Source: Angustibacter luteus
Lineage (GTDB): Bacteria; Actinomycetota; Actinomycetes; Actinomycetales; Angustibacteraceae
Assembly (NCBI RefSeq): GCF_039541115.1
Contig: NZ_BAABFP010000007.1
Coordinates: 1 to 64,000, forward strand
DNA: 64,000 bases
Direction: 5' to 3'
Positions 1 to 64,000 of the stretch are shown piece by piece. The translations under genes and the position numbers were made by a program. Every line of letters begins with the position of its first letter. The first letter of the stretch is position 1. The notes beneath the pieces are model-generated. The model saw only the letters and a list, made by a program, of their open reading frames with translations, searched no databases and had not been told where the DNA came from.

Positions 1-1163
1 GTCAGCGCCGTACCAGCCGGCACCCCGGTGTTCGACGCCCCCGGCTTACCCGCCGGCACGGCGGTCGCGCTGGTCGTGCTGGCTGACGGGGTGCTGGTGG
101 TCGAGGTGGTGGCCGTGCTCGTGGGGGACGTCGTGGGGGACGTGCTGGTGCTCGGGCTCGTGGGGGACGTCGTGGGGGACGTCGTGGGGGACGTGGTCGG
201 GGACGTGGTCGGGGACGTCGTGGCCGTGCTCGTGGGCGACGAGCTGGTCGTCGGCGTGGGCTGCGGAGCGGGGTGGACGACGGTCACCAGGCGGCGCACG
301 CTCAGGGAGGTGACCCGGACGCCGTTCGCCCGGGACAGCGCCGAGGTGTAGAAGGCGAGACCGGACGCCCCCGTGGCCGTCAGGCGCGCAGCGCTCTGGT
401 CGGTCCCGGTCGCCTGCCAGGCGGGAGTGGCCGAGCCGAGCTTCCACAGCTTGCTGGCCAGGCTGACCGGGGAGGTGCCGGACACGCGGGCGCGCAGCAC
501 GTAGTACGTGCCGGCCCTGGCTCGGGTCGCGAGCGTGACCGTGCGACCGACCGTGGTCAGCTGGTCCCGGCTGTTGGCCCGTGAGGTCTGGAGCTGGAGC
601 ACGCCGCCCTGGGCGACCCGGACCCGCTGGATGTAGGTGATGGTGCCGTGCTGCCGGGAGGTGATGCCCACCCAGGTGCCGTTCCCCCTGGTGGGCAGGG
701 AGGTGACCTTGAAGACGACGGTGGTCTCGCTGTCCCGCTCGTGGGTCCCGCTGAGGTAGGCCCGACGAGTTGATCCGGTGCGGACGACGACGCCGCCGGT
801 GGCGCCGCCCACGGAGAAGTCGTGCTTGCCCTGCAGGACCCAGGCTCCGCCGGTCGTGGCCGAGCCCCAGCTGCTGCGCCGAACGCGGGAGAAGGTGTCC
901 GATGCGACCGTGCTGGACAGCTCCAGCGTCGTCGAGGACGCGAGCTCGGCCTGCGGCAGCGGCAGCGCAGGGGCCGCCGCCTCGCCGGACCCCACGGTCC
1001 CGACCAGCAGGGCCCCGACGACGCTGACCCCGGCCACGGCGGGGGCGAGCCGGGCGAGCGCGGACGCCAGGCGCCCCCCGGGCCGCGGCAGGCGCACGAC
1101 GTGCGCGACCACGGTGACGGTCGGCGCTGCTGAATCACGAGTGGGGCGCGTGCTCTCGGCCAT
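1..1163 (-). CDS. Secreted jelly-roll protein with Thr/Ser/Pro linker, cut by the left edge
   Basis: The reading frame is open from an ATG at 1163 down to base 1 with no stop, so the C-terminus lies outside the window (about 387 residues visible). Residues 1-65 hold a long charged n-region and one hydrophobic segment ending near EAAAPA, consistent with an export signal. Residues about 80-265 form a beta-rich domain beginning SDTFSR and containing SWGSATTGGAW, clearly related to the C-terminal domain of the metallophosphatase at 16255-18162. Next comes a linker of TSPT repeats, then the phrase ASNTGVPAGTALT, which in actinobacterial secreted proteins commonly opens a right-handed parallel beta-helix domain. 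Export and a surface or carbohydrate-related role are inferred; the catalytic part, if any, is not visible. Confidence 0.75.
   Translation of the reverse strand, partial: MAESTRPTRDSAAPTVTVVAHVVRLPRPGGRLASALARLAPAVAGVSVVGALLVGTVGSGEAAAPALPLPQAELASSTTLELSSTVASDTFSRVRRSSWGSATTGGAWVLQGKHDFSVGGATGGVVVRTGSTRRAYLSGTHERDSETTVVFKVTSLPTRGNGTWVGITSRQHGTITYIQRVRVAQGGVLQLQTSRANSRDQLTTVGRTVTLATRARAGTYYVLRARVSGTSPVSLASKLWKLGSATPAWQATGTDQSAARLTATGASGLAFYTSALSRANGVRVTSLSVRRLVTVVHPAPQPTPTTSSSPTSTATTSPTTSPTTSPTTSPTTSPTSPSTSTSPTTSPTSTATTSTTSTPSASTTSATAVPAGKPGASNTGVPAGTAL
121..243. repeat. 12-bp tandem repeats coding for a TSPT linker
   Basis: About eight copies of a 12-bp unit close to GTGGGGGACGTC lie in register (121, 133, 160, 172, 184, 196, 208), with degenerate units after them. 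On the minus strand they encode Thr-Ser-Pro-Thr repeats in the linker of the surrounding secreted protein. The array is in-frame and a likely site of copy-number variation. Confidence 0.85.
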
Positions 1164-1244
1164 AGCAGGGCAACGGTCTAGTCACCCCCACCCTGTAGTC
1201 GGATGATCTTGAGTTCACCCAGGCGGCCCAGCACGCAAACAGCG

Positions 1245-1282
1245 CGATGCCCGACCGGTGACTAGTCACCGGCCGGGCATCG
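1245..1282 (-). terminator. Long hairpin after the LAYTG surface protein gene
   Basis: An 18-bp inverted repeat with one mismatch and a minimal loop (left arm 1245-1262, right arm 1265-1282; core ACCGGTGAC/GTCACCGG). It lies 18 bases beyond the stop of the minus-strand gene at 1300 and before the next minus-strand gene. There is no long U-tract, as is usual in high-GC actinobacteria. Confidence 0.7.
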
Positions 1283-1299
1283 GCATTGCTGTGGGTGGG

Positions 1300-1599
1300 T
1301 CAGGCGCGGGCGCCTCGCTTGCGCGTGGCGGCCACCAGGAACGCACCGCCGGCGGTCAGGCCGACACCAGCGGCCAGCCAGATGGCGACGTCCGTACCCG
1401 TGTACGCGAGCGCCGGGCTGTCGGCGTTCGAGCTCTGCACGGTCGGCGCCGTCGAGGACGACGGAAGCACGCTCACCGTGGCGGACGGTGTCGGTGCCGG
1501 GTAGTCGTTGTCTGCCGCGTTGGCCACTGCGGGCCCGCCGAGGACGGCCACACCGCAGAGCACCGCTGCGGCGGCGGAACGACGAAGCGTGCTGCGCAT
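1300..1599 (-). CDS. Small sortase-type cell-surface protein (LAYTG)
   Basis: 99 residues. A signal peptide is evident (MRSTLRRSAAAAVLCGVAVL, cleavage near ANAADN). A short Pro/Ser/Thr-rich stretch follows, then LAYTG at residues 64-68, a hydrophobic helix (about 70-90) and a basic tail (RKRGARA). This is the layout of a sortase substrate; LAxTG is the motif favoured by class E sortases of actinobacteria, so covalent attachment to peptidoglycan is likely. The exposed part is only about 35 residues, so the role may be structural or spore/surface-related. The ATG at 1599 is chosen because AAGGGG lies 8-13 bases upstream; an in-frame TTG at 1620 has no comparable site. No sortase gene is in the window. 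Confidence 0.75.
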   Translation of the reverse strand: MRSTLRRSAAAAVLCGVAVLGGPAVANAADNDYPAPTPSATVSVLPSSSTAPTVQSSNADSPALAYTGTDVAIWLAAGVGLTAGGAFLVAATRKRGARA

Positions 1600-1740
1600 G
1601 ATCTGAACCCCTTGACTCAAGCGTGGACAACAACCCAGTGGAACAAGGACAACGCTACATGGCGTAGTGCTCCACCCGCAGGCATACCCCCGAAGAGGGC
1701 CAAAGAATGACGCTGCGTAGTGGAAGGTTCGCCGGACGCG

Positions 1741-3504
1741 CTACGGCACGCGCTGCCCGGCGACCTTCACCACGGTGGGTGAGGACGTCACGGGCGGCAC
1801 CACGGTGGTCATCCCCTGGCCGCCGCCGAGCGACACGGTCAGGGTCCGGTGCTCACCGCGCGGGATCGTCATGGTCACGCGCAGGACGTTCCACCCACGC
1901 TCCGTGCCCGCGCCGAACGCCACGGGCTTGCCGTCGAGCTGGGCGCCGCGGACCGACACGGTCGGGGGCAGGTGCACCTGGACGACGACCTGGTGGGTCG
2001 TCGGGTCGGCGCCCGGCAGATGGTTCTGGGCGTAGCCGGCGACCGTCGCAGGTGCCTCGTTGCGCACCGACACGTCCAGCGCGCGACCGGGCGCGAGGTC
2101 GATGGACACCCGATCCCAGTAGTCGAGCTTCGAGGCGTCCGTGTTCACGAGCGAGACCCGGGCCGTGCTGCCGTCGGGCTTGCCGAGGCCGCCGTCCGCG
2201 CCCAGGTTCGACAGGGCCTGCTGGACGGACCCGACGGGGCTCCAGGCCATGAGCTGACCCTGCGAGGTGGCGTCCCGCAACGCCTGCACGAGCTTGACGC
2301 CGTCCACGTTGCTGGTGGTGAGCTTGCCGAAGACCGACTTCAGGACGTCCTGCACGTAGGCGTTGCGCACCGTGGTGTCCGGGATCGTGCGGTAGATGTC
2401 GGCGCCGAACAGGTCCGCGGCGTTCTGCGAGGTGATCTGCGGACCTCGGGCCACCTTGACCGGGCCGGTGACCTCGAGCAGCCGGGCCAGGGCACGGGGG
2501 GTGATGCTCACGATGGTGCTGCTGGTCGGTGCGCTCTGGCCCCCGCTCTGGCTCGTGTAGCGCCGGAAGCTCGCGGCGAGCAGGGGGGCCGCCCGGGTGA
2601 AGTCGGGGGACAGGTTGCTGTTGCGGACGTCGCGCAGCTGGGGTCCGTAGAGCGCGACCAGGTCGCGCGGCAGCTCGTCGGTCGGCGTCTTGTAGGGGAT
2701 GACGTCGTCGTTCACGTCGGTGCGCACCAGGTCCAGACGGCCGCGGTCGGCCTTGATGACCGCCAGGGCGCCGATGATGCCGCCGGTCCCGCGGGCCTCG
2801 GACGGGTTCTGGACGCCGACCAGGATGCCGCTCGGGTCGTCCGCGCCGAGCACCTGCGCGGCGACGACCAGACCGTCCGCCGCCGTGGCGACCGAGGAGT
2901 TCACCAGGTCGACGGCGTTGCGCGCCTTCTCGATCGGGCCGCGCAGCGGTTCGGCGACGCCCTGCAGGTTGATCTCGTCGACGGCTTGGGCCGAGTGTGC
3001 GGCCGGAAGCTTCGCGCGCTCGACGTCGGCGCGGAGCACCGCCAGCCGGTCCGAGTCGATGCTGCCGTCGGGGCGGCGCGCGCGGTCCTGCAGGGTGCCG
3101 ACCACGCCGAGCAGGGGGTCGACGGTGCCATCCACCGTGTCGTGCAGCGCGAAGACCGTGCGGCGGACCGCCTTCAGGTCGTCCCCGTAGTACGGCGCGG
3201 CCTGCGGCACCAGCCACTGCGGCCCGGCCAGCGCCTTCGTCGCAATGGTCAGGTGTCGGGACAACGAGACGATGCCGTCGCCGGCACCCGAGATGTCCTC
3301 CGCCTTCAGTGCGGCCTTGACCCGGTCGCCGTCCGCCTGCGCCGACCGCAGCGCCAGGCCGGCCACGATCCCCTCGAGGACGAGCAGGACGACGAGCGCG
3401 AGCAGCAGACCGAGGACGATCTTGATCGCCAGACGCGCCCAGGAGCGCCCGCGGGTGGCGAGGTCGTCGTCGGCATCGACGGCCTCGAGATCAGTGGCCT
3501 GCAC
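1741..3504 (-). CDS. DUF4012 domain-containing membrane-anchored protein
   Basis: 587 residues. A cytoplasmic N-terminus (about 26 residues) precedes one strong transmembrane helix (IVLGLLLALVVLLVLEGIVA, about residues 29-48); the rest is predicted extracytoplasmic. The body matches the DUF4012 family of actinobacterial envelope proteins, which often sit beside exopolysaccharide or glycosyltransferase genes; the biochemical function is unknown. Here it follows a GT4 glycosyltransferase by only 9 bases on the same strand, supporting a joint role in surface polysaccharide formation. The GTG start at 3504 is backed by a TAGCCT hexamer 6 bases upstream that overlaps the stop codon of the glycosyltransferase, so it may also have its own leaderless promoter. 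Confidence 0.85.
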   Translation of the reverse strand: MQATDLEAVDADDDLATRGRSWARLAIKIVLGLLLALVVLLVLEGIVAGLALRSAQADGDRVKAALKAEDISGAGDGIVSLSRHLTIATKALAGPQWLVPQAAPYYGDDLKAVRRTVFALHDTVDGTVDPLLGVVGTLQDRARRPDGSIDSDRLAVLRADVERAKLPAAHSAQAVDEINLQGVAEPLRGPIEKARNAVDLVNSSVATAADGLVVAAQVLGADDPSGILVGVQNPSEARGTGGIIGALAVIKADRGRLDLVRTDVNDDVIPYKTPTDELPRDLVALYGPQLRDVRNSNLSPDFTRAAPLLAASFRRYTSQSGGQSAPTSSTIVSITPRALARLLEVTGPVKVARGPQITSQNAADLFGADIYRTIPDTTVRNAYVQDVLKSVFGKLTTSNVDGVKLVQALRDATSQGQLMAWSPVGSVQQALSNLGADGGLGKPDGSTARVSLVNTDASKLDYWDRVSIDLAPGRALDVSVRNEAPATVAGYAQNHLPGADPTTHQVVVQVHLPPTVSVRGAQLDGKPVAFGAGTERGWNVLRVTMTIPRGEHRTLTVSLGGGQGMTTVVPPVTSSPTVVKVAGQRVP

Positions 3505-3510
3505 CGTCGA

Positions 3511-3516
3511 AGGCTA
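3511..3516 (-). promoter_or_regulatory. Predicted leaderless -10 (TAGCCT) for the DUF4012 gene
   Basis: TAGCCT on the minus strand, 6 bases before the GTG at 3504. Its first three bases are the TAG stop of the preceding glycosyltransferase gene. It fits the window-wide xANNNT pattern at 6-7 bases from the start. Confidence 0.5.
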
Positions 3517-4695
3517 ACTGCCGCCCTGCTCGCGCCGTGGCGGTTTGCCGGAACCTCCACGGTTGACCGGTCCGAGCACGACGCGGGCCACGTGCTCGCG
3601 GTAGCGGCGCGGCGAGTAGCGGCGGGCGGCCTCGGCGACGTCGTCCGGCATCTGGGCCAGGACCTGCGGCCAGTCCCCGACCAGCTCGGCGAGGGCGTCG
3701 GCGAGGGCCTGTGGGTCGGCGGGCGGGACGCTGCGGGTGGCCTTCAGCCCCTCGACCGCCTCGAGCAGCCCGCTGGTCGCCGAGGCGACGACCGGCCGTC
3801 CGGCGAGCACCCCCTCGACCGCGGTGTTGCCGAACGGCTCGTCCAGGCGGGACGGGACGACGAGGACGTCGGCGCCGGCCAGCAGGGTCCAGACGTCGGA
3901 GCTGAAGCCGTGGAAGGTGACGCGGTCCGTCAGGGCGAGCCGGGCCACCTGCTCGCCCAGCTGCTGCTCGTACCACTCGTACCCGGGGAAGACCGCACCG
4001 ACGATGCCCAGACGGGCCCGGTGCCCGGACTGGTTGAGCAGCCCGACCGCGGCCACGGCCACGTCCACGCCCTTGCGCTCGGACAGCCGCCCGACGTACA
4101 GCACGCGCAGCTCGTCCGTGACGTCCGCCCGCAGGGGCGTGACGTCCGCCGGGCCGGGGATGCCGTTGTAGACGACCTCGCTGGTGCGCTCGAGGCGGCC
4201 GAAGGTATCGGCCAGGACGTCGGCGCTGAACTGGCTGTTGACCACGAGGCGGTGCGCGAGCAGCAGCGGGGCGACCAGCGCCCGGCGGACCACGGGCCGC
4301 GCCGACCGCTCCGCCTCGTGCACGTGGCAGACCACGTCGGCCCGCACCAGGCGCGCCAGCACGAGCCAGAGCGGAGCCGTGATCGTGCTGACGTAGACGA
4401 CGTCCGGCCGGACCCGGCGCAGCAGCCGCATCCCCGCCGGCACGGCGGCCGCGGTGGCCGCGAGCAGCCGCAGCAGCCCGGTGGGTGACAGGTAGGCCTT
4501 GCGCAGCACCGGCGTCGGGGTGAACACGACCTCGACGCCGAGCTCGCCCAGCAGCTCGGTCAGCGGGCCGGGGGTCGGCAGGGTGACCACGACGCGAGCG
4601 CCCTGCTCGAGCAGGCCACGCACGGTCTCGACCATGACGCGGTCCGAGCCGTACAGGTCCGCGCCGGGGTGCGTGACCAGCACTGTCGTCCCCAT
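3514..4695 (-). CDS. Glycosyltransferase family 4 (GT-B fold)
   Basis: 393 residues. The protein opens with the GT-B nucleotide-fold signature (TVLVTHPGADLYGSDRVM), and the C-terminal donor-binding half carries EPFGNTAVEGVLAGRPVVAS, the E-x7-E motif of retaining family 4 enzymes. YVGRLSERKGVD is the usual start of the C-terminal domain. It probably transfers a sugar from a nucleotide donor onto an envelope polysaccharide or lipid carrier in the cytoplasm; the sugar cannot be read from sequence. The ATG at 4695 is preceded by AGAGGTG. The same frame stays open far upstream through mfd on the opposite strand, but that extension has no glycosyltransferase similarity and is a GC artefact. It forms an operon with the DUF4012 gene. 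Confidence 0.88.
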   Translation of the reverse strand: MGTTVLVTHPGADLYGSDRVMVETVRGLLEQGARVVVTLPTPGPLTELLGELGVEVVFTPTPVLRKAYLSPTGLLRLLAATAAAVPAGMRLLRRVRPDVVYVSTITAPLWLVLARLVRADVVCHVHEAERSARPVVRRALVAPLLLAHRLVVNSQFSADVLADTFGRLERTSEVVYNGIPGPADVTPLRADVTDELRVLYVGRLSERKGVDVAVAAVGLLNQSGHRARLGIVGAVFPGYEWYEQQLGEQVARLALTDRVTFHGFSSDVWTLLAGADVLVVPSRLDEPFGNTAVEGVLAGRPVVASATSGLLEAVEGLKATRSVPPADPQALADALAELVGDWPQVLAQMPDDVAEAARRYSPRRYREHVARVVLGPVNRGGSGKPPRREQGGS

Positions 4696-4800
4696 GCCCA
4701 CCTCTGGTCGCCACCCCGAGCTCGTCCGCCGGTCGGGTCGATCCTTCCATGCGGGTGGGTGGCCCGGGGGGCGGATGCGGGGTTTGTCAGCGGTCCCGCA

Positions 4801-4806
4801 TAGGCT
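4801..4806 (+). promoter_or_regulatory. Predicted -10 (TAGGCT) of mfd
   Basis: TAGGCT ends 9 bases before the mfd ATG. A transcript starting 6-8 bases downstream would have almost no leader. No clear -35 box is seen. Confidence 0.5.
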
Positions 4807-4815
4807 GAGGGACTC

Positions 4816-7800
4816 ATGAGCCTGAGCTCGATCCTCCCGCCGTTGCTGGCCGACGCCGCGCTGGCGCAGGCCCGCGACCTCGCCCGCTCCGGCGGCGTCC
4901 GCACGCTCGACCTGTCCGCGCCGGCCGGGGCCTGGCCGCTGGTCGCCAGCGCGCTGGCCTCGTCGGACCCGACCGCGGCCGGCCGCCCGCTGCTCGTGGT
5001 CACCGCGACCACCCGTGAGGCGGAGGACCTCGCCTCGGCGCTGTCCTGCTTCCTGCCCGGTGACCGGGTCGTGGACTTCCCGTCGTGGGAGACGCTGCCG
5101 CACGAGCGGCTGAGCCCGCGCAGCGACACGGTCGGGCGCCGGCTCGCCGTGCTGCGCCGGCTGGCGCACCCGGACCCGTCCGACCCCACCGCCGGCCCCG
5201 TATCCGTCGTGGTCGCCCCGGTCCGCGCGGTGCTGCAGCCCATCGTGGCCGGCCTCGGCGACCTGGAGCCGGTGCGGCTGGCGACGGGTGACACGGCCGA
5301 CCTCGAGGACGTGGCCCGAGCCCTCGCCGGCGCCGCCTACGCCCGCACCGACCTGGTGGAGCGGCGCGGTGAGTTCGCCCTGCGCGGCGGCATCCTGGAC
5401 GTCTTCCCGCCGACCGAGCAGCACCCGTTGCGGGTCGAGTTCTGGGGCGACACGGTCGAGGAGATCCGCTACTTCGCGGTCGCCGACCAGCGCAGCCTGG
5501 AGATCGCCGAGCACGGGCTGTGGGCGCCCCCCTGCCGCGAGCTGCTGCTCACCGACGCCGTCCGCGAACGGGCCCGCGCGCTCGTGCCGCAGCTGCCGGG
5601 CGTCGCCGACCTGCTGGCGAAGGTGTCCGAGGGCATCGCGGTGGAGGGCATGGAGTCGCTCACCCCCGCCCTGGTGGACCGCATGGAACTGCTCGTCGAC
5701 GTGCTGCCCGAGGGGGCGATGGTGCTGGTCTGCGACCCCGAGCGCGTCCGCGCGCGGGCCCACGACCTGGTCGCCACGAGCGTCGAGTTCCTGGACGCGA
5801 GCTGGGCCAACGCGTCGGCCGGCAACGTCACCCCGATCGACCTGGAGGCGGTGCTCGGCACGGCGTCCTTCCGCGAGCTCGCCGACGTCCGCGAGCACGC
5901 GCTCGCGGTGGACGTCCCGTGGTGGACCGTCGGGCCCTTCGCGGTCGACTCCGAGACGGCCAGCGGTGGGGACCACGTCCGGTCGGACGACGGCGGGTCG
6001 GTTGGCGGGGCGCTCGCGCTCAGCCTGGATGCGCACGACGTGGACTCCTACCGCGGCGACACGGTCCGCGCGCTGGACGACCTGGCGTCCTGGACGTCGT
6101 CCGGCTGGCGCGTCGTGGTGGTCAGCGAGGGCGGCGGCCTGGCCCAGCGCGTCGTCGAGGTGCTCGGCGAGCGCGAGGTGCCGTCCCGGCTGACGGCGTC
6201 GCTGGACGACCAGGAGCCCGCCGCCGGCATGGTGGAGGTGACGACCGGTCGGCTGGCCCGCGGCTTCGTGGCCCCGGGGGTCAAGCTCGTGCTGGTCACC
6301 GAGACGGACCTGACCGGGACGGCGGGCCAGTCCACCAAGGACATGCGCCGGATGCCGTCGCGCCGGCGCAACGTCGTCGACCCGCTGCAGCTGCGGCCGG
6401 GCGACCACGTCGTGCACGAGCAGCACGGCGTCGGCCGGTTCGTCGAGATGATGCAGCGCACCGTGGCGGACTCGACCCGCGAGTACCTGGTGATCGAGTA
6501 CGCGTCGAGCAAGCGGGGCCAGCCGGCGGACCGGCTGTTCGTGCCGAGCGACTCCCTCGACCAGGTGACCAAGTACGTCGGCGGCGAGGCGCCCACGCTC
6601 AACAAGCTGGGCGGCGGCGACTGGGCGAAGACCAAGGGTCGCGCGCGCAAGGCGGTCAAGCAGATCGCGGGCGAGCTGATCCGGCTGTACTCGGCCCGGA
6701 TGGCCTCGCCCGGCTACGCCTTCGGCGCGGACACGCCGTGGCAGCGCGAGCTCGAGGACGCCTTCGCCTACGTCGAGACCCCGGACCAGCTGGTCACCAT
6801 CGACGAGGTCAAGGCGGACATGGAGCGCTCGGTCCCGATGGACCGGCTGATCTGCGGCGACGTGGGCTACGGCAAGACCGAGATCGCGGTGCGTGCGGCG
6901 TTCAAGGCGGTGCAGGACGGCAAGCAGGTCGCGATCCTGGTGCCGACCACCCTGCTGGTGCAGCAGCACTTCAACACCTTCTCCGAGCGCTACGCCAACT
7001 TCCCGGTCGTGGTGAAGGCGCTGTCCCGCTTCCAGTCCGACAAGGAGGCCGCGGCCGTCAAGGACGGCATCCGCGACGGCAGCGTCGACGTGGTCATCGG
7101 CACCCACCGCCTGCTGACCACCGACTTCCGGTTCAAGGACCTCGGCCTCATCGTGGTCGACGAGGAGCAGCGCTTCGGCGTCGAGCACAAGGAGCAGCTG
7201 AAGGCGATGCGCACGGCGGTGGACGTGCTCGCCATGAGCGCCACGCCGATCCCGCGCACGCTCGAGATGGCCGTCACCGGGATCCGCGAGATGTCCACTC
7301 TCGCAACGCCTCCGGAGGAGCGCCACCCGGTGCTCACCTTCGTCGGGGGCTACGACGAGAAGCAGATCGGTGCGGCGATCCGGCGCGAGCTGCTGCGCGA
7401 CGGCCAGGTGTTCTACATCCACAACCGGGTCAGCTCGATCGAGAAGGCCGCCAGCCGGCTGCGCGAGCTGGTCCCCGAGGCGCGGATCGCCACCGCGCAC
7501 GGCCAGATGGGCGAGCACAAGCTCGAGCAGGTGGTCGTCGACTTCTGGGAGAAGAAGTTCGACGTGCTGGTCTGCACGACGATCGTCGAGACCGGCCTGG
7601 ACATCAGCAACGCCAACACGTTGATCCTCGAGCGGGCGGAGAACTTCGGCCTGTCCCAGCTGCACCAGCTGCGCGGCCGGGTCGGCCGCGGCCGCGAGCG
7701 GGCCTACGCCTACTTCCTGTACCCGCCCGAGAAGCCGCTCACCGAGACGGCGCTGGACCGGCTGCAGACGATCGCCCAGCACACCGACCTGGGCTCCGGC

Positions 7801-8445
7801 ATGCAGGTGGCGATGAAGGACCTCGAGATCCGCGGGGCCGGCAACCTGCTGGGCGGCGAGCAGTCCGGGCACATCGCGGGGGTCGGCTTCGACCTGTACG
7901 TGCGCCTGGTCGGCGAGGCCGTCGCCGAGTACCGCGGCGACGGCGAGCAGGCCCCGGCCGAGATGAAGGTCGAGCTGCCGGTCGACGCGCACCTGCCGCA
8001 CGAGTACGTGCCGGGGGAGCGGCTGCGGCTGGAGGCCTACAAGAAGCTGGCCGAGGCCGACACCGAGCAGGCCGTCGAGGCGGTCAAGGACGAGCTGGTC
8101 GACCGGTACGGCACCCCGCCGCAGCCGGTGCAGAACCTGCTGGACGTCGCGCGGCTGCGGGTGCACGCCCGGCGGGCCGGGCTCACGGACGTGGCGGTGC
8201 AGGGCAACCACATCCGCTTCGCCCCGGTGGAGCTGCGCGAGAGCCAGCAGCTGCGGCTGACCCGGCTCTACCCGGGCTCGCTGGTCCGGCCGGCGGTGCG
8301 CGCGATGATGGTGCCGAAGCCGACCACGGCGCGGATCGGCGGTCGCCCGCTGCGCGACGAGGAGGTGCTGCGCTGGGCCCGCGACGTGGTCGACGCCGTG
8401 CTGCTGGACTCGGTCGGCGCCGCCGCCTCAGCGAGCGGCGGCTGA
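4816..8445 (+). CDS. mfd: Transcription-repair coupling factor Mfd
   Basis: 1209 residues, full length for the family. Mfd displaces RNA polymerase stalled at DNA lesions and recruits UvrA. Domains in order: UvrB-like N-terminal region (about 1-400), RNA-polymerase-interaction domain with [13 protein letters not shown] (about 530-610), and a RecG-type helicase core with Walker [10 protein letters not shown] (about residue 681), the DEEQ box in VVDEEQRFG (about 782) and motif [17 protein letters not shown]. The TRCF C-terminal domain follows ([18 protein letters not shown]). The first ATG is used and the reading frame is intact. It is divergent from the glycosyltransferase gene and followed 74 bases later by cysQ. 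Confidence 0.97.
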
Positions 8446-8507
8446 GCCCCACCGTCCGACATGTGGACGGCGGCCGTGCGAGCAGGTGCTCGGCCGCTCC
8501 GGTTGCC

Positions 8508-8513
8508 TACGCT
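8508..8513 (+). promoter_or_regulatory. Predicted leaderless -10 (TACGCT) for cysQ
   Basis: TACGCT stands exactly 6 bases before the GTG at 8520, matching the window-wide leaderless pattern, and helps decide that start. Confidence 0.45.
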
Positions 8514-8519
8514 CGTGCC

Positions 8520-9278
8520 GTGCCTGACCACCGCCGCGACGCCGAGCTCGCTCGCGGGCTGGCGGACGAGGCGGGGCGGCTGCTCCTGGACGTCCGGGAG
8601 CAGGGGCTCACCGGACGCGAGCTGGCGGCGGACGGCGACGCGCGCTCGCACGAGCACCTGCTGGGCCGGCTGCAGCAGGAGCGCCCAGGCGACGCGGTGC
8701 TCAGCGAGGAGGGTGAGGACGACGCAGCCCGGCTGAGCAGCGAGCGGGTCTGGATCGTCGACCCGCTGGACGGCACCCGCGAGTTCGCCGAGGCCGGCCG
8801 CACCGACTGGGCCGTGCACGTCGCACTCTGGCAGCGCGACGAGCTGGTGGCCGGGGCGGTCGCGCTGCCCGCACGCGGCGTCACGTTCGGCACCGACGTA
8901 CCGGCCCGACGTCCGACCGGGCTCCCCGCACCGATCCGGCTGGCGGTCAGCCGCAGCCGCCCACCGGCGTTCGTCGGCGCCCTCGCCGAGCGGATCGGCG
9001 CCGAGCTCGTCCCGATGGGCAGCGCCGGGGTGAAGGCCACGGCCGTCCTGGACGACGCCGCAGACGCCTACGTGCACGCCGGCGGTCAGTACGAGTGGGA
9101 CTCGGCCGCGCCCGTCGCGGTGTGCCGTTCGTCCGGTCTGTGGACGTCGCGGCTGGACGGCAGTGCCTTGAGGTACAACCGACGTGATCCTCTGCTGCCG
9201 GACCTGCTGGTCTGCCGGCCCGAGATCGCGGAGCTCCTGCTCACCGAGCTCCGCGCCTACCTGCCCGAGGTGGACTGA
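8520..9278 (+). CDS. cysQ: 3'(2'),5'-bisphosphate nucleotidase CysQ
   Basis: 252 residues, inositol-monophosphatase superfamily. The metal-binding core WIVDPLDGTREFAEAG (about 77-92) has the DPxDG motif, the acidic pair SEEGED lies upstream, and the second metal motif YEWDSAAPVAV is near residue 195. CysQ removes the 3' phosphate of PAP left after PAPS use, preventing build-up in sulfate assimilation. Its position directly before cysD-cysN supports this over a general inositol phosphatase role. The start is taken as GTG (VPDHRRD) on the basis of the TACGCT hexamer 6 bases upstream. The gap to cysD is 2 bases, so the three genes probably form one operon. Confidence 0.88.
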   Translation: MPDHRRDAELARGLADEAGRLLLDVREQGLTGRELAADGDARSHEHLLGRLQQERPGDAVLSEEGEDDAARLSSERVWIVDPLDGTREFAEAGRTDWAVHVALWQRDELVAGAVALPARGVTFGTDVPARRPTGLPAPIRLAVSRSRPPAFVGALAERIGAELVPMGSAGVKATAVLDDAADAYVHAGGQYEWDSAAPVAVCRSSGLWTSRLDGSALRYNRRDPLLPDLLVCRPEIAELLLTELRAYLPEVD

Positions 9279-9280
9279 CC

Positions 9281-10192
9281 GTGGACGACGCGACGAGGTA
9301 CCAGCTGACCCAGCTGCAGACCCTCGAGGCCGAGGCGATCTTCATCTTCCGCGAGGTGGTGGCCGAGCTCGAGCGGCCGGTGCTCCTGTTCTCCGGCGGC
9401 AAGGACTCCATCGTCATGCTCCGGCTGGCCGAGAAGGCGTTCTACCCGGCCCGCATCCCGTTCCCGGTGATGCACGTCGACACCGGCCACAACTTCGCCG
9501 AGGTGCTGGCCTTCCGTGACCACCGGGTCGACCAGCTCGGCGTCCCCATGATCGTGGCCAGCGTGCAGGAGGCCATCGACAACGGCTCGGTCGTCCAGCC
9601 GCCGGACGGCACCCGCAACCGGATCCAGACCCCGGTGCTGCTGGAGGCGCTGGAGAAGCACCGGTTCACCGCGATCTTCGGTGGGGCCCGCCGCGACGAG
9701 GACAAGGCCCGCGCCAAGGAGCGGATCTTCTCGTTCCGCGACGACTTCGGTCAGTGGGACCCGAAGAACCAGCGTCCCGAGCTGTGGAGCCTCTACAACG
9801 GTCGGATCCACGCCGGCGAGAGCATCCGGGTCTTCCCACTGTCCAACTGGACCGAGCTCGACATCTGGCAGTACATCGCCCGCGAGGGCCTGGAGCTGCC
9901 GTCCATCTACTACGCGCACGAGCGCGAGGTGTTCGAGCGCGCGGGGATGCTGTTCGGCGTCCACGAGGTCTGCCAGCCCAAGGCCGGCGAGCCGGTCCGC
10001 GTCGAGCGGGTGCGCTACCGGACGGTCGGCGACGCCAGCCTGACCGCCGCGGTGCTCAGCGACGCCGCCACGGTCGAGGAGGTCGTGGCCGAGGTGGCGG
10101 CGACCCGGGTCACCGAGCGCGGCGCGACCCGCGGCGACGACAAGTTCAGCGAGGCCGCCATGGAGGACCGCAAGCGGGAGGGCTACTTCTGA
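9281..10192 (+). CDS. cysD: Sulfate adenylyltransferase subunit 2 (CysD)
   Basis: 303 residues, normal length. The PP-loop SGGKDSIVML (about 38-47) binds ATP; HVDTGHNF and the RRDEDKARAKER region are typical of CysD. With CysN it makes adenosine 5'-phosphosulfate from ATP and sulfate, the first step of assimilation. The GTG start lies 2 bases after the cysQ stop, and the stop overlaps the cysN ATG (TGATG), so translation of the two subunits is probably coupled. The C-terminal MEDRKREGYF tail is conserved in the family. Confidence 0.96.
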   Translation: MDDATRYQLTQLQTLEAEAIFIFREVVAELERPVLLFSGGKDSIVMLRLAEKAFYPARIPFPVMHVDTGHNFAEVLAFRDHRVDQLGVPMIVASVQEAIDNGSVVQPPDGTRNRIQTPVLLEALEKHRFTAIFGGARRDEDKARAKERIFSFRDDFGQWDPKNQRPELWSLYNGRIHAGESIRVFPLSNWTELDIWQYIAREGLELPSIYYAHEREVFERAGMLFGVHEVCQPKAGEPVRVERVRYRTVGDASLTAAVLSDAATVEEVVAEVAATRVTERGATRGDDKFSEAAMEDRKREGYF

Positions 10193-11445
10193 TGGACATC
10201 CTGCGCTTCGCCACGGCGGGCTCGGTGGACGACGGCAAGTCGACGCTGATCGGCCGGCTGCTCTACGACACCAAGACCGTGTTCGAGGACCAGATCGAGT
10301 CGGTCGAGCGGGCCAGCCGCGAGCGCGGCGACGAGCACACCAACCTGGCGCTGCTCACCGACGGCCTGCGGGCCGAGCGCGAGCAGGGCATCACGATCGA
10401 CGTCGCCTACCGGTACTTCGCCACCCCCAAGCGCACGTTCATCATCGCGGACACCCCCGGGCACATCCAGTACACCCGCAACATGGTCACCGGCGCCTCG
10501 ACCGCCGACCTGGCGCTGGTGCTGGTGGACGCCCGCAAGGGCATCCTCGAGCAGAGCCGCCGACACGCGTTCCTGGCCACGCTGCTCGAGGTGCCGCACC
10601 TGGTGCTGTGCATCAACAAGATGGACCTGGTCGACTACTCGCAGGAGGTGTACGACCGGATCCACGACGAGTTCCGCGCGTTCGCCACCAAGCTGCGCAT
10701 CCCCGACCTGACGGTCGTCCCGGTGTCCGCGCTCAAGGGCGACAACGTGGTGACCCGCTCGCCGAACATGCCCTGGTACGAGGGCTCCAGCCTGCTGCAC
10801 CACCTGGAGAACGTGCACGTGGCCAGCGACCGGAACCTGATCGACGTCCGGTTCCCGGTGCAGTACGTGATCCGCCCGCAGTCGGACGCCTGGCACGACT
10901 ACCGCGGGTACGCCGGGCAGGTCGCCGGCGGGGTGATCAAGAAGGGCGACGAGGTGATGGTGCTGCCGTCCGGCTTCACCACCCGGATCGCCTCCGTGGC
11001 CACCGCGGACGGCGAGGTCGACGAGGCCTACCCGCCGATGTCGGTGACGATCCGGCTCGAGGACGAGATCGACGTCTCGCGCGGGGACATGATCTGCCGG
11101 CCGCGCAACGCGCCCGTGGCGGCGCAGAACCTGGACGCGATGGTCTGCTGGATGGACGAGTCGGCCTCGCTGCAGGTCGGCCGCAAGTACGCGATCAAGC
11201 ACACCACCCGGACCGCGCGGGCCGTCGTCCGCGACCTGCAGTACCGGCTCGACGTGAACACGCTGCACCGGGACGAGAGCGCGGACTCGTTGTCGCTCAA
11301 CGAGGTCGGCCGGGTGCGGCTGCGCACCACCGCCCCGCTGATGACCGACGAGTACTCGCGCAACCGGACGACGGGTGGGTTCGTGCTGGTCGACGAGGCC
11401 ACGAACCGGACCGTCGCGGCCGGCATGATCACCTCGGCCGGCTGA
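10192..11445 (+). CDS. cysN: Sulfate adenylyltransferase subunit 1, GTPase (CysN)
   Basis: 417 residues, an elongation-factor-like GTPase that powers APS synthesis by CysD. G1 is GSVDDGKSTLIG at the N-terminus (about 10-21), G3 is DTPGHIQYTRNM, and G4 is NKMDL. The beta-barrel domains follow and the protein ends soon after, so it is not the CysNC fusion seen in mycobacteria; the APS kinase is encoded separately and convergently next door at 11455-12744. The ATG overlaps the cysD stop. Confidence 0.96.
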   Translation: MDILRFATAGSVDDGKSTLIGRLLYDTKTVFEDQIESVERASRERGDEHTNLALLTDGLRAEREQGITIDVAYRYFATPKRTFIIADTPGHIQYTRNMVTGASTADLALVLVDARKGILEQSRRHAFLATLLEVPHLVLCINKMDLVDYSQEVYDRIHDEFRAFATKLRIPDLTVVPVSALKGDNVVTRSPNMPWYEGSSLLHHLENVHVASDRNLIDVRFPVQYVIRPQSDAWHDYRGYAGQVAGGVIKKGDEVMVLPSGFTTRIASVATADGEVDEAYPPMSVTIRLEDEIDVSRGDMICRPRNAPVAAQNLDAMVCWMDESASLQVGRKYAIKHTTRTARAVVRDLQYRLDVNTLHRDESADSLSLNEVGRVRLRTTAPLMTDEYSRNRTTGGFVLVDEATNRTVAAGMITSAG

Positions 11446-11454
11446 CCCGGCTGC

Positions 11455-12744
11455 TCAGCTCAGCCAGCCACCGGCGCGCAGGTGCGCCAGGACGACGTCC
11501 AGCGCCTGCTGCTCGGTGAGCCGGGAGGTGTCGACGACGACGTCCGCGTCGTCCGGCTCCTCGTAGGGGTCGCTGATCCCGGTGAACTGCGGCACCAGGC
11601 CGGCCCGGGCGCGAGCGTAGAGCCCCTTGACGTCACGCTCCTCGCAGACCTCCAGGGGCGTCGCCACGTGCACCAGCAGGAAGTCGCCGACCTGCTCCAC
11701 CCGCTGCCGCACCTCCTGCCGGGTGGCCGCGTACGGCGCGATGGGTGCGCAGACCGCGACCCCGCCGTGCTCGGCGACCAGGCTCGCGACGAAGCCGATC
11801 CGGCGCACGTTCGTCTCGCGGGCCGCCTTGTCGAACCCCAGGTCGGCCGACAGCAGCCGGCGGACCTCGTCGCCGTCCAGCACGCTGGTCGTGCGCTCGG
11901 TGCGGTCGCGGACGTGGTCGGCCAGCGCCGCGGCCAGCGTGGACTTGCCCGACCCGGACAGCCCGGTGAACATCACCACCAGCCCGCGCCGGGACGGCGG
12001 CGGTCGCCAGCGCTCCAGGTGGGTCGCGACGTCGGCCGCCACCAGCGTGGTCGGCAGCGGGTCTGCCCGGTCGAGCCGGCCGAGGACCTCGCGCCAGCGG
12101 GCGTCGCCCGCGCCGAGCACCTCCGTGCGTGCCGCGCCGAACGCCCGGCCGACGGCATCGGCCAGCGCCCGGTCGCTGGCCGGGTCGCGGAACGCGAAGG
12201 GCACCTCGGCGAGCCGGGTCGCCGAACCGGTGGGGAGTCCGGCGCGGACCGCCTCCCGCAGGGTCCGCGACGGCATCCCGTCGGGGGTGGCGCCGCCGGT
12301 CGGCACGAGCACCAGCGCGACGTCAGGTGCCGGCTCGTCGGCGAGGAAGGGTCGTCCGGCTAGCACGGCCTGGACGGCGGGGACGGCAGGGACGGCGGGG
12401 ACGGCGGGGCCGGACGCCGGGTGCTCGGTCCGGATGGCGGCGGCCAGCGCTCGCACGCGGCCACGGATCCCGCCCGGTTCGCCGCGGACGTCGTCCAGCG
12501 CCGCGACCGGGATGCCCTGCCGGTCGGCCAGCAGCACCTGACCGGCCCGGACCGCGGCGGTGGCCTGCGGGTCGGGCAGCGCGAGCCCGACCTGGTGCTC
12601 GGCACCGCCGGCCCCCTCGTCAGGGTCGGCCAGCGTGCCGCCGAGCCGGCGGAACGGCAGCCGCACGCCGAGCAGGACGAGGGCGAGGTCGGCGAGCTCG
12701 AGGTCGGTGGGGGACAGCACGGGAGCGTCCTTCGGGTGGTTCAC
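11455..12744 (-). CDS. cysC: Adenylyl-sulfate kinase with N-terminal extension
   Basis: 429 residues. The C-terminal ~180 residues form a complete APS kinase: P-loop GLSGSGKST (about 257-265), DGDEVR, and VCEERDVKGLYARAR. It phosphorylates APS to PAPS. The N-terminal ~240 residues are not part of the kinase family and resemble a reduced ATP-sulfurylase-like module (GVRLPFRRLGGTLADPDEG; VLVPTGGATPDGMPS), without the usual HxxH nucleotide motif, so they are probably non-catalytic or divergent. A PAV tripeptide repeat sits in the linker. It is convergent with cysN (9 bases apart) rather than in the cysQDN operon. The GTG start is preceded by AGGAGG at short spacing; a GTG 24 bases downstream is possible. 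Confidence 0.85.
   Translation of the reverse strand: MNHPKDAPVLSPTDLELADLALVLLGVRLPFRRLGGTLADPDEGAGGAEHQVGLALPDPQATAAVRAGQVLLADRQGIPVAALDDVRGEPGGIRGRVRALAAAIRTEHPASGPAVPAVPAVPAVQAVLAGRPFLADEPAPDVALVLVPTGGATPDGMPSRTLREAVRAGLPTGSATRLAEVPFAFRDPASDRALADAVGRAFGAARTEVLGAGDARWREVLGRLDRADPLPTTLVAADVATHLERWRPPPSRRGLVVMFTGLSGSGKSTLAAALADHVRDRTERTTSVLDGDEVRRLLSADLGFDKAARETNVRRIGFVASLVAEHGGVAVCAPIAPYAATRQEVRQRVEQVGDFLLVHVATPLEVCEERDVKGLYARARAGLVPQFTGISDPYEEPDDADVVVDTSRLTEQQALDVVLAHLRAGGWLS
12373..12408. repeat. 9-bp tandem repeat in the APS kinase linker
   Basis: Four copies of GACGGCGGG (one with a single change) in perfect 9-bp register, coding for a run of Pro-Ala-Val triplets on the minus strand. 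It is in-frame and probably marks a flexible linker. Confidence 0.75.
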
Positions 12745-12835
12745 GAGCCTCCTGCCGTTCGGTGCGCTCGATCGCTGCGACGGCCAATTCCATCGTCCGG
12801 GGTCGGGTGGCGTCCAGTCCCGGGCTCCGAGGTCT

Positions 12836-12841
12836 TAGGCT
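12836..12841 (+). promoter_or_regulatory. Predicted -10 (TAGGCT) of the SurA-N lipoprotein gene
   Basis: TAGGCT lies about 70 bases before the GTG at 12914, which has its own GAAGGGA ribosome-binding site. This promoter therefore gives an ordinary leadered mRNA. Confidence 0.35.
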
Positions 12842-12913
12842 GTGGGCGCGGCACGGGCAGGTCGGGGCACAGCCTCGCGGCCCGTCAGGCATCAGGGCAG
12901 CGAAGGGACAGCG

Positions 12914-13477
12914 GTGTTCGACACCAGAAGCGTCGTGGGGCGGAGCGGGCTACGAGCCGCGGTGGTGGCCGTGGCGTTGGGGCTCGCGGTGTCCGCGTGC
13001 ACCCCGGCCAAGGCCGGCGCCGCCGCGATCGTGGGGGACCGGCGGATCACCAGCCAGCAGGTGAACGACTCCAGCCAGGGCATCCGCGAGGGCAACCCGC
13101 AGCTGGCTCAGGGCGACGGCCTGGAGCGCACGGTGCTGTACTACCTGGTGATCTCGCCGTGGGTGCTGTCCGCGGCGCAGGCCACCGGCAACGGGGTCAG
13201 CAACCAGGAGGCCGCCAAGCTGCTGCCGAAGACGACCACCCCGGACCCGGGTTCGATCCTGGTGCTGCGCACCTTCACCGCCCTGCAGAAGATGCAGCAG
13301 GCCGGCGCCAGCGAGGCACTGGCCCAGGTGCAGAAGGACATCGGCGCCGCCGACCCCAAGCTGAGCCCCCGCTACGGCACCTTCGACGTCCAGCAGATGT
13401 CCATCGTGGACGCCCCGCCGAACTGGGTGGTCCCGAAGTCCGAGCCGACCGAGTCCACGAACCCCGGTCAGCCCTGA
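12914..13477 (+). CDS. SurA N-terminal domain lipoprotein
   Basis: 187 residues. The signal sequence ends in a lipobox (LAVSAC, Cys about residue 27), so the product should be lipid-anchored on the outer face of the membrane. The next stretch, AAIVGDRRITSQQVNDSSQG, is the usual opening of SurA-N/parvulin-type chaperone domains, but no peptidyl-prolyl isomerase domain follows; short versions beside mazG are common in actinobacteria. A role in folding or stability of exported proteins is inferred only. The GTG start has GAAGGGA upstream. The stop is followed within about 25-40 bases by mazG. Confidence 0.8.
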   Translation: MFDTRSVVGRSGLRAAVVAVALGLAVSACTPAKAGAAAIVGDRRITSQQVNDSSQGIREGNPQLAQGDGLERTVLYYLVISPWVLSAAQATGNGVSNQEAAKLLPKTTTPDPGSILVLRTFTALQKMQQAGASEALAQVQKDIGAADPKLSPRYGTFDVQQMSIVDAPPNWVVPKSEPTESTNPGQP

Positions 13478-13518
13478 CCAGCCCACTGCAGGAGGACCAG
13501 CTGGCGGGCGGCCAGCTC

Positions 13519-14505
13519 GTGCTGCTGGTCGCCTCACCGCGGGTCGCGCCCGGCCTGCTCAGCCGGGGCGGTTGGCAGGCGCTCGACGCCGCCGACCTGG
13601 TGCTCTGCGCCGACCCGGCGGACGCGCTGCCCGAGGCCGTCGCCGAGGCCGGGATCGACGTCCGGGTGGAGGAGTCGCCGGACGTCGCCTCCCGGGCCCG
13701 CGCGCTCGTGCAGCGGGCGGCGACCGCGACCCTGGTCTGGCTCGGCTCGCCGGACGCCGACCCCGGCCTGACCGACGCACTGGCCATGGAGCTCTCCCGG
13801 GTCGCGGCCACCGGCGACCCGCCGACCGTGGAGATCCTGGTCGCCAGCCACGACGTGCCGGGCTCCCGGCTGCTCGACCTGGTCGCCGTGATGGACCGGC
13901 TGCGCTCACCCGGCGGCTGCCCGTGGGACGCCGAGCAGACCCCGACCTCGCTGGTGCCGTACCTGATCGAGGAGGCCTACGAGGCGGTCGAGGCGCTGGA
14001 GTCCGGCGACCCGGCGGCCGTGCGCGAGGAGCTCGGCGACGTCCTGCTGCAGGTGGTCTTCCACGCCCGGATGGCGCAGGAGGGCGAGCAGCCCTTCGAC
14101 GTGGACGACGTGGCCGCCGGCATCGTCGCCAAGCTGGTCCGCCGGCACCCGCACGTCTTCGCCCCCGATGCCGGGTCGGGCGGCACGTCGGCGTCCGACG
14201 TCCAGCAGAACTGGGATCGGCTCAAGGCGGCCGAGAAGGGCCGCGAGAGCGTCCTGGACGGCATCCCCGCCGCGCTGCCCGCGCTGGCCCGCGCCGAGAA
14301 GGTGCTCGGCCGGATCGAACGGGACGGCGGCGGCGCCGTCCCCGAACCGGTTGGCGACGCCCTCGCCGACGCCCTGCTCACCCTCGTCGCCCAGGCGAGG
14401 GTCGACGGCCGCGACCCCGAGGCCGTCCTGCGCGCCGCGGTGCGCGAGCTGGAGCAGCGGCACCGCGACCACCCCGACCACCCCGACCGTGAGGTCCGCG
14501 GATGA
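13519..14505 (+). CDS. mazG: Nucleoside triphosphate pyrophosphohydrolase MazG
   Basis: About 328 residues. The MazG core begins at RLRSPGGCPWDAEQT and carries the metal-binding helices EEAYEAVEAL and EELGDVLLQVVFHAR, then RRHPHVF, all diagnostic. It hydrolyses (d)NTPs to monophosphates, cleaning aberrant nucleotides. The ~120-residue N-terminal part (LVASPRVAPGLL...DLVLCADPADALPEAV) looks like a remnant tetrapyrrole-methylase-like domain, as in other actinobacterial MazG proteins. The start is uncertain: GTG at 13519 has no ribosome site, whereas AGGAGG at 13490-13495 is ideally placed for a CTG at 13501. The stop overlaps the next start (ATGA). Confidence 0.88.
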   Translation: MLLVASPRVAPGLLSRGGWQALDAADLVLCADPADALPEAVAEAGIDVRVEESPDVASRARALVQRAATATLVWLGSPDADPGLTDALAMELSRVAATGDPPTVEILVASHDVPGSRLLDLVAVMDRLRSPGGCPWDAEQTPTSLVPYLIEEAYEAVEALESGDPAAVREELGDVLLQVVFHARMAQEGEQPFDVDDVAAGIVAKLVRRHPHVFAPDAGSGGTSASDVQQNWDRLKAAEKGRESVLDGIPAALPALARAEKVLGRIERDGGGAVPEPVGDALADALLTLVAQARVDGRDPEAVLRAAVRELEQRHRDHPDHPDREVRG

Positions 14506-16187
14506 GCCCGGCGCCGGTGCCCGAACGCTTCTGGCAGACCGCCCGGACGGCGCTGGACGTGCTGCTCGAGCACGACCCGGTCCGGGCCACGACGCTCGGT
14601 GACCACCGGTTCGACCGGCGGCTGCCCGACCTGTCACCCGATGGCGTGCAGGCGACGCTCGGTGACCTCGCGGACGCCACCGGCGCGCTGGACGACATCG
14701 ACGACGCCGAGCTGGGCCCGCAGGACCGGACCGACCTGGAGCTGCTGCGCGGCCGGCTCACCGCCCGCACCTGGAGCCTCGGCGACCTGGCCGAGCAGAC
14801 CTGGGACCCGCTGCTGTCCCTGCCCGGGCCGGCGATCTACTCGCTGGTGGCCCGCGACACCGGCGTCCCCGAGGACCGGGTCCGGGCGCTGGCCGCCCGG
14901 CTGGCGGCGATCCCGGAGTACCTGCACACCGTCCGTGACCAGCTCGGGCAGCTGCCGCGGGTGCACGTCGAGACGGCCGTCCTGCAGGCCCGCGGCGCGC
15001 TGTCGCTGCTCGGCGAGCCGGTGGACGCGCTGCTGGCCCGCGCGCCGGTCGTCGACCTGGACGCGCTGCGCACGGCGGCCGCGGACGCCCTCGAGGAGCA
15101 CGCCGGCTGGCTGGCCGACCAGCTGCCCGAGTCCGACCGCGACCCCCGACTCGGGGACCGCGCCTACGCGGCCCGGCTCTGGTACGCGCTGGACACCTCG
15201 ACCGGACCGGACGCCCTGCTGGACCGCGCGGAGAGCGACCTGATGGCCGTCGAAGAGCGGATCGCCGAGGTGGCGGCCCAGCTGGCCCCGCAGCTCGGGG
15301 TCGACGCGGACCCGGCCGGCCGGGTCCGCGCGGTGCTGGACGCCCTGGCCGCCGGCGCGCCGGTGACCGATGCCGACGTGCTGGACCGCTGCCGGGCGCA
15401 CCTGAGCGACCTCACCGCACTCGTCCGCGAGCACGAGCTCGTCACCGTGCCCGACGACCCGGTCGAGATCATCGAGATGCCGGAGGTGAACCGCGGCGTC
15501 GCGGTCGCCTACTGCGACCCGCCCGGCCCGCTCGAGCCCGACCTGGCCACGGGTGGCCCGGCGCCCACGTTCTTCGCCGTCGCCCCCACCCCGGACGGCT
15601 GGTCCGCCGAGCGCGTCGCGTCCTTCTACCGCGAGTACAACGACCACATGCTGCGGAACCTGTCGGTGCACGAGGCCATGCCCGGCCACGTCCTCCAGCT
15701 CGCGCACGCCCGGCGCTTCCGCGGTTCGACGGCCGCGCGCGCGGCCCTGACCAGCGGCACGTTCGTCGAGGGCTGGGCGGTCTACGCCGAGGGTCTGGTC
15801 GCGGACCTCGTCGAGCAGCTGGAGCCCGGCTCGGTCGGCGCGCTCGCGCTGCGCATGCAGCAGCTGAAGATGCTGCTGCGCTGCACCATCAACGCGATCC
15901 TCGACGTGCGGGTGCACACCCGCGGCATGACCGAGGCCGAGGCGATGGCGCTGATGACCACCCGCGGCCACCAGGAGGACGGCGAGGCGGCCGGCAAGTG
16001 GCGCCGGGCCCTGCTGACCAGCGCCCAGCTCTCGACGTACTACGTCGGTCACGTCGAGGTGTCCGCGCTGGCGGCGGACCTGCGCGCCGCGCGCCCGCAG
16101 TCCCGGACCCGCGTCGTGCACGACGCGCTGCTCGCCCACGGGTCGCCGTCCCCGCGGCTGCTGCGGTCCCTGCTCGAACTCGGCTGA
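14502..16187 (+). CDS. DUF885 family metallopeptidase
   Basis: 561 residues, full length for DUF885. The zinc motif HEAMPGH is at about residue 390, and the downstream FVEGWAVYAEGL supplies the expected third-ligand region. Members are predicted soluble zinc peptidases or carboxypeptidases; substrates are largely unknown. The protein has no signal peptide, so it acts in the cytoplasm. It overlaps mazG by four bases, so the two are probably co-translated; no functional link is obvious. Confidence 0.85.
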   Translation: MSPAPVPERFWQTARTALDVLLEHDPVRATTLGDHRFDRRLPDLSPDGVQATLGDLADATGALDDIDDAELGPQDRTDLELLRGRLTARTWSLGDLAEQTWDPLLSLPGPAIYSLVARDTGVPEDRVRALAARLAAIPEYLHTVRDQLGQLPRVHVETAVLQARGALSLLGEPVDALLARAPVVDLDALRTAAADALEEHAGWLADQLPESDRDPRLGDRAYAARLWYALDTSTGPDALLDRAESDLMAVEERIAEVAAQLAPQLGVDADPAGRVRAVLDALAAGAPVTDADVLDRCRAHLSDLTALVREHELVTVPDDPVEIIEMPEVNRGVAVAYCDPPGPLEPDLATGGPAPTFFAVAPTPDGWSAERVASFYREYNDHMLRNLSVHEAMPGHVLQLAHARRFRGSTAARAALTSGTFVEGWAVYAEGLVADLVEQLEPGSVGALALRMQQLKMLLRCTINAILDVRVHTRGMTEAEAMALMTTRGHQEDGEAAGKWRRALLTSAQLSTYYVGHVEVSALAADLRAARPQSRTRVVHDALLAHGSPSPRLLRSLLELG

Positions 16188-16254
16188 ACGGCTGCGGGCG
16201 GCGTCCCGGTTGTGCCAGGGTGAGCGCGCAGGAACCCGATCAGAGGGGCCAGCC

Positions 16255-18162
16255 ATGCTGCGTCGTCCCGTGGTGGTCGTCACGCTCGTGATCGCGGTCG
16301 CCGCGATGCTCGCGGTACCCGGCGCCACGGTGCAGGCCGCATCCCCGACCGTGCACTTCACCGCGGCCGGCGACTACGCGACCACGGCGAACACGAGCCT
16401 GGTGCTGGACGGCATCCACGCGAACGCCCCCGACCTCAACCTCGCGCTCGGCGACCTGTCCTACGGCGCCGTCGGCAACGAGCAGGCGTTCTGCGACCTC
16501 GTCACCGGCAAGGTCGGGTCGGGCTTCCCGTTCGAGCTGATCTCCGGCAACCACGAGAGCAACGGGTTGAACGGCAACATCAACGACTTCTCCGCCTGCC
16601 TGCCCAACCAGCTGCCCGGGGTGACCGGAACCTACGGCCGGCAGTGGTACGTGGACTACCCGCGGTCGAACCCGACGGTGCGGTTCGTGATGATCTCGGC
16701 CGGGCTGGGCTTCTCGGACGGCAACTGGGACTACAGCGTGGGGTCGCCGCGCTACCAGTGGACGGCGGCGGCCGTGGACGGCGCGCGAGCGAGCGGCATC
16801 CCCTGGGTGGTCGTCGGCATGCACAAGCCCTGCGTCTCGGTCGGCGAGTACGGCTGCGAGGCGTCGGTGCAACCGATCATCTCGATGCTGCTGCAGAAGA
16901 AGGTCGACCTGATCCTGTCCGGTCACGAGCACCTGTACCAGCGGTCCAAGCAGCTGGCGCTCGGCGCCGGCTGCCCGTCGCTCACCCTGAACGCCTACAA
17001 CGCCAGCTGCGTGGTCGACTCCGACGACCAGCTGGTCAAGGGCGCCGGGACGGTGCTGGCGACCGTCGGCACCGGTGGGACGCCGCTGCGGGACGTCGAC
17101 CCGGCCGACACCGAGGCCGCCTACTTCGCGCAGTTCCAGGGCGCGAACACCGCCGCGAGCTACGGCTTCCTCGACGTGGTCGCGGACGGCGACCAGCTCA
17201 CCGCCCGGTTCGCCCCGGTGACGGGCGCGTTCAGCGACCTGTTCACCATCACCCGCTCGACCACCCCGGTGAACAGCCCGCCCACGGCCTCGGTCGCGAC
17301 CCCGGTCTGCAGCGCGCTGACGTGCACGTTCGACGGCACCGGATCCAGCGACCCCGACGGCACGATCTCGGCCTGGGACTGGACCTTCGGCGACGGCACC
17401 ACCGACACCGGAGCCACCCGCGGGCACACGTTCGCGACCGCCGGCACGTACCCGGTCACGTTGCGGGTCACGGACGACGACGGCGCCACCGCGACGGCCA
17501 GCACCTCCGTCACGGTGTCCGCGTCCCCGCCGCCGTACGCGTCCGACGGCTTCACCCGAACGGTGGCCAGCGGCTGGGGCAAGGCCGAGACCGGGGGGAA
17601 CTGGACGGCCGGCTCGTCCGGCCAGGCCTCCGTCAGCGGTGGAGTCGGCAAGCTGCTGATGGCGACGCCCGGGGCGGGCCCGTACGCCTACCTCGGTTCG
17701 GCCAACGCGCTGAACACCGACCTGACCACCTCCCTGTCGATGGACAAGAACGGGACCGGCAGCGGGACGGCGTTGTGGTTCCGGGCCCGGCACGTCCCGT
17801 CGGGCGCGGAGTACCGGCTGCGCTTGCGCTGGCTGACCGGCAACGTGCTCTCGATGAACCTGTCCCGCTTCGACACCGCCGAGACCGTGCTGGGCTCGAC
17901 CGTGTCACTGCCGGGTGGGGTCACGGCCGGGGAGCCGCTCAAGCTGCGCTGGCAGGTGCTGGGAACGGCTCCGACGACGCTGCGGGCGAAGCTGTGGCGG
18001 GCGGCCGATCCCGAGCCAGCCGCCTGGACGGTGTCGGCGACGGACTCCACCGCGGCTCTGCAGGCCGCCGGGTACCTCGGGCTGTACACGTACTTCTCGA
18101 GCTCGTCCACCAACGCACCGGTCGTGCTGAGCATCGACGACTTCCGGGCCGTCAGCCCCTGA
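16255..18162 (+). CDS. Secreted metallophosphatase with PKD and jelly-roll domains
   Basis: 635 residues. A signal peptide ends near ATVQAAS (about 27). The calcineurin-type phosphoesterase follows: AGDYATT, LALGDLSYG, SGNHESNG, GMHKPC and GHEHLYQR supply the metal ligands (about 35-235). A PKD repeat (TFDGTGSSDPDGTISAWDW, about 340-425) then leads to a ~200-residue C-terminal domain starting SDGFTRTVASGWG, homologous to the domain in the secreted protein at the left edge. It is probably an extracellular phosphatase acting on organic phosphates or surface polymers. The ATG at 16255 has AGAGGGG upstream; an upstream GTG adds residues with no signal-peptide sense. Confidence 0.87.
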   Translation: MLRRPVVVVTLVIAVAAMLAVPGATVQAASPTVHFTAAGDYATTANTSLVLDGIHANAPDLNLALGDLSYGAVGNEQAFCDLVTGKVGSGFPFELISGNHESNGLNGNINDFSACLPNQLPGVTGTYGRQWYVDYPRSNPTVRFVMISAGLGFSDGNWDYSVGSPRYQWTAAAVDGARASGIPWVVVGMHKPCVSVGEYGCEASVQPIISMLLQKKVDLILSGHEHLYQRSKQLALGAGCPSLTLNAYNASCVVDSDDQLVKGAGTVLATVGTGGTPLRDVDPADTEAAYFAQFQGANTAASYGFLDVVADGDQLTARFAPVTGAFSDLFTITRSTTPVNSPPTASVATPVCSALTCTFDGTGSSDPDGTISAWDWTFGDGTTDTGATRGHTFATAGTYPVTLRVTDDDGATATASTSVTVSASPPPYASDGFTRTVASGWGKAETGGNWTAGSSGQASVSGGVGKLLMATPGAGPYAYLGSANALNTDLTTSLSMDKNGTGSGTALWFRARHVPSGAEYRLRLRWLTGNVLSMNLSRFDTAETVLGSTVSLPGGVTAGEPLKLRWQVLGTAPTTLRAKLWRAADPEPAAWTVSATDSTAALQAAGYLGLYTYFSSSSTNAPVVLSIDDFRAVSP

Positions 18163-18198
18163 TCGGGCGTCGGGCGGTCGAGTCCGCGCGCCAGGTGA

Positions 18199-18204
18199 CA
18201 CGAT
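18199..18204 (+). promoter_or_regulatory. Predicted leaderless -10 (CACGAT) for the amidohydrolase gene
   Basis: CACGAT ends exactly 6 bases before the ATG at 18211 and no purine-rich ribosome site is present, matching the leaderless pattern. Confidence 0.45.
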
Positions 18205-18210
18205 GCCGGG

Positions 18211-19842
18211 ATGGCTGACCTGGTGCTGCACGGCGGCGTGGTGTTCGACGGCGAGAAGGTCCTGCCCGGCGCGACCGCCGTTGCGGTGCGGGACGGCCGG
18301 GTGCTCGCCGTCGGCTCGGACGACGAGGTTCGCGCCGCCGTCGGCGACGCGACCGAGGTGGTCGACCTGGCCGGCCGGCTGGTGCTGCCGGGCTTCACGG
18401 ACGCGCACGTGCACCCGGTCCAGGGCGGCGTCGAGCGGCTCGGCTGCGACCTGACCGGCGCCACCGGGGCAGCCGACACCCTCGACCGGGTCCGCCGGTT
18501 CGCCGACGCCCACCCCGAGCTGGACTGGATCGTCGGCGGCGGCTGGCTCAAGGAGTACTTCGCCGCCGGTCTGCCCACCGCTGCGGCCCTCGACCAGGCG
18601 GTGCCGGACCGCCCGGTCATGCTCCGTGACAACAGCCACCACGCGGTGTGGGTGAACTCCGAGGCGTTGCGCCGGGCCGGCGTGGCGCCGTCCCAGCTGC
18701 CGGACCCCGGCCACGTCGGCACGCTGCACGAGGAGGAGATGGACCTCGTCGCCGCGCACGTCCCGGACGAGACCCTCGACGAGCAGGTCGCCGGGCTGCT
18801 GGAGGCACAGCGGTACCTGCACGGCCTCGGCGTGACCGGCTGGCAGGACGCGATCGTCGGGGCCTACGCCGGCCACCCCGACCCGACCGCGGCGTACCTG
18901 GCGGTGGCCGCCCGCGGACTGCTCACCGCCCGCGTCACCGGGGCCCTGTGGTTCCCCCGCGGCACCACCGCGGAGCGGCTGCCGGACGTCGTCGCCGACC
19001 TCGTGCGCCGCCGGTCCGACGTGGCCGCCGCCGTGCCGGACGGCCGGTTCCGCGCCGGGACCGTGAAGGTCATGCAGGACGGCGTGGTGGAGAGCCGCAC
19101 GGCTGGCCTGGTCGAGCCGTACGTCGAGCTGCCCGGCTGCGCCTGCGAGCCCCGCAGCGGCCTGTCGTACGTGGACCCGCAGGTGCTGCGCGACGCAGCG
19201 GTGCTGCTGTCCCGCAACGGTTTCCAGCTGCACGTGCACGCGATCGGCGACCGCGCCGTCCGGGAGTCCCTGGACGCGCTGGAGGCCGCGCTGGCTGACC
19301 CGGACGCCGTCCCCGACCTGCGCCACCACGTCGCGCACCTGCAGGTCGTCGACCCGGTCGACGTCCCACGGTTCGCGGCGCTCGGCGTGACCGCGAACTG
19401 CCAGGCGCTGTGGGCCTGCCACGAGGCCGCCATGGACGACCTGAACATCCCGATCCTCGGCCCGGTGCGCTCGTCCTGGCAGTACCCGTTCGCCAGCCTG
19501 GTGCGGACCGGCGCGGCGCTCGCGATGGGCTCGGACTGGCCCGTCTCGACGCCGGACCCGCTGGCCGCGATCGAGGTCGCGGTCACCCGCCGTGAGCCGG
19601 GCGGCGACCGCCCGGCGCTGCTGCCCGACGAGGCGCTGGACGTCGTGACCGCGCTGTCGGCGTACACGCTCGGCTCGGCTCGGGTCACCCACCGGGACGA
19701 CGGCGGGAGGGTCGCCGCCGGTGCGCTGGCCGACCTGGTGGTGCTGGACCGCGACGTCACCGCCGTGCCGCCCGACGAGATCTCCGGCGTGCAGGTCGAC
19801 CTCACCCTGGTCGACGGTCGCCTGGTCTGGGAGCGGTCGTGA
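18211..19842 (+). CDS. Amidohydrolase, YtcJ-like family
   Basis: 543 residues. The metal-binding strand LVLPGFTDAHVHPVQGG (HxH about residue 67), the later HVHAIGDRAV and the C-terminal MGSDWPVSTPDPL are typical of the YtcJ-like branch of the amidohydrolase superfamily (N-substituted amide or formamide hydrolysis). The exact substrate cannot be inferred. No signal peptide is present. The gene overlaps the following FMN-oxidase gene by four bases (GTGA), suggesting a two-step catabolic or detoxification pair. Confidence 0.87.
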   Translation: MADLVLHGGVVFDGEKVLPGATAVAVRDGRVLAVGSDDEVRAAVGDATEVVDLAGRLVLPGFTDAHVHPVQGGVERLGCDLTGATGAADTLDRVRRFADAHPELDWIVGGGWLKEYFAAGLPTAAALDQAVPDRPVMLRDNSHHAVWVNSEALRRAGVAPSQLPDPGHVGTLHEEEMDLVAAHVPDETLDEQVAGLLEAQRYLHGLGVTGWQDAIVGAYAGHPDPTAAYLAVAARGLLTARVTGALWFPRGTTAERLPDVVADLVRRRSDVAAAVPDGRFRAGTVKVMQDGVVESRTAGLVEPYVELPGCACEPRSGLSYVDPQVLRDAAVLLSRNGFQLHVHAIGDRAVRESLDALEAALADPDAVPDLRHHVAHLQVVDPVDVPRFAALGVTANCQALWACHEAAMDDLNIPILGPVRSSWQYPFASLVRTGAALAMGSDWPVSTPDPLAAIEVAVTRREPGGDRPALLPDEALDVVTALSAYTLGSARVTHRDDGGRVAAGALADLVVLDRDVTAVPPDEISGVQVDLTLVDGRLVWERS

Positions 19843-20906
19843 GCGCGCTCGTGGACGCCCAGCACGCCCGGGCGCGCGAGGTGCTCGGGTCCGAGGCCCT
19901 GGCCTACTACGAGTCCGGCGCGGGGGCCGAGCTGACGAGGCGCGAGGCCGAGGCCGCCTGGAGCCACTACCGGCTGCGGCCGCGGGTGCTGACCGACGTG
20001 GCCGCGGTCGACCTGTCGCTGGACCTGCTGGGCACGCACCTGGCGACGCCGCTGCTGGTGGCGCCGACCGCCTACCACCGGCTGGCCCACCCGGACGGCG
20101 AGGTCGCGACGGCTCGCGGCGCCGCGGCCGCCGGCGCCCTGCTGACGCTCTCGGCACGGGCCAGCCAGCCGCTGGAGTCCGTGGCGCAGGCGGCCGCCGG
20201 GCCGTGGTGGTTCCAGGTCTACGCGACGCGCGACCCCGCAGTGCACCGCGGGCTGGCCGTGCGGGCCCGGGACGCCGGCGCCACCGCGCTGGTGCTCACC
20301 GGTGACACGCCCTTCGTCGGGCGCAAGCCGCTGTCGGACTCCCTCGGCATCCCCGGCATCGAGGACATGGTGGCGGTGAACTCGGGCGCCCACCTGCGCC
20401 CGGACGCCGCGACCGACGCCGCCGACCAGTGGCCGTCGGCGACCACGGACCTGGTCGCCGAGCTCGCGGCACTGACCGGGCTGCCGGTGCTGGTCAAGGG
20501 GGTGCTCCGCGGCGACGAGGCGGCGCGCTGCGTCGACGCGGGGGCCGCCGGGATCGTGGTGTCCACCCACGGCGGTCGCCAGCTCGACCGGGTGGTGCCG
20601 AGCGCGGTCGCGCTGCCCGAGGTGGTGGCCGCGGTCGGCGACCGGGTGCCGGTGCTGGTCGACGGCGGGCTGCGCAGCGGCCTGGACGTGCTGACCGCCC
20701 TGGCGCTGGGAGCCCGGGCGGTGCTGCTCGGGCGGCCGGTGCTCTGGGCGCTGGCGGCCGGTGGAGCGGCTGGGGTCCGCGAGCTGCTGGACACGCTGAC
20801 CGACGACCTCGCGCACGTGATGGCGCTGGCCGGCGCACCCACCCTGGACGCCGTCACCGCCGACCTGGTCACCCGCATCGAGCGGCCCGTCGAGCGGCCT
20901 GTCTAG
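19839..20906 (+). CDS. FMN-dependent alpha-hydroxy-acid oxidizing protein
   Basis: 355 residues, TIM-barrel of the L-lactate oxidase / glycolate oxidase family. FMN-binding elements include VAPTAYHRLAHPDGE, LTGDTPFVGRK and VLVKGVLRGDEA; the catalytic His-Arg segment is STHGGRQLDR (about 243-252), followed by the phosphate-binding VDGGLRSGLDV. It oxidises a 2-hydroxy acid to a 2-oxo acid in the cytoplasm; lactate, mandelate or another substrate cannot be told apart here. It is translationally coupled to the amidohydrolase. Its TAG stop shares the palindrome CTAG with the stop of the convergent gene at 20903. Confidence 0.87.
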   Translation: MSALVDAQHARAREVLGSEALAYYESGAGAELTRREAEAAWSHYRLRPRVLTDVAAVDLSLDLLGTHLATPLLVAPTAYHRLAHPDGEVATARGAAAAGALLTLSARASQPLESVAQAAAGPWWFQVYATRDPAVHRGLAVRARDAGATALVLTGDTPFVGRKPLSDSLGIPGIEDMVAVNSGAHLRPDAATDAADQWPSATTDLVAELAALTGLPVLVKGVLRGDEAARCVDAGAAGIVVSTHGGRQLDRVVPSAVALPEVVAAVGDRVPVLVDGGLRSGLDVLTALALGARAVLLGRPVLWALAAGGAAGVRELLDTLTDDLAHVMALAGAPTLDAVTADLVTRIERPVERPV

Positions 20907-21916
20907 CGGACGACGGACGGCGACCAGGCCCCCGCGACGAGCCGGGTCGGTGCACCGGAGCCGTCGGCGGGAACGGCCCACACGTCGGTCACCGCCTGCC
21001 GGGAGTCCGCCCGCAGCAGGCCGTAGGTCACGGTCGCGTCGTCCAGCCACTCGAGCTGGTCGTCGACGCTGCGGGGCTCGGCCAGCCGGGTCTCCACCCC
21101 GGTGGCCAGGTCGTAGCTGACCAGCCGCCACTGACCCTGCGGCAGGCCCAGCCGCTTCTTGTAGGCGACCCGGGTGCCGTCGGGCGACAGCGCCGGGCAC
21201 TCGGCGTCCGACCGGATGGTGGTGAGCGTTCGGTGGGCCAGGCTGCCGCGGGCCAGCCAGGTCCGCCCGCCCCAGGCCACGGTCGCGTAGAACGTGTCGT
21301 CGTCCGCGGCGAACGTCACCCCCCAGATGTTGCGGTCCTTCGGGGCGATCTCGTGGCCCCGGTGTCGCAGCGTGAACCGCTCGAGGTCGCCGTAGGACGC
21401 CCCGCCGACCCGGGTGACCAGGGTCTGGGTCGAGAAGGTGGTCGAGGCGTACGAGTGCCCGGACACGAACGCCGTCGTCGCGGCCAGCGAGCCGTCCGTG
21501 GACAGCCGCGCCCGGCTCGCGATCCCGTTGAGCTCCAACGGTTGCAGGGCGTGCAGGTCGGCGTCCAGGACCCGGGCGGTGTAGGTCAGCGTCACCCCGC
21601 GGTCCTGGGCGAGGCAGAGCACCCGGTGCGCCGTCGCGTCGACCCGCTCGCAGCTGGTGGCGGTGACCGCGCGCGGGCCTGCCGGGTCGGCCAGCGCGAC
21701 CATCGACACCTTGCCGTACGAGCTGTCGTGCACGGTGCTGCGGAACACCAGGTGCGGGCCGGCCGCGATGGCGGCGGCCCGCGGGCCGTCGGCGGTGGCG
21801 GTGGCGCTCCGCCGGGACTGCGCGTCCAGGTCGGAACGGGCGTCGGCCAGGTACCACCCCGTGCCGGCGACGGCGAGCACGGCGACGGCGCCGAGGGCCA
21901 CCAGCCGGCCCCTCAC
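20903..21916 (-). CDS. TolB-like beta-propeller protein with N-terminal membrane anchor
   Basis: 337 residues. Residues about 5-24 (LVALGAVAVLAVAGTGWYLA) form a signal anchor; the rest is extracytoplasmic. Repeated blade-like segments (ECPALSPDGTRVAYKKR; RLVSYDLATGVETRL; DVWAVPADGSG) indicate a TolB/WD40-like propeller. No catalytic motif is seen, so a binding or scaffold role is most likely. Its ATG overlaps the stop of the upstream MFS gene (ATGA at 21913-21916), so the two are expressed together and the protein may assist the transporter. Confidence 0.7.
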   Translation of the reverse strand: MRGRLVALGAVAVLAVAGTGWYLADARSDLDAQSRRSATATADGPRAAAIAAGPHLVFRSTVHDSSYGKVSMVALADPAGPRAVTATSCERVDATAHRVLCLAQDRGVTLTYTARVLDADLHALQPLELNGIASRARLSTDGSLAATTAFVSGHSYASTTFSTQTLVTRVGGASYGDLERFTLRHRGHEIAPKDRNIWGVTFAADDDTFYATVAWGGRTWLARGSLAHRTLTTIRSDAECPALSPDGTRVAYKKRLGLPQGQWRLVSYDLATGVETRLAEPRSVDDQLEWLDDATVTYGLLRADSRQAVTDVWAVPADGSGAPTRLVAGAWSPSVVR

Positions 21917-23181
21917 GGCGTGGCCACCGGGGCGGCGCCCCCGCGGTCCAGCCGCAGCACCAGCCGGCCCAGCGCCAGCAGCGCGACGAGCAGCGCCGCT
22001 GCGACGACGAGCAGGGCCGGCGTGCGGCCCAGGGTGAACCAGAGCAGGCCGAACAGCAGGGACGAGGCGAACCGGGCGAGCGCCTGCACCGTCTGGGCCG
22101 TGGCGATCCCGCTGGCCCGGACGTCGGGGTGCGTCAGCCGTCCGGACAGCGCCGCCAGGATGCCGTCGGTCGCCGCGTAGTAGGTCCCGAGCAGCAGCAG
22201 GCAGAGCAGGGTGGTCGCGCCACCGACCGGCCCGGCGGCGGCCAGGTAGGACGCCAGCAGCGCCACGTGCCCGAGCAGGAAGACCTTGGCCCGCCCGACC
22301 CGGTCGCCCAGCCGGCCCAGGGGGATCGCCAGGGCCAGGTACGCCAGGTTCGTGCCGACGTACAGCAGCGGGAACCAGGCCGTGGCGAGGTCGTCGCGCT
22401 GCTGCAGCGACAGGTAGAGGAACCCGTCACCGACGGTCAGCAGGCCGAGCACCGCCGCGGCGAGCAGCAGCCGGGCCAGCCGCGGGTCCCGCAGCAGCCG
22501 CAGCGAGGGGCGGGGAGCGGGCGTGGGGGTGCTCGCTGGGCCCCTCGCTCGGGATCGCCGCGGTCTCAGGTCGGGCACCGCGAGCACCAGCACCGCGAGA
22601 CCCACGACCGCGAAGGCGAACGAGACCACGAACACGGAGTGGTAGGAGTCCGGCAGCTGCCAGAGCACGACGAACGCCAGCAGGGGACCGATCGCGGCGC
22701 CCACGGTGTCCAGCGCACGGTGCGTGCCGAACGCCCGACCGAGCGTGGCGTCGTCCGAGGCGGCCATGATCATCGCGTCCCGCGGGGCCGTGCGCAGACC
22801 CTTGCCGAGCCGGTCCACGGTGACCACGGCGGTCACCGCCGCGAACCCGCTCACCGCGAGCAGCGCCAGCCGGGTCAGCGCGGACAGCCCGTACCCGCCG
22901 ACCGCCACCCACTTCGGGTGGTCCCCGCGGTCGGCCAGCCAGCCGCCGAGGATCCGGACGACGGCACTGGCCCCCTGGTAGACGCCGTCCACGAACCCGT
23001 AGGCGAGCGGGCTCAGGCCGAGGGCGCCGGTCAGGTAGAGCGGCAGCACGGCGGCCACGGACTCCGAGGACACGTCGGTCAGCAGGCTCACCAGGCCGAG
23101 CAGCAGCACCGTGCCGGCGACCCGGCCGGATCCACCGGCGGGGCCTTCGGTCTTCCGCCCCTCGCGCAGACTCAGGTACAT
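21913..23181 (-). CDS. Major facilitator superfamily transporter
   Basis: 422 residues with about 11-12 hydrophobic helices. The first loop region LADRGDHPKWVAVGGY and the segment DRLGKGLRTAPRDAMI (RLGKGLR..PRD) match an MFS subgroup annotated as general efflux or YfcJ-like proteins. The substrate is unknown. The ATG at 23181 is chosen because GAGGAA lies about 7 bases upstream; a longer frame to 23268 would add an arginine-rich stretch with no membrane logic. It is divergent from eno and upstream of the propeller gene. Confidence 0.82.
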   Translation of the reverse strand: MYLSLREGRKTEGPAGGSGRVAGTVLLLGLVSLLTDVSSESVAAVLPLYLTGALGLSPLAYGFVDGVYQGASAVVRILGGWLADRGDHPKWVAVGGYGLSALTRLALLAVSGFAAVTAVVTVDRLGKGLRTAPRDAMIMAASDDATLGRAFGTHRALDTVGAAIGPLLAFVVLWQLPDSYHSVFVVSFAFAVVGLAVLVLAVPDLRPRRSRARGPASTPTPAPRPSLRLLRDPRLARLLLAAAVLGLLTVGDGFLYLSLQQRDDLATAWFPLLYVGTNLAYLALAIPLGRLGDRVGRAKVFLLGHVALLASYLAAAGPVGGATTLLCLLLLGTYYAATDGILAALSGRLTHPDVRASGIATAQTVQALARFASSLLFGLLWFTLGRTPALLVVAAALLVALLALGRLVLRLDRGGAAPVATP

Positions 23182-23305
23182 CGCCGGTTCCTCGTCGTGG
23201 TGCCGTCTCGTGAGGGTACGACGGCGCCGGGCCACCCGTCCGGGGAACGGACGCCCTGACCGCCCCACCCCGGCGTGGGGGCTCGGGCCGATCCGGCCTG
23301 GGCAC

Positions 23306-24637
<1,332 letters not shown>

Positions 24638-24644
24638 CCGACCG

Positions 24645-25190
24645 ATGGCAGCAGGTCGTCGTCCGGGCAGCCCGGGCACCACGCGCGCCGGTGCCCGGCC
24701 CGGCACCGGCGAACGCAGCGGGGGACGCACCGGCGTCCGCCCGGCCCCGGCGGTCTCGGCCCGCCGGCGGCCGGTGGCCACCGCGCCCCGGCCGAGCCGC
24801 ACGCTGCGGCTCGTCGTCCTGGGCGGTGTACTGGCCGTGCTCGCGGTGCTGCTCGCGCCGGCGCTGCGGTCCTACCTCGCCCAGCAGCAGCAGATCGACA
24901 CGCTGCGCTCGAGCGTGGCCGAGCAGCAGGCCCAGGTCGGTGACCTGCAGAAGGAGCGGGCCGCCTGGAACGACCCGGCGTACGTGAAGGCGCAGGCCCG
25001 GGACCGGCTGAAGTTCGTCATGCCCGGCGAGAAGGCGTACACCGTGATCGACCCGCGGCCCGCGACAGACCCGGCGAAGGCCTCACCGGTCAAGGCCGCC
25101 GCCAAGACGGCGCGCAGCGACCGCTCCTGGTTCGACGACGTGTGGCGCTCGGCGCAGATCGCCGGCGGGCAGTCCCAGACCCAGCCATGA
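24645..25190 (+). CDS. FtsB/DivIC-type septum formation initiator
   Basis: 181 residues. A basic, proline-rich cytoplasmic N-terminus (about 1-48) precedes a single transmembrane helix (LVVLGGVLAVLAVLLAPAL, about 50-70) and a periplasmic coiled coil (QQQQIDTLRSSVAEQQAQVG) followed by the conserved VKAQARDRLKFVMPGE segment. FtsB/DivIC proteins link FtsL and FtsQ in the divisome. The location directly after eno, as in many actinobacteria, supports the call. It overlaps the next gene (ATGA). Confidence 0.88.
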   Translation: MAAGRRPGSPGTTRAGARPGTGERSGGRTGVRPAPAVSARRRPVATAPRPSRTLRLVVLGGVLAVLAVLLAPALRSYLAQQQQIDTLRSSVAEQQAQVGDLQKERAAWNDPAYVKAQARDRLKFVMPGEKAYTVIDPRPATDPAKASPVKAAAKTARSDRSWFDDVWRSAQIAGGQSQTQP

Positions 25191-25711
25191 CCGAGGTACG
25201 GGCCGCCGACCTGGCGGCCGTCGAGGCCCAGCTCGGCCGTCGTCCGCGCGGAGTCGTGGCCGTCGCGCACCGCTGCCCGTGCGGGAACCCGGACGCGGTC
25301 GAGACCGCGCCCCGGCTGGACGACGGCACGCCGTTCCCCACCACGTTCTACCTGACCTGCCCGCGGTTGACCGGGGCGATCAGCACGCTCGAGTCGTCCG
25401 GCCTGATGGCTGAGATGACCGCCCGGCTGGACGACGACCCCGAGCTCGCCGCCCGCTACCGGGCCGCGCACGAGGACTACCTGCGCCGGCGCGCCCTGCT
25501 CGGCGACGTCCCCGAGATCGCGGGCACCAGCGCGGGCGGGATGCCGACCCGGGTCAAGTGCCTGCACGTGCTCGTCGGGCACGCGCTGGCGGCTGGACCA
25601 GGGGTCAACCCGTTCGGCGACGAGGCGCTGGAGGCGTTGCCGCAGTGGTGGTCTCGCGGGTCGTGCACGGCTGGCGACCCACCAGATGGCTCGATCGAGG
25701 GGGAGACATGA
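25187..25711 (+). CDS. DUF501 domain-containing protein
   Basis: 174 residues. The conserved VAHRCPCGNPDAVETAPRL and PFPTTFYLTCPRL segments and the late GGMPTRVKCLHVLVGHALA are the hallmarks of DUF501, a family found mainly in actinobacteria between ftsB-like and ppx genes. The cysteines (CPCG; CP; C) and histidines suggest a possible metal site, which is an inference; biochemical function is unknown. Starts and stops overlap both neighbours (ATGA on each side), so the three genes are tightly coupled. Confidence 0.9.
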   Translation: MTEVRAADLAAVEAQLGRRPRGVVAVAHRCPCGNPDAVETAPRLDDGTPFPTTFYLTCPRLTGAISTLESSGLMAEMTARLDDDPELAARYRAAHEDYLRRRALLGDVPEIAGTSAGGMPTRVKCLHVLVGHALAAGPGVNPFGDEALEALPQWWSRGSCTAGDPPDGSIEGET

Positions 25712-26643
25712 CGCGGGTGGCGGCGTTCGACTGCGGCACCAACTCGTTGCGGCTGCTGGTCGCGGACGTCGACCCGGGCGCGGGCTCGTTGACCGAGGTG
25801 GAGCGGGAGATGCGCATCGTCCGGCTCGGGCAGGGCGTGGACCGCACCGGCCAGTTCGCCCCCGAGGCGCTCGAACGCACGCTGGCGGTGACGGCGGAGT
25901 ACGCGACCCGGTGCCGTGAGCTGGGCGTCGAGCGGCTGCGGTTCGTGGCGACGTCCGCGACCCGGGACGCGAGCAACCGCGCGGAGTTCATCGACGGCGT
26001 CCGCGAGCTGCTCGGCGTCGAGCCCGAGGTGGTGCCCGGTTCGGAGGAGGCGCAGCTGTCGTTCGAGGGGGCGACCTTCGAGCTGCTCGCCGACGCGGTG
26101 CCGGGGCCGTTCCTGGTGGTGGACATCGGCGGTGGCTCCACCGAGCTGGTACGCGGCGAGACGGGCGTCGAGGCCGCGCTGTCCGTCGACGTGGGGTGCG
26201 TCCGGCTGACCGAGCGGCACCTGCACACCGACCCGCCGACGTCCACCGAGGTCGAGGCGGCTCGGGCCGACGTCCGGGCCGCGCTGGACCGAGTGGCCGA
26301 GGTCGTGGCGCTGCCAGGGATCCGGACGGTCGTGGGGCTGGCCGGCTCGGTCACCACGGTGACCGCCGAGGTGCTCGGACTGAACCGCTACGACCCCGAG
26401 CGGATCCACCGCGCGAAGATGCCGGTGGACGCCGTGCGCGAGGCCTGCGACCGGCTGCTCCACCAGACCCGCGAGCAGCGCGCGGCCCGGCCGTACCTGC
26501 ACCCCGGCCGGGTGGACGTCATCGGCGCCGGTGCGCTGGTCTGGCGCGAGGTGATCGACCGGGTGGTGGCCGAGTCCGGCGTCACCCACGTGCAGGCCAG
26601 CGAGCGCGACATCCTGGACGGCATCGCCTTCTCGCTCGCCTGA
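25708..26643 (+). CDS. Ppx/GppA family phosphatase
   Basis: 311 residues. The actin-like phosphate-binding loops are present: AAFDCGTNSLRLLVAD at the N-terminus, VVDIGGGSTELV (about 133-144), and GLAGSVTTVTA. The family hydrolyses inorganic polyphosphate or guanosine pentaphosphate and so links to stringent response and phosphate storage. The short length (no C-terminal HD-like domain) is typical of actinobacterial Ppx1-type proteins. The ATG overlaps the DUF501 stop. Confidence 0.92.
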   Translation: MTRVAAFDCGTNSLRLLVADVDPGAGSLTEVEREMRIVRLGQGVDRTGQFAPEALERTLAVTAEYATRCRELGVERLRFVATSATRDASNRAEFIDGVRELLGVEPEVVPGSEEAQLSFEGATFELLADAVPGPFLVVDIGGGSTELVRGETGVEAALSVDVGCVRLTERHLHTDPPTSTEVEAARADVRAALDRVAEVVALPGIRTVVGLAGSVTTVTAEVLGLNRYDPERIHRAKMPVDAVREACDRLLHQTREQRAARPYLHPGRVDVIGAGALVWREVIDRVVAESGVTHVQASERDILDGIAFSLA

Positions 26644-26651
26644 CCCGCACG

Positions 26652-26744
26652 TTCCGCCACCCGTACCCCTCGCTTCCGCCACCCAGCCCGCTTTCCGCCA
26701 CCCGCCCCGGTTTCGACGTCCGGAAACCGGCCTGAGTGGCGGAA
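26652..26744. repeat. TTCCGCCAC repeat cluster between ppx and the glycosylase gene
   Basis: Direct copies of TTCCGCCAC begin at 26652, 26674 and 26693, and an inverted copy (GTGGCGGAA) lies at 26736-26744. A perfect 8-bp stem, CCGGTTTC/GAAACCGG (26707-26714 and 26723-26730), sits inside. The whole 100-base gap is thus able to fold into nested hairpins and may terminate ppx transcription or be a REP-like element. Confidence 0.6.
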
Positions 26745-26751
26745 ACGTCGC

Positions 26752-26757
26752 CAGGAT
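26752..26757 (+). promoter_or_regulatory. Predicted leaderless -10 (CAGGAT) for the uracil-DNA glycosylase
   Basis: CAGGAT ends exactly 6 bases before the GTG at 26764, directly after the repeat cluster. Confidence 0.45.
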
Positions 26758-26763
26758 GGGCGG

Positions 26764-27609
26764 GTGACGACCTCGCGCGACCCGCACCCGGTGACCGGGC
26801 GGGAGTTCGCCTCGCCCGTCCCGCCCGGCACCGGCTGGCCGGGCGATCCGGCGACCGCACGCACGCCTCGGGCGGCGCAGTCGGCGGACGTCGTCCGGCT
26901 GGCCGGGTCGGCCCGGGACGTCGGCACGCTCGACGCCCGGATCAGCGTGTGCCGGGCCTGCCCGCGCCTCGTCGAGTGGCGCGAGGACGTGGCCCGGGAC
27001 GGCCGCCGGGCCGCGTTCGCCGACCAGCCGTACTGGGGCCGGCCCGGTCCCGGCTTCGGCGACCCCGCCCCGCGGCTGCTGGTGGTCGGGCTGGCGCCGG
27101 CTGCGAACGGAACCAACCGCACCGGCCGGATGTTCACCGGTGACCGCAGCGGCGACTGGATCTACGCGGCGCTGCACCGGGCCGGCTACGCGAAGGTGCC
27201 GTGGTCGCGGCACGCCGGCGACGGGCAGCAGCTGGACGGCGCGCGCATCGTCGCTGCGGTGCGCTGCGCACCGCCGGGCAACAAACCGACCGGCGAGGAG
27301 CGGGCCACCTGTGCGCCGTGGTTGGACGCCGACGTCCGGCTCGCGCTGCCGACCCTGCGCGCGGTGCTGGCGCTCGGCGCGATCGGCTTCGAGGCGTTCC
27401 TGGCGGCGGCCCGGCGGACCGGCTGGGCGGTGGCGCGGCCGGCGCCGCGGTTCGGCCACGGCGTGCAGGTGCCGCTGGTCACCCCGGACGGGCGCGTCGT
27501 CCCGCTGCTCGCCAGCTACCACGTGAGCCAGCAGAACACCTTCACCGGCCGGCTCACCGAACCGATGCTGGACGACGTCCTGGCCCGGGTGCGGACGCTG
27601 ACCGGGTAG
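26764..27609 (+). CDS. Uracil-DNA glycosylase family 5 (UdgB-type)
   Basis: 281 residues. Motif A is [22 protein letters not shown] (about 109-130), where family 5 enzymes lack the catalytic Asp/Asn of family 1; motif B is [14 protein letters not shown] near residue 250. The cysteines CRACPRL (about 62-68), CAPPGN and CAP fit the iron-sulfur cluster of families 4 and 5. The enzyme removes uracil and other deaminated bases from DNA, important in a GC-rich genome where cytosine deamination is frequent. GTG start supported by the CAGGAT hexamer 6 bases upstream. Confidence 0.9.
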
Positions 27610-27615
27610 CCAGGG

Positions 27616-27621
27616 CAGGAT
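27616..27621 (+). promoter_or_regulatory. Predicted leaderless -10 (CAGGAT) for the ACT-domain gene
   Basis: CAGGAT ends exactly 6 bases before the ATG at 27628; the same hexamer and spacing recur before the genes at 26764 and 62685. Confidence 0.45.
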
Positions 27622-27627
27622 GAGCCC

Positions 27628-28152
27628 ATGAGCCTGCTCGCCGTCACCGTGCTCGGGCACGACCGTCCCGGCATCGTCGCCGACACCACCGCCGCGCTGG
27701 CCGAGCTCGGGGGCAACCTCGAGGACTCGACCATGACGTTGCTGCGCGGCCACTTCGCGATGCTGCTGCTGGTGCGCACCGGCGCGGGCGCGCCCGCCGT
27801 CCGGGACGCCCTGGCGGGGCTGTCCGCCGACGGACGGCTCACCGTCGACGTCCGGGACGTGCCCGACCTCGAGCTGCACGCCGCGAGGGCGGCCGGGCGG
27901 CCGTACGTGCTCAGCGTGCACGGCGCGGACCGGCCCGGCATCGTCGGCGCGCTGACCGGGGTGGTGGCCGGGGCCCGGGGGAACGTCACCGACCTGACCA
28001 CGAGGCTGTCGGGTGACCTGTACGTGCTCGTCGCCGAGGTCACGCTGCCCGCCGACGTGGACGTCGAGCTCGTCCAGTCCGCGCTGCGCAGCACCGCCGA
28101 CGAGCTCGGGGTGGACGTGTCGCTGCGGCCGCTCGAGACCGACGAGCTGTGA
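27628..28152 (+). CDS. Double ACT-domain protein, GcvR-like
   Basis: 174 residues comprising two ACT domains: one begins AVTVLGHDRPGIVADTTAAL (about 5-24), the second VLSVHGADRPGIVGALTGVV (about 93-112). This arrangement matches glycine-cleavage regulator GcvR and related amino-acid-sensing proteins. There is no enzymatic domain, so it is a small-molecule sensor, probably of an amino acid. The stop overlaps the start of the peptide deformylase gene, an association seen elsewhere in actinobacteria. Confidence 0.8.
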   Translation: MSLLAVTVLGHDRPGIVADTTAALAELGGNLEDSTMTLLRGHFAMLLLVRTGAGAPAVRDALAGLSADGRLTVDVRDVPDLELHAARAAGRPYVLSVHGADRPGIVGALTGVVAGARGNVTDLTTRLSGDLYVLVAEVTLPADVDVELVQSALRSTADELGVDVSLRPLETDEL

Positions 28153-28697
28153 GCGAGGCCTCGGCCGGGTGGCGCCTACCGGCGCTGCCCCCCGGTGCGG
28201 TGCGGGACGTCGTCCGGGCTCCCGGGCGGGTGCTGGCCGAGCCGGGCACGGACGTCGACCCCGCCGACCCTGAGGTCGTGCAGCTCGCCGCCGACCTGCT
28301 GGCCACCCAGGCCGTCTCGCCCGGGTGCGTCGGGCTGGCCGCCCAGCAGGTCGGGGTGGCCTGGCGGGTGTTCAGCGTGGACGTGTCCGGCCACCCCAAG
28401 ACCCGGACCTGCCACGGGGCGTTCGTCCTGTGCAACGCGGTGGTGCTGGAGGGGAGCCGGTGGGAGCGCGGTCGGGAGGGCTGCCTGTCGGTGCCGGACC
28501 TGACCGGCGACGTGAAGCGGGCCCGGCGCCTTGTGGTGCGGGGGTTGCTGCCGGTCACCGGCGAGGTCGTCACGGTGACCACCGACGCGTTCGAGGCGGT
28601 GGCGCTGCAGCACGAGATCGACCACACGGACGGTGCCCTGTTCCTCGACCGGGTGGCCGGCGCGCACGCCCTGCACCCGCGGCAGAACTACCGGTAG
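28149..28697 (+). CDS. def: Peptide deformylase
   Basis: 182 residues. The three family motifs are present: GCVGLAAQQVG (motif 1), REGCLSVPD (motif 2, metal-binding Cys, about 114) and LQHEIDHTDG (motif 3, HExxH, about 155). It removes the formyl group from nascent N-terminal methionine using a metal ion. The GTG start overlaps the ACT-protein stop. Motif 1 has AQQ where the GxGLAAxQ consensus is met, so activity is expected. Confidence 0.92.
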   Translation: MSEASAGWRLPALPPGAVRDVVRAPGRVLAEPGTDVDPADPEVVQLAADLLATQAVSPGCVGLAAQQVGVAWRVFSVDVSGHPKTRTCHGAFVLCNAVVLEGSRWERGREGCLSVPDLTGDVKRARRLVVRGLLPVTGEVVTVTTDAFEAVALQHEIDHTDGALFLDRVAGAHALHPRQNYR

Positions 28698-28703
28698 TTC
28701 TGG

Positions 28704-28709
28704 CAGGCT
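28704..28709 (+). promoter_or_regulatory. Predicted -10 (CAGGCT) of the tRNA gene
   Basis: CAGGCT ends 7 bases before the first base of the tRNA (28717), the distance expected for transcription to begin at or next to the mature 5' end. Confidence 0.4.
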
Positions 28710-28716
28710 GGCCCTC

Positions 28717-28790
28717 GCCCCCGTAGCCCAACCGGCAGAGGCAGGCGCCTTAAAAGCGTTCCAGTACGGGTTCGAACCCCGTCGGGGGCA
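28717..28790 (+). tRNA. tRNA with UAA anticodon (nominal Leu), short variable loop
   Basis: A cloverleaf is clear: acceptor GCCCCCG pairs perfectly with CGGGGGC, T-stem ACGGG/CCCGT with TTCGAAC loop, and anticodon stem GGCGC/GCGTT (two G-T pairs) with loop CTTAAAA, giving anticodon TAA. Discriminator base is A; CCA is not encoded. By anticodon it reads UUA (Leu). Two features are odd: leucine tRNAs should have a long variable arm, but only five bases (CCAGT) are present, and the D-arm carries an extra G (GAGGC), disturbing the stem. The 74-nt length is that of a class I tRNA. Confidence 0.7.
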
Positions 28791-28919
28791 CCTCGCAGAA
28801 ATTGGCCCCCGTTCTCGCCGGACTTTCGGGAACTTCCCAGGCTCGCGGGGCATTATGTGCATGACGGCCCGTGTCACGGGACGCCGCGATGGTCCGGCTG
28901 CGGACCGAGGAGGACGACG

Positions 28920-29735
28920 ATGAGCAACCCGGTGTTCGAACGGATGAAGGACGACCGCGGCTACGCGACGTTCGGTCCGTCCGGCGCGACCAAGACGGGC
29001 TCGACGACCGCATCGGTGCCGCCGGCGTACTCGACCCCGTCCGCCGACGAGCTGCAGACCATGTACTCCTCGCCGGCCGCCACCACGGTCGACACCGGCC
29101 GCATGACCTACGACGACGTCGTGGTGAAGACCGCGATCGTGTTCGTCGCGGTGCTGGTCGGTGCCGCGGTCGGCTGGCAGGCGCCGGTCCTGATGTGGCC
29201 GGGTCTGATCGGTGGCCTCGTCCTCGGCCTGGTGAACTCGTTCAAGAAGAGCCCGAGCCCGGCGCTGATCATCGCCTACGGCCTGTTCGAGGGCGCGTTT
29301 CTCGGCGGGATCAGCATGTACTTCAACGAGGCCTACCCGGGCATCGTGGGGCAGGCCGTGCTGGCCACCCTCGGCGTGTTCGCGGTGGTGCTCGTCGGGT
29401 TCCGCAGCGGGAAGCTGCGCACGTCCCCGAAGCTGAACAAGATCTTCTTCGTCGCCATCGGCGGGTACATCGTCTTCGGTCTCGTGAACCTGATGTTCTC
29501 GGCCTTCGGCGGCGGCTCCGACCTGCGCAGCGGCGGCCTCGGCCTGGCGATCGGCGCCTTCGCCGTCATCCTGGCGTCCTACTCGCTGGTCATGGACTTC
29601 GAGTTCATCCGGGCCGGCGTCGAGCAGGGTGCCCCGGCGAAGTTCGCCTGGTACGGCGCCTTCGGTCTCATCGTCACGCTGGTCTGGCTCTACATCGAGA
29701 TCCTGCGGATCCTCGCCATCCTGCGCGGGGACTGA
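28920..29735 (+). CDS. Bax inhibitor-1/YccA family membrane protein
   Basis: 271 residues. The N-terminal ~65 residues are hydrophilic (MSNPVFERMKDDRGYATFG), followed by seven predicted transmembrane helices and the conserved tail (LVMDFEFIRAGVEQGAPAKFAWYGAFGL). This is the actinobacterial YccA/BI-1 branch; such proteins are proposed calcium-leak channels or protease modulators, but the bacterial function is unsettled. The ATG at 28920 has GAGGAGGA about 6 bases upstream. A strong hairpin terminator follows the stop, so it is a single-gene unit. Confidence 0.92.
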   Translation: MSNPVFERMKDDRGYATFGPSGATKTGSTTASVPPAYSTPSADELQTMYSSPAATTVDTGRMTYDDVVVKTAIVFVAVLVGAAVGWQAPVLMWPGLIGGLVLGLVNSFKKSPSPALIIAYGLFEGAFLGGISMYFNEAYPGIVGQAVLATLGVFAVVLVGFRSGKLRTSPKLNKIFFVAIGGYIVFGLVNLMFSAFGGGSDLRSGGLGLAIGAFAVILASYSLVMDFEFIRAGVEQGAPAKFAWYGAFGLIVTLVWLYIEILRILAILRGD

Positions 29736-29752
29736 CCCACCGAGTTGCCTGG

Positions 29753-29780
29753 CGGCCCGTCACGAACGAGTGACGGGCCG
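29753..29780 (+). terminator. Hairpin terminator after the BI-1 gene
   Basis: Perfect 11-bp stem CGGCCCGTCAC/GTGACGGGCCG around a GAACGA loop, starting 18 bases after the stop, followed by TTGGTG. Confidence 0.8.
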
Positions 29781-29822
29781 TTGGTGCGTCCGAGGCGTCG
29801 GCCCGGGTGCGGCGACTCGTGG

Positions 29823-29828
29823 CAGGCT
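29823..29828 (+). promoter_or_regulatory. Predicted leaderless -10 (CAGGCT) for the gene at 29836
   Basis: CAGGCT ends 7 bases before the GTG start, with no ribosome-binding site between. Confidence 0.4.
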
Positions 29829-29835
29829 CACCCCC

Positions 29836-30177
29836 GTGACTGACTCGGACGCGGACCCGCGGCGGGGGCTGGGCCGGGACCTGGAGCGTGAGCTGGGCCG
29901 GGTCGACGGACGGCTGCGCGCGATGCCGCTGGACCGGCTGGAGCGTCCGTCGTCGTCCGGGCCGACCCCGGCCGAGCTGGTCCACGCGGCCGCCCAGACC
30001 CTCGCGGACCTGGCCGCCGACGGGGTGGGCCGCCCGCGCCGTCCGCTCCCCGAGCTGGCACCGCACGGGTTGGCCGACCAGCTCGTCGTCACCGTGAACG
30101 ACGTCCTCGACGAGGGCCGGGAGCCCGAGCTGCGCCAAGCGGTCGACGTCCTGGTCGCCCTGCGCCGCGCCCTCTGA
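29836..30177 (+). CDS. Small hypothetical protein, leaderless start
   Basis: 113 residues, hydrophilic, no transmembrane segment and no recognised domain. The sequence is acidic/arginine-rich at the N-terminus (RRGLGRDLERELGRVDGRLR, probably helical) and ends in a leucine-rich helical region (LVVTVNDVLDEGREPELRQA). Codon third positions follow the strong G/C bias of neighbouring genes, which supports real coding. It is flanked by two hairpins, so it is probably a single-gene unit. Function unknown. Confidence 0.7.
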   Translation: MTDSDADPRRGLGRDLERELGRVDGRLRAMPLDRLERPSSSGPTPAELVHAAAQTLADLAADGVGRPRRPLPELAPHGLADQLVVTVNDVLDEGREPELRQAVDVLVALRRAL

Positions 30178-30190
30178 CCCGCCCCAACCA

Positions 30191-30253
30191 CGCACGATTC
30201 GCGCTAGACGTGGCAATACGGCCCGCAGAACCACACCTAGCGCGAATGGTGCG
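30191..30253. terminator. Long inverted repeat between convergent genes
   Basis: Arms of 23 bases (30191-30213 and 30231-30253) match at 20 positions, with core ATTCGCGCTAG/CTAGCGCGAAT and a 17-base loop. It lies 13 bases after the plus-strand stop and 2 bases from the minus-strand stop, so it can act as a bidirectional terminator; its length and AT-rich core also suggest a REP-like element. Confidence 0.65.
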
Positions 30254-30255
30254 GG

Positions 30256-31305
30256 CTAGGTGCGCAGGTGGGCGACGCTGGTCCAGCCGGGATCGAGCTG
30301 GACGCCGACCTCGACCTCACCCTGGTCCCAGCCCACCACGCCGGCCCGGACCTGCTCGGCCGCCGGCGTCGTCCCGTCGACGTACAGGTGCAGGATGCGC
30401 ACGCCGTCGTGCGACTGGTGCGCCACGACGCGACCGCTCTCGCCGAGCAGCACGGTCAGGTGGTCCTCGAGGTCGCGGAGTGCGACGAGCGAGGCTGGCC
30501 CGGGCAGGCCCTGCTCGGTGTGGTCCCCGAACGGCACCACCACCGGCACGTAGGTGTCCAGGTGCGGCGCGGTGGACGCCCGCAGCGGTACCTGCGCGCT
30601 GGCCAGGATGGCCCCGCCGTCCGGGGTCGTCCCGTTGAGCATGACCCAGTGCGGCTCGCCGTCCGGGCCGGTGTTCTGCGCCTGCACGTCCGCGACGACC
30701 GCGCGGAGCGCGACCAGGGGCACCGGGTCCAGGGCGGGCAGCTCGCTGGCGGCGATCTGGCCGACCCACGTCTCCACGTCCGCCTCGCCGAGCACCGCGT
30801 CCAGCAGCAGGAAGGTCGCGGTGCGCTGCGCGTCCTCCGGCAGCTCGGGAAACCGCGGGTGGTGCACAACGACGTCGATCTGCGTGCCGCTGACCCGCAC
30901 GTCGGCGGACGCCGAGCCCGCGTCCAGGTCGACCTCCCCGATGCGCAGCACGACGTCCTGGACGTCGGGGGCCGGCAGCCGCACGTCCGAGTACGCCCAC
31001 ACGGGGTCGGCGGCCGGCGCGGCCATCCGCCAGCGCCGCGACAGCGGCCGCAGGTCAGGGTTGCCCTCGCTGGTCACCACCAGGACGTGCGAGCTGTCCG
31101 ATCCGGGGCCGAGCTCCCAGGCCAGTCCCGGGTCGATGGCGTCCACCCGCTCGCTGAGCGCGCCGACCATCGCGTCCGGGTCCCGGCCTGCGATGGCCTC
31201 CGCGGTCAGCGCCGCCCCGCTCTCGGTCCACCACTGCCAGAAGGCCGCGATGGCGCTGTGCTCGTCGCGGCCGCCGTCCGGCTGCTTGCGCCGCAGGAAG
31301 CTCAT
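30256..31305 (-). CDS. DUF695-like hypothetical protein
   Basis: 349 residues, soluble, no signal peptide. The N-terminal third (AIAAFWQWWTESGAALTAEAIAG then LAWELGPGSDSSHVLVVTSEGN and RRWRMAAPAADPVWAYSDVR) resembles the DUF695 family. The C-terminal half (HWVMLNGTTPDGGAILASAQ; PHLDTYVPVVVPF) has no clear assignment. Function unknown. The start ATG lies 10 bases after the end of the thiolase gene on the same strand, so it is probably the last gene of a thiolase-containing unit. Confidence 0.75.
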   Translation of the reverse strand: MSFLRRKQPDGGRDEHSAIAAFWQWWTESGAALTAEAIAGRDPDAMVGALSERVDAIDPGLAWELGPGSDSSHVLVVTSEGNPDLRPLSRRWRMAAPAADPVWAYSDVRLPAPDVQDVVLRIGEVDLDAGSASADVRVSGTQIDVVVHHPRFPELPEDAQRTATFLLLDAVLGEADVETWVGQIAASELPALDPVPLVALRAVVADVQAQNTGPDGEPHWVMLNGTTPDGGAILASAQVPLRASTAPHLDTYVPVVVPFGDHTEQGLPGPASLVALRDLEDHLTVLLGESGRVVAHQSHDGVRILHLYVDGTTPAAEQVRAGVVGWDQGEVEVGVQLDPGWTSVAHLRT

Positions 31306-31315
31306 GGCGCCGCGA

Positions 31316-32539
31316 TCAGCTCAGGCGCTCGTAGACGATCGCCATGCCCTGACCGCCGCCGACGCACATCGTCTCCAGCCCGAGGGTCTTGTCCCGGGAC
31401 TGCAGGCCGTTGAGCAGTGTCGTGGTGATCCGCGCGCCGGTGGCGCCGAAGGGGTGGCCGAGCGCGATGGCGCCGCCGTGCACGTTGAGCTTGTCCAGGT
31501 CGATGCCGAGGTCGGCCGCGCTCGGCAGCACCTGGGCGGCGAAGGCCTCGTTGATCTCGACGAGGTCGATGTCGTCGATGGTCAGCCCAGCGCGGGACAG
31601 CGCCTGGCGGGACGCCTCGACCGGACCGAGGCCCATGATCTCGGGGGACAGCGCCGTGACCCCGGTGGACAGCACCCGGGCGATCGGCTCGAGCCCGAGC
31701 TCGCGGGCCCGGACGTCGCTCATCACCACGAGCGCGGCCGCGCCGTCGTTGAGCGGGCAGCAGTTGCCGGCCGTGATGGTGCCCTGCTCGCGGAAGACCG
31801 GCTGCAGCCCGGACACGCCCTCGACCGTGACGCCCGCGCGCGGGCCGTCGTCCGCCGAGACGACCGTGCCGCGCGGCGTGGTCACGGGGGTGATCTCGCG
31901 GGCGAAGAACCCGTCGGCGATGGCCTTCTCGGCGCGGTTCTGGCTCTCCACGCCCCAGGCGTCCTGCTCGGCGCGGCTGACCCCGCGCCAGGTCGCGACG
32001 TTCTCGGCGGTCTGACCCATCGACAGGTAGACGTCCGGGAGCAGGCCCTGCTCGCGCGGGTCGCTCCAGGTGGCGTTGGACGTCGCGGTGGCGATGCTGC
32101 GAGCCTCGGCCTCGGCGAAGGCGGGGTTCTTGGTGTCGGCCTCGCCGCCGCCCGCACCGGCGAACTTCTTGTAGCGGCTCACGCACTCGACCCCGGCGCT
32201 GATGAACGTGTGTCCCTCGCCCGCCTTGATCGCGTGGAACGCCATCCGGGTGGTCTGCACGCTCGAGGCGCAGAACCGGTTCACGGTGGAGCCGGGCAGG
32301 CCGTCCAGGCCGGCCAGCACGGCGACGACGCGGGCCATGTTGAAGCCCTGCTCGTCGGACGGCTCGGCGCACCCGAGGTAGAGGTCGTCGATGGTCGCCG
32401 GGTCGAGGGCCGGGATCTTGTCGAGCACCGCCCGGACGATCGTCGCGGACAGGTCGTCGGGTCGCACGTCCTTCAGCGACCCCTTGAACGCGCGGCCGAT
32501 CGGGCTGCGGGCGGTCGAGACGATGACGGCCTCGGTCAT
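31316..32539 (-). CDS. Acetyl-CoA acetyltransferase (thiolase)
   Basis: 407 residues. The acyl-binding cysteine is in VNRFCASSVQTT (about residue 90), the HEAF-equivalent region is LVEINEAFAAQVL, the catalytic GHP motif is GGAIALGHPFGATGAR, and the second cysteine is in CVGGGQGMA. The enzyme condenses two acetyl-CoA or cleaves 3-ketoacyl-CoA in fatty-acid degradation. ATG at 32539 preceded by CAGGAG; an upstream frame to 32617 lacks thiolase similarity. Neighbouring genes do not form a beta-oxidation cluster, so direction and chain length are open. Confidence 0.93.
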   Translation of the reverse strand: MTEAVIVSTARSPIGRAFKGSLKDVRPDDLSATIVRAVLDKIPALDPATIDDLYLGCAEPSDEQGFNMARVVAVLAGLDGLPGSTVNRFCASSVQTTRMAFHAIKAGEGHTFISAGVECVSRYKKFAGAGGGEADTKNPAFAEAEARSIATATSNATWSDPREQGLLPDVYLSMGQTAENVATWRGVSRAEQDAWGVESQNRAEKAIADGFFAREITPVTTPRGTVVSADDGPRAGVTVEGVSGLQPVFREQGTITAGNCCPLNDGAAALVVMSDVRARELGLEPIARVLSTGVTALSPEIMGLGPVEASRQALSRAGLTIDDIDLVEINEAFAAQVLPSAADLGIDLDKLNVHGGAIALGHPFGATGARITTTLLNGLQSRDKTLGLETMCVGGGQGMAIVYERLS

Positions 32540-32632
32540 GACGGGCTCCTGCTCAGTCGTCGGGGCGCTCGTCGTCGAGCGCGCGATCGGAGTCGGCCGG
32601 GCTGCCGTGGGCGGCACCGCCGACCATCGATG

Positions 32633-33667
32633 CTACTCGGCGGTAGGCGGATCGGTCGCGGTGACGTTGGTCTCCTCGGTGGGGACGACGGGCTCCTGGC
32701 GACGGCGCAGCAGCACCGCCCAGCGGCCGCGCGGGCCGCGTTGCTGGCCGCCGACCTGGGTGGCGCTGACCTCGGTGCCCGGGTCCGCTGCCGCGGCGAC
32801 CGCGGCGACGGCGATCGGGCCGACACCCTCGCCGCGCCGGGCGTCCGGTGGGCGCTCGGCACCGCCGTCCGGCCACAGACCCAGTGCCGCGCAGGCTGAC
32901 GGCAGCACGGCGGCGGCGGCCGCCGCGTAGCCCGCGGACGACGGGTGGAACCGGTCGGCGCTGAACATCTCGTGCGGGACCCGGCGGAACTCCTCGCCGA
33001 GCAGGTCGCCCAGCGACACGCTGCGCGCGCCCGCCTCGACGGCGGCGACCGTCTGCGCGGCGGCGAGGTCCCGGCTCAGCCGGCGCGCGATCAGGCGCAG
33101 CGGCTGCGGGACGGGCTCGATGGTGCCGAGGTCGGGGCACGTGCCGACGACGACCTCGCCGCCGACCGCGCGCAGCCGCTCCACCGCCTTGGCCAGGTCC
33201 CGGACGGCGGCGGCGGGCTTGATCCGGTGCGTGACGTCGTTCGCCCCGACCATGATGATCGCGATGTCCGGGGCGGGTACCTGCTCGAGCAGGCGGTCGA
33301 GCTGCCCGCTGAGGTCCCCGGACACGGCACCGACCTGGGCCACCGTCGTCAGCCGGACCGCCTTGCCGGCCACTGCCGACAGGCCGCGGGCCACCACGGC
33401 GCCGGGCGTCTGCTCCGGCAGGTCGGCACCCAGGCCGGCCGCCGAGGAGTCACCGAGGACGACGAGCTCGACCGGGTCGCCCACGCCGGCGCCGTACACG
33501 CCGTCCGCCTTGGGTCCCTCGGCGCCGAACGGCGTACCGATGCTGCGTCGGGCCAGCTTCATCTCGGTGGCCATGAGCGCCACCCCGACGCCGCCGAGCA
33601 CCGTCAGCCCACCGCCGCCGTAGGCGGCGGCCGCCGCCACCTTGCGCGCGCGTCGAGCCCGACCCAT
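32633..33667 (-). CDS. SGNH/GDSL-type hydrolase, membrane-anchored
   Basis: 344 residues. A basic start and a hydrophobic segment (AAAAAYGGGGLTVLGGVGVALM, about 11-32) suggest a signal anchor. Catalytic blocks: block I VVLGDSSAAGLG (Ser about 72), block III IIMVGANDVTH, and block V DRFHPSSAGYA with Asp and His. Gly/Asn of blocks II-III are present, so an esterase or lipase acting outside the membrane is expected. The ~90-residue C-terminal tail is proline/arginine-rich and disordered. ATG preceded by GGGAGGG. The gene lies upstream of the thiolase on the same strand with a 93-base gap. Confidence 0.87.
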   Translation of the reverse strand: MGRARRARKVAAAAAYGGGGLTVLGGVGVALMATEMKLARRSIGTPFGAEGPKADGVYGAGVGDPVELVVLGDSSAAGLGADLPEQTPGAVVARGLSAVAGKAVRLTTVAQVGAVSGDLSGQLDRLLEQVPAPDIAIIMVGANDVTHRIKPAAAVRDLAKAVERLRAVGGEVVVGTCPDLGTIEPVPQPLRLIARRLSRDLAAAQTVAAVEAGARSVSLGDLLGEEFRRVPHEMFSADRFHPSSAGYAAAAAAVLPSACAALGLWPDGGAERPPDARRGEGVGPIAVAAVAAAADPGTEVSATQVGGQQRGPRGRWAVLLRRRQEPVVPTEETNVTATDPPTAE

Positions 33668-33761
33668 GCGGTTGCCCTCCCGTTCGCTCGCCTACCCCTG
33701 CACGGTACCTGGAACGCCTGCGGCACACCGGAGTCATCCCCAGGTGGTGGGCGCGCCCGGC

Positions 33762-34484
33762 TCAGTCGACCTGGTGCGCGGTCAGGAAGTCGCCGACGTA
33801 GGCCCGGGCGCCCGCGCTGACGTGCTTGCCGTGGGTGAACGCCGCCACCGAGAAGTCCAGCTCGGTGAGGCGCTGCGCTGTCCGCTGGCTCATTCGGAAG
33901 TCGGTGCAGAAGAACGGGATCGACCAGCCGATGCCCCGCCAGTTGAACAACGCGTCACCGGTGACCAGCACGCCCGTCGGCTCGTGCAGGAACGAGACGT
34001 GGCCGGGGGAGTGACCCGGGGTGTGCACGACCCGCAGGCCTCCGGCGACCGGCAGCAGCTGGTCGTCGTGGAGCTCGTCGGTGACCGGGACCGGCTCGAA
34101 CGCCGGCTTGCCCGTTTTCATGATCCGCCGCAGGAAACGCCCCATCCGCAGGGACTGGTCCAGCGGGGGCGCGATCCCGGTGCGGACTGCCTCGGCGTCG
34201 TCCGTGTGCACGCTCACCGGGCTGTCGGTGCGCCGGGCCATCTCGGCCACGCCACCCGCGTGGTCGGTGTGCGCGTGGGTCAGCAGGATCCGGGTGACGT
34301 CATCGGACGCGATGCCGATGCGGGCGAGGGCGGCCGACATCGTCCTGGGTGAGCGCTTCATGCCGCAGTCGACGAGCGTGACCTGCCCGTCGTCGTCCCG
34401 GAACGCGAATCCGTTCACCAGGTCGCTGATCAGGCGCAGCCGCCACACGTTCGGGGCGAGCTGTACCGCGGGGTCCGATGCCAT
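33762..34484 (-). CDS. MBL-fold metallo-hydrolase
   Basis: 240 residues. The zinc motif THAHTDHAGG (about 69-78), the later TPGHSPGHVSF histidine and the VTGDALFNWRG aspartate give a complete beta-lactamase-fold metal site. The family includes glyoxalase II-like, lactonase and thioesterase enzymes; the substrate cannot be named. No signal peptide. The ATG at 34484 sits exactly 6 bases after a TAGGGT hexamer, predicting a leaderless mRNA. Divergent from cystathionine beta-synthase across a region with a large inverted repeat. Confidence 0.88.
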   Translation of the reverse strand: MASDPAVQLAPNVWRLRLISDLVNGFAFRDDDGQVTLVDCGMKRSPRTMSAALARIGIASDDVTRILLTHAHTDHAGGVAEMARRTDSPVSVHTDDAEAVRTGIAPPLDQSLRMGRFLRRIMKTGKPAFEPVPVTDELHDDQLLPVAGGLRVVHTPGHSPGHVSFLHEPTGVLVTGDALFNWRGIGWSIPFFCTDFRMSQRTAQRLTELDFSVAAFTHGKHVSAGARAYVGDFLTAHQVD

Positions 34485-34490
34485 GGGGCG

Positions 34491-34496
34491 ACCCTA
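34491..34496 (-). promoter_or_regulatory. Predicted leaderless -10 (TAGGGT) for the MBL hydrolase
   Basis: TAGGGT on the minus strand, 6 bases before the ATG at 34484; identical hexamer and spacing to the DUF4143 gene at 53841. Confidence 0.5.
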
Positions 34497-34560
34497 TGGC
34501 CGCACCCCGACACCTCGTCCCTACCTGACCCTGCCACCTCCGACACCGGTCCCCCAAGGT

Positions 34561-34688
34561 TGTCGCGGCGCAACGCAGCTACGAAAGGAATGGAGTAGCG
34601 GCACGCAGTCCCAAACCTCGTGGGGTGGGCGTCGTTGTCACTGCGGGCCGTTACTCCAATAGGTGCGTAGTGGCGTTGCGCCGCGACC
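34561..34688. repeat. 42-bp imperfect inverted repeats flanking a 44-base loop
   Basis: Left arm 34561-34602 and the reverse complement of 34647-34688 agree at 33 of 42 positions, including 15 contiguous bases (GTCGCGGCGCAACGC) at the outer end. The element fills the intergenic region between two divergent genes and its right end is about 27 bases from the -10 of the cystathionine beta-synthase gene. It could be a regulatory RNA hairpin, a protein-binding site or a small MITE-like element. No coding content was recognised inside. Confidence 0.75.
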
Positions 34689-34715
34689 ACCCGCGGGTGC
34701 GCGTCCGGGATCTGA

Positions 34716-34721
34716 GACGAT
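34716..34721 (+). promoter_or_regulatory. Predicted leaderless -10 (GACGAT) for cystathionine beta-synthase
   Basis: GACGAT ends 6 bases before the GTG at 34728; the spacer GCCGGG is identical to that before the amidohydrolase gene at 18211. Confidence 0.45.
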
Positions 34722-34727
34722 GCCGGG

Positions 34728-36092
34728 GTGAAGTACGCAGAGCACATCGCCGACCTCGTGGGCGACACGCCCCTCGTCAAGCTCACCTCGGTCACCGACG
34801 GCATCGCCGCCACGGTGCTGGCCAAGGTCGAGTACATGAACCCGGGCGGGAGCGTGAAGGACCGGATCGCCCTGCGGATGATCGAGGCGGCCGAGGAGTC
34901 GGGCGCGCTCAAGCCGGGCGGGACCATCGTCGAGCCGACGAGCGGCAACACCGGCGTCGGGCTCGCGCTGATCGCCCAGCGCAAGGGGTACCACTGCATC
35001 TTCGTCTGCCCCGACAAGGTCAGCGAGGACAAGCGCAACGTCCTCAAGGCGTACGGCGCGGACGTCGTCGTGTGCCCGACCGCCGTCCCGCCGGACCACC
35101 CGGACAGCTACTACCAGACCAGCGACCGGCTGGTCCGCGAGACCGAGGGCGCCTGGAAGCCGGACCAGTACTCGAACCCGGAGGGTCCGCGCAGCCACTA
35201 CCTGACCACCGGCCCGGAGGTCTGGCGGGACACCGACGGCCGGGTCACCCACTTCGTGGCCGGCGTCGGCACCGGCGGCACGATCAGCGGCACCGGGCAG
35301 TACCTGAAGGACGCCAGCGAGGGCCGGGTCCGGGTGATCGGCGCCGACCCCGAGGGGTCGGTCTACTCCGGCGGCACCGGCCGCCCGTACCTGGTCGAGG
35401 GGGTCGGCGAGGACTTCTGGCCGAGCGCCTACGACCCGAGCGTCCCGGACGAGATCGTCGCCGTCAGCGATGCCGACTCGTTCGACATGACCCGTCGGCT
35501 GGCCCGCGAGGAGGGACTGCTCGTCGGCGGCTCCTGCGGGATGGCCGTGGTGGCCGCGCTCGAGGTGGCCCGTGACCTGGGCCCGGACGACGTCGTCGTG
35601 GTGCTCCTGCCGGACAGCGGCCGCGGCTACCTGTCGAAGATCTTCAACGACGACTGGATGGCCTCGTACGGCTTTGTCCAGGACCACGACGAGACCACGG
35701 TGGGCGAGGTCCTGCACGCCAAGGCCGGGGACCTGCCCGCGCTCGTGCACACCCACCCGAGCGAGACGATCCGGGACGCCGTGCAGATCCTGCGCGAGTA
35801 CGGCGTCTCGCAGATGCCGGTGGTCGGTGCGGAGCCGCCGGTCATGGCCGGTGAGGTGGCGGGCAGCGTGAGCGAGCGCGACCTGCTGGACGCCCTGTTC
35901 ACCGGACGCGCCCACCTGGCCGACAGCGTCGCCCAGCACATGGGCAAGCCGCTGCCGCTGGTCGGGGCGGGCGAGCCGGTGTCCACCGCGCGGCACGAGC
36001 TGGAGAACGCGGACGCCGTGATGGTGGTCGAGGACGGCAAGCCGGCCGGGGTGCTGACCCGGGCCGACCTGTTGGGCTTCCTGGCCGAGTAG
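34728..36092 (+). CDS. cbs: Cystathionine beta-synthase
   Basis: 454 residues. PLP-binding lysine in YMNPGGSVKDRIA (Lys about 44), substrate loop EPTSGNTGVGLALIA, and phosphate-binding GVGTGGTISGTGQYL. A pair of CBS domains occupies about residues 335-454 (MAGEVAGSVSERDLLDALF; VVEDGKPAGVLTRADL), separating it from plain cysteine synthases. It condenses serine and homocysteine to cystathionine. With cystathionine gamma-synthase at 57354-58529 it gives the window both directions of transsulfuration. GTG start backed by the GACGAT hexamer. Confidence 0.92.
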   Translation: MKYAEHIADLVGDTPLVKLTSVTDGIAATVLAKVEYMNPGGSVKDRIALRMIEAAEESGALKPGGTIVEPTSGNTGVGLALIAQRKGYHCIFVCPDKVSEDKRNVLKAYGADVVVCPTAVPPDHPDSYYQTSDRLVRETEGAWKPDQYSNPEGPRSHYLTTGPEVWRDTDGRVTHFVAGVGTGGTISGTGQYLKDASEGRVRVIGADPEGSVYSGGTGRPYLVEGVGEDFWPSAYDPSVPDEIVAVSDADSFDMTRRLAREEGLLVGGSCGMAVVAALEVARDLGPDDVVVVLLPDSGRGYLSKIFNDDWMASYGFVQDHDETTVGEVLHAKAGDLPALVHTHPSETIRDAVQILREYGVSQMPVVGAEPPVMAGEVAGSVSERDLLDALFTGRAHLADSVAQHMGKPLPLVGAGEPVSTARHELENADAVMVVEDGKPAGVLTRADLLGFLAE

Positions 36093-36093
36093 G

Positions 36094-39000
36094 TCACCCG
36101 GCCAGGTGGGCCCAGGTGCCCTCGAGGTCCCGCCAGGGCCCGGACGCCGCGACCCCGCCGTCGACCAGGACGACGACTCGGTCGGCCCGCGCGAGCGCGG
36201 CCCGCTTGGTCGTGGACCCGACCACCGTGCTGCCTCGGCCGCGCAACGACTCCCACAGCTCCACCTCGGTGGTGGCGTCCAGCGCGGACGAGACGTCGTC
36301 CGCGACCAGCAGCTCGGCGTCCGCCGCGAGCGCCCGGGCCAGCGCGAGTCGCTGCACCTGCCCGCCGGACAACCGGACCCCGCGGTGCCCGACCAGGGAC
36401 TCCGCCCCACCGGCGTCCTCGACGTCCGGCCCGAGCCGGGCGTCCGCGATGGACCGCTCGACGTCACGGTCGTGGTCGAGCCGGATGTTGTCCGCGAACG
36501 TGCCCGACAGGACGCGCGGCACCTGCGCCACGTAGGCGACCTGGTGCGGTCGCAGGAAGGCCTGCGGGTCCTCGACCGGCGCGCCGTTCCAGCGCAGCGC
36601 CCCCCGGTAGGTGACCAACCCGGCCAGCGCGGCGAGCAGGCTCGACTTGCCCGAGCCGATCTGACCGAGGAGCAGCACCAGCTCACCCCGCTGGACCACG
36701 AGGTCGACGTCGCTGACCCCCAGCGTGCCGTCGTCGTGCACGGCGGTGAACCCGACCAGCTCGAGGTCCTGCAACCGCTGCCGGTCGCCGTGCTCGACCG
36801 CGGGCGCCTGGCCGGTGACCAGGTCCAGTCCTGCGGGCAGGTCCATGAGGTCCCGGCCGTCGGCGAACCGGGTCGTCGCGCGCTGCCAGGCCCGGGTGCC
36901 CGGCGCCTCGGTGATCACCGCGCCGGCCACCCGACCGAACCAGTCGAAGCCCATGACGGCCCCGGACACCAGCAGCGCGGTCGCCAGCCCCCACCCGCCG
37001 GCCACGTGCACACCCCAGGCCACGACCACGCCCATCTGCACCAGCACCACGGGGACGCCGGCCAGCAGCGCCTGGATCCGGTGCTCGTGGACGGCGGCGT
37101 CCACCCGGCCGTCGTCCACGTGCCGCAGGTGGGTGTGCACGGCCGGCGTCGCGGCGGCGAGCTTCACCGTGCGGATCGAGTCGAGCGCGGAGACCAGCGA
37201 CCGGCCGAACCGGGCGCGGGCGGCGGACGCGGCCGCCGCCGAGCGACCAGCCACGGGTGAGCCGAGCGCCGAGACGGCCGCGGAGGCCACCATCACGGCG
37301 AGCAGCAGCGCGCCGGCCAGCAGGCTCCAGCTGGCCAGGGCCGTGATCACGACGATCGCGAGCCCGTTCACGAAGTCGACCCAGCGGTCGCCGTACCGGG
37401 CGAACCGGTCGGCGTCCATCGCCCGGGCGACCACCTCGCCCGGCGGGGTGGGCGGCAGCCGCCGCTGCTCCGTCTGGCCGAGCAGCACGGTGGCCCGGGC
37501 GCGCAGCATGACCGAGATCCACCAGCGCGGGTAGCGGCCGATGGCCTCGGCCAGCAGCAGCGGGGCGAGCAGCAGCGAGACCACCAGCGCCGCCAGCATC
37601 GTGGTGGGCCGCTCGCCGTTCTGCAGTGCGACGACCAGGTGCCCCCACAGCCAGCCGGTGATCGCGCCGTACGCGCCGCACACCACGGACACCAGGAACA
37701 GCAGCACGCTCACCAGTCCCCACTGGGGGTGGATGAGCAGCGAGTTCCAGATGCCCCGCGCGAGGCTGGGGCCGGAGCGGACCTCGATCGGCGGCGGCGG
37801 CAGACCGGTCCGTCGCGCGGTACCCACAGCGGCGCCAGGAGCGTGCTGGGCGCCGACGTGCGCGGGCACGGGCACGTGCTCGGCCGCGTCGAGCAGCCGC
37901 CGGAACGGCCCGGGGACCGCCGCCAGCTGGGCCCGCGGCCCGTGCTGGACGACCCGGCCACCCTCGAGCACGGCGACGTCGTCCGCGCGCGCCGTCGTGG
38001 TGAGCCGGTGCGCGACCAGGAGTCCCGTGCGGCCGGCGAGCAGGCGCTGCGAGGCCGCCACGACACGGGCCTCGGTGACCGGATCCATCCGGGCGGTCGC
38101 CTCGTCCAGCACCACGACCCGGACGTCGCGCACCAGCAGCCGGGCGAACGCGACCAGCTGCTGCTCGCCGGCGGACAGCGTGGTGCCGCTGGGGCCGAGC
38201 ACCGTGTCCAGGCCGGCCGGCAGCCCGTCCACCCAGGCGGTCAGACCCAGCTCGTCCACGGCGTCCCGGATCCGCTGGCGCGGCAGGTCGGTGAAGAGCG
38301 CGATGTTCTCGGCCAGGGTGCCGGCCAGGATCTCGGTCCGCTGGGTGACCACGCCGACCGCGGCCCGCAGCTTCTGCAGGTCCAGGTCGAGGACGTCGAC
38401 GCCGTCCAGCAGCACCGTGCCGCGCTCGGGCTCGACGGCCCGGGACAGCAACGACGCCAGGGTGGACTTGCCCGACCCGCTGCGACCCACCAGGGCCAGG
38501 GTGGTGCCCGAGGGGACGACCAGGTCGACCTCACGCAGCGCGAACGTCCCCTCGGCGTAGGCGAAGTGCAGGTCGCGCAGCTCGAGCGTCGGCACGCCGT
38601 CCGGCAGCGCCCGACCGCCCTCGGGCTCGGGCTCGCTGTCGAGCAACCCGCGCAGCCGGACCAGCGCACCGACCCCGGCCTGCAGGTCCGGCACGTGCCG
38701 GGCGACCTGGTCGATCTGGCCGACGAACGTCGTGGTGACCAGGAACAGGGTGACCAGCGTCGCCGTGGACTCGGCGCCCGCGATGACCAGCAGGACGCCC
38801 ACGACGGCCACCCCGGCCAGCACTCCGTGCAGCAGCAGCCCGGAACGACGGCTGATCCGGCTCTCGAGCGTGACGACCTCGTGGAACCGGGCGTGCACCG
38901 CCGCCGACAGCTCGGCGCAGCGCCGCACCAGGTAGGCCTGGCCGAGGCTGGTGCGCAGGTCGTCCCGCGCGGCCACGCCCTCCTCCATCGCGGCGGCGTG

Positions 39001-39627
39001 GTCCGTCCAGGCCATCTCCTCGACGACCTTGCGCTCGGCCAGCCGGGACAGCAGCGGACGGATCAGGACGTACACCGCGACGGCGCTGGCCGGCAGCAGC
39101 AGCCACGCCGGCCACCACGTCCAGCCGGCCACGATCAGCAGCGGACCGGCGCCCAGCACCAGCCGGATCACCGCCCACGCGTTCTGCCGCAGCAGCGCGC
39201 CGATCTCGTGGGTGTCGTCGTCCACCCGGTCCAGCACCTCGCCGACCGCCTGCTCGGTGAGCGCGGCCAGCGGCTGGTGCATCACGGCGTCCAGCAGGTC
39301 GGCGCGCAACGCGCCCTCGGCCCGGTCGACGGCCACCGACCACCAGGTGCGGCCGGCGGTGTCGAGCAGGGCGGCGCCCACCACGCAGAGGGCCAGCAGC
39401 CCGACCAGCGCGGCCGAGGCGCCGTCCGCGAGCCGGCCCGCGACCACGGCACCGAGCGCCTGACCCACCCCGGCCAGCCCGGCCGCGGCGAGGGCGAGCC
39501 ACGCGCGCGGACCGCGCAACCGCCGCCAGTCCAGTCGGCGCGCCGCGCTGGTGGAGGTCCCGGTCACCGACGTCGCCACCGACGCCTCGCTGGACCCGTG
39601 CGTCGTCTGCTCAGTCGTCACTGCCAC
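36094..39627 (-). CDS. Fused ABC exporter, TMD-NBD-TMD-NBD
   Basis: About 1177 residues: two complete ABC exporter halves in one chain. NBD1 (about 355-570) has VGRSGSGKST, LSAGEQQLVAFARLL, VVVLDEATARMD and the H-loop VAHRLTT. NBD2 (about 950-1170) has LGQIGSGKSS, LSGGQVQRLALARAL, LLVADDVSSALD and STTKRAAL. Thus one composite ATP site (Walker motifs of NBD1 with LSGGQ of NBD2) is canonical and the other is degenerate (Glu to Asp, missing H-loop His, LSAGE). Substrate unknown; possibly a metabolite or peptide. The start is GTG at 39627 (TAGCGT 7 bases upstream) or GTG at 39651 (GGGAGG site). Divergent from the SARP regulator. Confidence 0.9.
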   Translation of the reverse strand: MAVTTEQTTHGSSEASVATSVTGTSTSAARRLDWRRLRGPRAWLALAAAGLAGVGQALGAVVAGRLADGASAALVGLLALCVVGAALLDTAGRTWWSVAVDRAEGALRADLLDAVMHQPLAALTEQAVGEVLDRVDDDTHEIGALLRQNAWAVIRLVLGAGPLLIVAGWTWWPAWLLLPASAVAVYVLIRPLLSRLAERKVVEEMAWTDHAAAMEEGVAARDDLRTSLGQAYLVRRCAELSAAVHARFHEVVTLESRISRRSGLLLHGVLAGVAVVGVLLVIAGAESTATLVTLFLVTTTFVGQIDQVARHVPDLQAGVGALVRLRGLLDSEPEPEGGRALPDGVPTLELRDLHFAYAEGTFALREVDLVVPSGTTLALVGRSGSGKSTLASLLSRAVEPERGTVLLDGVDVLDLDLQKLRAAVGVVTQRTEILAGTLAENIALFTDLPRQRIRDAVDELGLTAWVDGLPAGLDTVLGPSGTTLSAGEQQLVAFARLLVRDVRVVVLDEATARMDPVTEARVVAASQRLLAGRTGLLVAHRLTTTARADDVAVLEGGRVVQHGPRAQLAAVPGPFRRLLDAAEHVPVPAHVGAQHAPGAAVGTARRTGLPPPPIEVRSGPSLARGIWNSLLIHPQWGLVSVLLFLVSVVCGAYGAITGWLWGHLVVALQNGERPTTMLAALVVSLLLAPLLLAEAIGRYPRWWISVMLRARATVLLGQTEQRRLPPTPPGEVVARAMDADRFARYGDRWVDFVNGLAIVVITALASWSLLAGALLLAVMVASAAVSALGSPVAGRSAAAASAARARFGRSLVSALDSIRTVKLAAATPAVHTHLRHVDDGRVDAAVHEHRIQALLAGVPVVLVQMGVVVAWGVHVAGGWGLATALLVSGAVMGFDWFGRVAGAVITEAPGTRAWQRATTRFADGRDLMDLPAGLDLVTGQAPAVEHGDRQRLQDLELVGFTAVHDDGTLGVSDVDLVVQRGELVLLLGQIGSGKSSLLAALAGLVTYRGALRWNGAPVEDPQAFLRPHQVAYVAQVPRVLSGTFADNIRLDHDRDVERSIADARLGPDVEDAGGAESLVGHRGVRLSGGQVQRLALARALAADAELLVADDVSSALDATTEVELWESLRGRGSTVVGSTTKRAALARADRVVVLVDGGVAASGPWRDLEGTWAHLAG

Positions 39628-39634
39628 GGCCAGC

Positions 39635-39640
39635 ACGCTA
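39635..39640 (-). promoter_or_regulatory. Possible leaderless -10 (TAGCGT) for the ABC exporter
   Basis: TAGCGT on the minus strand ends 7 bases before GTG 39627. The competing start at 39651 has a GGGAGG ribosome site 9 bases upstream, so this call is tentative. Confidence 0.3.
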
Positions 39641-39717
39641 CGGGGGACCACCGACGATCGCCTCCCGTTTTCCGCGCCCCGAGACCTTCCGACCGCAGAA
39701 CCCGAGCACCGGCCTGA

Positions 39718-39723
39718 CAGACT
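39718..39723 (+). promoter_or_regulatory. Predicted leaderless -10 (CAGACT) for the SARP gene
   Basis: CAGACT ends 7 bases before the GTG at 39731; no ribosome-binding site lies between. Confidence 0.4.
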
Positions 39724-39730
39724 GCCGGAC

Positions 39731-42700
39731 GTGCAGATCGGCTACCTGGGACCGCTCGAGGTCCACGACGGCGAGCGCCTCGTCGTCGTCCCCGGGGTGC
39801 GGCTGCGCCGCCTGCTCGGGCGGCTCGTGCTGGACGTCGGCCGCGCCGTCTCCCCTCGCGCGCTGACCGACGCGGTCTGGCCGGACGACGTCCCCGCTGA
39901 TCCCGTGAACGCCTTGCAGTCCCTGGTGTCCCGGCTGCGCCGGGCGCTCGGGGACGGCCGGCTGATCGAGCAGACCCCGGCCGGCTACCGGCTGGCGCTG
40001 GCGCCGCAGGACGTCGACGCGGTCCGGTTCAGCCGCCTCGCGACCGCCGGTCGCGACGCACTGCGCCGCGGCGCGGACGACGAGGCCGCGGTGACCCTGC
40101 GCGAGGCCCTGGCGCTGTGGCGCGGCGAGGTCATGTCCGGGGACGACGACCCCGACCTGGAGTCCACCCGCGCCCGGTTCGCCGAGCTCCGGCTGCAGGT
40201 CCTGGCGGACCGGCTGGAGGCGGACGTCCGGCTCGGCCGAGCGGCCGAGGTGGTCGCCGAGCTGGAGGAGCTGACCGCCGCGCACCCGCTGCGCGAGGAC
40301 CTCGCCACGCTGCAGATGGGCGTGCTGGTCGACCTGGGCCGCCCCGCCGAGGCGCTCGCCGTGTACGAGAGCACCCGCCGCTTCCTCGCCGACACCCTCG
40401 GCAGCGACCCGTCGGTCGCGTTGCAGGCCAAGCACCTGGAGGTGCTCCGCGGCCAGGACGCCGGCCCGCCGGGACCACGCACCAACCTGCGCGCCGCGGT
40501 CACGAGCTTCGTCGGCCGCGACGAGGACGCCCGCCGGGTGCAGACGCTGCTGGCCGGCGGGTCCGGCTCCACCCGCCTGGTCACCGTGGTGGGCGCCGGT
40601 GGGTCCGGCAAGACCCGGTTGGCCAGCGAGGTCGCCGCCACCCTGGTGGACCGGCTCCCCGACGGCGTGTGGTTCGCCGAGCTGGCACCGGTCAACGACC
40701 CGGACTCGATCGCGCTCGCGGTGCTGGACGGCATCGGGGTGCGCGACGTCCGCCTGCTCGAGCAGCGCCGAGCCGAGCGGCCGCCCCGGGAGGCGCGCAA
40801 CCGGGTGCTGGACACCCTGTCCACGGCCGAGTGCCTGCTCGTGCTGGACAACTGCGAGCACGTCATCGAGGCCGCCGCGTCGCTGGTCGCCGACCTGCTC
40901 GGCCACTGCCCCCGGGTCCGGGTCATCGCCACCAGCCGCGAGCCGCTCGGCATCGACGGCGAGACGGTCTACCCGCTGACCCCGCTCGCGCTGCCCGAGG
41001 CGAGCCCCGATCCTGGCTCGCCGCGCGACGAGGCGCTCGCCCTGCTCAGCCCGGCCCAGGTCGAGGCGCTCGCCGCGGTGCCGTCCGTCCAGCTGCTGCT
41101 GGACCGCGCGCGGGCCGCCGGGGCACCACTGCGGCTCGACGCCGACACGCTGCCGGACGTCGTCCGCATCGTGCGCCGGCTGGACGGCCTGCCGCTGGCG
41201 ATCGAGCTGGCCGCGGCCCGGCTGCGGGTGCTCTCCCTCGCCGAGGTGGCGGACCGGCTCACCGACCGGTTCCGGCTGCTCACCGGCGGCAAGCGCACGG
41301 CGGTGCCCCGGCACCGCACGCTGCGGGCGGTCGTGGAGTGGAGCTGGGACCTGATGGACCCGCTCGAGCGCGAGGTCGCCGAGCACTTCTCCCTGTTCGG
41401 TTCCGGCGCCACCGCGCAGGCCGTGCGGGCCGTCAGCCCGACCTGGCGCGGAGGTGAGCCGCGGCCGATCGACCTGCGACCGGACCGGTACGACGAGCCC
41501 GAGCTGACCGACGTCCAGGACGTCCTGCACGCGCTGGTCGACAAGTCGATCCTGGTCGCCGAGCCGGACGAGCTGGGCACCCGGTTCCGGATGCTGGAGA
41601 CGTTGCGGGAGTACGGGTCCGAGCAGCTGAGCCTGCACGACCAGATGGACCCGGCCCGGCTGGCGCACGCCCGGTTCTACGCCCGCCTGACCGCGGTGGC
41701 GGACGCCCGGCTGCGCACCCGCGACCAGCTGGTCGCACTGCACGTGTTCGACGTCGAGCGGGACAACCTGCTCGCCGCGCTGGCGTACCTCGGCGACTCC
41801 GGCGACGCCCAGGCCTCGGTCGACCTGGCCGTCCGGCTGGCCTGGCACTGGACGCTGCGCGAGAGCGGGCGGGACGCCGCCCGCTGGCTGCGGTTCGCCA
41901 TGGCCGTGCCCGGCGCCGAGTCGACGACGATGTTCCCGGTGGCCGAGGCGATGGGGGTCGTCACCGCGTTCGCCAGCGCCGGCGACCAGCCGGACCCGCC
42001 CGACGCCCAGCGCCGCCTCGTCACCCTCGCGAACGCGTTGGACGGCCTGGAGTCCGAGCACCAGATCGCGCCCCTGCTGCGCCCGCTGCTGCTGTTCATC
42101 GGGGGCGAGCGCGAGGCGTCCATGGCGGCCATGGAGGCGACCCTGTCGTCCCCGGACGCGTGGGTGCGGGCAGCGGTGCGCGGGGTGCGGATCGCGTTCG
42201 GGGAGAACGAGGGCGAGCTGGAGATGATGCGCGCGGACCTGCCCGTGGCGCTCGCCGAGTGGGAGCAGATCGGCGACCACTGGGGGCTGGCGGCGGTGCT
42301 CTCCTCGAGTGGGCAGCTGCGGGTGCTCGACGGCGACCTCGTCGGTGCGGTCGAGGACCTCGAGGCGGCGCTGGGACACATGCGGCTGCTGGGCGGTGGC
42401 TCCGACGACCTGATGGCGCACATCCGGCTGGCCGACATCAGCCTGCGGGCCGGGGACGTCGCGCGGGCCCGGCGGTTCGTCGACGCCATCCGCTCGGACC
42501 GCCGGTACGCCGAGCTCGGCGAGATGCGGGACCTGCTCACGACGATCGCGTCCGGGGCGGTGGCGATGGCGGAGCAGGACGAGGCGACGGTCGACGCCGA
42601 GTACGCCCGCCTGACCCAGACGCTGGCGCGGATGGGCGAGCCGAGCCACTACCAGGCGCACGGCGGTTCGTACGCCTACGCCTTCCTGGCGCTGATCGAC

Positions 42701-43081
42701 GTCCGCCGCGCGCAGCTGGACGTCGCGGCCGGCCACGTGCGGACGGCGTGGCGACTGGCGTCGATGACCGAGGACCTGCCGATCATGGCGACGGCCGGGA
42801 CGTCGGTGGCCGAGCTGGGAGCGGCGCTCGGCCGGTCGCACGAGGCGGCCGTGCTGCTCGGCGCGTCCGCCGCGCTGCGCGGTTCGCCGGACCTCACCCA
42901 GCCCACCGTCGCGACGTTGACCGCGCACCTGGTCGCCGAGCTCGGCGGCGACGCGTTCGAGGCCGCCTTCGAGTCCGGGCGCGTCCTGGACCGCGAGCAG
43001 GCCAGGGCCCGGCTCGACCCGCAGCTGCTGCTGGGCGGGTCCACGAGGGCTCCGCTACCCGAGTCGGCGGGCGACGCCTGA
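39731..43081 (+). CDS. AfsR/SARP-family transcriptional regulator with NTPase domain
   Basis: 1116 residues. An OmpR-type winged helix (IGYLGPLEVHDGERLVVVPG to about residue 95) is followed by a bacterial transcriptional activation domain (about 100-245; AVRFSRLATAGRDALRRG), then an NB-ARC-like ATPase with Walker A VVGAGGSGKTRLA (about 287) and Walker B CLLVLDNCEHV (about 368), and a ~500-residue helical, TPR-like C-terminus. Such regulators typically activate secondary-metabolite or development genes. The nearest possible targets are the divergent ABC exporter and its own operon; no biosynthetic cluster is visible within the window. The GTG start is supported by CAGACT 7 bases upstream and by the family's usual N-terminus. 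Confidence 0.9.
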   Translation: MQIGYLGPLEVHDGERLVVVPGVRLRRLLGRLVLDVGRAVSPRALTDAVWPDDVPADPVNALQSLVSRLRRALGDGRLIEQTPAGYRLALAPQDVDAVRFSRLATAGRDALRRGADDEAAVTLREALALWRGEVMSGDDDPDLESTRARFAELRLQVLADRLEADVRLGRAAEVVAELEELTAAHPLREDLATLQMGVLVDLGRPAEALAVYESTRRFLADTLGSDPSVALQAKHLEVLRGQDAGPPGPRTNLRAAVTSFVGRDEDARRVQTLLAGGSGSTRLVTVVGAGGSGKTRLASEVAATLVDRLPDGVWFAELAPVNDPDSIALAVLDGIGVRDVRLLEQRRAERPPREARNRVLDTLSTAECLLVLDNCEHVIEAAASLVADLLGHCPRVRVIATSREPLGIDGETVYPLTPLALPEASPDPGSPRDEALALLSPAQVEALAAVPSVQLLLDRARAAGAPLRLDADTLPDVVRIVRRLDGLPLAIELAAARLRVLSLAEVADRLTDRFRLLTGGKRTAVPRHRTLRAVVEWSWDLMDPLEREVAEHFSLFGSGATAQAVRAVSPTWRGGEPRPIDLRPDRYDEPELTDVQDVLHALVDKSILVAEPDELGTRFRMLETLREYGSEQLSLHDQMDPARLAHARFYARLTAVADARLRTRDQLVALHVFDVERDNLLAALAYLGDSGDAQASVDLAVRLAWHWTLRESGRDAARWLRFAMAVPGAESTTMFPVAEAMGVVTAFASAGDQPDPPDAQRRLVTLANALDGLESEHQIAPLLRPLLLFIGGEREASMAAMEATLSSPDAWVRAAVRGVRIAFGENEGELEMMRADLPVALAEWEQIGDHWGLAAVLSSSGQLRVLDGDLVGAVEDLEAALGHMRLLGGGSDDLMAHIRLADISLRAGDVARARRFVDAIRSDRRYAELGEMRDLLTTIASGAVAMAEQDEATVDAEYARLTQTLARMGEPSHYQAHGGSYAYAFLALIDVRRAQLDVAAGHVRTAWRLASMTEDLPIMATAGTSVAELGAALGRSHEAAVLLGASAALRGSPDLTQPTVATLTAHLVAELGGDAFEAAFESGRVLDREQARARLDPQLLLGGSTRAPLPESAGDA

Positions 43082-43095
43082 CGTCACACCGGTGC

Positions 43096-43845
43096 TCAGG
43101 TCGTGCCGGAAGCCAGGGCTTCGGTGTGCGGCGGGTCGGCCCAGAGCTCGAGGAACCGCGTGACGTCTCGCCGGGTGGTGTCCCGGGTCAGGTAGTCGAG
43201 CTTGCTGCTCCGCACCGTCACCCGGACGACGTCCTCGTGCGGCAGCAGGGAGATCTGGAGCCGGTTTCCCAGCCAGAGGCGACCGAGTGCCACCCCGGTC
43301 CCGGCCACGACGAGCCCGTCGCCCAGGTTCACCACCCGGGCGCCGATCCCGCGCAGCGCGAAGAGCGTGAACTGGACGACGTCGTCGAGGTTCCCGCGGA
43401 CCACCAGCGATCCGAGGGCAGCGTTGGGACTCTTGGGGTCGATGTCGCCCCAGACCTTCCGACCCTGCTGGAGCTGGCGCACCAGCAGTGCGAGGAGCAG
43501 GGCCGCCAGCAGGATCGACCACCAGGGAAACCGCTGGACGACGGCGACGACCAGGTAGACGACCAGCAGGACGCCGACGGCGATCGCTGCCCGGGCCAGC
43601 CGCCGGAACCGGAGGCGGGCGTCCTCTCGCAACGCCTCGTCGGAGAAGGCCCCCTCCACGCCCTCCTGCCAGGCTGCCGGCGTCTGCAGGCTCTGGATCC
43701 GAAGGGTCGTGGGTGCGGCGTGCTGGCCCGCGCGACCGCGGGCGGACGTCAGGAGCGGGGGGATCGCGCGGGCTAGGGCAGTCGCGAGGGCGAGGAGTGC
43801 GGGCGCGAGGTGCTGGAAGGACACCGAACCGGTCACGACGACCAC
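43096..43845 (-). CDS. Hypothetical membrane protein
   Basis: 249 residues, not recognised. The first ~30 residues are hydrophobic (LAPALLALATALARAIPPLL), and two more helices lie at about 85-125 (AIAVGVLLVVYLVVAVV and WWSILLAALLLALLVRQL). The C-terminal half is soluble and beta-rich (VVNLGDGLVVAGTGVALGRL; VVRVTVRSSKLDYL). It lies tail-to-tail with the SARP gene, 14 bases apart. The start is uncertain: GTG codons at 43845 and 43836 are both possible. Confidence 0.6.
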   Translation of the reverse strand: MVVVTGSVSFQHLAPALLALATALARAIPPLLTSARGRAGQHAAPTTLRIQSLQTPAAWQEGVEGAFSDEALREDARLRFRRLARAAIAVGVLLVVYLVVAVVQRFPWWSILLAALLLALLVRQLQQGRKVWGDIDPKSPNAALGSLVVRGNLDDVVQFTLFALRGIGARVVNLGDGLVVAGTGVALGRLWLGNRLQISLLPHEDVVRVTVRSSKLDYLTRDTTRRDVTRFLELWADPPHTEALASGTT

Positions 43846-43943
43846 CTGCAGCGGAACATGTCCGGCCCCTGACGCCTCTCGCGCACGTCGCCCCCCGACG
43901 GCGCCCTGGGGCGAGTGTCCTGCGGTGGCACGGACCCACGCAA

Positions 43944-43983
43944 GCCCGTGCAGGCCCGTGCAGGGTGCGTGCAGGGTGCGTGG
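43944..43983. repeat. GTGCAG-containing tandem repeats in the drrB downstream region
   Basis: Two copies of GCCCGTGCAG (43944, 43954) run into two copies of GGTGCGTGCAG (43964, second partial at 43975). The block precedes the 16-bp hairpin at 43991 and can itself pair (CCCACGCA with TGCGTGGG). Non-coding. Confidence 0.6.
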
Positions 43984-43990
43984 GAGCGAC

Positions 43991-44027
43991 GTCCGCCCGG
44001 GAACCCTCCTCGGGTTCCCGGGCGGAC
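43991..44027 (-). terminator. Perfect 16-bp hairpin after the drrAB operon
   Basis: GTCCGCCCGGGAACCC (43991-44006) pairs without mismatch with 44012-44027 around the loop TCCTC. It lies 14 bases beyond the stop of the minus-strand permease gene. No U-tract is present, but the stem is very stable. Confidence 0.8.
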
Positions 44028-44041
44028 TCGTCGCACGGGGC

Positions 44042-44872
44042 TCAGGTGCGCTTGCGGTAGGCGCGCAGCGCCAGCGGGAAGAACACCGCGAGCAGGACGA
44101 CCATCCAGCCGAGCGTCCAGATCAGGTCCGTCTGCACCGGACCGCCGAGCATCAGGCCGCGGACGGCGCCGACGAGGTGGCTGATCGGGTTGACCTTGAC
44201 GAAGGACTGCAGCCAGTCCGGCATGGTCGCGACTGGCACGAACGTGTTGCTACCGAACGAGAGCGGCAGCACGATCAGGAACATGATCCCCTGCACGGCG
44301 CCCGGGGTGCGGACCTTCATGCCGACGAAGACCGAGATCCAGCCGAAGCAGAGCGCGAAGGCCATCGACAGCACGAGAGCGCCGAAGGTGGCGACCCAGC
44401 CGCCGGTCACGTTGAAGCCCATCAGCAGGCCGGTGGTCATCATGACGACGAACAGGATCAGGTAGCGGACGATGTCCGAGGCGACGGCGCCGACCAGCGG
44501 GGCCGAGCGGGCGATCGGCAACGAGCGGAAGCGGTCGAAGATGCCCTTCTCGATGTCCGAGTTGAGGTTCTGGCCGAGTGCGACGCTGGCCATCGCGATC
44601 GTCTGGCCGAACAGCCCCGGCAGCAGGAACTGCAAGTAGGCCTGCTGCGAGCCGCCGGCGATGGCGCCGCCGAAGATGTAGGTGAACATCCCCAGGAAGA
44701 TCACCGGCTGCAGGGTGACGTCGATGAGTGCCTCGGGGGTGCGGGCCATCTTGATCAGGCTGCGCTTGGCGAGCACCCGGATGTGCCGCAGCGTGGTGTG
44801 GGACGTGCTGGGGCTGATGGTCGCCGGGACGGCCACGGAGGTGCGGCTCCCGGTCAGGTCGGTGGTGGTCAT
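44042..44872 (-). CDS. ABC-2 type permease, DrrB-like
   Basis: 276 residues with six predicted transmembrane helices and the ABC-2 signature (FDRFRSLPIARSAPLVGAVASD; NTFVPVATMPDWLQSFVKVNPISHLV). It pairs with the ATP-binding protein just upstream; together they form a DrrAB-type exporter, typically for antibiotics or lipids. The ATG at 44872 overlaps the stop of the ATPase gene (ATGA), so stoichiometric production is expected. A longer in-frame extension to 45478 runs through the ATPase gene in another frame and is spurious. Confidence 0.9.
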   Translation of the reverse strand: MTTTDLTGSRTSVAVPATISPSTSHTTLRHIRVLAKRSLIKMARTPEALIDVTLQPVIFLGMFTYIFGGAIAGGSQQAYLQFLLPGLFGQTIAMASVALGQNLNSDIEKGIFDRFRSLPIARSAPLVGAVASDIVRYLILFVVMMTTGLLMGFNVTGGWVATFGALVLSMAFALCFGWISVFVGMKVRTPGAVQGIMFLIVLPLSFGSNTFVPVATMPDWLQSFVKVNPISHLVGAVRGLMLGGPVQTDLIWTLGWMVVLLAVFFPLALRAYRKRT

Positions 44873-45840
44873 GCCGCCTCCTCGGTGGGGTCGGTGGTGT
44901 CGTCGTCGCTCGCGGTGCGGCCGGTCAGGGTGAGGAAGACCTCGTCGAGCGTGGGCAGGTGCAGCGAGAACTCGTGCACCGTGATGCCGGACTCGGTGAT
45001 CCGGCCGATCAGCGCCGGCAGCAGGGAGTCGTCGTCCACCCGGGCGGTCAGCTCGTGCCGGGCCGTCTCCTCGGGAGCGGTCCGGGTCAGGTCCGCGAGG
45101 ATCGCGCGGACGTCGTCGATCCGGTTCGGGTCCGTCGGGCGGATCCGCAGGCGCTGGCCGCCGATCACGTGCTTGAGACCGTCCGGGGTGTCGTGCGCGA
45201 TGACCTGGCCGCGGTCGATGACGGTGATCTCGTCGGCCAGCGCGTCCGCCTCCTCCAGGTACTGGGTGGTGAGCAGCACGGTGGAACCCTCGTCGACGAC
45301 CTTGCGGACGACGTCCCACATCTCCTCGCGCTTGGCCGGGTCGAGCCCGGTGGTCGGCTCGTCCAGGAAGATGACGGACGGGCGGCCGACCAGGCTCGCG
45401 GCCAGGTCGAGGCGCCGGCGCATGCCGCCGCTGTACGTCTTGGCCATCCGGTCGGCGGCCTCGGACAGGTCGAACCACTCGAGCAGCTCGACGGCGCGGG
45501 CCTTGGCGTCGCGGCCGCTCAGGTTCAGCAGCTGGCCGATCATCACGAGGTTCTGGGTGCCGGTCAGGTCCTCGTCGACCGAGGCGTACTGGCCGGTCAG
45601 GCCGATCCGGGCGCGCACGGCGGCGGCGTCGCGGACGACGTCCAGGCCGTCCACGTGCGCGCTGCCGGAGTCGGCCTGCAACAGGGTGGCGAGGATGCGC
45701 ACGGCGGTGGTCTTGCCGGCGCCGTTCGGGCCCAGCACACCGAGGACGCTGCCCTCACGGGCGGCCAGGTCCACCCCGGCGAGGGCCTGCGTCGTGCCGA
45801 ATCGCTTGGTGAGGCCGGTGGCCTCGATGGCGTAGGTCAT
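44869..45840 (-). CDS. ABC transporter ATP-binding protein, DrrA-like
   Basis: 323 residues. Walker A GPNGAGKTT (about 37-45), signature YSGGMRRRLDLAASL, Walker B VIFLDEPTTGLD and H-loop region TTQYLEEADALAD are intact, with the ~90-residue C-terminal extension found in daunorubicin-resistance ATPases. It energises the DrrB-like permease. The ATG at 45840 has GGAG 8-11 bases upstream. The 209-base region ahead has direct repeats that may bind a regulator. Confidence 0.93.
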   Translation of the reverse strand: MTYAIEATGLTKRFGTTQALAGVDLAAREGSVLGVLGPNGAGKTTAVRILATLLQADSGSAHVDGLDVVRDAAAVRARIGLTGQYASVDEDLTGTQNLVMIGQLLNLSGRDAKARAVELLEWFDLSEAADRMAKTYSGGMRRRLDLAASLVGRPSVIFLDEPTTGLDPAKREEMWDVVRKVVDEGSTVLLTTQYLEEADALADEITVIDRGQVIAHDTPDGLKHVIGGQRLRIRPTDPNRIDDVRAILADLTRTAPEETARHELTARVDDDSLLPALIGRITESGITVHEFSLHLPTLDEVFLTLTGRTASDDDTTDPTEEAA

Positions 45841-45905
45841 GTCAGTTCTCCTGATCTCTGGTGAGCGTGACGATTCCTGGTCGCGCTGGCAGCACGCGCA
45901 CACGG

Positions 45906-45935
45906 CGCTGACACGTCCTGGCACGCGCTGACACG
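45906..45935 (-). promoter_or_regulatory. Direct repeat upstream of drrAB (possible operator)
   Basis: CGCTGACACG occurs exactly at 45906-45915 and again at 45926-45935, 20 bases (about two helical turns) apart, with a weaker third copy (CGCTGGCAGCACG) near 45883. It lies between the drrA start and the adjacent small ORF, a plausible position for a regulator site. A CGTC triplicate follows at 45943-45954. Confidence 0.4.
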
Positions 45936-46049
45936 GCGTGACCGTCCGTCCGTCCGATATGGACGCGTCTGCACGACAACTAGGCAGAATGGGTTAATCA
46001 CGAGCGTCCGCATGGCGGACTCTGCCCACGGTGCGTCACCATTTCCGTT

Positions 46050-46178
46050 GTGAACCCGCTTCCCCTGCGCAGTCCCGCCGCGGCCGGTGACTGCCTCGAC
46101 CTCACCGTCGTCGAGGCCCGTCAGACCGATGCCGTCGAGCTCGGGATGCTGCTGGCCTGGCTGGACGAGCAGGACTGA
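46050..46178 (+). CDS. Small ORF, 42 residues
   Basis: GTG start, TGA stop, product of 42 residues with a short acidic/hydrophobic C-terminal helix (DAVELGMLLAWLDEQD). Similar short proteins ending in an ELxxxLxxLxxW helix occur in actinobacteria as unnamed open reading frames, so this could be real. CACCAT lies 7 bases before the GTG, compatible with a leaderless mRNA, and no ribosome site is seen. Third-position G/C bias fits coding. Function unknown and the call is uncertain. Confidence 0.4.
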   Translation: MNPLPLRSPAAAGDCLDLTVVEARQTDAVELGMLLAWLDEQD

Positions 46179-46234
46179 GCCGAGCCGTCCAGGGCTGAGC
46201 AAGGCCGATCAAGCCACGGCCCCCCGGGGTGGGC

Positions 46235-46240
46235 CACGCT
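46235..46240 (+). promoter_or_regulatory. Predicted leaderless -10 (CACGCT) for the AraC/DinB gene
   Basis: CACGCT ends 6 bases before the ATG at 46247. Confidence 0.4.
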
Positions 46241-46246
46241 GGGCGC

Positions 46247-47164
46247 ATGACGACGGACGTGATGGCCCGGATCCTCGACCTGGTGACCCAGGCGATGGAC
46301 GAGCCCGACACGACCGCGGACGAGCTCGCGTCCCGCGCGTACCTGTCCCGGTTCCACTTCGACCGGCTGGTCGCTGCGGCCACCGGTGAGCCCCCGGGCG
46401 CGTTGCGCCGCCGGCTGCTGCTGGAGCGAGCCGCGTACCGGCTCGTCAACGGCCGCAGCTCGGTGCTGGACGTCGCGGTCGAGGCGGGCTACGGCTCGCA
46501 CGAGGCGTTCACCCGGGCCTTCAACCGCGAGTACGGGTTCGCGCCGACCTCGCTGCGCCGTCGTCCGCCTCGCACGTTCCACGAGCTCGAGCTGCCTTGC
46601 CCGAGCGGCGTGCACTTCCAACCCCCCGGCGGCCTGCGGCTGCCGGCCACCCGACAGGAGAGCCAGATGGACGTCGTGCAGCACCTGGTCGACCACCACG
46701 TCGACGCGTTGACCGAGATCATCGAGCGGGCCGAGCCGCTCACCGACACCGTGCTCGACCAGCCGATCAGCGTGTCGGTCGAGACCATCGACGGCGAGCA
46801 GACCCTGCGCTCGCTGATCAACGCGATGGTGACGCAGGAGGAGCACTGGCTGTCCGCGCTGCGCGGTGGCGGGTGGCCGGACGAGAGCGACCGCAGCGTG
46901 CCCGGCCTGCGGGCGCGACACGCGGTGGCCGGACGGGACTACCGGGCGATGGTGGCCGACGCGATCAGCGACGGCCGGCTCGCGGACACGTTCGTCGACA
47001 CGACCTGCGGGCCGCCGACCACGCACACCCTGGGCGGCACGATCGGCCACGTCATCACCTTCGCGGCAGTGCGCCGCACGCTCGCCGTCGGCGCGCTGGA
47101 GACCGCCGGCGTCGAGGACGAGGCGTGGGCCGACCCGCGGCCCTTCCTGGACGGCCTGCACTAG
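46247..47164 (+). CDS. AraC-type HTH regulator fused to a DinB-like domain
   Basis: 305 residues. The N-terminal ~110 residues hold two helix-turn-helix motifs of the AraC family (DELASRAYLSRFHFDRLVAA; VLDVAVEAGYGSHEAFTRAF). The C-terminal ~165 residues form a DinB/YfiT-like four-helix domain (VQHLVDHHVDALTEIIERAE; INAMVTQEEHWLSALRG; IGHVITFAAVRR) with His residues spaced as in metal-binding DinB proteins (H49-, H-, H-type). This fusion probably senses a small molecule or thiol and controls transcription. The CACGCT hexamer and ATG at 46247 decide the start; an upstream GTG adds six unsupported residues. Confidence 0.85.
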   Translation: MTTDVMARILDLVTQAMDEPDTTADELASRAYLSRFHFDRLVAAATGEPPGALRRRLLLERAAYRLVNGRSSVLDVAVEAGYGSHEAFTRAFNREYGFAPTSLRRRPPRTFHELELPCPSGVHFQPPGGLRLPATRQESQMDVVQHLVDHHVDALTEIIERAEPLTDTVLDQPISVSVETIDGEQTLRSLINAMVTQEEHWLSALRGGGWPDESDRSVPGLRARHAVAGRDYRAMVADAISDGRLADTFVDTTCGPPTTHTLGGTIGHVITFAAVRRTLAVGALETAGVEDEAWADPRPFLDGLH

Positions 47165-47200
47165 CTCGCAGCCCCGGCCGGTCGCTGACCTGAACGTCGG

Positions 47201-47272
47201 CTAGCGGCCCAGGTGCAGCCGGAGGGCCAGGAACTCGATGTCAGCCTGCGGCAGGCTCACGCTGACCTTGCT
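47201..47272 (-). pseudogene. Possible remnant of a ribbon-helix-helix antitoxin N-terminus
   Basis: An open frame on the minus strand reads SKVSVSLPQADIEFLALRLHLGR and then stops. The phrase KVSVSLPxxDIEFL is the usual opening of small ribbon-helix-helix antitoxins, but the start codon is absent (GGT where ATG is expected) and the protein ends after 23 residues, against about 70-90 normally. No toxin gene is next to it. It may be a decayed fragment or a chance resemblance. Confidence 0.25.
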
Positions 47273-47311
47273 ACCCGGGTATGACCGGTCGTGCTACCTG
47301 TCGGGCCCGGG

Positions 47312-47947
47312 TCACGGTGAAGCCTGGCCGAGCCAGCGGACCAGCAGCGCCGTCACGGTGCCGGTCATCACCCGACGAGCGGCCGTCTCGTCGAGGTCGA
47401 AGTCCTGTCGAAGCATCTGCCAGTCGCCCGAGGTCGTCGCCGTCGTCATCGCCACCACCAACGCCTCGCGAAGGCTGGTCGCCGTGGTGCCGCCGGCCTC
47501 GAGCTCGGGTGCGAAAGCCTGCTCCACCCCACGCCGGGCCAGGTCGATGTGCCGGGACCGGTTGTGCTGCAGCTGTTTCGAGAACGGCGTACGCAGCCGG
47601 GCCGCCGCCGCCGCCGGGGCCAGGGTCTCCAGCGCGGCGGCCCGGTGCGCGCAGAACCGGTCGATCCGCTCGGTCAGGGGCAGCGCCAGGTCGACCGGCT
47701 GGGACTGCGCCTCCTCGCGCTCGAGCACGACTGCGCCGGTCGCGGCGAACAGGGCCTCGAGGTCGCGGAAGTTGGTCCACAACGTGCGCAGGGAGATGCC
47801 GGCCCGCTCGGCGATCCGCTCGCCGGTGGGGCTCAGGTCGCCGGACTCGATCAGCTGCAGGTGGGCGCTCACGATCGCGGCCTTGCTGCGTTCGGCCCGC
47901 GCCGTCCGGCCGTCGACGCTGCCCGCGGCGGGCTGTTCGGAGGTCAC
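47312..47947 (-). CDS. TetR/AcrR-family transcriptional regulator
   Basis: 211 residues. The N-terminal HTH is typical (RSKAAIVSAHLQLIESGD...GERIAERAGISLRTLWTNFRDLEALFAA, about 18-62), followed by an all-helical ligand-binding domain. It is divergently transcribed from the liv ABC operon with a shared 195-base control region, so autoregulation and repression of that operon are the natural inference; the ligand is unknown. GTG at 47947 is chosen because a GATACT hexamer lies 6 bases upstream. Confidence 0.88.
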   Translation of the reverse strand: MTSEQPAAGSVDGRTARAERSKAAIVSAHLQLIESGDLSPTGERIAERAGISLRTLWTNFRDLEALFAATGAVVLEREEAQSQPVDLALPLTERIDRFCAHRAAALETLAPAAAAARLRTPFSKQLQHNRSRHIDLARRGVEQAFAPELEAGGTTATSLREALVVAMTTATTSGDWQMLRQDFDLDETAARRVMTGTVTALLVRWLGQASP

Positions 47948-47953
47948 GTGCGG

Positions 47954-47959
47954 AGTATC
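47954..47959 (-). promoter_or_regulatory. Predicted leaderless -10 (GATACT) for the TetR gene
   Basis: GATACT on the minus strand, 6 bases before the GTG at 47947. Confidence 0.35.
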
Positions 47960-48028
47960 CACGATCGCCGAAACATGCACTAGACATGCGTCGACCCTTC
48001 CCGCAGCGCTCTCGCGCCCGTGCCGTTG

Positions 48029-48080
48029 GTCACGGAAAGGTGACGATTGCACCCGGCTCGTTGACTTCCTATCTGCAACG
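48029..48080. promoter_or_regulatory. Inverted-repeat candidates for the TetR operator
   Basis: In the divergent control region, GTCAC/GTGAC (48029-48033 and 48040-48044) and CGTTG/CAACG (48059-48063 and 48076-48080) form short inverted repeats of TetR-like spacing. TTGACT at 48061 may be the -35 box of the liv operon, in which case the second repeat overlaps the promoter. Confidence 0.3.
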
Positions 48081-48142
48081 TCAGTGCACTTACCTCGTTC
48101 CGGCGCGGAGGCCGGTGGCGCACCCGAGACAGCGAGGTGAGC

Positions 48143-48922
48143 ATGGCACCGAGCCCGGCGACCCTCGGCCTGCGCGACGTCGGCCGCACCTTCGGCGGCC
48201 TTCGCGCGCTCGACCAGGTCAGCCTCGACCTGGCGGCCGGCGAGGTGCTCGGGGTCATCGGCCCCAACGGTGCGGGGAAGACGACGCTGTTCAACGTCGT
48301 CTGCGGGTTCGTCCGGCCGACCAGCGGGTCCCTGACCCTGGACGGCGCTCCGTGGCGCCCGCAGCCGCATCGCCTGGCCGGGCAAGGCATCTCGCGCACC
48401 ATGCAGGGCCTCGGGCTGTTCGGCGGGCTGGACGTCCTGGAGAACGTGATGATGGGTGCGACGCGCACGTCACGGGCCGGCTGGGCCTCGGCCCTGCTGG
48501 GCGGCGGGCGCAGTCGAGGTGACGAGCAGCGGCTGCGCGAGGCTGCGACGTCCGTGCTCGACGAGCTCGCCATCGCGGACGTCGCCCACGCCCGGCCTGG
48601 CGCGCTGCCCTACGCCGTTCGCAAGCGGGTCGCCCTCGCACGCGCGCTGGTCTCGAGGCCGCGCCTGCTGCTGCTCGACGAGCCCGCCGGCGGGCTTGGT
48701 GCCGCGGACGTCGACGAGCTGGCCGGGCTGGTCCGCGGTCTGCCCCGGCACGACCGGCACCCGTGCTCGGTGATGCTCGTCGAGCACCACGTGGACCTCG
48801 TGATGCAGGTCTGCGACCGGGTCGTCGTCCTCAACTTCGGTCAGCTCATCGCCGCCGGCCCGCCCGCGCAGGTCCGGGCTGACCCTGCCGTCCTCGAGGC
48901 CTACCTGGGGAAGGCCGGATGA
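48143..48922 (+). CDS. livG: Branched-chain amino acid ABC transporter ATP-binding protein (LivG)
   Basis: 259 residues. Walker A GPNGAGKTT (about 41-49), Walker B LLLLDEPAGG and the LivG hallmark VMLVEHHVDLVMQVCDRVVV are present. The ABC signature reads LPYAVRKRVALARAL rather than the usual LPYGxQRRLEIARAL, a notable deviation at the Gly-Gln positions. It powers uptake of a branched-chain amino acid, amide or related compound with the genes that follow. ATG at 48143 with GAGGTG just upstream. Confidence 0.9.
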   Translation: MAPSPATLGLRDVGRTFGGLRALDQVSLDLAAGEVLGVIGPNGAGKTTLFNVVCGFVRPTSGSLTLDGAPWRPQPHRLAGQGISRTMQGLGLFGGLDVLENVMMGATRTSRAGWASALLGGGRSRGDEQRLREAATSVLDELAIADVAHARPGALPYAVRKRVALARALVSRPRLLLLDEPAGGLGAADVDELAGLVRGLPRHDRHPCSVMLVEHHVDLVMQVCDRVVVLNFGQLIAAGPPAQVRADPAVLEAYLGKAG

Positions 48923-49635
48923 CCGCGGCGCTGCAGGTGCGCGGCCTGACCGCCGGCTACGGGGCTGTCCCCGTCCTGCGCGACCTCGACCTCGACGTCC
49001 CGCCACGGATGGTCGTCGCGGTGCTCGGCGCCAACGGCGCCGGCAAGACCACGTTGCTGCGAGCACTCACCGGTGGCGCCCTCACATCGTCCGGCCAGAT
49101 CACCTACGGCGGGCACGACCTGAGCCGGGTCGCCGTGTCGGACCTGGTGCGGCTCGGCATCGCCCACGTGCCCGAGGGCCGCGCAGTGATCACCGACCTG
49201 ACCGTGGACGAGAACCTGCGCCTGGGTGGGCTGTGGCGCGACGACCGCAAGGCCCAGCGGCAGGACCTGTCCCGCGTCTACGACCTGTTCGAGCCGTTGG
49301 CCCGCCGGCGCAGCTACCCCGGGCACCTGCTGTCGGGCGGCGAGCGCCAGATGCTCGGCATCGGCCGCGCGCTGATGTCCCGGCCGACCCTGATGCTGCT
49401 GGACGAGCCGTCCCTCGGTCTCGCGCCGCAGACCACGGCGGCGATCATGGCGCTGCTCGCCACGCTGCGCGACGACCAGGGGATCAGCGTCCTGCTCGTC
49501 GAGCAGAACGTCGGCGGCGCGTTGTCGATCGCGGACCGCGCGGTCGTGCTCTCGCTCGGCCGGGTCGTGGTGTCGACCACGCCGCAGGAGCTCGCCGGCG
49601 ACGACCGGGCCCGGCACGCCTACCTGGGCTACTGA
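48919..49635 (+). CDS. livF: Branched-chain amino acid ABC transporter ATP-binding protein (LivF)
   Basis: 238 residues. Walker A GANGAGKTT, signature LSGGERQMLGIGRALM and Walker B LMLLDEPSLGLAP are canonical, and EGRAVITDLTVDENL is typical of LivF. The ATG overlaps the livG stop, and the stop overlaps the livH start. LivF and LivG form the ATPase heterodimer. Confidence 0.94.
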   Translation: MTAALQVRGLTAGYGAVPVLRDLDLDVPPRMVVAVLGANGAGKTTLLRALTGGALTSSGQITYGGHDLSRVAVSDLVRLGIAHVPEGRAVITDLTVDENLRLGGLWRDDRKAQRQDLSRVYDLFEPLARRRSYPGHLLSGGERQMLGIGRALMSRPTLMLLDEPSLGLAPQTTAAIMALLATLRDDQGISVLLVEQNVGGALSIADRAVVLSLGRVVVSTTPQELAGDDRARHAYLGY

Positions 49636-50513
49636 TGGAGCGCTTCCTGTTCCTCACGGTCGACGGCGTCACGAACGGCGCGGTGCTCGCCGCCTTCGCG
49701 GCCGCTCTCGTGATCATCTGGCGCGCCACCCGGACGGTGAACTTCGCGCAGGGCGCCATGGCGGTGCTGACCACGTACGTGGCGTACGCCGTCACGCAGG
49801 CGAGCGGGTCGTACTGGTTGGGCTTCGCCGCCGCGCTGGTGGCCGGGGCGCTGCTGGGGGCCGCCGTCGAGCGTGGGCTGATGCGGTTCGTGCCGGCCGA
49901 CAACCACCTGGCCGCCGTCATCGTCGCACTCGGCCTGGTGACCATCCTGCAGGCCCTGATGAGCGCGGTGTTCGGCAACGAGTACCGGCCGATGCAGGTC
50001 CCGTTCAGCCGGGCGGCGGGCCACGCCGCCCGACTCACGCTGCCCTCGCCGTACGACGTGTTCACGTTCGTGGCGGTCGCGCTGATGCTGGCCTCGCTCG
50101 CCTGGCTGCTCGGCCGGACCGCGCTGGGCCTGCGGCTGCGCGCCTCGGCCTTCGCGCCGGACGTCGCGCGGCTGCTCGGCGTGCGGGTGTCCCGGATGCT
50201 CACGGTCGGCTGGATGCTCGCGTCGTCGGCAGGCGCGCTGGCGGCGGTCCTGGTGGTGCCGACCGGCCTGGGGCTGAACCCCTCGGCGATGGACCTGGTG
50301 TTCGTCTCGGCCTTCGCCGCCGCGGTGATCGGGGGCCTGGACAGCCTGGTCGGCTCCCTCGTCGGTGGGCTCGTCGTCGGCCTGGTGCTGTCGTACGCCA
50401 CCGGCTACGTGAGCAGCGACGCGACTCCGCTGGTGGTGCTGGCCCTGCTGCTCGTCGTCCTGCTGGTGCGGCCGTCGGGGCTGTTCGCGCCCACCGCGGT
50501 GAGGCAGGTATGA
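49635..50513 (+). CDS. livH: Branched-chain amino acid ABC transporter permease (LivH)
   Basis: 292 residues, about eight transmembrane helices. It opens with the LivH pattern (TVDGVTNGAVLAAFAAALVI; TRTVNFAQGAMAVLTTYVAY) and has the EAA-like loop segment ASAFAPDVARLLGVRVSRM. The ATG overlaps the livF stop. It forms the membrane channel with LivM. Confidence 0.93.
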   Translation: MERFLFLTVDGVTNGAVLAAFAAALVIIWRATRTVNFAQGAMAVLTTYVAYAVTQASGSYWLGFAAALVAGALLGAAVERGLMRFVPADNHLAAVIVALGLVTILQALMSAVFGNEYRPMQVPFSRAAGHAARLTLPSPYDVFTFVAVALMLASLAWLLGRTALGLRLRASAFAPDVARLLGVRVSRMLTVGWMLASSAGALAAVLVVPTGLGLNPSAMDLVFVSAFAAAVIGGLDSLVGSLVGGLVVGLVLSYATGYVSSDATPLVVLALLLVVLLVRPSGLFAPTAVRQV

Positions 50514-51571
50514 CCCCCCTGCTGCGCCACCTGGGGTGGGCGGCACTGGCCGCGCTGCTCGTGCTCGCGCTGAGCCTGCTGCTCGGGCCGTTCCGCAACT
50601 TCGAGCTCGCGACCGTTGCCGCGTACTTCTGCGCGGCCGCCGGGCTCACGGTGCTGACCGGCCTCTCCGGCCAGCTGTCGCTGGGCCAGGGCGCCTTCAT
50701 GGCCGTCGGGGCGTACGCGGCGACCGGCACCTCGCAGCTGCTCGCCGACCGGACCTGGGCGGTGGGGCTGTCCGAGGTGGTGCCGGTCCTGGCCGGGGCC
50801 CTGGCGGCCGGGGTCGTGGGGCTGGTCATCGGAGTGGCGGCCGCCCGCCTGCGCGGCCCGTACCTGGCGGGGGTGACGCTGGCGCTGGCGATCGCGGTCC
50901 CGTCGGTCGCGAGCCTCTTCGACGGCCTGCTGGGTGGCGACCAGGGGCTGACGTACGCCGCCGAGCCGCCGCCGGCGATCGGTGGTCGAGCCGTCCCGGT
51001 GGAGCAGTGGCAGGTCTGGGTCTCCTGGGCGGTGGCGCTGCTCGTCGCGGTCGGGCTGGCGAACCTGAGCCGCAGCCGGCTGGGGCGGACGCTGCGCGCG
51101 ATCCGGGACGACGAGTCCGCAGCCGCGCTGGCCGGCGTGGACGTCGCTCGGGCCCGGGCCACCGTGTTCGGCGTCAGCTCGGTGGCCGCCGGCGCGGGTG
51201 GGGCGCTGGTCGCCTGGCAGACGCAGATTGCCGCGCCGGGCGCCTACCCGCTCACCCTGTCGTTGTCGCTGCTGATCGCCGTGGTCATCGGCGGACTGGG
51301 CCGGCTGTCGGGGGCGGCCGTCGGCGCGGCGCTGCTGGTGCTGCTGCCCGACCTGGCGCAGTCGCTCACGGACGCGCTGGACCTGTCCGCCGAGCAGGCC
51401 CAGCGCTGGCAGGGCACCCTGCCGCAGCTGCTGTTCGGCGTGGTCGTGATCCTCGTCGTCCTCGTTGCGCCGCAAGGCCTCCACGGACTGAGCGAGCGCG
51501 CCGTCCAGCGTGCCCGGAAGCTGTCGAGCCCCCGACCCATCCCATCCCACGAAAGGCAGTCCGAGCGATGA
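50510..51571 (+). CDS. livM: Branched-chain amino acid ABC transporter permease (LivM)
   Basis: 353 residues, about nine transmembrane helices. [25 protein letters not shown] is the LivM signature, and the cytoplasmic loop [24 protein letters not shown] contacts the ATPases. Overlaps livH (ATGA at 50510-50513) and the binding-protein gene, so all five liv genes appear to be one mRNA. A basic C-terminal tail ([15 protein letters not shown]) is longer than usual. Confidence 0.93.
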
Positions 51572-52869
51572 GGAACCACGCATCTCGAAGGGTCCTGGCG
51601 GTCGCGTCCGCGACGCTGCTGCTGAGCGCGGTCGCCTGCAGTCGAGGCGGCACCGGTAGCGGGGGCGGCGCGGACGACGCCGCCCGGGCGGACGTGCCCG
51701 GAGTCACCGACACGCAGATCCTGCTCGGCACGCACATGCCGCTGACCGGGCCGGCTTCCGGCGGCTACTCGAAGATCGCGCCCGCGACCAAGGCGTACTT
51801 CGACTTCGTCAACGCCGCCGGCGGGGTCAACGGCCGCAAGATCACCTACAAGTACCTGGACGACGGTTACAACCCGGCGAACACGCAGAAGGTGGTTCGC
51901 CAGCTCGTGCTGCAGGACAAGGTGTTCAGCGTGCTCAACGGTCTCGGCACACCCACCCACACGTCGGTGCTGGACTTCCTGGGCTCGAACAAGGTGCCCG
52001 ACCTGTTCGTCGCCTCGGGCGCCACCGCCTGGAACCAGCCGCAGAAGTACCCGAACACCTTCGGGTTCAACACCGACTACACGGTCGAGGGCAAGATCCT
52101 CGCGACCTACGTGAAGGCGAGCCTGCCCGGCAAGAAGGTCTGCTCGCTCGGCCAGAGCGACGACTTCGGCGCCGACTTCGTCAAGGGCGTCGAGACGGTG
52201 CTCGGCGCGAGCGGGCTGGCGGCCAAGCAGAGCTACACGGTGACGAACCAGAACGTCGCCCCGCAGGTCGGCGCGCTCAAGGCGGCCGGCTGCCAGGTGG
52301 TGATGCTGGCGACCGTGCCGGGCTTCACCGCGCTGACCGTCGGCACGGCCGCGAAGCTGGCCTTCCAGCCCCAGTGGGTCGTCTCGAACGTCGGAGGCGA
52401 CTACAAGACCGTCGCGGCCGCGTTGGGCAAGGCGGCGCCGCTGCTCGAGGGCATGGTCGGGCTCAACTACCTGCCGATGTACAACGACACCGCCAACCCG
52501 TGGATCCAGCTGTTCACGAAGGTCAACGACCAGAACAACGGCAAGGCCGATTTCGACGGCAACGTCGTCTACGGGATGTCGGTCGGCTACCTGGCGGTCC
52601 AGTCGTTGCAGAACGCCGGCAAGGACCTGACTCGGGACGGCGTCGTGCAGGCCGTGGAGAAGAACGGGTTCGTCGGGCCGGGTCTGGTGCCGTTGCGGTT
52701 CTCCGCCACCGACCACTCGGGCTACGCCGGTGGCCGTCTGACGAAGGTCGCGGGCGGTGTCCAGGCCTACTTCGGCCCGTCGTACGTCACGGACGACGGG
52801 TCCGGGGCGGTCACCGAGTCCTCGCAGGCGCCCGCCACCCCGCCCGCGAGCGGCATCCCGGCGAGCTGA
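51568..52869 (+). CDS. ABC transporter substrate-binding lipoprotein (LivK-like)
   Basis: 433 residues. The signal peptide ends in the lipobox LSAVAC (Cys about residue 25). The mature part is a type I periplasmic-binding fold: [40 protein letters not shown] and [20 protein letters not shown] match branched-chain amino acid / amide receptors. It delivers the substrate to LivHM. The specific ligand is not predictable. Last gene of the operon, followed by a strong terminator. Confidence 0.92.
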
Positions 52870-52897
52870 ACCCAGCCGGCCGCTGGCCGAGTGCAGC

Positions 52898-52935
52898 GAA
52901 GTGGGGCACCCGACGTCCGTCAGGTGCCCCACTTC
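52898..52935. terminator. 13-bp hairpin between livK and msrA
   Basis: GAAGTGGGGCACC (52898-52910) pairs perfectly with 52923-52935 around a 12-base loop, followed by TCTGGTTT. It lies 28 bases after the liv stop and 27 bases from the convergent msrA stop, so it may serve both genes. Confidence 0.8.
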
Positions 52936-52961
52936 TCTGGTTTCGCGGGTGCGGTCGACCG

Positions 52962-53630
52962 TTACGCGGCCGGGCCCGCCCCGGGCATCGGGCAGACCGC
53001 GCCCGTGCCACCGATGCCGCAGTAGCCGTTCGGCACCTTGTAGAGGTACTGCTGGTGGTAGTCCTCGGCGTAGTAGAACTCGCCCGCCTCGGACACCGGG
53101 CGGATGTCGGTGGTGATGTCACCGAAACCCTTGGCGCGCAGCGACTCCTGGTACGCGGCCTTCGACTGCTCGATCAGCTCGCGCTGCTCGTCGGTCGTCC
53201 AGTAGATCGCCGACCGGTACTGGGTGCCGCGGTCGTTGCCCTGCCGGAACCCCTGGGTCGGGTCGTGGCTCTCCCAGAACGTCTTCAGCAGCTCGGCGGT
53301 CGAGACCTGGGTGGGGTCGTAGGCGACCAGCACCGCCTCGGTGTGGCCGGTGCGCCCGGTGCAGGTCTCGTCGTACGTCGGGTTGGGGGTGATGCCGCCC
53401 TGGTAGCCGGCCGCGGTGGTCACGACCCCGGGGGTCTGCCAGAAGATCCGCTCGGCGCCCCAGAAACACCCCATCGCGATGTACAGCACCGCAGTGCCCT
53501 CGGGCCACGGGCCCTTGAGCGGGGTGCCGAGGACGGCGTGGGTCTCGGGGACGGGGTAGGGGGTGCTGGCGCGACCCGGCAGGGCCTCGTCAGCGGTGAT
53601 CATGCGGGTCTTGGTCGACGAACCGAACAC
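52962..53630 (-). CDS. msrA: Peptide-methionine (S)-S-oxide reductase MsrA
   Basis: 222 residues. The catalytic motif [18 protein letters not shown] (Cys about 54) and the substrate residues [21 protein letters not shown] and AEDYHQQYL are conserved, with a C-terminal [14 protein letters not shown] segment whose cysteines could recycle the enzyme. It repairs methionine-S-sulfoxide in proteins using thioredoxin. The GTG start has AGGAGG 8 bases upstream. The N-terminal ~40 residues ([14 protein letters not shown]...TPY) are the usual actinobacterial extension. Confidence 0.95.
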
Positions 53631-53748
53631 GGTGGGGACCTCCTCGTTAGTTCCATCCCGTCCAACCACGCCTGAGCACGGTTCGTTCCCGCTACCGCTG
53701 TGGTGGCGGACATACGCCGTGATGGGCCTCAGCATGGGTCAGTTGGGG

Positions 53749-53814
53749 TGCAATTGGTAGTGTGGATAGCGTGCAATAAGTCGTGCAGAATGGATGCAAT
53801 AAGTAGTGTAGAAC
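53749..53814 (+). repeat. Three 20-bp direct repeats with exact 23-bp period
   Basis: TGCAATTGGTAGTGTGGATA (53749), TGCAATAAGTCGTGCAGAAT (53772) and TGCAATAAGTAGTGTAGAAC (53795) are 14-17 of 20 identical to one another and start exactly 23 bases apart. They are much more AT-rich than the surroundings and end 14 bases before the -10 of the DUF4143 gene, so the third copy overlaps the -35 position. Most likely an operator array or a recognition array for an imported element. Confidence 0.8.
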
Positions 53815-53828
53815 CCCTCCGCGCCGGA

Positions 53829-53834
53829 TAGGGT
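53829..53834 (+). promoter_or_regulatory. Predicted leaderless -10 (TAGGGT) for the DUF4143 gene
   Basis: TAGGGT ends exactly 6 bases before the ATG at 53841. Confidence 0.5.
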
Positions 53835-53840
53835 TGCCTC

Positions 53841-55115
53841 ATGGCCTACCTGCCCCGGACCGTGGACCACGAGCTCGACGAGCTCCTGCCCACCCTCGCT
53901 GCGATCAGCCTGGACGGGCCGAAGGGGGTCGGGAAGACCGCGACCGCGGGACGCCGGGCGAGCACTGTTCTCGCCATGGATGATGCGGGCCAACGGCAAC
54001 TCATCCAGGCGGACCCCGATCGACTCGAACGAGAGTCGTCCCCGGTCCTGGTGGACGAGTGGCAGCGGTTGCCCGAGGTGTGGGACATGGTGCGCCGGAG
54101 CGTGGATCGGGGCGCAGCCCCCGGCAGCTATCTCCTCACCGGGAGCGCGAGTCCCGGTGAGGGCGCCACGACTCATTCGGGGGCCGGGCGCATCGTCCAG
54201 GTCCGGATGAGGCCGCTCACCTTCGCCGAACGGCGGGTTGAGGCACCCACGGTCAGTCTCGGGGCCCTGCTCGAGGGTGCACAGCCCGACATCGGGGGCA
54301 GCACCACCGTCGGACTGGCCGACTACACCGACGAGATCCTGGCTTCGGGCCTTCCGGGTGTCCGCCACCTGGCCGGGCGAGCGCGTCGCGCGCAGCTGGA
54401 CGGCTACCTGGCGCGGATCGTGGACCGGGACTTTCCTGAGCAGGGCCATCCAGTTCGTCGTCCTCGCGCGCTGCGCGCCTGGTTGACCGCCTACGCCGCG
54501 GCGACGTCCACGACAGCGAAGTACAGCGTGATCCTGGATGCCTCGACAGCAGGAGACGGCGACAAGCCTGCCAAGACGACCGTCATCGGATATCGCGACG
54601 TTCTCACGCAGCTGTGGATCCTGGATCCCGTTCCCGGTTGGGTTCCGTCTCGCAATCCCTTCACCCGCCTGCAGCAGTCGCCGAAGCACCACCTCGCCGA
54701 TCCAGCGCTGGCCGCGCGACTGCTCGGCGCCACGGAGGGTTCGCTGCTGGACGGAAGCGAACTCGGTCCATCGATCCCTCGCGACGGAACGCTCCTGGGG
54801 GCTCTGTTCGAGTCCCTCGTCGCGCTCAGCCTCAGGGTCGCCGCACAGTCGGCCGAGGCGACGGTGCACCATCTCCGCACAGCCAACGGGGTGCACGAGG
54901 TCGACTTCATCGTTGAACGCGCTGACCACCGGGTGCTCGCGATCGAGGTCAAGCTCGCCGCATCCGTGGAAGACCGCGACGTCGTCCACCTCACGTGGCT
55001 GGCCGATCAGCTCGGTTCCGACGTGGTGGATCGCGTGGTCGTCACGACGGGTAGCGAGGCGTACCGGCGCCGGGACGGCATTGCGGTCGTGCCGCTCGCG
55101 CTCCTCGGCGTCTGA
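53841..55115 (+). CDS. AAA-type ATPase with DUF4143 domain
   Basis: 424 residues. Walker A GPKGVGKTA (about 26-34) and Walker B SSPVLVDEWQRL (about 66-77) begin an AAA-like module with YLLTGSASPGEG (sensor 1). The DUF4143 region covers about 190-400 and ends in EVDFIVERADHRVLAIEVKLA, a pattern resembling the PD-(D/E)xK nuclease core (D...ExK). The family is widespread and patchy, with unknown function, and is often horizontally transferred. Base composition is visibly less GC-rich than in neighbouring genes, consistent with transfer. Preceded by the 23-bp-period repeats; no partner gene is adjacent. Confidence 0.88.
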   Translation: MAYLPRTVDHELDELLPTLAAISLDGPKGVGKTATAGRRASTVLAMDDAGQRQLIQADPDRLERESSPVLVDEWQRLPEVWDMVRRSVDRGAAPGSYLLTGSASPGEGATTHSGAGRIVQVRMRPLTFAERRVEAPTVSLGALLEGAQPDIGGSTTVGLADYTDEILASGLPGVRHLAGRARRAQLDGYLARIVDRDFPEQGHPVRRPRALRAWLTAYAAATSTTAKYSVILDASTAGDGDKPAKTTVIGYRDVLTQLWILDPVPGWVPSRNPFTRLQQSPKHHLADPALAARLLGATEGSLLDGSELGPSIPRDGTLLGALFESLVALSLRVAAQSAEATVHHLRTANGVHEVDFIVERADHRVLAIEVKLAASVEDRDVVHLTWLADQLGSDVVDRVVVTTGSEAYRRRDGIAVVPLALLGV

Positions 55116-55131
55116 GCCCGTCGGACCTTGC

Positions 55132-56619
55132 TCACACCACGTAGGCGGCGTCGTCGTCCGGGGCGGGACGCCGGCCGCCGGCCGGCCGCCGCGTGACGAC
55201 GTCCCAGGCCTGCGCGACCAGCGGTACGGCGCGCGCCAGGACGTCGACGGGCAGCGCGAACGGCAGCCGCACCCACGACTCCAGACCGCCGTCGGCGGCG
55301 AAGCGGGAGCCCGGGGTCAACCGCACCCCGAGGTCCGCCGCGGCTGCGGCGAGGTCGCTCGCGGACGGCGCGGGCAGGGCGCACCAGAGCACCTGGCCCC
55401 CCGCCGGCCGGACGACCCGCCAGTCCGGCAGGTGGGCGGCCAGCAACCCGGTCAGGACGTCGCGGCCCTGGCGCAGCTGGTCGACCCGGTAGGTGCGGAG
55501 GTCGTCGAGCTCGCCGAGCAGGTGCAGCAGGGCCAGCTGCTCGAGGACCGGGCTGGCCAGGTCCTGCCGCGAGCGCAGCGCCGCGAGCCGGGCAACGGTC
55601 GCCGCGTCCGAGCGCAGCCAGCCCATCCGCAGGCCGCCCCAAGCGATCTTGCTCGCCGAGCCGACGGTGACGACCGGCGTCCGGCCGGCGAACACGGCCA
55701 ACGGCGGTGGCATCTCGAGCCCGTCCACCGCCAGCTCGACCAGCGTCTCGTCGACCACCGCGACGGTGCCGCTGCGGTCGAGCGTTCGGGCGACCTGCTC
55801 GCGGACCTCGCCGGACATCAGCGCCCCGGTCGGGTTCTGGAACTCCGGCACGAGGTAGGCGGCCGTGGGGGAGGTCTGCCGGGCCGCGGAGCCCAAGGAG
55901 TCCAGGTCCCAGGTGAGAGCGGTCGGGTCGACCGGCACCGGCACGAGCCGTGCCCCCAGGTCGGTGACGACGTCCAGGCCGTTGGGGTAGCCGGGCTGCT
56001 CGACGAGCACGCGGTCGCCGGCGCCCGCGGCCAGCGTCAGCCCGAGCCGCACGGCCTGCAGAGCGCCGCTGGTGACCAGCACCTGGTCGGCCGTGGTGGC
56101 CAGTCCCCGCTCGGTGAACCGCTCGGCGAGGCGCTCGCGCAGCGAGACCAGGCCGCGGTAGTCGTAGCCGGTGCCGGGCAGGTACCGGGGCAGCTCCTCC
56201 AGCGCAGCGGTGTAGGCGGCGTGCAGGTGCGGGGGAGCGCCCGGGGCGGCGTGCGCGAGGTCGAGCACGCCCTCCGGAGCCGGCTCCGGAGCCCACGTGG
56301 GTACCGGCGCACCGGCGGTCGGCAGGGTCGTCCAGGTGCCCGAGCCCTGCCGGCTGGCGGCGTGGCCGCTCTCCCGGAGGACGTCGAAGGCCGCGCTGAC
56401 GGTCGTCCGGCTCAGGCCCAGCGTGAGGGCCAGCTCGCGCTCGGGCGGTAGCCGGACGCCGACCGGCAGCCGGCCGTCCAGGATGACCAGCCGGATCCGG
56501 CCGGCCAGCGCCGCGTAGGCGGGTGCGGTGGACGACGGCCAGGCGCCGAGCAGGCGGGTGAGCTCGCGCGGGCCGATCCGGCGGCTCGGGGGTGGTCGAC
56601 GTGGTGGACGGGACGGCAC
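55132..56619 (-). CDS. MocR-type regulator (GntR HTH + aminotransferase fold), YczR-like
   Basis: 495 residues. The N-terminal winged helix (IRLVILDGRLPVGVRLPPER...LGLSRTTVSAAFDVLRESG, about 45-105) is joined to a PLP aminotransferase-like domain with YLVPEFQNPTG and the PLP lysine in VGSASKIAWGGLRMGW (about 324). The divergent neighbour is a YczE-family membrane protein, the hallmark pairing of the YczR subgroup of MocR regulators; a tandem repeat in the shared promoter supports this. PLP probably serves as effector. Start uncertain: GTG at 56619 or 56634, both within the operator. Confidence 0.85.
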   Translation of the reverse strand: MPSRPPRRPPPSRRIGPRELTRLLGAWPSSTAPAYAALAGRIRLVILDGRLPVGVRLPPERELALTLGLSRTTVSAAFDVLRESGHAASRQGSGTWTTLPTAGAPVPTWAPEPAPEGVLDLAHAAPGAPPHLHAAYTAALEELPRYLPGTGYDYRGLVSLRERLAERFTERGLATTADQVLVTSGALQAVRLGLTLAAGAGDRVLVEQPGYPNGLDVVTDLGARLVPVPVDPTALTWDLDSLGSAARQTSPTAAYLVPEFQNPTGALMSGEVREQVARTLDRSGTVAVVDETLVELAVDGLEMPPPLAVFAGRTPVVTVGSASKIAWGGLRMGWLRSDAATVARLAALRSRQDLASPVLEQLALLHLLGELDDLRTYRVDQLRQGRDVLTGLLAAHLPDWRVVRPAGGQVLWCALPAPSASDLAAAAADLGVRLTPGSRFAADGGLESWVRLPFALPVDVLARAVPLVAQAWDVVTRRPAGGRRPAPDDDAAYVV

Positions 56620-56645
56620 CAGACCACTGTTCACCAGACCACTGT
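56617..56645. promoter_or_regulatory. Tandem operator CACCAGACCACTGT x2 in the yczR-yczE region
   Basis: CACCAGACCACTGT is repeated exactly at 56617-56630 and 56632-56645 (15-bp period); a further TCTGG box lies inverted at 56658-56662. Direct repeats of this kind in the promoter between yczR and yczE are typical MocR/GntR binding sites. It overlaps the annotated start of the regulator, so binding would block its transcription or the true start is further downstream. Confidence 0.75.
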
Positions 56646-56694
56646 GCGCCAATTGGCTCTGGATCTCAAGGCCAATCACCGCGACCATCGTCAG

Positions 56695-57357
56695 GTGCAC
56701 CAGAAGCTGAGCGCCCCCCGCCGCCTGCCCCGCAGGCTTCCCCGCCGCCTGACCCAGCTCTACGTCGGGCTGCTGCTCTACGGCCTGAGCATGGCGCTCT
56801 TCGTCCGCTCCGACCTCGGCGTCATGCCGTGGGACGTGCTGCACCAGGGGCTGGCCCGCCACTTCGGGCTGAGCATCGGCGCCTGGACGATCATCGTCGG
56901 CGCCGTCGTGCTGCTGGGCTGGATCCCGTTGCGCGAGAGGCCGGGCATCGGCACGGTCAGCAACGTCCTGGTGATCGGGGTGGCCATCGACGCAGCGCTC
57001 GCGGTGCTGCCGGAGGTGCACGCCCTGGCGCCGCGGGTCGGGCTGGTGGTCGCGGGGCTGCTGCTCAACGCCGTTGCCACCGCCCTCTACATCGGCGCCC
57101 GCCTGGGTCCCGGACCGCGGGACGGGCTCATGACCGGGCTGGTGCGGCGAACGGGCGGATCGGTGCGGCTGATCCGGACGGGCATCGAGGTCGCGGTCGT
57201 GCTGATCGGCTGGGCGCTGGGCGGCACGCTGGGGTTGGCCACCGCGGTCTACGCGGTCGGCATCGGCCCGCTCGTGCAGGTGTTCCTGCCACGGCTGACC
57301 GTCCCCGAGCACCGGCCGGTGCCCGCCGAGGTGCCCGCGGATACCCTCGCAGCGTGA
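56695..57357 (+). CDS. YczE/YyaS/YitT family membrane protein
   Basis: 220 residues from GTG 56695, with about five or six transmembrane helices. The conserved start YVGLLLYGLSMALFVRSDLGVMPWDVLHQGL and the later GARLGPGPRDGLMTGL are the marks of the YczE family. Function is not established; members are usually controlled by the divergent MocR-type YczR. A GTG at 56644 is in frame but would sit inside the operator, so 56695 is preferred. The stop overlaps the following GTG (GTGA). Confidence 0.8.
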   Translation: MHQKLSAPRRLPRRLPRRLTQLYVGLLLYGLSMALFVRSDLGVMPWDVLHQGLARHFGLSIGAWTIIVGAVVLLGWIPLRERPGIGTVSNVLVIGVAIDAALAVLPEVHALAPRVGLVVAGLLLNAVATALYIGARLGPGPRDGLMTGLVRRTGGSVRLIRTGIEVAVVLIGWALGGTLGLATAVYAVGIGPLVQVFLPRLTVPEHRPVPAEVPADTLAA

Positions 57358-58529
57358 CGGACTCGACCAGCAGCCAGGGGTTCAGCACCCGCGCCATCCA
57401 CGCCGGGCAGGAGCCGGACCCGCTCACCGGGGCCGTCGTCCCGCCGATCTACCAGGTGTCGACGTACAAGCAGGACGGCGTCGGCGGCCTGCGCGGCGGG
57501 TACGAGTACTCGCGCTCCGCGAACCCGACCCGGACCGCGCTCGAGGACTGCCTGGCGGCGCTCGAGCGCGGCAGCCGGGGTTTCGCCTTCGCCAGCGGCC
57601 TCGCCGCGGAGGACACGCTGCTGCGCGCCGTCACCCGTCCCGGCGACCACGCGGTCGTGCCGGACGACGCCTACGGCGGCACCTACCGGTTGTTCGCCAA
57701 GGTCGCGCAGCCGTGGGGGCTGGAGCACACGCCCGCTCACCTGGGTGACCTGGACGCCGTCCGCGCCGCGATCCGCCCGGGGCAGACCAAGGTCGTGTGG
57801 GCCGAGACGCCGACCAACCCGCTGCTGGGCATCGCCGACATCGCTGCGCTCGCCGAGATCGCCCACGCCGCGGGGGCGCTGCTGGTGGTGGACAACACGT
57901 TCGCCACGCCGTACCTGCAGAGCCCGCTCGCGCTGGGCGCCGATGTCGTCGTGCACTCCACGACCAAGTACGCCGGCGGCCACTCCGACGTCGTCGGCGG
58001 AGCGCTGGTGACGTCGACCACTCCCGCCACGGGGTTCGAGGACCTGGACGAGCGGGTGGGCTTCCACCAGAACTCGATGGGCGCCGTCGCGGGCCCGTTC
58101 GACGCGTGGCTGGTCCTGCGAGGGCTGAAGACCCTCGCGGTGCGGATGGACCGGCACTGCGACAACGCGGAGCGGGTCGTCGCGTTCCTGTCCGAGCACC
58201 CGCGGGTGTCGTCCGTGCTGTACCCCGGACTGGAGTCGCACCAGGGCCATGCCGTTGCGGCACAGCAGATGCGGCGCTTCGGGGGGATGGTCAGCTTCCG
58301 GCTGCGCGGTGGCGTCGAGGAGGCGCTGGGCGCGTGCAAGCGGGCCGAGGTCTTCACCCTGGGCGAGTCCCTCGGCGGGGTCGAGTCGCTGATCGAGCAC
58401 CCCGGCCGGATGACGCACGCGAGCGTGGCCGGCTCCGTGCTGGAGGTGCCGGACGACCTGATCCGGCTCTCGGTCGGCATCGAGGACGTCGATGACCTGC
58501 TCGCGGATCTTGAGCAGGCGCTCAGCTGA
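57354..58529 (+). CDS. Cystathionine gamma-synthase / PLP transsulfuration enzyme
   Basis: 391 residues. Substrate and PLP motifs: TRAIHAGQEPDPLTGAVVPP, YEYSRSANPTRTALE, DNTFATPYLQSPLALGADVV, and the PLP lysine in HSTTKYAGGHSDVVGG (about 204). The C-terminal GESLGGVESLIEHPGRMTHAS is typical of gamma-synthases, though gamma-lyase and O-succinylhomoserine variants look alike. It makes cystathionine from an activated homoserine and cysteine, complementing cystathionine beta-synthase at 34728. The GTG start overlaps the yczE stop. Confidence 0.9.
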   Translation: MTDSTSSQGFSTRAIHAGQEPDPLTGAVVPPIYQVSTYKQDGVGGLRGGYEYSRSANPTRTALEDCLAALERGSRGFAFASGLAAEDTLLRAVTRPGDHAVVPDDAYGGTYRLFAKVAQPWGLEHTPAHLGDLDAVRAAIRPGQTKVVWAETPTNPLLGIADIAALAEIAHAAGALLVVDNTFATPYLQSPLALGADVVVHSTTKYAGGHSDVVGGALVTSTTPATGFEDLDERVGFHQNSMGAVAGPFDAWLVLRGLKTLAVRMDRHCDNAERVVAFLSEHPRVSSVLYPGLESHQGHAVAAQQMRRFGGMVSFRLRGGVEEALGACKRAEVFTLGESLGGVESLIEHPGRMTHASVAGSVLEVPDDLIRLSVGIEDVDDLLADLEQALS

Positions 58530-58555
58530 CGCGAAGCGGGTCAGCTCGGAGCGGA

Positions 58556-58572
58556 TATGCCCAGGCGGCATA
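58556..58572. terminator. Short hairpin between convergent genes
   Basis: TATGCC (58556-58561) pairs with GGCATA (58567-58572) around CAGGC, 27 bases after the gamma-synthase stop and 30 bases before the convergent stop at 58603. Weak; could serve either gene. Confidence 0.35.
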
Positions 58573-58602
58573 CGGACGCCGGTCTGGCATCGGCCGCTCG
58601 AG

Positions 58603-59295
58603 TCAGCCGGATTTCCTGAGGCCGGCGGTGGCCAGGACCTGCGGCTCCATCCGGGCAGGCAGGACGTCGTCGCGGAACCGGAATCGGGCGAGCTGGGCGC
58701 ACCGAGCGACCGTGGTGCCCAGGTCGAGTCGGCGGCGCTCGCGCACCCAGGCGACGAGCTCCGCCGGGTGGGCGATGTCCGCAGCGAAGTGCACGAGCGT
58801 GGCGTACCAGATGTCGCGTCGGAAACCGTCTTCGCGCCAGGAGTCCGGTCCGAGCTCGTCGGCCAGGGCCTGTGCGAACGCCGGTGCCGCGTCGTCGACC
58901 GGTTCGGTGCAGGCCATGACGGTGAGCGACGTCAGCGTCAACCCGGTGAGCCGCAGCGCGACGGGACGGCTCCGGGCGGTCGCGCGATCCAGGGCCGACC
59001 GGTAGCGGTCGAGCGCGGGATCGTCGTCCGGGACGTCGTGCCGGTAGGTCTCGAGGGATCGCACGGTCACGTGGGCGCAGCCGGCCAACCCCGTGCCGAA
59101 GTGACCGGGACCGGCCAGTGCCAACGCCTGACCCGTGAGCTCGTCCAGTGCTGCCGTCGCCGCGCCGTCGAGCGGGAGGAGCACGCTGATCGGCCACCGA
59201 CCCCCCTCGTCGGGCGGTGCGTCGCGCTGGTGCTCGCGACGCTCGATCAGTGGTGCTGCTTCGTCGAACAGGTCGTCGAAGCGGGTCCGGGCCAC
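58603..59295 (-). CDS. 2H phosphoesterase-like hypothetical protein
   Basis: 230 residues. The segment HFGTGLAGCAHVTVRSLETYR carries an HxTxR-type motif as in LigT/2H phosphoesterases (about 63-83), but the second copy region reads RRDIWYATLVHFAADI and lacks an HxT/S pair, so either the second His is supplied elsewhere or the protein is inactive. The rest is unassigned. It could act on cyclic or RNA phosphates if active. GTG start is fixed by TAGCCT 6 bases upstream. It may follow the MFS gene in an operon but has its own leaderless promoter. Confidence 0.6.
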   Translation of the reverse strand: MARTRFDDLFDEAAPLIERREHQRDAPPDEGGRWPISVLLPLDGAATAALDELTGQALALAGPGHFGTGLAGCAHVTVRSLETYRHDVPDDDPALDRYRSALDRATARSRPVALRLTGLTLTSLTVMACTEPVDDAAPAFAQALADELGPDSWREDGFRRDIWYATLVHFAADIAHPAELVAWVRERRRLDLGTTVARCAQLARFRFRDDVLPARMEPQVLATAGLRKSG

Positions 59296-59301
59296 ACGGC
59301 G

Positions 59302-59307
59302 AGGCTA
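59302..59307 (-). promoter_or_regulatory. Predicted leaderless -10 (TAGCCT) for the 2H-like gene
   Basis: TAGCCT on the minus strand, exactly 6 bases before the GTG at 59295; the same hexamer and spacing as the DUF4012 gene. Confidence 0.5.
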
Positions 59308-59353
59308 GTGGTCAGGACCTCGGGGGTCTCCGCATCGACGGCACCCGGCGGGT

Positions 59354-60772
59354 CTACCGAGCCCGCGCGAGGTGGACCTCGCGCACCGCCACCTGCCCGC
59401 TCCGGTGGCTGGCGTGCAGGAACGCCGCGCCGACGGCCGCCGCGAGGCTGAGTCCGGCCGCGACCCACCACGACGCCCGGTAGGCGTCCGGTGCGGACGG
59501 CGGGCTCCACGACGTCAGGATCGTCACCAGGACGGCGACCCCGACCCCCGAGGCCACCTGACGGGAGGCGTTCAGCAGCGCCGAACCCGTTGCGGCAGAG
59601 GCGGTCGGCAGGGACGTCGTCCCGGCCGCCATCAGGGTGCCGAGCGCGAGGCCGACGCCGATCCCACCGATCACCATGGCCGGCAGCAGGTCGACGAGGT
59701 AGTTCGGCTCGATGCTGGAGACCGTGGCCCGCCAGACGAAGCCGAGCCCGAACAGCAGGCTGCCGACGGTCGCCAGTGCGCCGGGCCCGACCCGCTCGAC
59801 CAGTCGACGCGAGGCGATCGTCGTGATCGGCACCAGAGCGGGGCCGGGCACCATCGCGAGGCCGGTGAGCAGCGGGCCGTAGCCCCAGACCTGCTGGCAC
59901 CACAGGGCGTTGGACACCAGCATGATCGCGAACGCGATGCTGAAGACGAACAGCGCGGCGTTGGCCCGGGCGAACCCGCGAGCGCGTACCAGCGACGGCT
60001 CCACCAGCGGCACGGGCTGGGTCAGGCAGCGCCGGACGACGACCGCCGAGGAGACCAGGGCGAGCGCGAACAGCGTGAGCGTGCCGGCCGACGTCCAGCC
60101 CCAGGCCGGTCCCTGCAGCAGTCCGGCGACGAGCGAGCCGATGCCCAGCACCGCCAGCACGGCGGCCACCGGGTCCGGCAGGGCCGTGCGCGGGTGCGCC
60201 TGCGGGTGGGGCAGCACCCGCCGTCCGGCCACCACGCCCAGGACGCCGATGGGCAGGTTCACCAGGAAGACCCAGCGCCAGCTCGCCTCCACCAGCAGGC
60301 CACCGAGCACCGGACCGGTCGCCGCGGCGATGCCACCCACCGCGGCCCACGCCCGGGTGGCCCGGACCCGGTCGCCGACCTCCACGCCGGCCACCAGCAG
60401 CGCCAGCGACGACGGGAGCTGCAGGGCCGCACCGGCGGCCTGCACGACGCGCGCGCCGATCAGCACGTCGAGGGTGGGCGCGAGCGCACAGGCCAACGAC
60501 GCCAGGGTGAACACGGCGGTGCCGACCAGGAAGACCCGCCGGTGGCCGTACCGGTCGCCGGCCCGGCCGGCGACGACGAGCAGGGCGCCGAGGGTGACCG
60601 CGTAGGCGTTCAGCACCCAGCTGACGTGGGCCAGCGAGCTGCCGGGGAAGGAGTGGGTGAGGTCGTCGAACGCGACGTTCACGATCCACAGGTCCAGGTT
60701 CGTCATGAACACGGCCAGTGCGACCACGGCGAAGACCCGGGAGGCGGGTCGGTTTGATTTCCGAATTGGCAT
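59354..60772 (-). CDS. MFS drug-efflux transporter, DHA2 (EmrB/QacA) type
   Basis: 472 residues with about 14 predicted transmembrane helices. DLWIVNVAFDDL, VLNAYAVTLGALLVVAGRAGDRYGHRR (motif A) and GGIAAATGPVLGGLL (motif C of antiporters) identify a proton-driven multidrug exporter. The divergent HxlR-type regulator strongly suggests inducible drug or aldehyde-stress efflux. ATG at 60772, preceded by TAGTTT 7 bases upstream; the nearby TTG at 60781 is less likely. Confidence 0.9.
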   Translation of the reverse strand: MPIRKSNRPASRVFAVVALAVFMTNLDLWIVNVAFDDLTHSFPGSSLAHVSWVLNAYAVTLGALLVVAGRAGDRYGHRRVFLVGTAVFTLASLACALAPTLDVLIGARVVQAAGAALQLPSSLALLVAGVEVGDRVRATRAWAAVGGIAAATGPVLGGLLVEASWRWVFLVNLPIGVLGVVAGRRVLPHPQAHPRTALPDPVAAVLAVLGIGSLVAGLLQGPAWGWTSAGTLTLFALALVSSAVVVRRCLTQPVPLVEPSLVRARGFARANAALFVFSIAFAIMLVSNALWCQQVWGYGPLLTGLAMVPGPALVPITTIASRRLVERVGPGALATVGSLLFGLGFVWRATVSSIEPNYLVDLLPAMVIGGIGVGLALGTLMAAGTTSLPTASAATGSALLNASRQVASGVGVAVLVTILTSWSPPSAPDAYRASWWVAAGLSLAAAVGAAFLHASHRSGQVAVREVHLARAR

Positions 60773-60779
60773 GGGAGGC

Positions 60780-60785
60780 AAACTA
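60780..60785 (-). promoter_or_regulatory. Predicted leaderless -10 (TAGTTT) for the MFS gene, with HxlR repeats
   Basis: TAGTTT ends 7 bases before the ATG at 60772. The 47-base divergent gap also holds two direct copies of GCAAAC (60778 and 60806), 28 bases apart, plausible HxlR contacts. Confidence 0.4.
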
Positions 60786-60819
60786 GACCCGAGTCGGTTG
60801 GATATGCAAACCTACTGGC

Positions 60820-61290
60820 ATGGACAGGTTGGAGAACGTGCCCGGACGGCCCTGCTCGGTGGCGGCGGCGCTCGACGTCGTCGGCGACAAGTGGGCGCTG
60901 CTGATCGTGCGCGAGCTGCTGTTCGGCAACCACCGGTTCACCGAGATCGTCCGCAACACCGCCGCCCCGCGGGACCGGCTGGCCGCCCGGCTGCGTGACC
61001 TGGTCGACGCCGGGGTCATCGAGAAGCGGCGCTACCAGGAGTCGCCGGAGCGTTTCGAGTACCACTTGACGGCGTCGGGCCGAGCCCTCGCGCCAGTCCT
61101 GCAGTCGTTGCTCGCCTGGGGCGACCGGTTCGCCGTCGACGAGCCGCCGATGACGTTGCAGCACCACGACCACGAGCTGCGGCTGCGCTCGGTCTGCGCG
61201 GTGTGCGGCGAGCGGGTGCACCGCGAGGACGTGCACCGGGTGAGCCGGCGTGCGGGCTGGGACGAGGCCGGCCCGGTCCCCGTCGGCTGA
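60820..61290 (+). CDS. HxlR-family transcriptional regulator
   Basis: 156 residues. The HxlR fold is plain: PCSVAAALDVVGDKWALLIVREL (Cys about 12, redox- or ligand-sensitive in some members) followed by the winged helix ELLFGNHRFTEIVRNTAAPRD and RRYQESPERFEYHLTASGRAL. The C-terminus adds CAVCGERVHRED, a possible metal site unusual in basic HxlR proteins. Divergent from the MFS pump it probably represses. ATG at 60820; the gap to the pump gene is only 47 bases, so the operator must overlap both promoters. Confidence 0.88.
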   Translation: MDRLENVPGRPCSVAAALDVVGDKWALLIVRELLFGNHRFTEIVRNTAAPRDRLAARLRDLVDAGVIEKRRYQESPERFEYHLTASGRALAPVLQSLLAWGDRFAVDEPPMTLQHHDHELRLRSVCAVCGERVHREDVHRVSRRAGWDEAGPVPVG

Positions 61291-61320
61291 CGCCCGTCCG
61301 GCCGGCACCCCGCCCGCCCG

Positions 61321-61326
61321 TAGGCT
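61321..61326 (+). promoter_or_regulatory. Predicted leaderless -10 (TAGGCT) for the MutL/GlmL-family gene
   Basis: TAGGCT ends 6 bases before the GTG at 61333. Confidence 0.5.
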
Positions 61327-61332
61327 GCGCGG

Positions 61333-62670
61333 GTGACCCGCGTGCTCTGCGTCGACTTCGGCTCGACGTTCACCAAGGCCGCCCTGGTCGACGCCGACGA
61401 CGGCGCGCTGGTGGCGACCGCGTCGCACCCGACGACCATCGGTACCGACGTCCTGGACGGCTACCACGCGATCCGGGAAACCCTTGGCGCAGAACGCGTG
61501 GACGACGTCCTCGCCTGCTCCAGCGCGGGTGGTGGCCTGCGCCTGGCGGTGGTCGGCTACGAGCGGGTGGTCACGGCCGAGGCCGGCCACCGGGTCGGCC
61601 TATCGGCCGGCGCGCGGGTCGTGCACGTCGCCGCCGGTGAGCTCACGCCGGCCGGGGTCGACGAGCTGCGGGCCGCCCGACCGGACGTCGTCCTGCTGGT
61701 GGGTGGCACCGACGGCGGGAACGCGGAGGTGCTGTGCCACAACGCCCGCCGGCTCGGGATCGGCCGGGTTCCGGTGCCTGTGGTGCTGGCCGGCAACGCC
61801 GAGGGGGCCGACCAGGCCGAGCACGAGCTGGTCAGCCGCGGCCGGGTCGTCACCCGCACCGCCAACGTGCTGCCCCGGATCGGCGTGCTCGACCCCGAAC
61901 CCGCCCGGGGCGCCATCCGCGAGGTGTTCATCCGGCACGTCATCGGCGGAAAGGGACTGTCCCGGGGGCGCGCCTTCGCCGACATGGTGCGCGCCGCGAC
62001 GCCCGACGTCGTCCTGGCCGGGGTGAGCGTCCTGGCGGACGGCGGCGACGGCGTCCCGGGCGTGGGGGACGTCCTCGTCGTCGACGTCGGGGGCGCGACC
62101 ACCGACGTGTACTCCGCCCTGGCCCCCGAGGGCGAGGACGCCACCCTGCACAAGGAGGTCGTGGCGCCGATGTGGCACGCGCGCACCGTCGAGGGCGACC
62201 TGGGGATGCGGTGGAACGCCACCGGGGTGGTGGCCGCCGCCCGGACCGAGCATCTCCCGGTGGACGACGCGCTGGTGCACTACGCGCAACGGGTGCAGGC
62301 CGACCCGGCCTTCCTGCCCGGCGTGCCCGACGAGGTCGCGCACGACGTCGCGCTGGCGCGGTCCGCGGTGACCGTGGCGCTGCGCCGGCACGGTCGCCCG
62401 GCCAACCCGTCGGCGTCCCCGCGCCCCCTGCGCGAGGTGTCGCTGGTCGTCGGGTCGGGTGGGGTGCTCCGGCACCACGACGACGCGGTCCGCCACGCGG
62501 TGCTCTCGCCCGCGACCACGGACCACGCCGGCGGCTGGCGGGTTCCCGAGCACGCTCGGCTCGCCGTGGACGACCGCTACGTGCTGTTCGCCGCCGGGCT
62601 GCTGGCCGGGCAGTCACGGGGCGCGGCGGCAGCGCTGGTGTCTCAGGCGCTGCGCACTGTTCCCGGGTAG
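61333..62670 (+). CDS. MutL/GlmL-family ASKHA ATPase
   Basis: 445 residues of the actin/hexokinase-like (ASKHA) fold: VDFGSTFTKAALVD (phosphate 1), VVDVGGATTDVYS (phosphate 2) and VGSGGVLRHHDDAV (adenosine). DVVLLVGGTDGGNAEVLCHNARRL and PRIGVLDPEPARGAIREVFI match the glutamate-mutase-L (MutL/GlmL) family. Members accompany B12-dependent aminomutases, possibly as chaperones or reactivators, but no mutase subunit is near this gene. Function here is therefore open. GTG start backed by TAGGCT 6 bases upstream; 14 bases to the next gene. Confidence 0.85.
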   Translation: MTRVLCVDFGSTFTKAALVDADDGALVATASHPTTIGTDVLDGYHAIRETLGAERVDDVLACSSAGGGLRLAVVGYERVVTAEAGHRVGLSAGARVVHVAAGELTPAGVDELRAARPDVVLLVGGTDGGNAEVLCHNARRLGIGRVPVPVVLAGNAEGADQAEHELVSRGRVVTRTANVLPRIGVLDPEPARGAIREVFIRHVIGGKGLSRGRAFADMVRAATPDVVLAGVSVLADGGDGVPGVGDVLVVDVGGATTDVYSALAPEGEDATLHKEVVAPMWHARTVEGDLGMRWNATGVVAAARTEHLPVDDALVHYAQRVQADPAFLPGVPDEVAHDVALARSAVTVALRRHGRPANPSASPRPLREVSLVVGSGGVLRHHDDAVRHAVLSPATTDHAGGWRVPEHARLAVDDRYVLFAAGLLAGQSRGAAAALVSQALRTVPG

Positions 62671-62672
62671 GA

Positions 62673-62678
62673 CAGGAT
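62673..62678 (+). promoter_or_regulatory. Predicted leaderless -10 (CAGGAT) for the AI-2E permease gene
   Basis: CAGGAT ends 6 bases before the GTG at 62685, in the 14-base gap after the MutL-family stop, so the gene can be transcribed on its own. Confidence 0.45.
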
Positions 62679-62684
62679 GGCCGG

Positions 62685-63824
62685 GTGAGCCAGCGCCGAC
62701 CGGACGACGACACCGTCCCGTTCGGGATGCGCTCCGCCGCCGCGTGGGCCTGGCGGATCCTGGTGCTCGCGCTGACGATCTACGTGCTGCTGCGGCTGCT
62801 CAGCCTGCTCATCGTGCTGGTCGCGCCGGTGCTGATCGCGGTGCTGCTGGTCGCCCTGGTGCGTCCGCTGACCGACCTGCTGGCGCGCTGGACGCCCCGC
62901 GGCGTCGCGGCGCTGCTCACCTTGCTCAGCGTGCTCGCCGTCGTGGCCGGGTTGGTCGCCCTGGTCAGCACCCAGGTCGCCAGCGGCTTCCCCGAGCTGC
63001 AGAGGCAGGCCGAGGCCGGGGTCGGCGAGGTGCGGCGCTGGCTCGCCGGGCCGCCCTTCCGGCTGACCACCGACCAGCTGGCGCACTACGTCGACCAGGC
63101 CCGGGCCGGTCTGTCCGGCAGCCGGGACGCCCTGCTGTCCGGGGTCTTTGCCGCCACCTCGACGGCGGGTCACGTCATCGCGGGCTTCTTCATCGCCATG
63201 TTCGCGACGTTCTTCTTCCTCGCCCAGGGCGACATCATCTGGCGCTGGCTGCTCGGCGTGCTGCCGCGGGCGTCGCGCGCGCCGCTGGACCTGGCAGGTC
63301 ACCGTGGCTGGGTCACGCTGACCTCCTTCGTGCGGGCCACCATCCTGGTGGCGCTGGTCGACGCGATCGGGATCGGCGCGGGGGCGGCGCTGCTGGGCGT
63401 GCCGCTCGCGGTACCCCTGGGCGTGCTGGTGTTCCTCGGCGCGTTCGTGCCGGTGGTCGGCGCCTTGGTGTCAGGCTCGGTCGCGGTGCTCATCGCCCTG
63501 GTGGCCGTCGGACCGGTCAAGGCCCTGCTGATGCTGGGTGTGGTGATCGGCGTCCAGCAGCTCGAGGCGCACGTGCTGCAGCCGTTCCTGCTGGGCCGCG
63601 CCGTCAGCGTGCACCCGTTGGCCGTCATCCTGGGGATCGCGACCGGCGCGCTGGTCGCCGGCATCATCGGCGCGCTGTTCGCGGTGCCGCTGATCGCTGT
63701 GGGCAACACGATGGTGCTGTCCCTGACCGGCCGCAGCGACGAGGACGAGAGCCTCCAGGAGGCCGCGGACGGGGTCGGCGACGATCCACCGCCTGTGGAC
63801 GACGCGAGCGCCGCCAAGGGCTGA
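62685..63824 (+). CDS. AI-2E family transporter
   Basis: 379 residues, about eight transmembrane helices. ATFFFLAQGDIIWRWLLG, RATILVALVDAIGIGAGAAL, VFLGAFVPVVGALVSGSVAV and VQQLEAHVLQPFLLGRAVSVHPLAVIL are characteristic of the AI-2E/YdiK/PerM superfamily. Despite the name most members have other or unknown roles (metabolite or ion export). The C-terminal 35 residues are acidic and cytoplasmic. GTG start supported by CAGGAT 6 bases upstream. Confidence 0.9.
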   Translation: MSQRRPDDDTVPFGMRSAAAWAWRILVLALTIYVLLRLLSLLIVLVAPVLIAVLLVALVRPLTDLLARWTPRGVAALLTLLSVLAVVAGLVALVSTQVASGFPELQRQAEAGVGEVRRWLAGPPFRLTTDQLAHYVDQARAGLSGSRDALLSGVFAATSTAGHVIAGFFIAMFATFFFLAQGDIIWRWLLGVLPRASRAPLDLAGHRGWVTLTSFVRATILVALVDAIGIGAGAALLGVPLAVPLGVLVFLGAFVPVVGALVSGSVAVLIALVAVGPVKALLMLGVVIGVQQLEAHVLQPFLLGRAVSVHPLAVILGIATGALVAGIIGALFAVPLIAVGNTMVLSLTGRSDEDESLQEAADGVGDDPPPVDDASAAKG

Positions 63825-63876
63825 TCGGGCATCCTGGGACGGCGGCGTGGGGCCGATCGTCGACCGGAGGGCCCCG

Positions 63877-64000
63877 TTGTCGTACCACCCGCTGCCGAAC
63901 CACCCGCCTGACCCGATCCCGGACTCTGCCGTCTGGGTCGCGCGGCTGCGCCTCGCCGCGACCGACGTCCAGGACGCCGCCGCGACCCTGCGCGGGCGCG
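63877..64000 (+). CDS. Hypothetical protein, cut by the right edge
   Basis: Open frame to the window end, 41 residues visible (SYHPLPNHPPDPIPDSAVWVARL then RLAATDVQDAAATLRGR). TTG at 63877 is preferred because GGAGG lies 6 bases upstream; an in-frame GTG at 63847 is possible. No domain is recognisable in this fragment. It follows the AI-2E permease by 52 bases on the same strand. Confidence 0.5.
   Translation, partial: MSYHPLPNHPPDPIPDSAVWVARLRLAATDVQDAAATLRGR

Follow-up and report, generated by a model that had tools for sequence, protein, structure and literature searches.

Within the window, i.e., the entire 64,000-nucleotide stretch of Angustibacter luteus DNA analyzed here, positions 28717-28790 of the forward strand hold a complete class I tRNA-Leu(UAA) gene, with a UAA anticodon and a variable loop of 5 nucleotides. 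ARAGORN called this sequence a tRNA-Leu(taa) spanning positions 28717-28792, and the Rfam model RF00005 matched positions 28717-28790 with a score of 53.6 bits (gathering score, 29), all 71 positions of the model being covered. At the 3' end, CC but not CCA is encoded. The tRNA and its surroundings comprise the following features, with positions in the D-arm being numbered in a scheme of our own, by analogy with E. coli tRNA-Leu.

25142-25711, + strand: DUF501 protein, a conserved neighbor (Pfam, synteny)
25630-26643, + strand: Ppx/GppA phosphatase, a conserved neighbor; start codon approximate (Pfam, synteny)
26764-27609, + strand: uracil-DNA glycosylase superfamily protein, a neighbor in many lineages (Pfam, synteny)
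27628-28152, + strand: ACT-domain protein, a neighbor in some lineages (Pfam, synteny)
28149-28697, + strand: peptide deformylase family protein, encoded immediately upstream of the tRNA gene (Pfam, synteny)
28704-28709, + strand: possible -10 element, CAGGCT; weak, differing at one base from TAGGCT, which is the hexamer most often seen upstream of the homologs
28717-28790, + strand: tRNA-Leu(UAA) of class I, having a short variable loop; these coordinates cover the mature tRNA minus CCA (ARAGORN, Rfam RF00005, homologs)
28717-28723, + strand: 5' strand of the acceptor stem, GCCCCCG, forming 7 bp with 28783-28789 (paired in 153-155 of 155 distinct short leucine tRNAs, depending on the position)
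28726-28742, + strand: leucine-type D-arm (homolog alignment, feature scoring and determinants given in part of PMC9976931)
28726-28728 and 28740-28742, + strand: D-stem of 3 bp, GCC with GGC
28729, 28730, 28731 and 28734-28735, + strand: C13, A14, A15 and G18G19 of the D-arm
28736, 28737, 28738 and 28739, + strand: C20, A20a, G21 and A22 of the D-arm
28744-28760, + strand: anticodon arm, GGCGC-CTTAAAA-GCGTT, with a 7-nt loop and a stem whose base is formed by two G.U pairs
28751-28753, + strand: anticodon TAA (UAA) (ARAGORN)
28761-28765, + strand: variable loop, CCAGT, 5 nt, the last being U48 (28765), the expected partner of A15
28766-28782, + strand: T-arm, ACGGG-TTCGAAC-CCCGT, with a 5-bp T-stem
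28790, + strand: discriminator A73 (153 of 155 distinct short leucine tRNAs also have A)
28920-29735, + strand: Bax inhibitor-1 (BI-1)-like membrane protein, encoded downstream of the tRNA gene (Pfam, synteny)

The sequence itself, ARAGORN and RF00005 thus all confirmed the coordinates, stems, 7-nt anticodon loop, A discriminator and short variable loop listed in a preliminary description of this stretch. The minimum-energy fold of the bare tRNA sequence is not a cloverleaf; in that fold, as in the RNAalifold structure of model R1, residues 10-12 pair with residues 18-20. This pairing was set aside in favor of the canonical 10-12/23-25 stem, because homologs with altered letters at 10-12 still form the latter. 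ARAGORN also called a tRNA-Ser(cga) at positions 23375-23450 on the reverse strand of the window; this call is probably false, having no Rfam match, and a normal-length tRNA-Ser(CGA) is found elsewhere in the genome (L070).

Scans of the tRNA region of the window for sigma-70-type promoters and terminators found nothing, and no TAnnnT is present 10-25 nt upstream of the tRNA, where CAGGCT alone was seen. TAnnnT lies at this distance in 91 of 177 class I loci, as compared to 3-15 in six control windows, an enrichment which suggests that class I tRNA-Leu genes may possess promoters of their own. The tRNA encoded in the window is presumably expressed.

The Angustibacter luteus genome (4.16 Mb in 11 contigs, rated 100% complete) yielded 45 matches to RF00005, all over the cut-off and every one subsequently read with ARAGORN. 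The other leucine tRNAs, with anticodons CAA, CAG, GAG and UAG, are 83-85 nt long and all of class II, with variable regions of 13-15 nt, as compared to the 5 nt of the window tRNA; when variable arms of at least 10 nt were taken to define class II and those of 4-5 nt class I, the window tRNA fell into class I. Leucine tRNAs are described as class II species with a long variable arm in sections of PMC7609411, as are cytosolic leucine tRNAs in sections of PMC9976931. The preliminary description had considered a class I-sized UAA tRNA to be at odds with what is expected of a bacterial leucine tRNA, an assessment borne out here, and had proposed that a second, canonical tRNA-Leu(UAA) be sought. 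No class II UAA tRNA was, however, present among the 45 RF00005 matches, nor did a strict class II UAA pattern match anywhere in the genome. As such, the window gene is the only UUA reader seen there. A single leucyl-tRNA synthetase (LeuRS) gene scored over the cut-off in each of seven genomes considered, bearers of the class I and class II forms alike, and the domains of the A. luteus enzyme were identified as well.

In E. coli, leucylation is described, in portions of PMC9976931, as requiring A73, A15-U48, G18G19 and A20a but not the long variable arm, with armless variants still being charged. The window tRNA retains every one of these determinants. In both this tRNA and the class II leucine tRNAs of the same genome, eight bases separate GG18-19 from the anticodon stem, the second of these being an A (20a), and the D-arm is built in the same register, namely, with a 3-bp D-stem, unpaired 13/22 and the extra base 20a. 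The base reported earlier as being inserted into an irregular D-arm is thus real, and fits position 20a of a leucine D-arm; the irregularity did not hold up, with the arm being invariant across 26 aligned homologs (26 of the 30 best BLAST-type loci described below, that of the window included) and following the class II leucine register. When A14, A15, A20a, U48 and A73 were scored, with GG setting the register, the set was complete in all five leucine tRNAs of the genome but in no other (0 of 40 distinct tRNAs), the nearest being both tRNA-Lys species and tRNA-Ala(TGC), which miss only 20a.

The same five features were present in 45 of 48 distinct short homologs found by BLAST, in which the variable loop is 5 nt (46 sequences) or 6 nt (two sequences) long. 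Two class I tRNA-Leu(UAA) sequences from family f7 (L012 and L017) present G73 in place of A73, a change that should weaken leucine charging if the E. coli rules apply, while L109, we think, misses the full set through a 5' base added by ARAGORN. Among 61 distinct class II leucine tRNAs, 50 contained all five features, nine could not be parsed and two failed.

The distribution of the class I form was considered in several manners. When 99 genomes from the order or from closer to A. luteus were searched in a BLAST-type manner, 98 gave matches at E values up to 10, other tRNAs being included in this count. ARAGORN read all of the 30 best places, including that in the window, as class I tRNA-Leu(taa), and 20 weaker places as 13 class I UAA and seven class I CAA tRNAs. 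A copy that is 95% identical is found in a second genome of the same genus (L002), and the class I UAA form was verified at the sequence level in 15 of 20 sampled families of the order. Of the remaining families, f4 (genomes G006, G053 and G095) and f14 (genome G048; L250) contain a class II UAA tRNA, while f12, f13 and f16 lay outside the tRNAs read for this 20-family comparison. An exact-pattern scan of named genomes returned at least 119 loci, 118 of 119 being class I tRNA-Leu(taa) and the remaining match lying at the end of a stretch. The pattern matches listed include Mycobacterium, Mycolicibacterium, Nocardia, Rhodococcus, Gordonia, Corynebacterium, Microbacterium, Arthrobacter and kin, Nocardioides, Amycolatopsis, Streptosporangium, actinobacterium IMCC26103 and Acidimicrobiaceae, as well as metagenome-assembled genomes (MAGs) labeled Planctomycetota, Rokuibacteriota, Deltaproteobacteria, Acidobacteria and Chloroflexaceae, labels that may reflect contamination. 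Over 72 of the 74 bases of the window tRNA, annotated tRNA-Leu genes of the Corynebacterium phages StAB, Adelaide and Lederberg show 77.8% identity to it, and two unannotated fecal phage records match it at 91% and 84%.

In a class-wide search, model R1 matched 144 of 148 genomes at its threshold, a number that must include other tRNAs, since the A. luteus genome alone gives three matches. Of 29 newly fetched R1 loci, 28 were read as Leu taa and one (L353) as Phe aaa, a result we attribute to this anticodon loop having been read out of register. Strict patterns, both of them incomplete, matched 48 (class I) and 32 (class II) of the 148 genomes. ARAGORN found no tRNA whatsoever in 10 of 30 fetched class II pattern loci, and when one mismatch was allowed, the class II pattern matched 71 of the 99 genomes within the order, mostly at CAA and UAG tRNAs.

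In total, 181 short leucine tRNAs were collected, of which 155 distinct sequences were parsed (one with a UAG and one with an AAG anticodon being among these) and two entries were not. At every stem position, 150-155 of the 155 are paired, and two-sided, compensatory changes are many, with three at the first and three at the second D-stem pair; the anticodon loop and the stems are conserved as in a decoding tRNA. The invariance of the D-arm across the set of at least 119 pattern-derived loci arises in part by construction, as the pattern fixes much of this arm, yet the sets found by similarity (26 aligned and 48 distinct short sequences) show D-arm conservation like that of the pattern set.

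Comparison of seven proteins encoded in the window with those encoded around related tRNA genes revealed a recurrent arrangement, with DUF501 and ppx upstream and BI-1 downstream, and with udg, ACT and def in between in some lineages. Conservation beside def and BI-1 in relatives had been suggested earlier as a check; BI-1 was found to recur downstream, with def being present in some lineages. At least one of the seven neighbors is on the same strand at 97 of 179 class I loci and at 14 of 30 class II UAA loci (each of at least 1.4 kb), and none at 82 of 179 and 16 of 30, respectively, many of these stretches being short; the copy in the window is among those counted, as are a few places that enter twice.

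The same neighborhood also surrounds class II UAA tRNA genes. In L311, an 84-nt class II UAA tRNA lies in the order ppx-ACT-def-tRNA-BI-1, and whole or partial versions of the neighborhood are found around the class II UAA tRNAs of L281 (genome G048), L280 (genome G006), L086, L089, L285, L288, L289, L297 and L299. In family f37, class II UAA genes L303 and L308 lie beside BI-1, while L333 (genome G116) is flanked by BI-1 and, at a distance of about 8 kb in the other direction, by DUF501 and ppx. We take f37 to be Streptomyces, on the basis of the letters of bldA. On this assumption, the mention of bldA in the preliminary description was apt, with bldA being found in the same gene neighborhood. 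The window gene thus shares the conserved neighborhood of a bldA ortholog and lacks its class II structure. In family f3, none of the neighbors is found with the class II UAA genes L279 and L282, in stretches of 15 kb each. Also in f3, at L075 (G021:C20) and L076 (G052:C1), a class II tRNA-Leu(UAA) lies close to a 93-nt tRNA-Ile(UAU) whose variable region is long, in stretches without any of the neighbors of the window tRNA.

Considered together, these observations point very strongly to the window gene being a bldA ortholog that is without the variable arm, that functions in elongation as a UUA-reading tRNA-Leu and that is charged by the single LeuRS. In such a scenario, the tRNA would decode UUA and help with UUG by wobble, and would be orthologous to the class II tRNA-Leu(UAA) found in the same neighborhood, with the long arm having been replaced by a 5-nt loop; the class II form would presumably be ancestral. 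The sole LeuRS of the cell should still charge the armless tRNA, because the bacterial determinants lie elsewhere, namely, in A73, A15-U48, G18G19 and A20a in a leucine-type D-arm. Judging from sequence, such charging probably takes place in A. luteus.

A different origin, with the same function, was also weighed, in which the class II gene was replaced by a different kind of class I tRNA that had been remolded to leucine. We regard this as possible but rather unlikely. UAA and CAA anticodons are both found on class I bodies, and the UUR tRNA that is armless differs by lineage, being UAA only in A. luteus (with CAA of class II), CAA only in G048 (with UAA of class II) and both in G028. No class II CAA tRNA was present among the class II tRNAs of G028 and G048, all of which were read, and the UUR tRNAs of G028 are of class I only. 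Such differences imply either that the arm was lost or replaced more than once or that class I genes replaced class II genes. Furthermore, the D-arm letters are alike in MAGs labeled as other phyla despite their different acceptor stems, although the scan pattern fixed much of this arm. Against remolding, the class II UAA genes of family f4 (L089 and L086) share with the class I form not only the neighborhood but also nearly all letters of the acceptor stem and T-arm, and the D-arm of the class I form is in the leucine register.

Class I tRNA-Leu(CAA) genes with the same kind of body were seen at L110, L111, L115, L117, L120, L121, L122, L271, L326 and L327. Class I tRNA-Leu(UAA) genes with differing acceptor stems were seen at L133, L136, L154 and L155, in MAGs labeled as other phyla. 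The class II UAA pattern matched two of six genomes when applied to those containing L133, L136, L154, L155, L185 and L149, with ARAGORN reading neither match as tRNA-Leu.

As UUA is nearly absent from the window (73.6% GC), appearing once in the ORFs taken and there in an ORF that may be spurious, the meaning of this codon was addressed in relatives only. Proteins encoded in loci of relatives bearing the class I gene were aligned, and UUA sites were assigned to columns in which the majority residue accounted for at least 60% of at least eight sequences, with UUA and UUG being left out and each site being counted once. Twelve loci provided 73 such sites, 63 of which fell on leucine columns, with the others falling on V (five), I (two), R, Q and E (one each) and none on lysine. 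By the same measure, CUG, taken as a control, fell on leucine at 1754 of 1987 sites, CUA at 70 of 74 and UUG at 201 of 235. L209 (24 of 28 on leucine) and L127, from the low-GC actinobacterium IMCC26103 (13 of 14), supplied most of the UUA sites; L173 gave 3 of 6. For a test of UUG in G028, sites in conserved columns were too few, with none in L283 (G028), one, on alanine, in L281 (G048) and three in the window, two on isoleucine and one on leucine.

For IMCC26103, in which ORFs of 8 kb contain 46 UUA codons, tRNA matches from across the genome were read as well, for this locus alone among the 12. Eighteen of its 38 tRNA matches were read, including all six of at least 79 nt, which correspond to Ser, Tyr, Leu(GAG) and Leu(TAG); hence, no class II UUR tRNA was found among matches of this length. 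Also among the matches read were three leucine tRNAs of class I, with the anticodons UAA (L270 and L275) and CAA (L271). The D-stem of one of the two UAA genes is altered yet still paired.

These results bear on the proposal that the tRNA is charged with another amino acid, such as lysine or arginine, with UUA being reassigned or ambiguous. The short variable loop is indeed in the style of class I tRNAs, and A14, A15, U48 and A73 are shared with both tRNA-Lys species and with tRNA-Ala(TGC) of this genome. Moreover, global alignment of the tRNAs of the genome against the 74 nt gave identity counts for Arg(CCT) (55), Glu(TTC) (54) and Lys (52-53) that are about the same as that for Leu(CAA) (55). 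By the same counts, the lysine-like body noted in the preliminary description is nothing special. With UUA being on leucine in 63 of 73 conserved columns of bearer loci and with lysine absent from the other ten, and with 20a completing the feature set in the leucine tRNAs alone in this genome, charging with another amino acid, as had been raised earlier, is very improbable.

Also highly unlikely is that the sequence specifies a non-translational tRNA-like RNA that acts as a regulator or as an aminoacyl donor, whether or not it also decodes. The near-absence of UUA from the window would mean that little decoding is needed in this genome, in keeping with such a role. On the other hand, the gene provides the only UAA tRNA, and hence the only UUA reader, found in this genome, tRNAs of the same family exist in UUA-rich genomes such as that of IMCC26103, and the anticodon loop and stems are those of a decoder. 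A second, non-decoding role beside translation may nonetheless exist. Finally, a decayed gene or a sequencing error, as the structure might suggest at first sight, is ruled out by conservation, given the 95% identical copy in the same genus, the same form in 15 of 20 sampled families and the compensatory changes in the stems.

Extending the preferred reading, namely, that of a functional tRNA-Leu for UUA without the variable arm, beyond Angustibacter, it seems likely that in Actinomycetota, a distinct and widespread class I tRNA-Leu(UUR) replaces the class II form for UUA, UUG or both, depending on the lineage, with the CUN isoacceptors remaining class II, with leucine identity residing entirely in A73 and in the corner formed by the D- and T-arms, and with one LeuRS handling both shapes. 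The placement of such a gene where other actinobacteria carry the ordinary version offers a natural test of what makes a leucine tRNA. As this conserved, natural armless set occupies the gene position of the armed form, the function of the variable arm in tRNA-Leu becomes directly testable by swapping natural orthologs. If true, the armless tRNA may also escape enzymes, toxins and modification systems that sense long variable arms. The existence of the conserved armless set is of relevance for mycobacteria and corynebacteria, in which the same form is found. These findings further serve as a warning that such genes should not be discarded as pseudogenes.

The window gene is, we presume, surely annotated as tRNA-Leu in databases. 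The change of class of tRNA-Leu(UAA) and the extent of this change, however, seem to be undescribed, as none of the matches listed in the open-access literature, a body of work that leaves most subscription papers outside, was found to describe a class I tRNA-Leu(UAA) from a bacterium.

Several known tRNAs provide points of comparison. The closest is bldA, the class II tRNA-Leu(UAA) of Streptomyces, along with its counterparts in other bacteria, with which the window tRNA shares the UAA anticodon, the leucine-type D-arm, A73 and the neighborhood, be it flanked by DUF501 and ppx and, at the opposite side, by BI-1, as in G116, or in whole or in part, as in L311, L281, L280 and L297. The window tRNA differs in having a 5-nt loop in place of the stem-loop arm and in showing no sign of a developmental role; a bldA-type regulatory role, in which development and secondary metabolism are governed through the translation of UUA, is doubted for groups outside Streptomycineae in PMC4255298. 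Human mitochondrial tRNA-Leu(UUR), described in part of PMC9976931 as being specified essentially by A73 and A14, is another leucine tRNA that reads UUR codons and has no long variable arm. This tRNA is, however, organellar, belongs to another lineage and synthetase and has a partly unfolded anticodon branch, whereas the bacterial form keeps A20a, A15-U48 and well-paired stems.

Within bacteria, genomes of the Mycobacterium mucogenicum clade are reported, in PMC6582537, to contain a cluster-encoded tRNA-Leu(TAG) which, like the window tRNA, combines a leucine anticodon with a short variable loop. That tRNA is an extra, probably phage-derived copy beside the normal isoacceptor, whereas the window tRNA is the only UAA species found and is encoded at a conserved locus. 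A known armless tRNA with a leucine anticodon that is a recent relative of tRNA-Met scores poorly as leucine, whereas the leucine features of the window tRNA are complete; a human gene with a leucine anticodon and no arm is considered to be of uncertain isotype in part of the paper describing tRNAscan-SE 2.0 (PMC8450103). Lastly, minimal E. coli tRNA-Leu variants lacking both the anticodon and variable arms are leucylated provided that A73 and the contacts between the D- and T-loops are present (Larkin et al., 2002, as cited in a portion of PMC9976931). Those variants are laboratory constructs, whereas the window tRNA is the product of a natural, conserved gene and has its anticodon arm.
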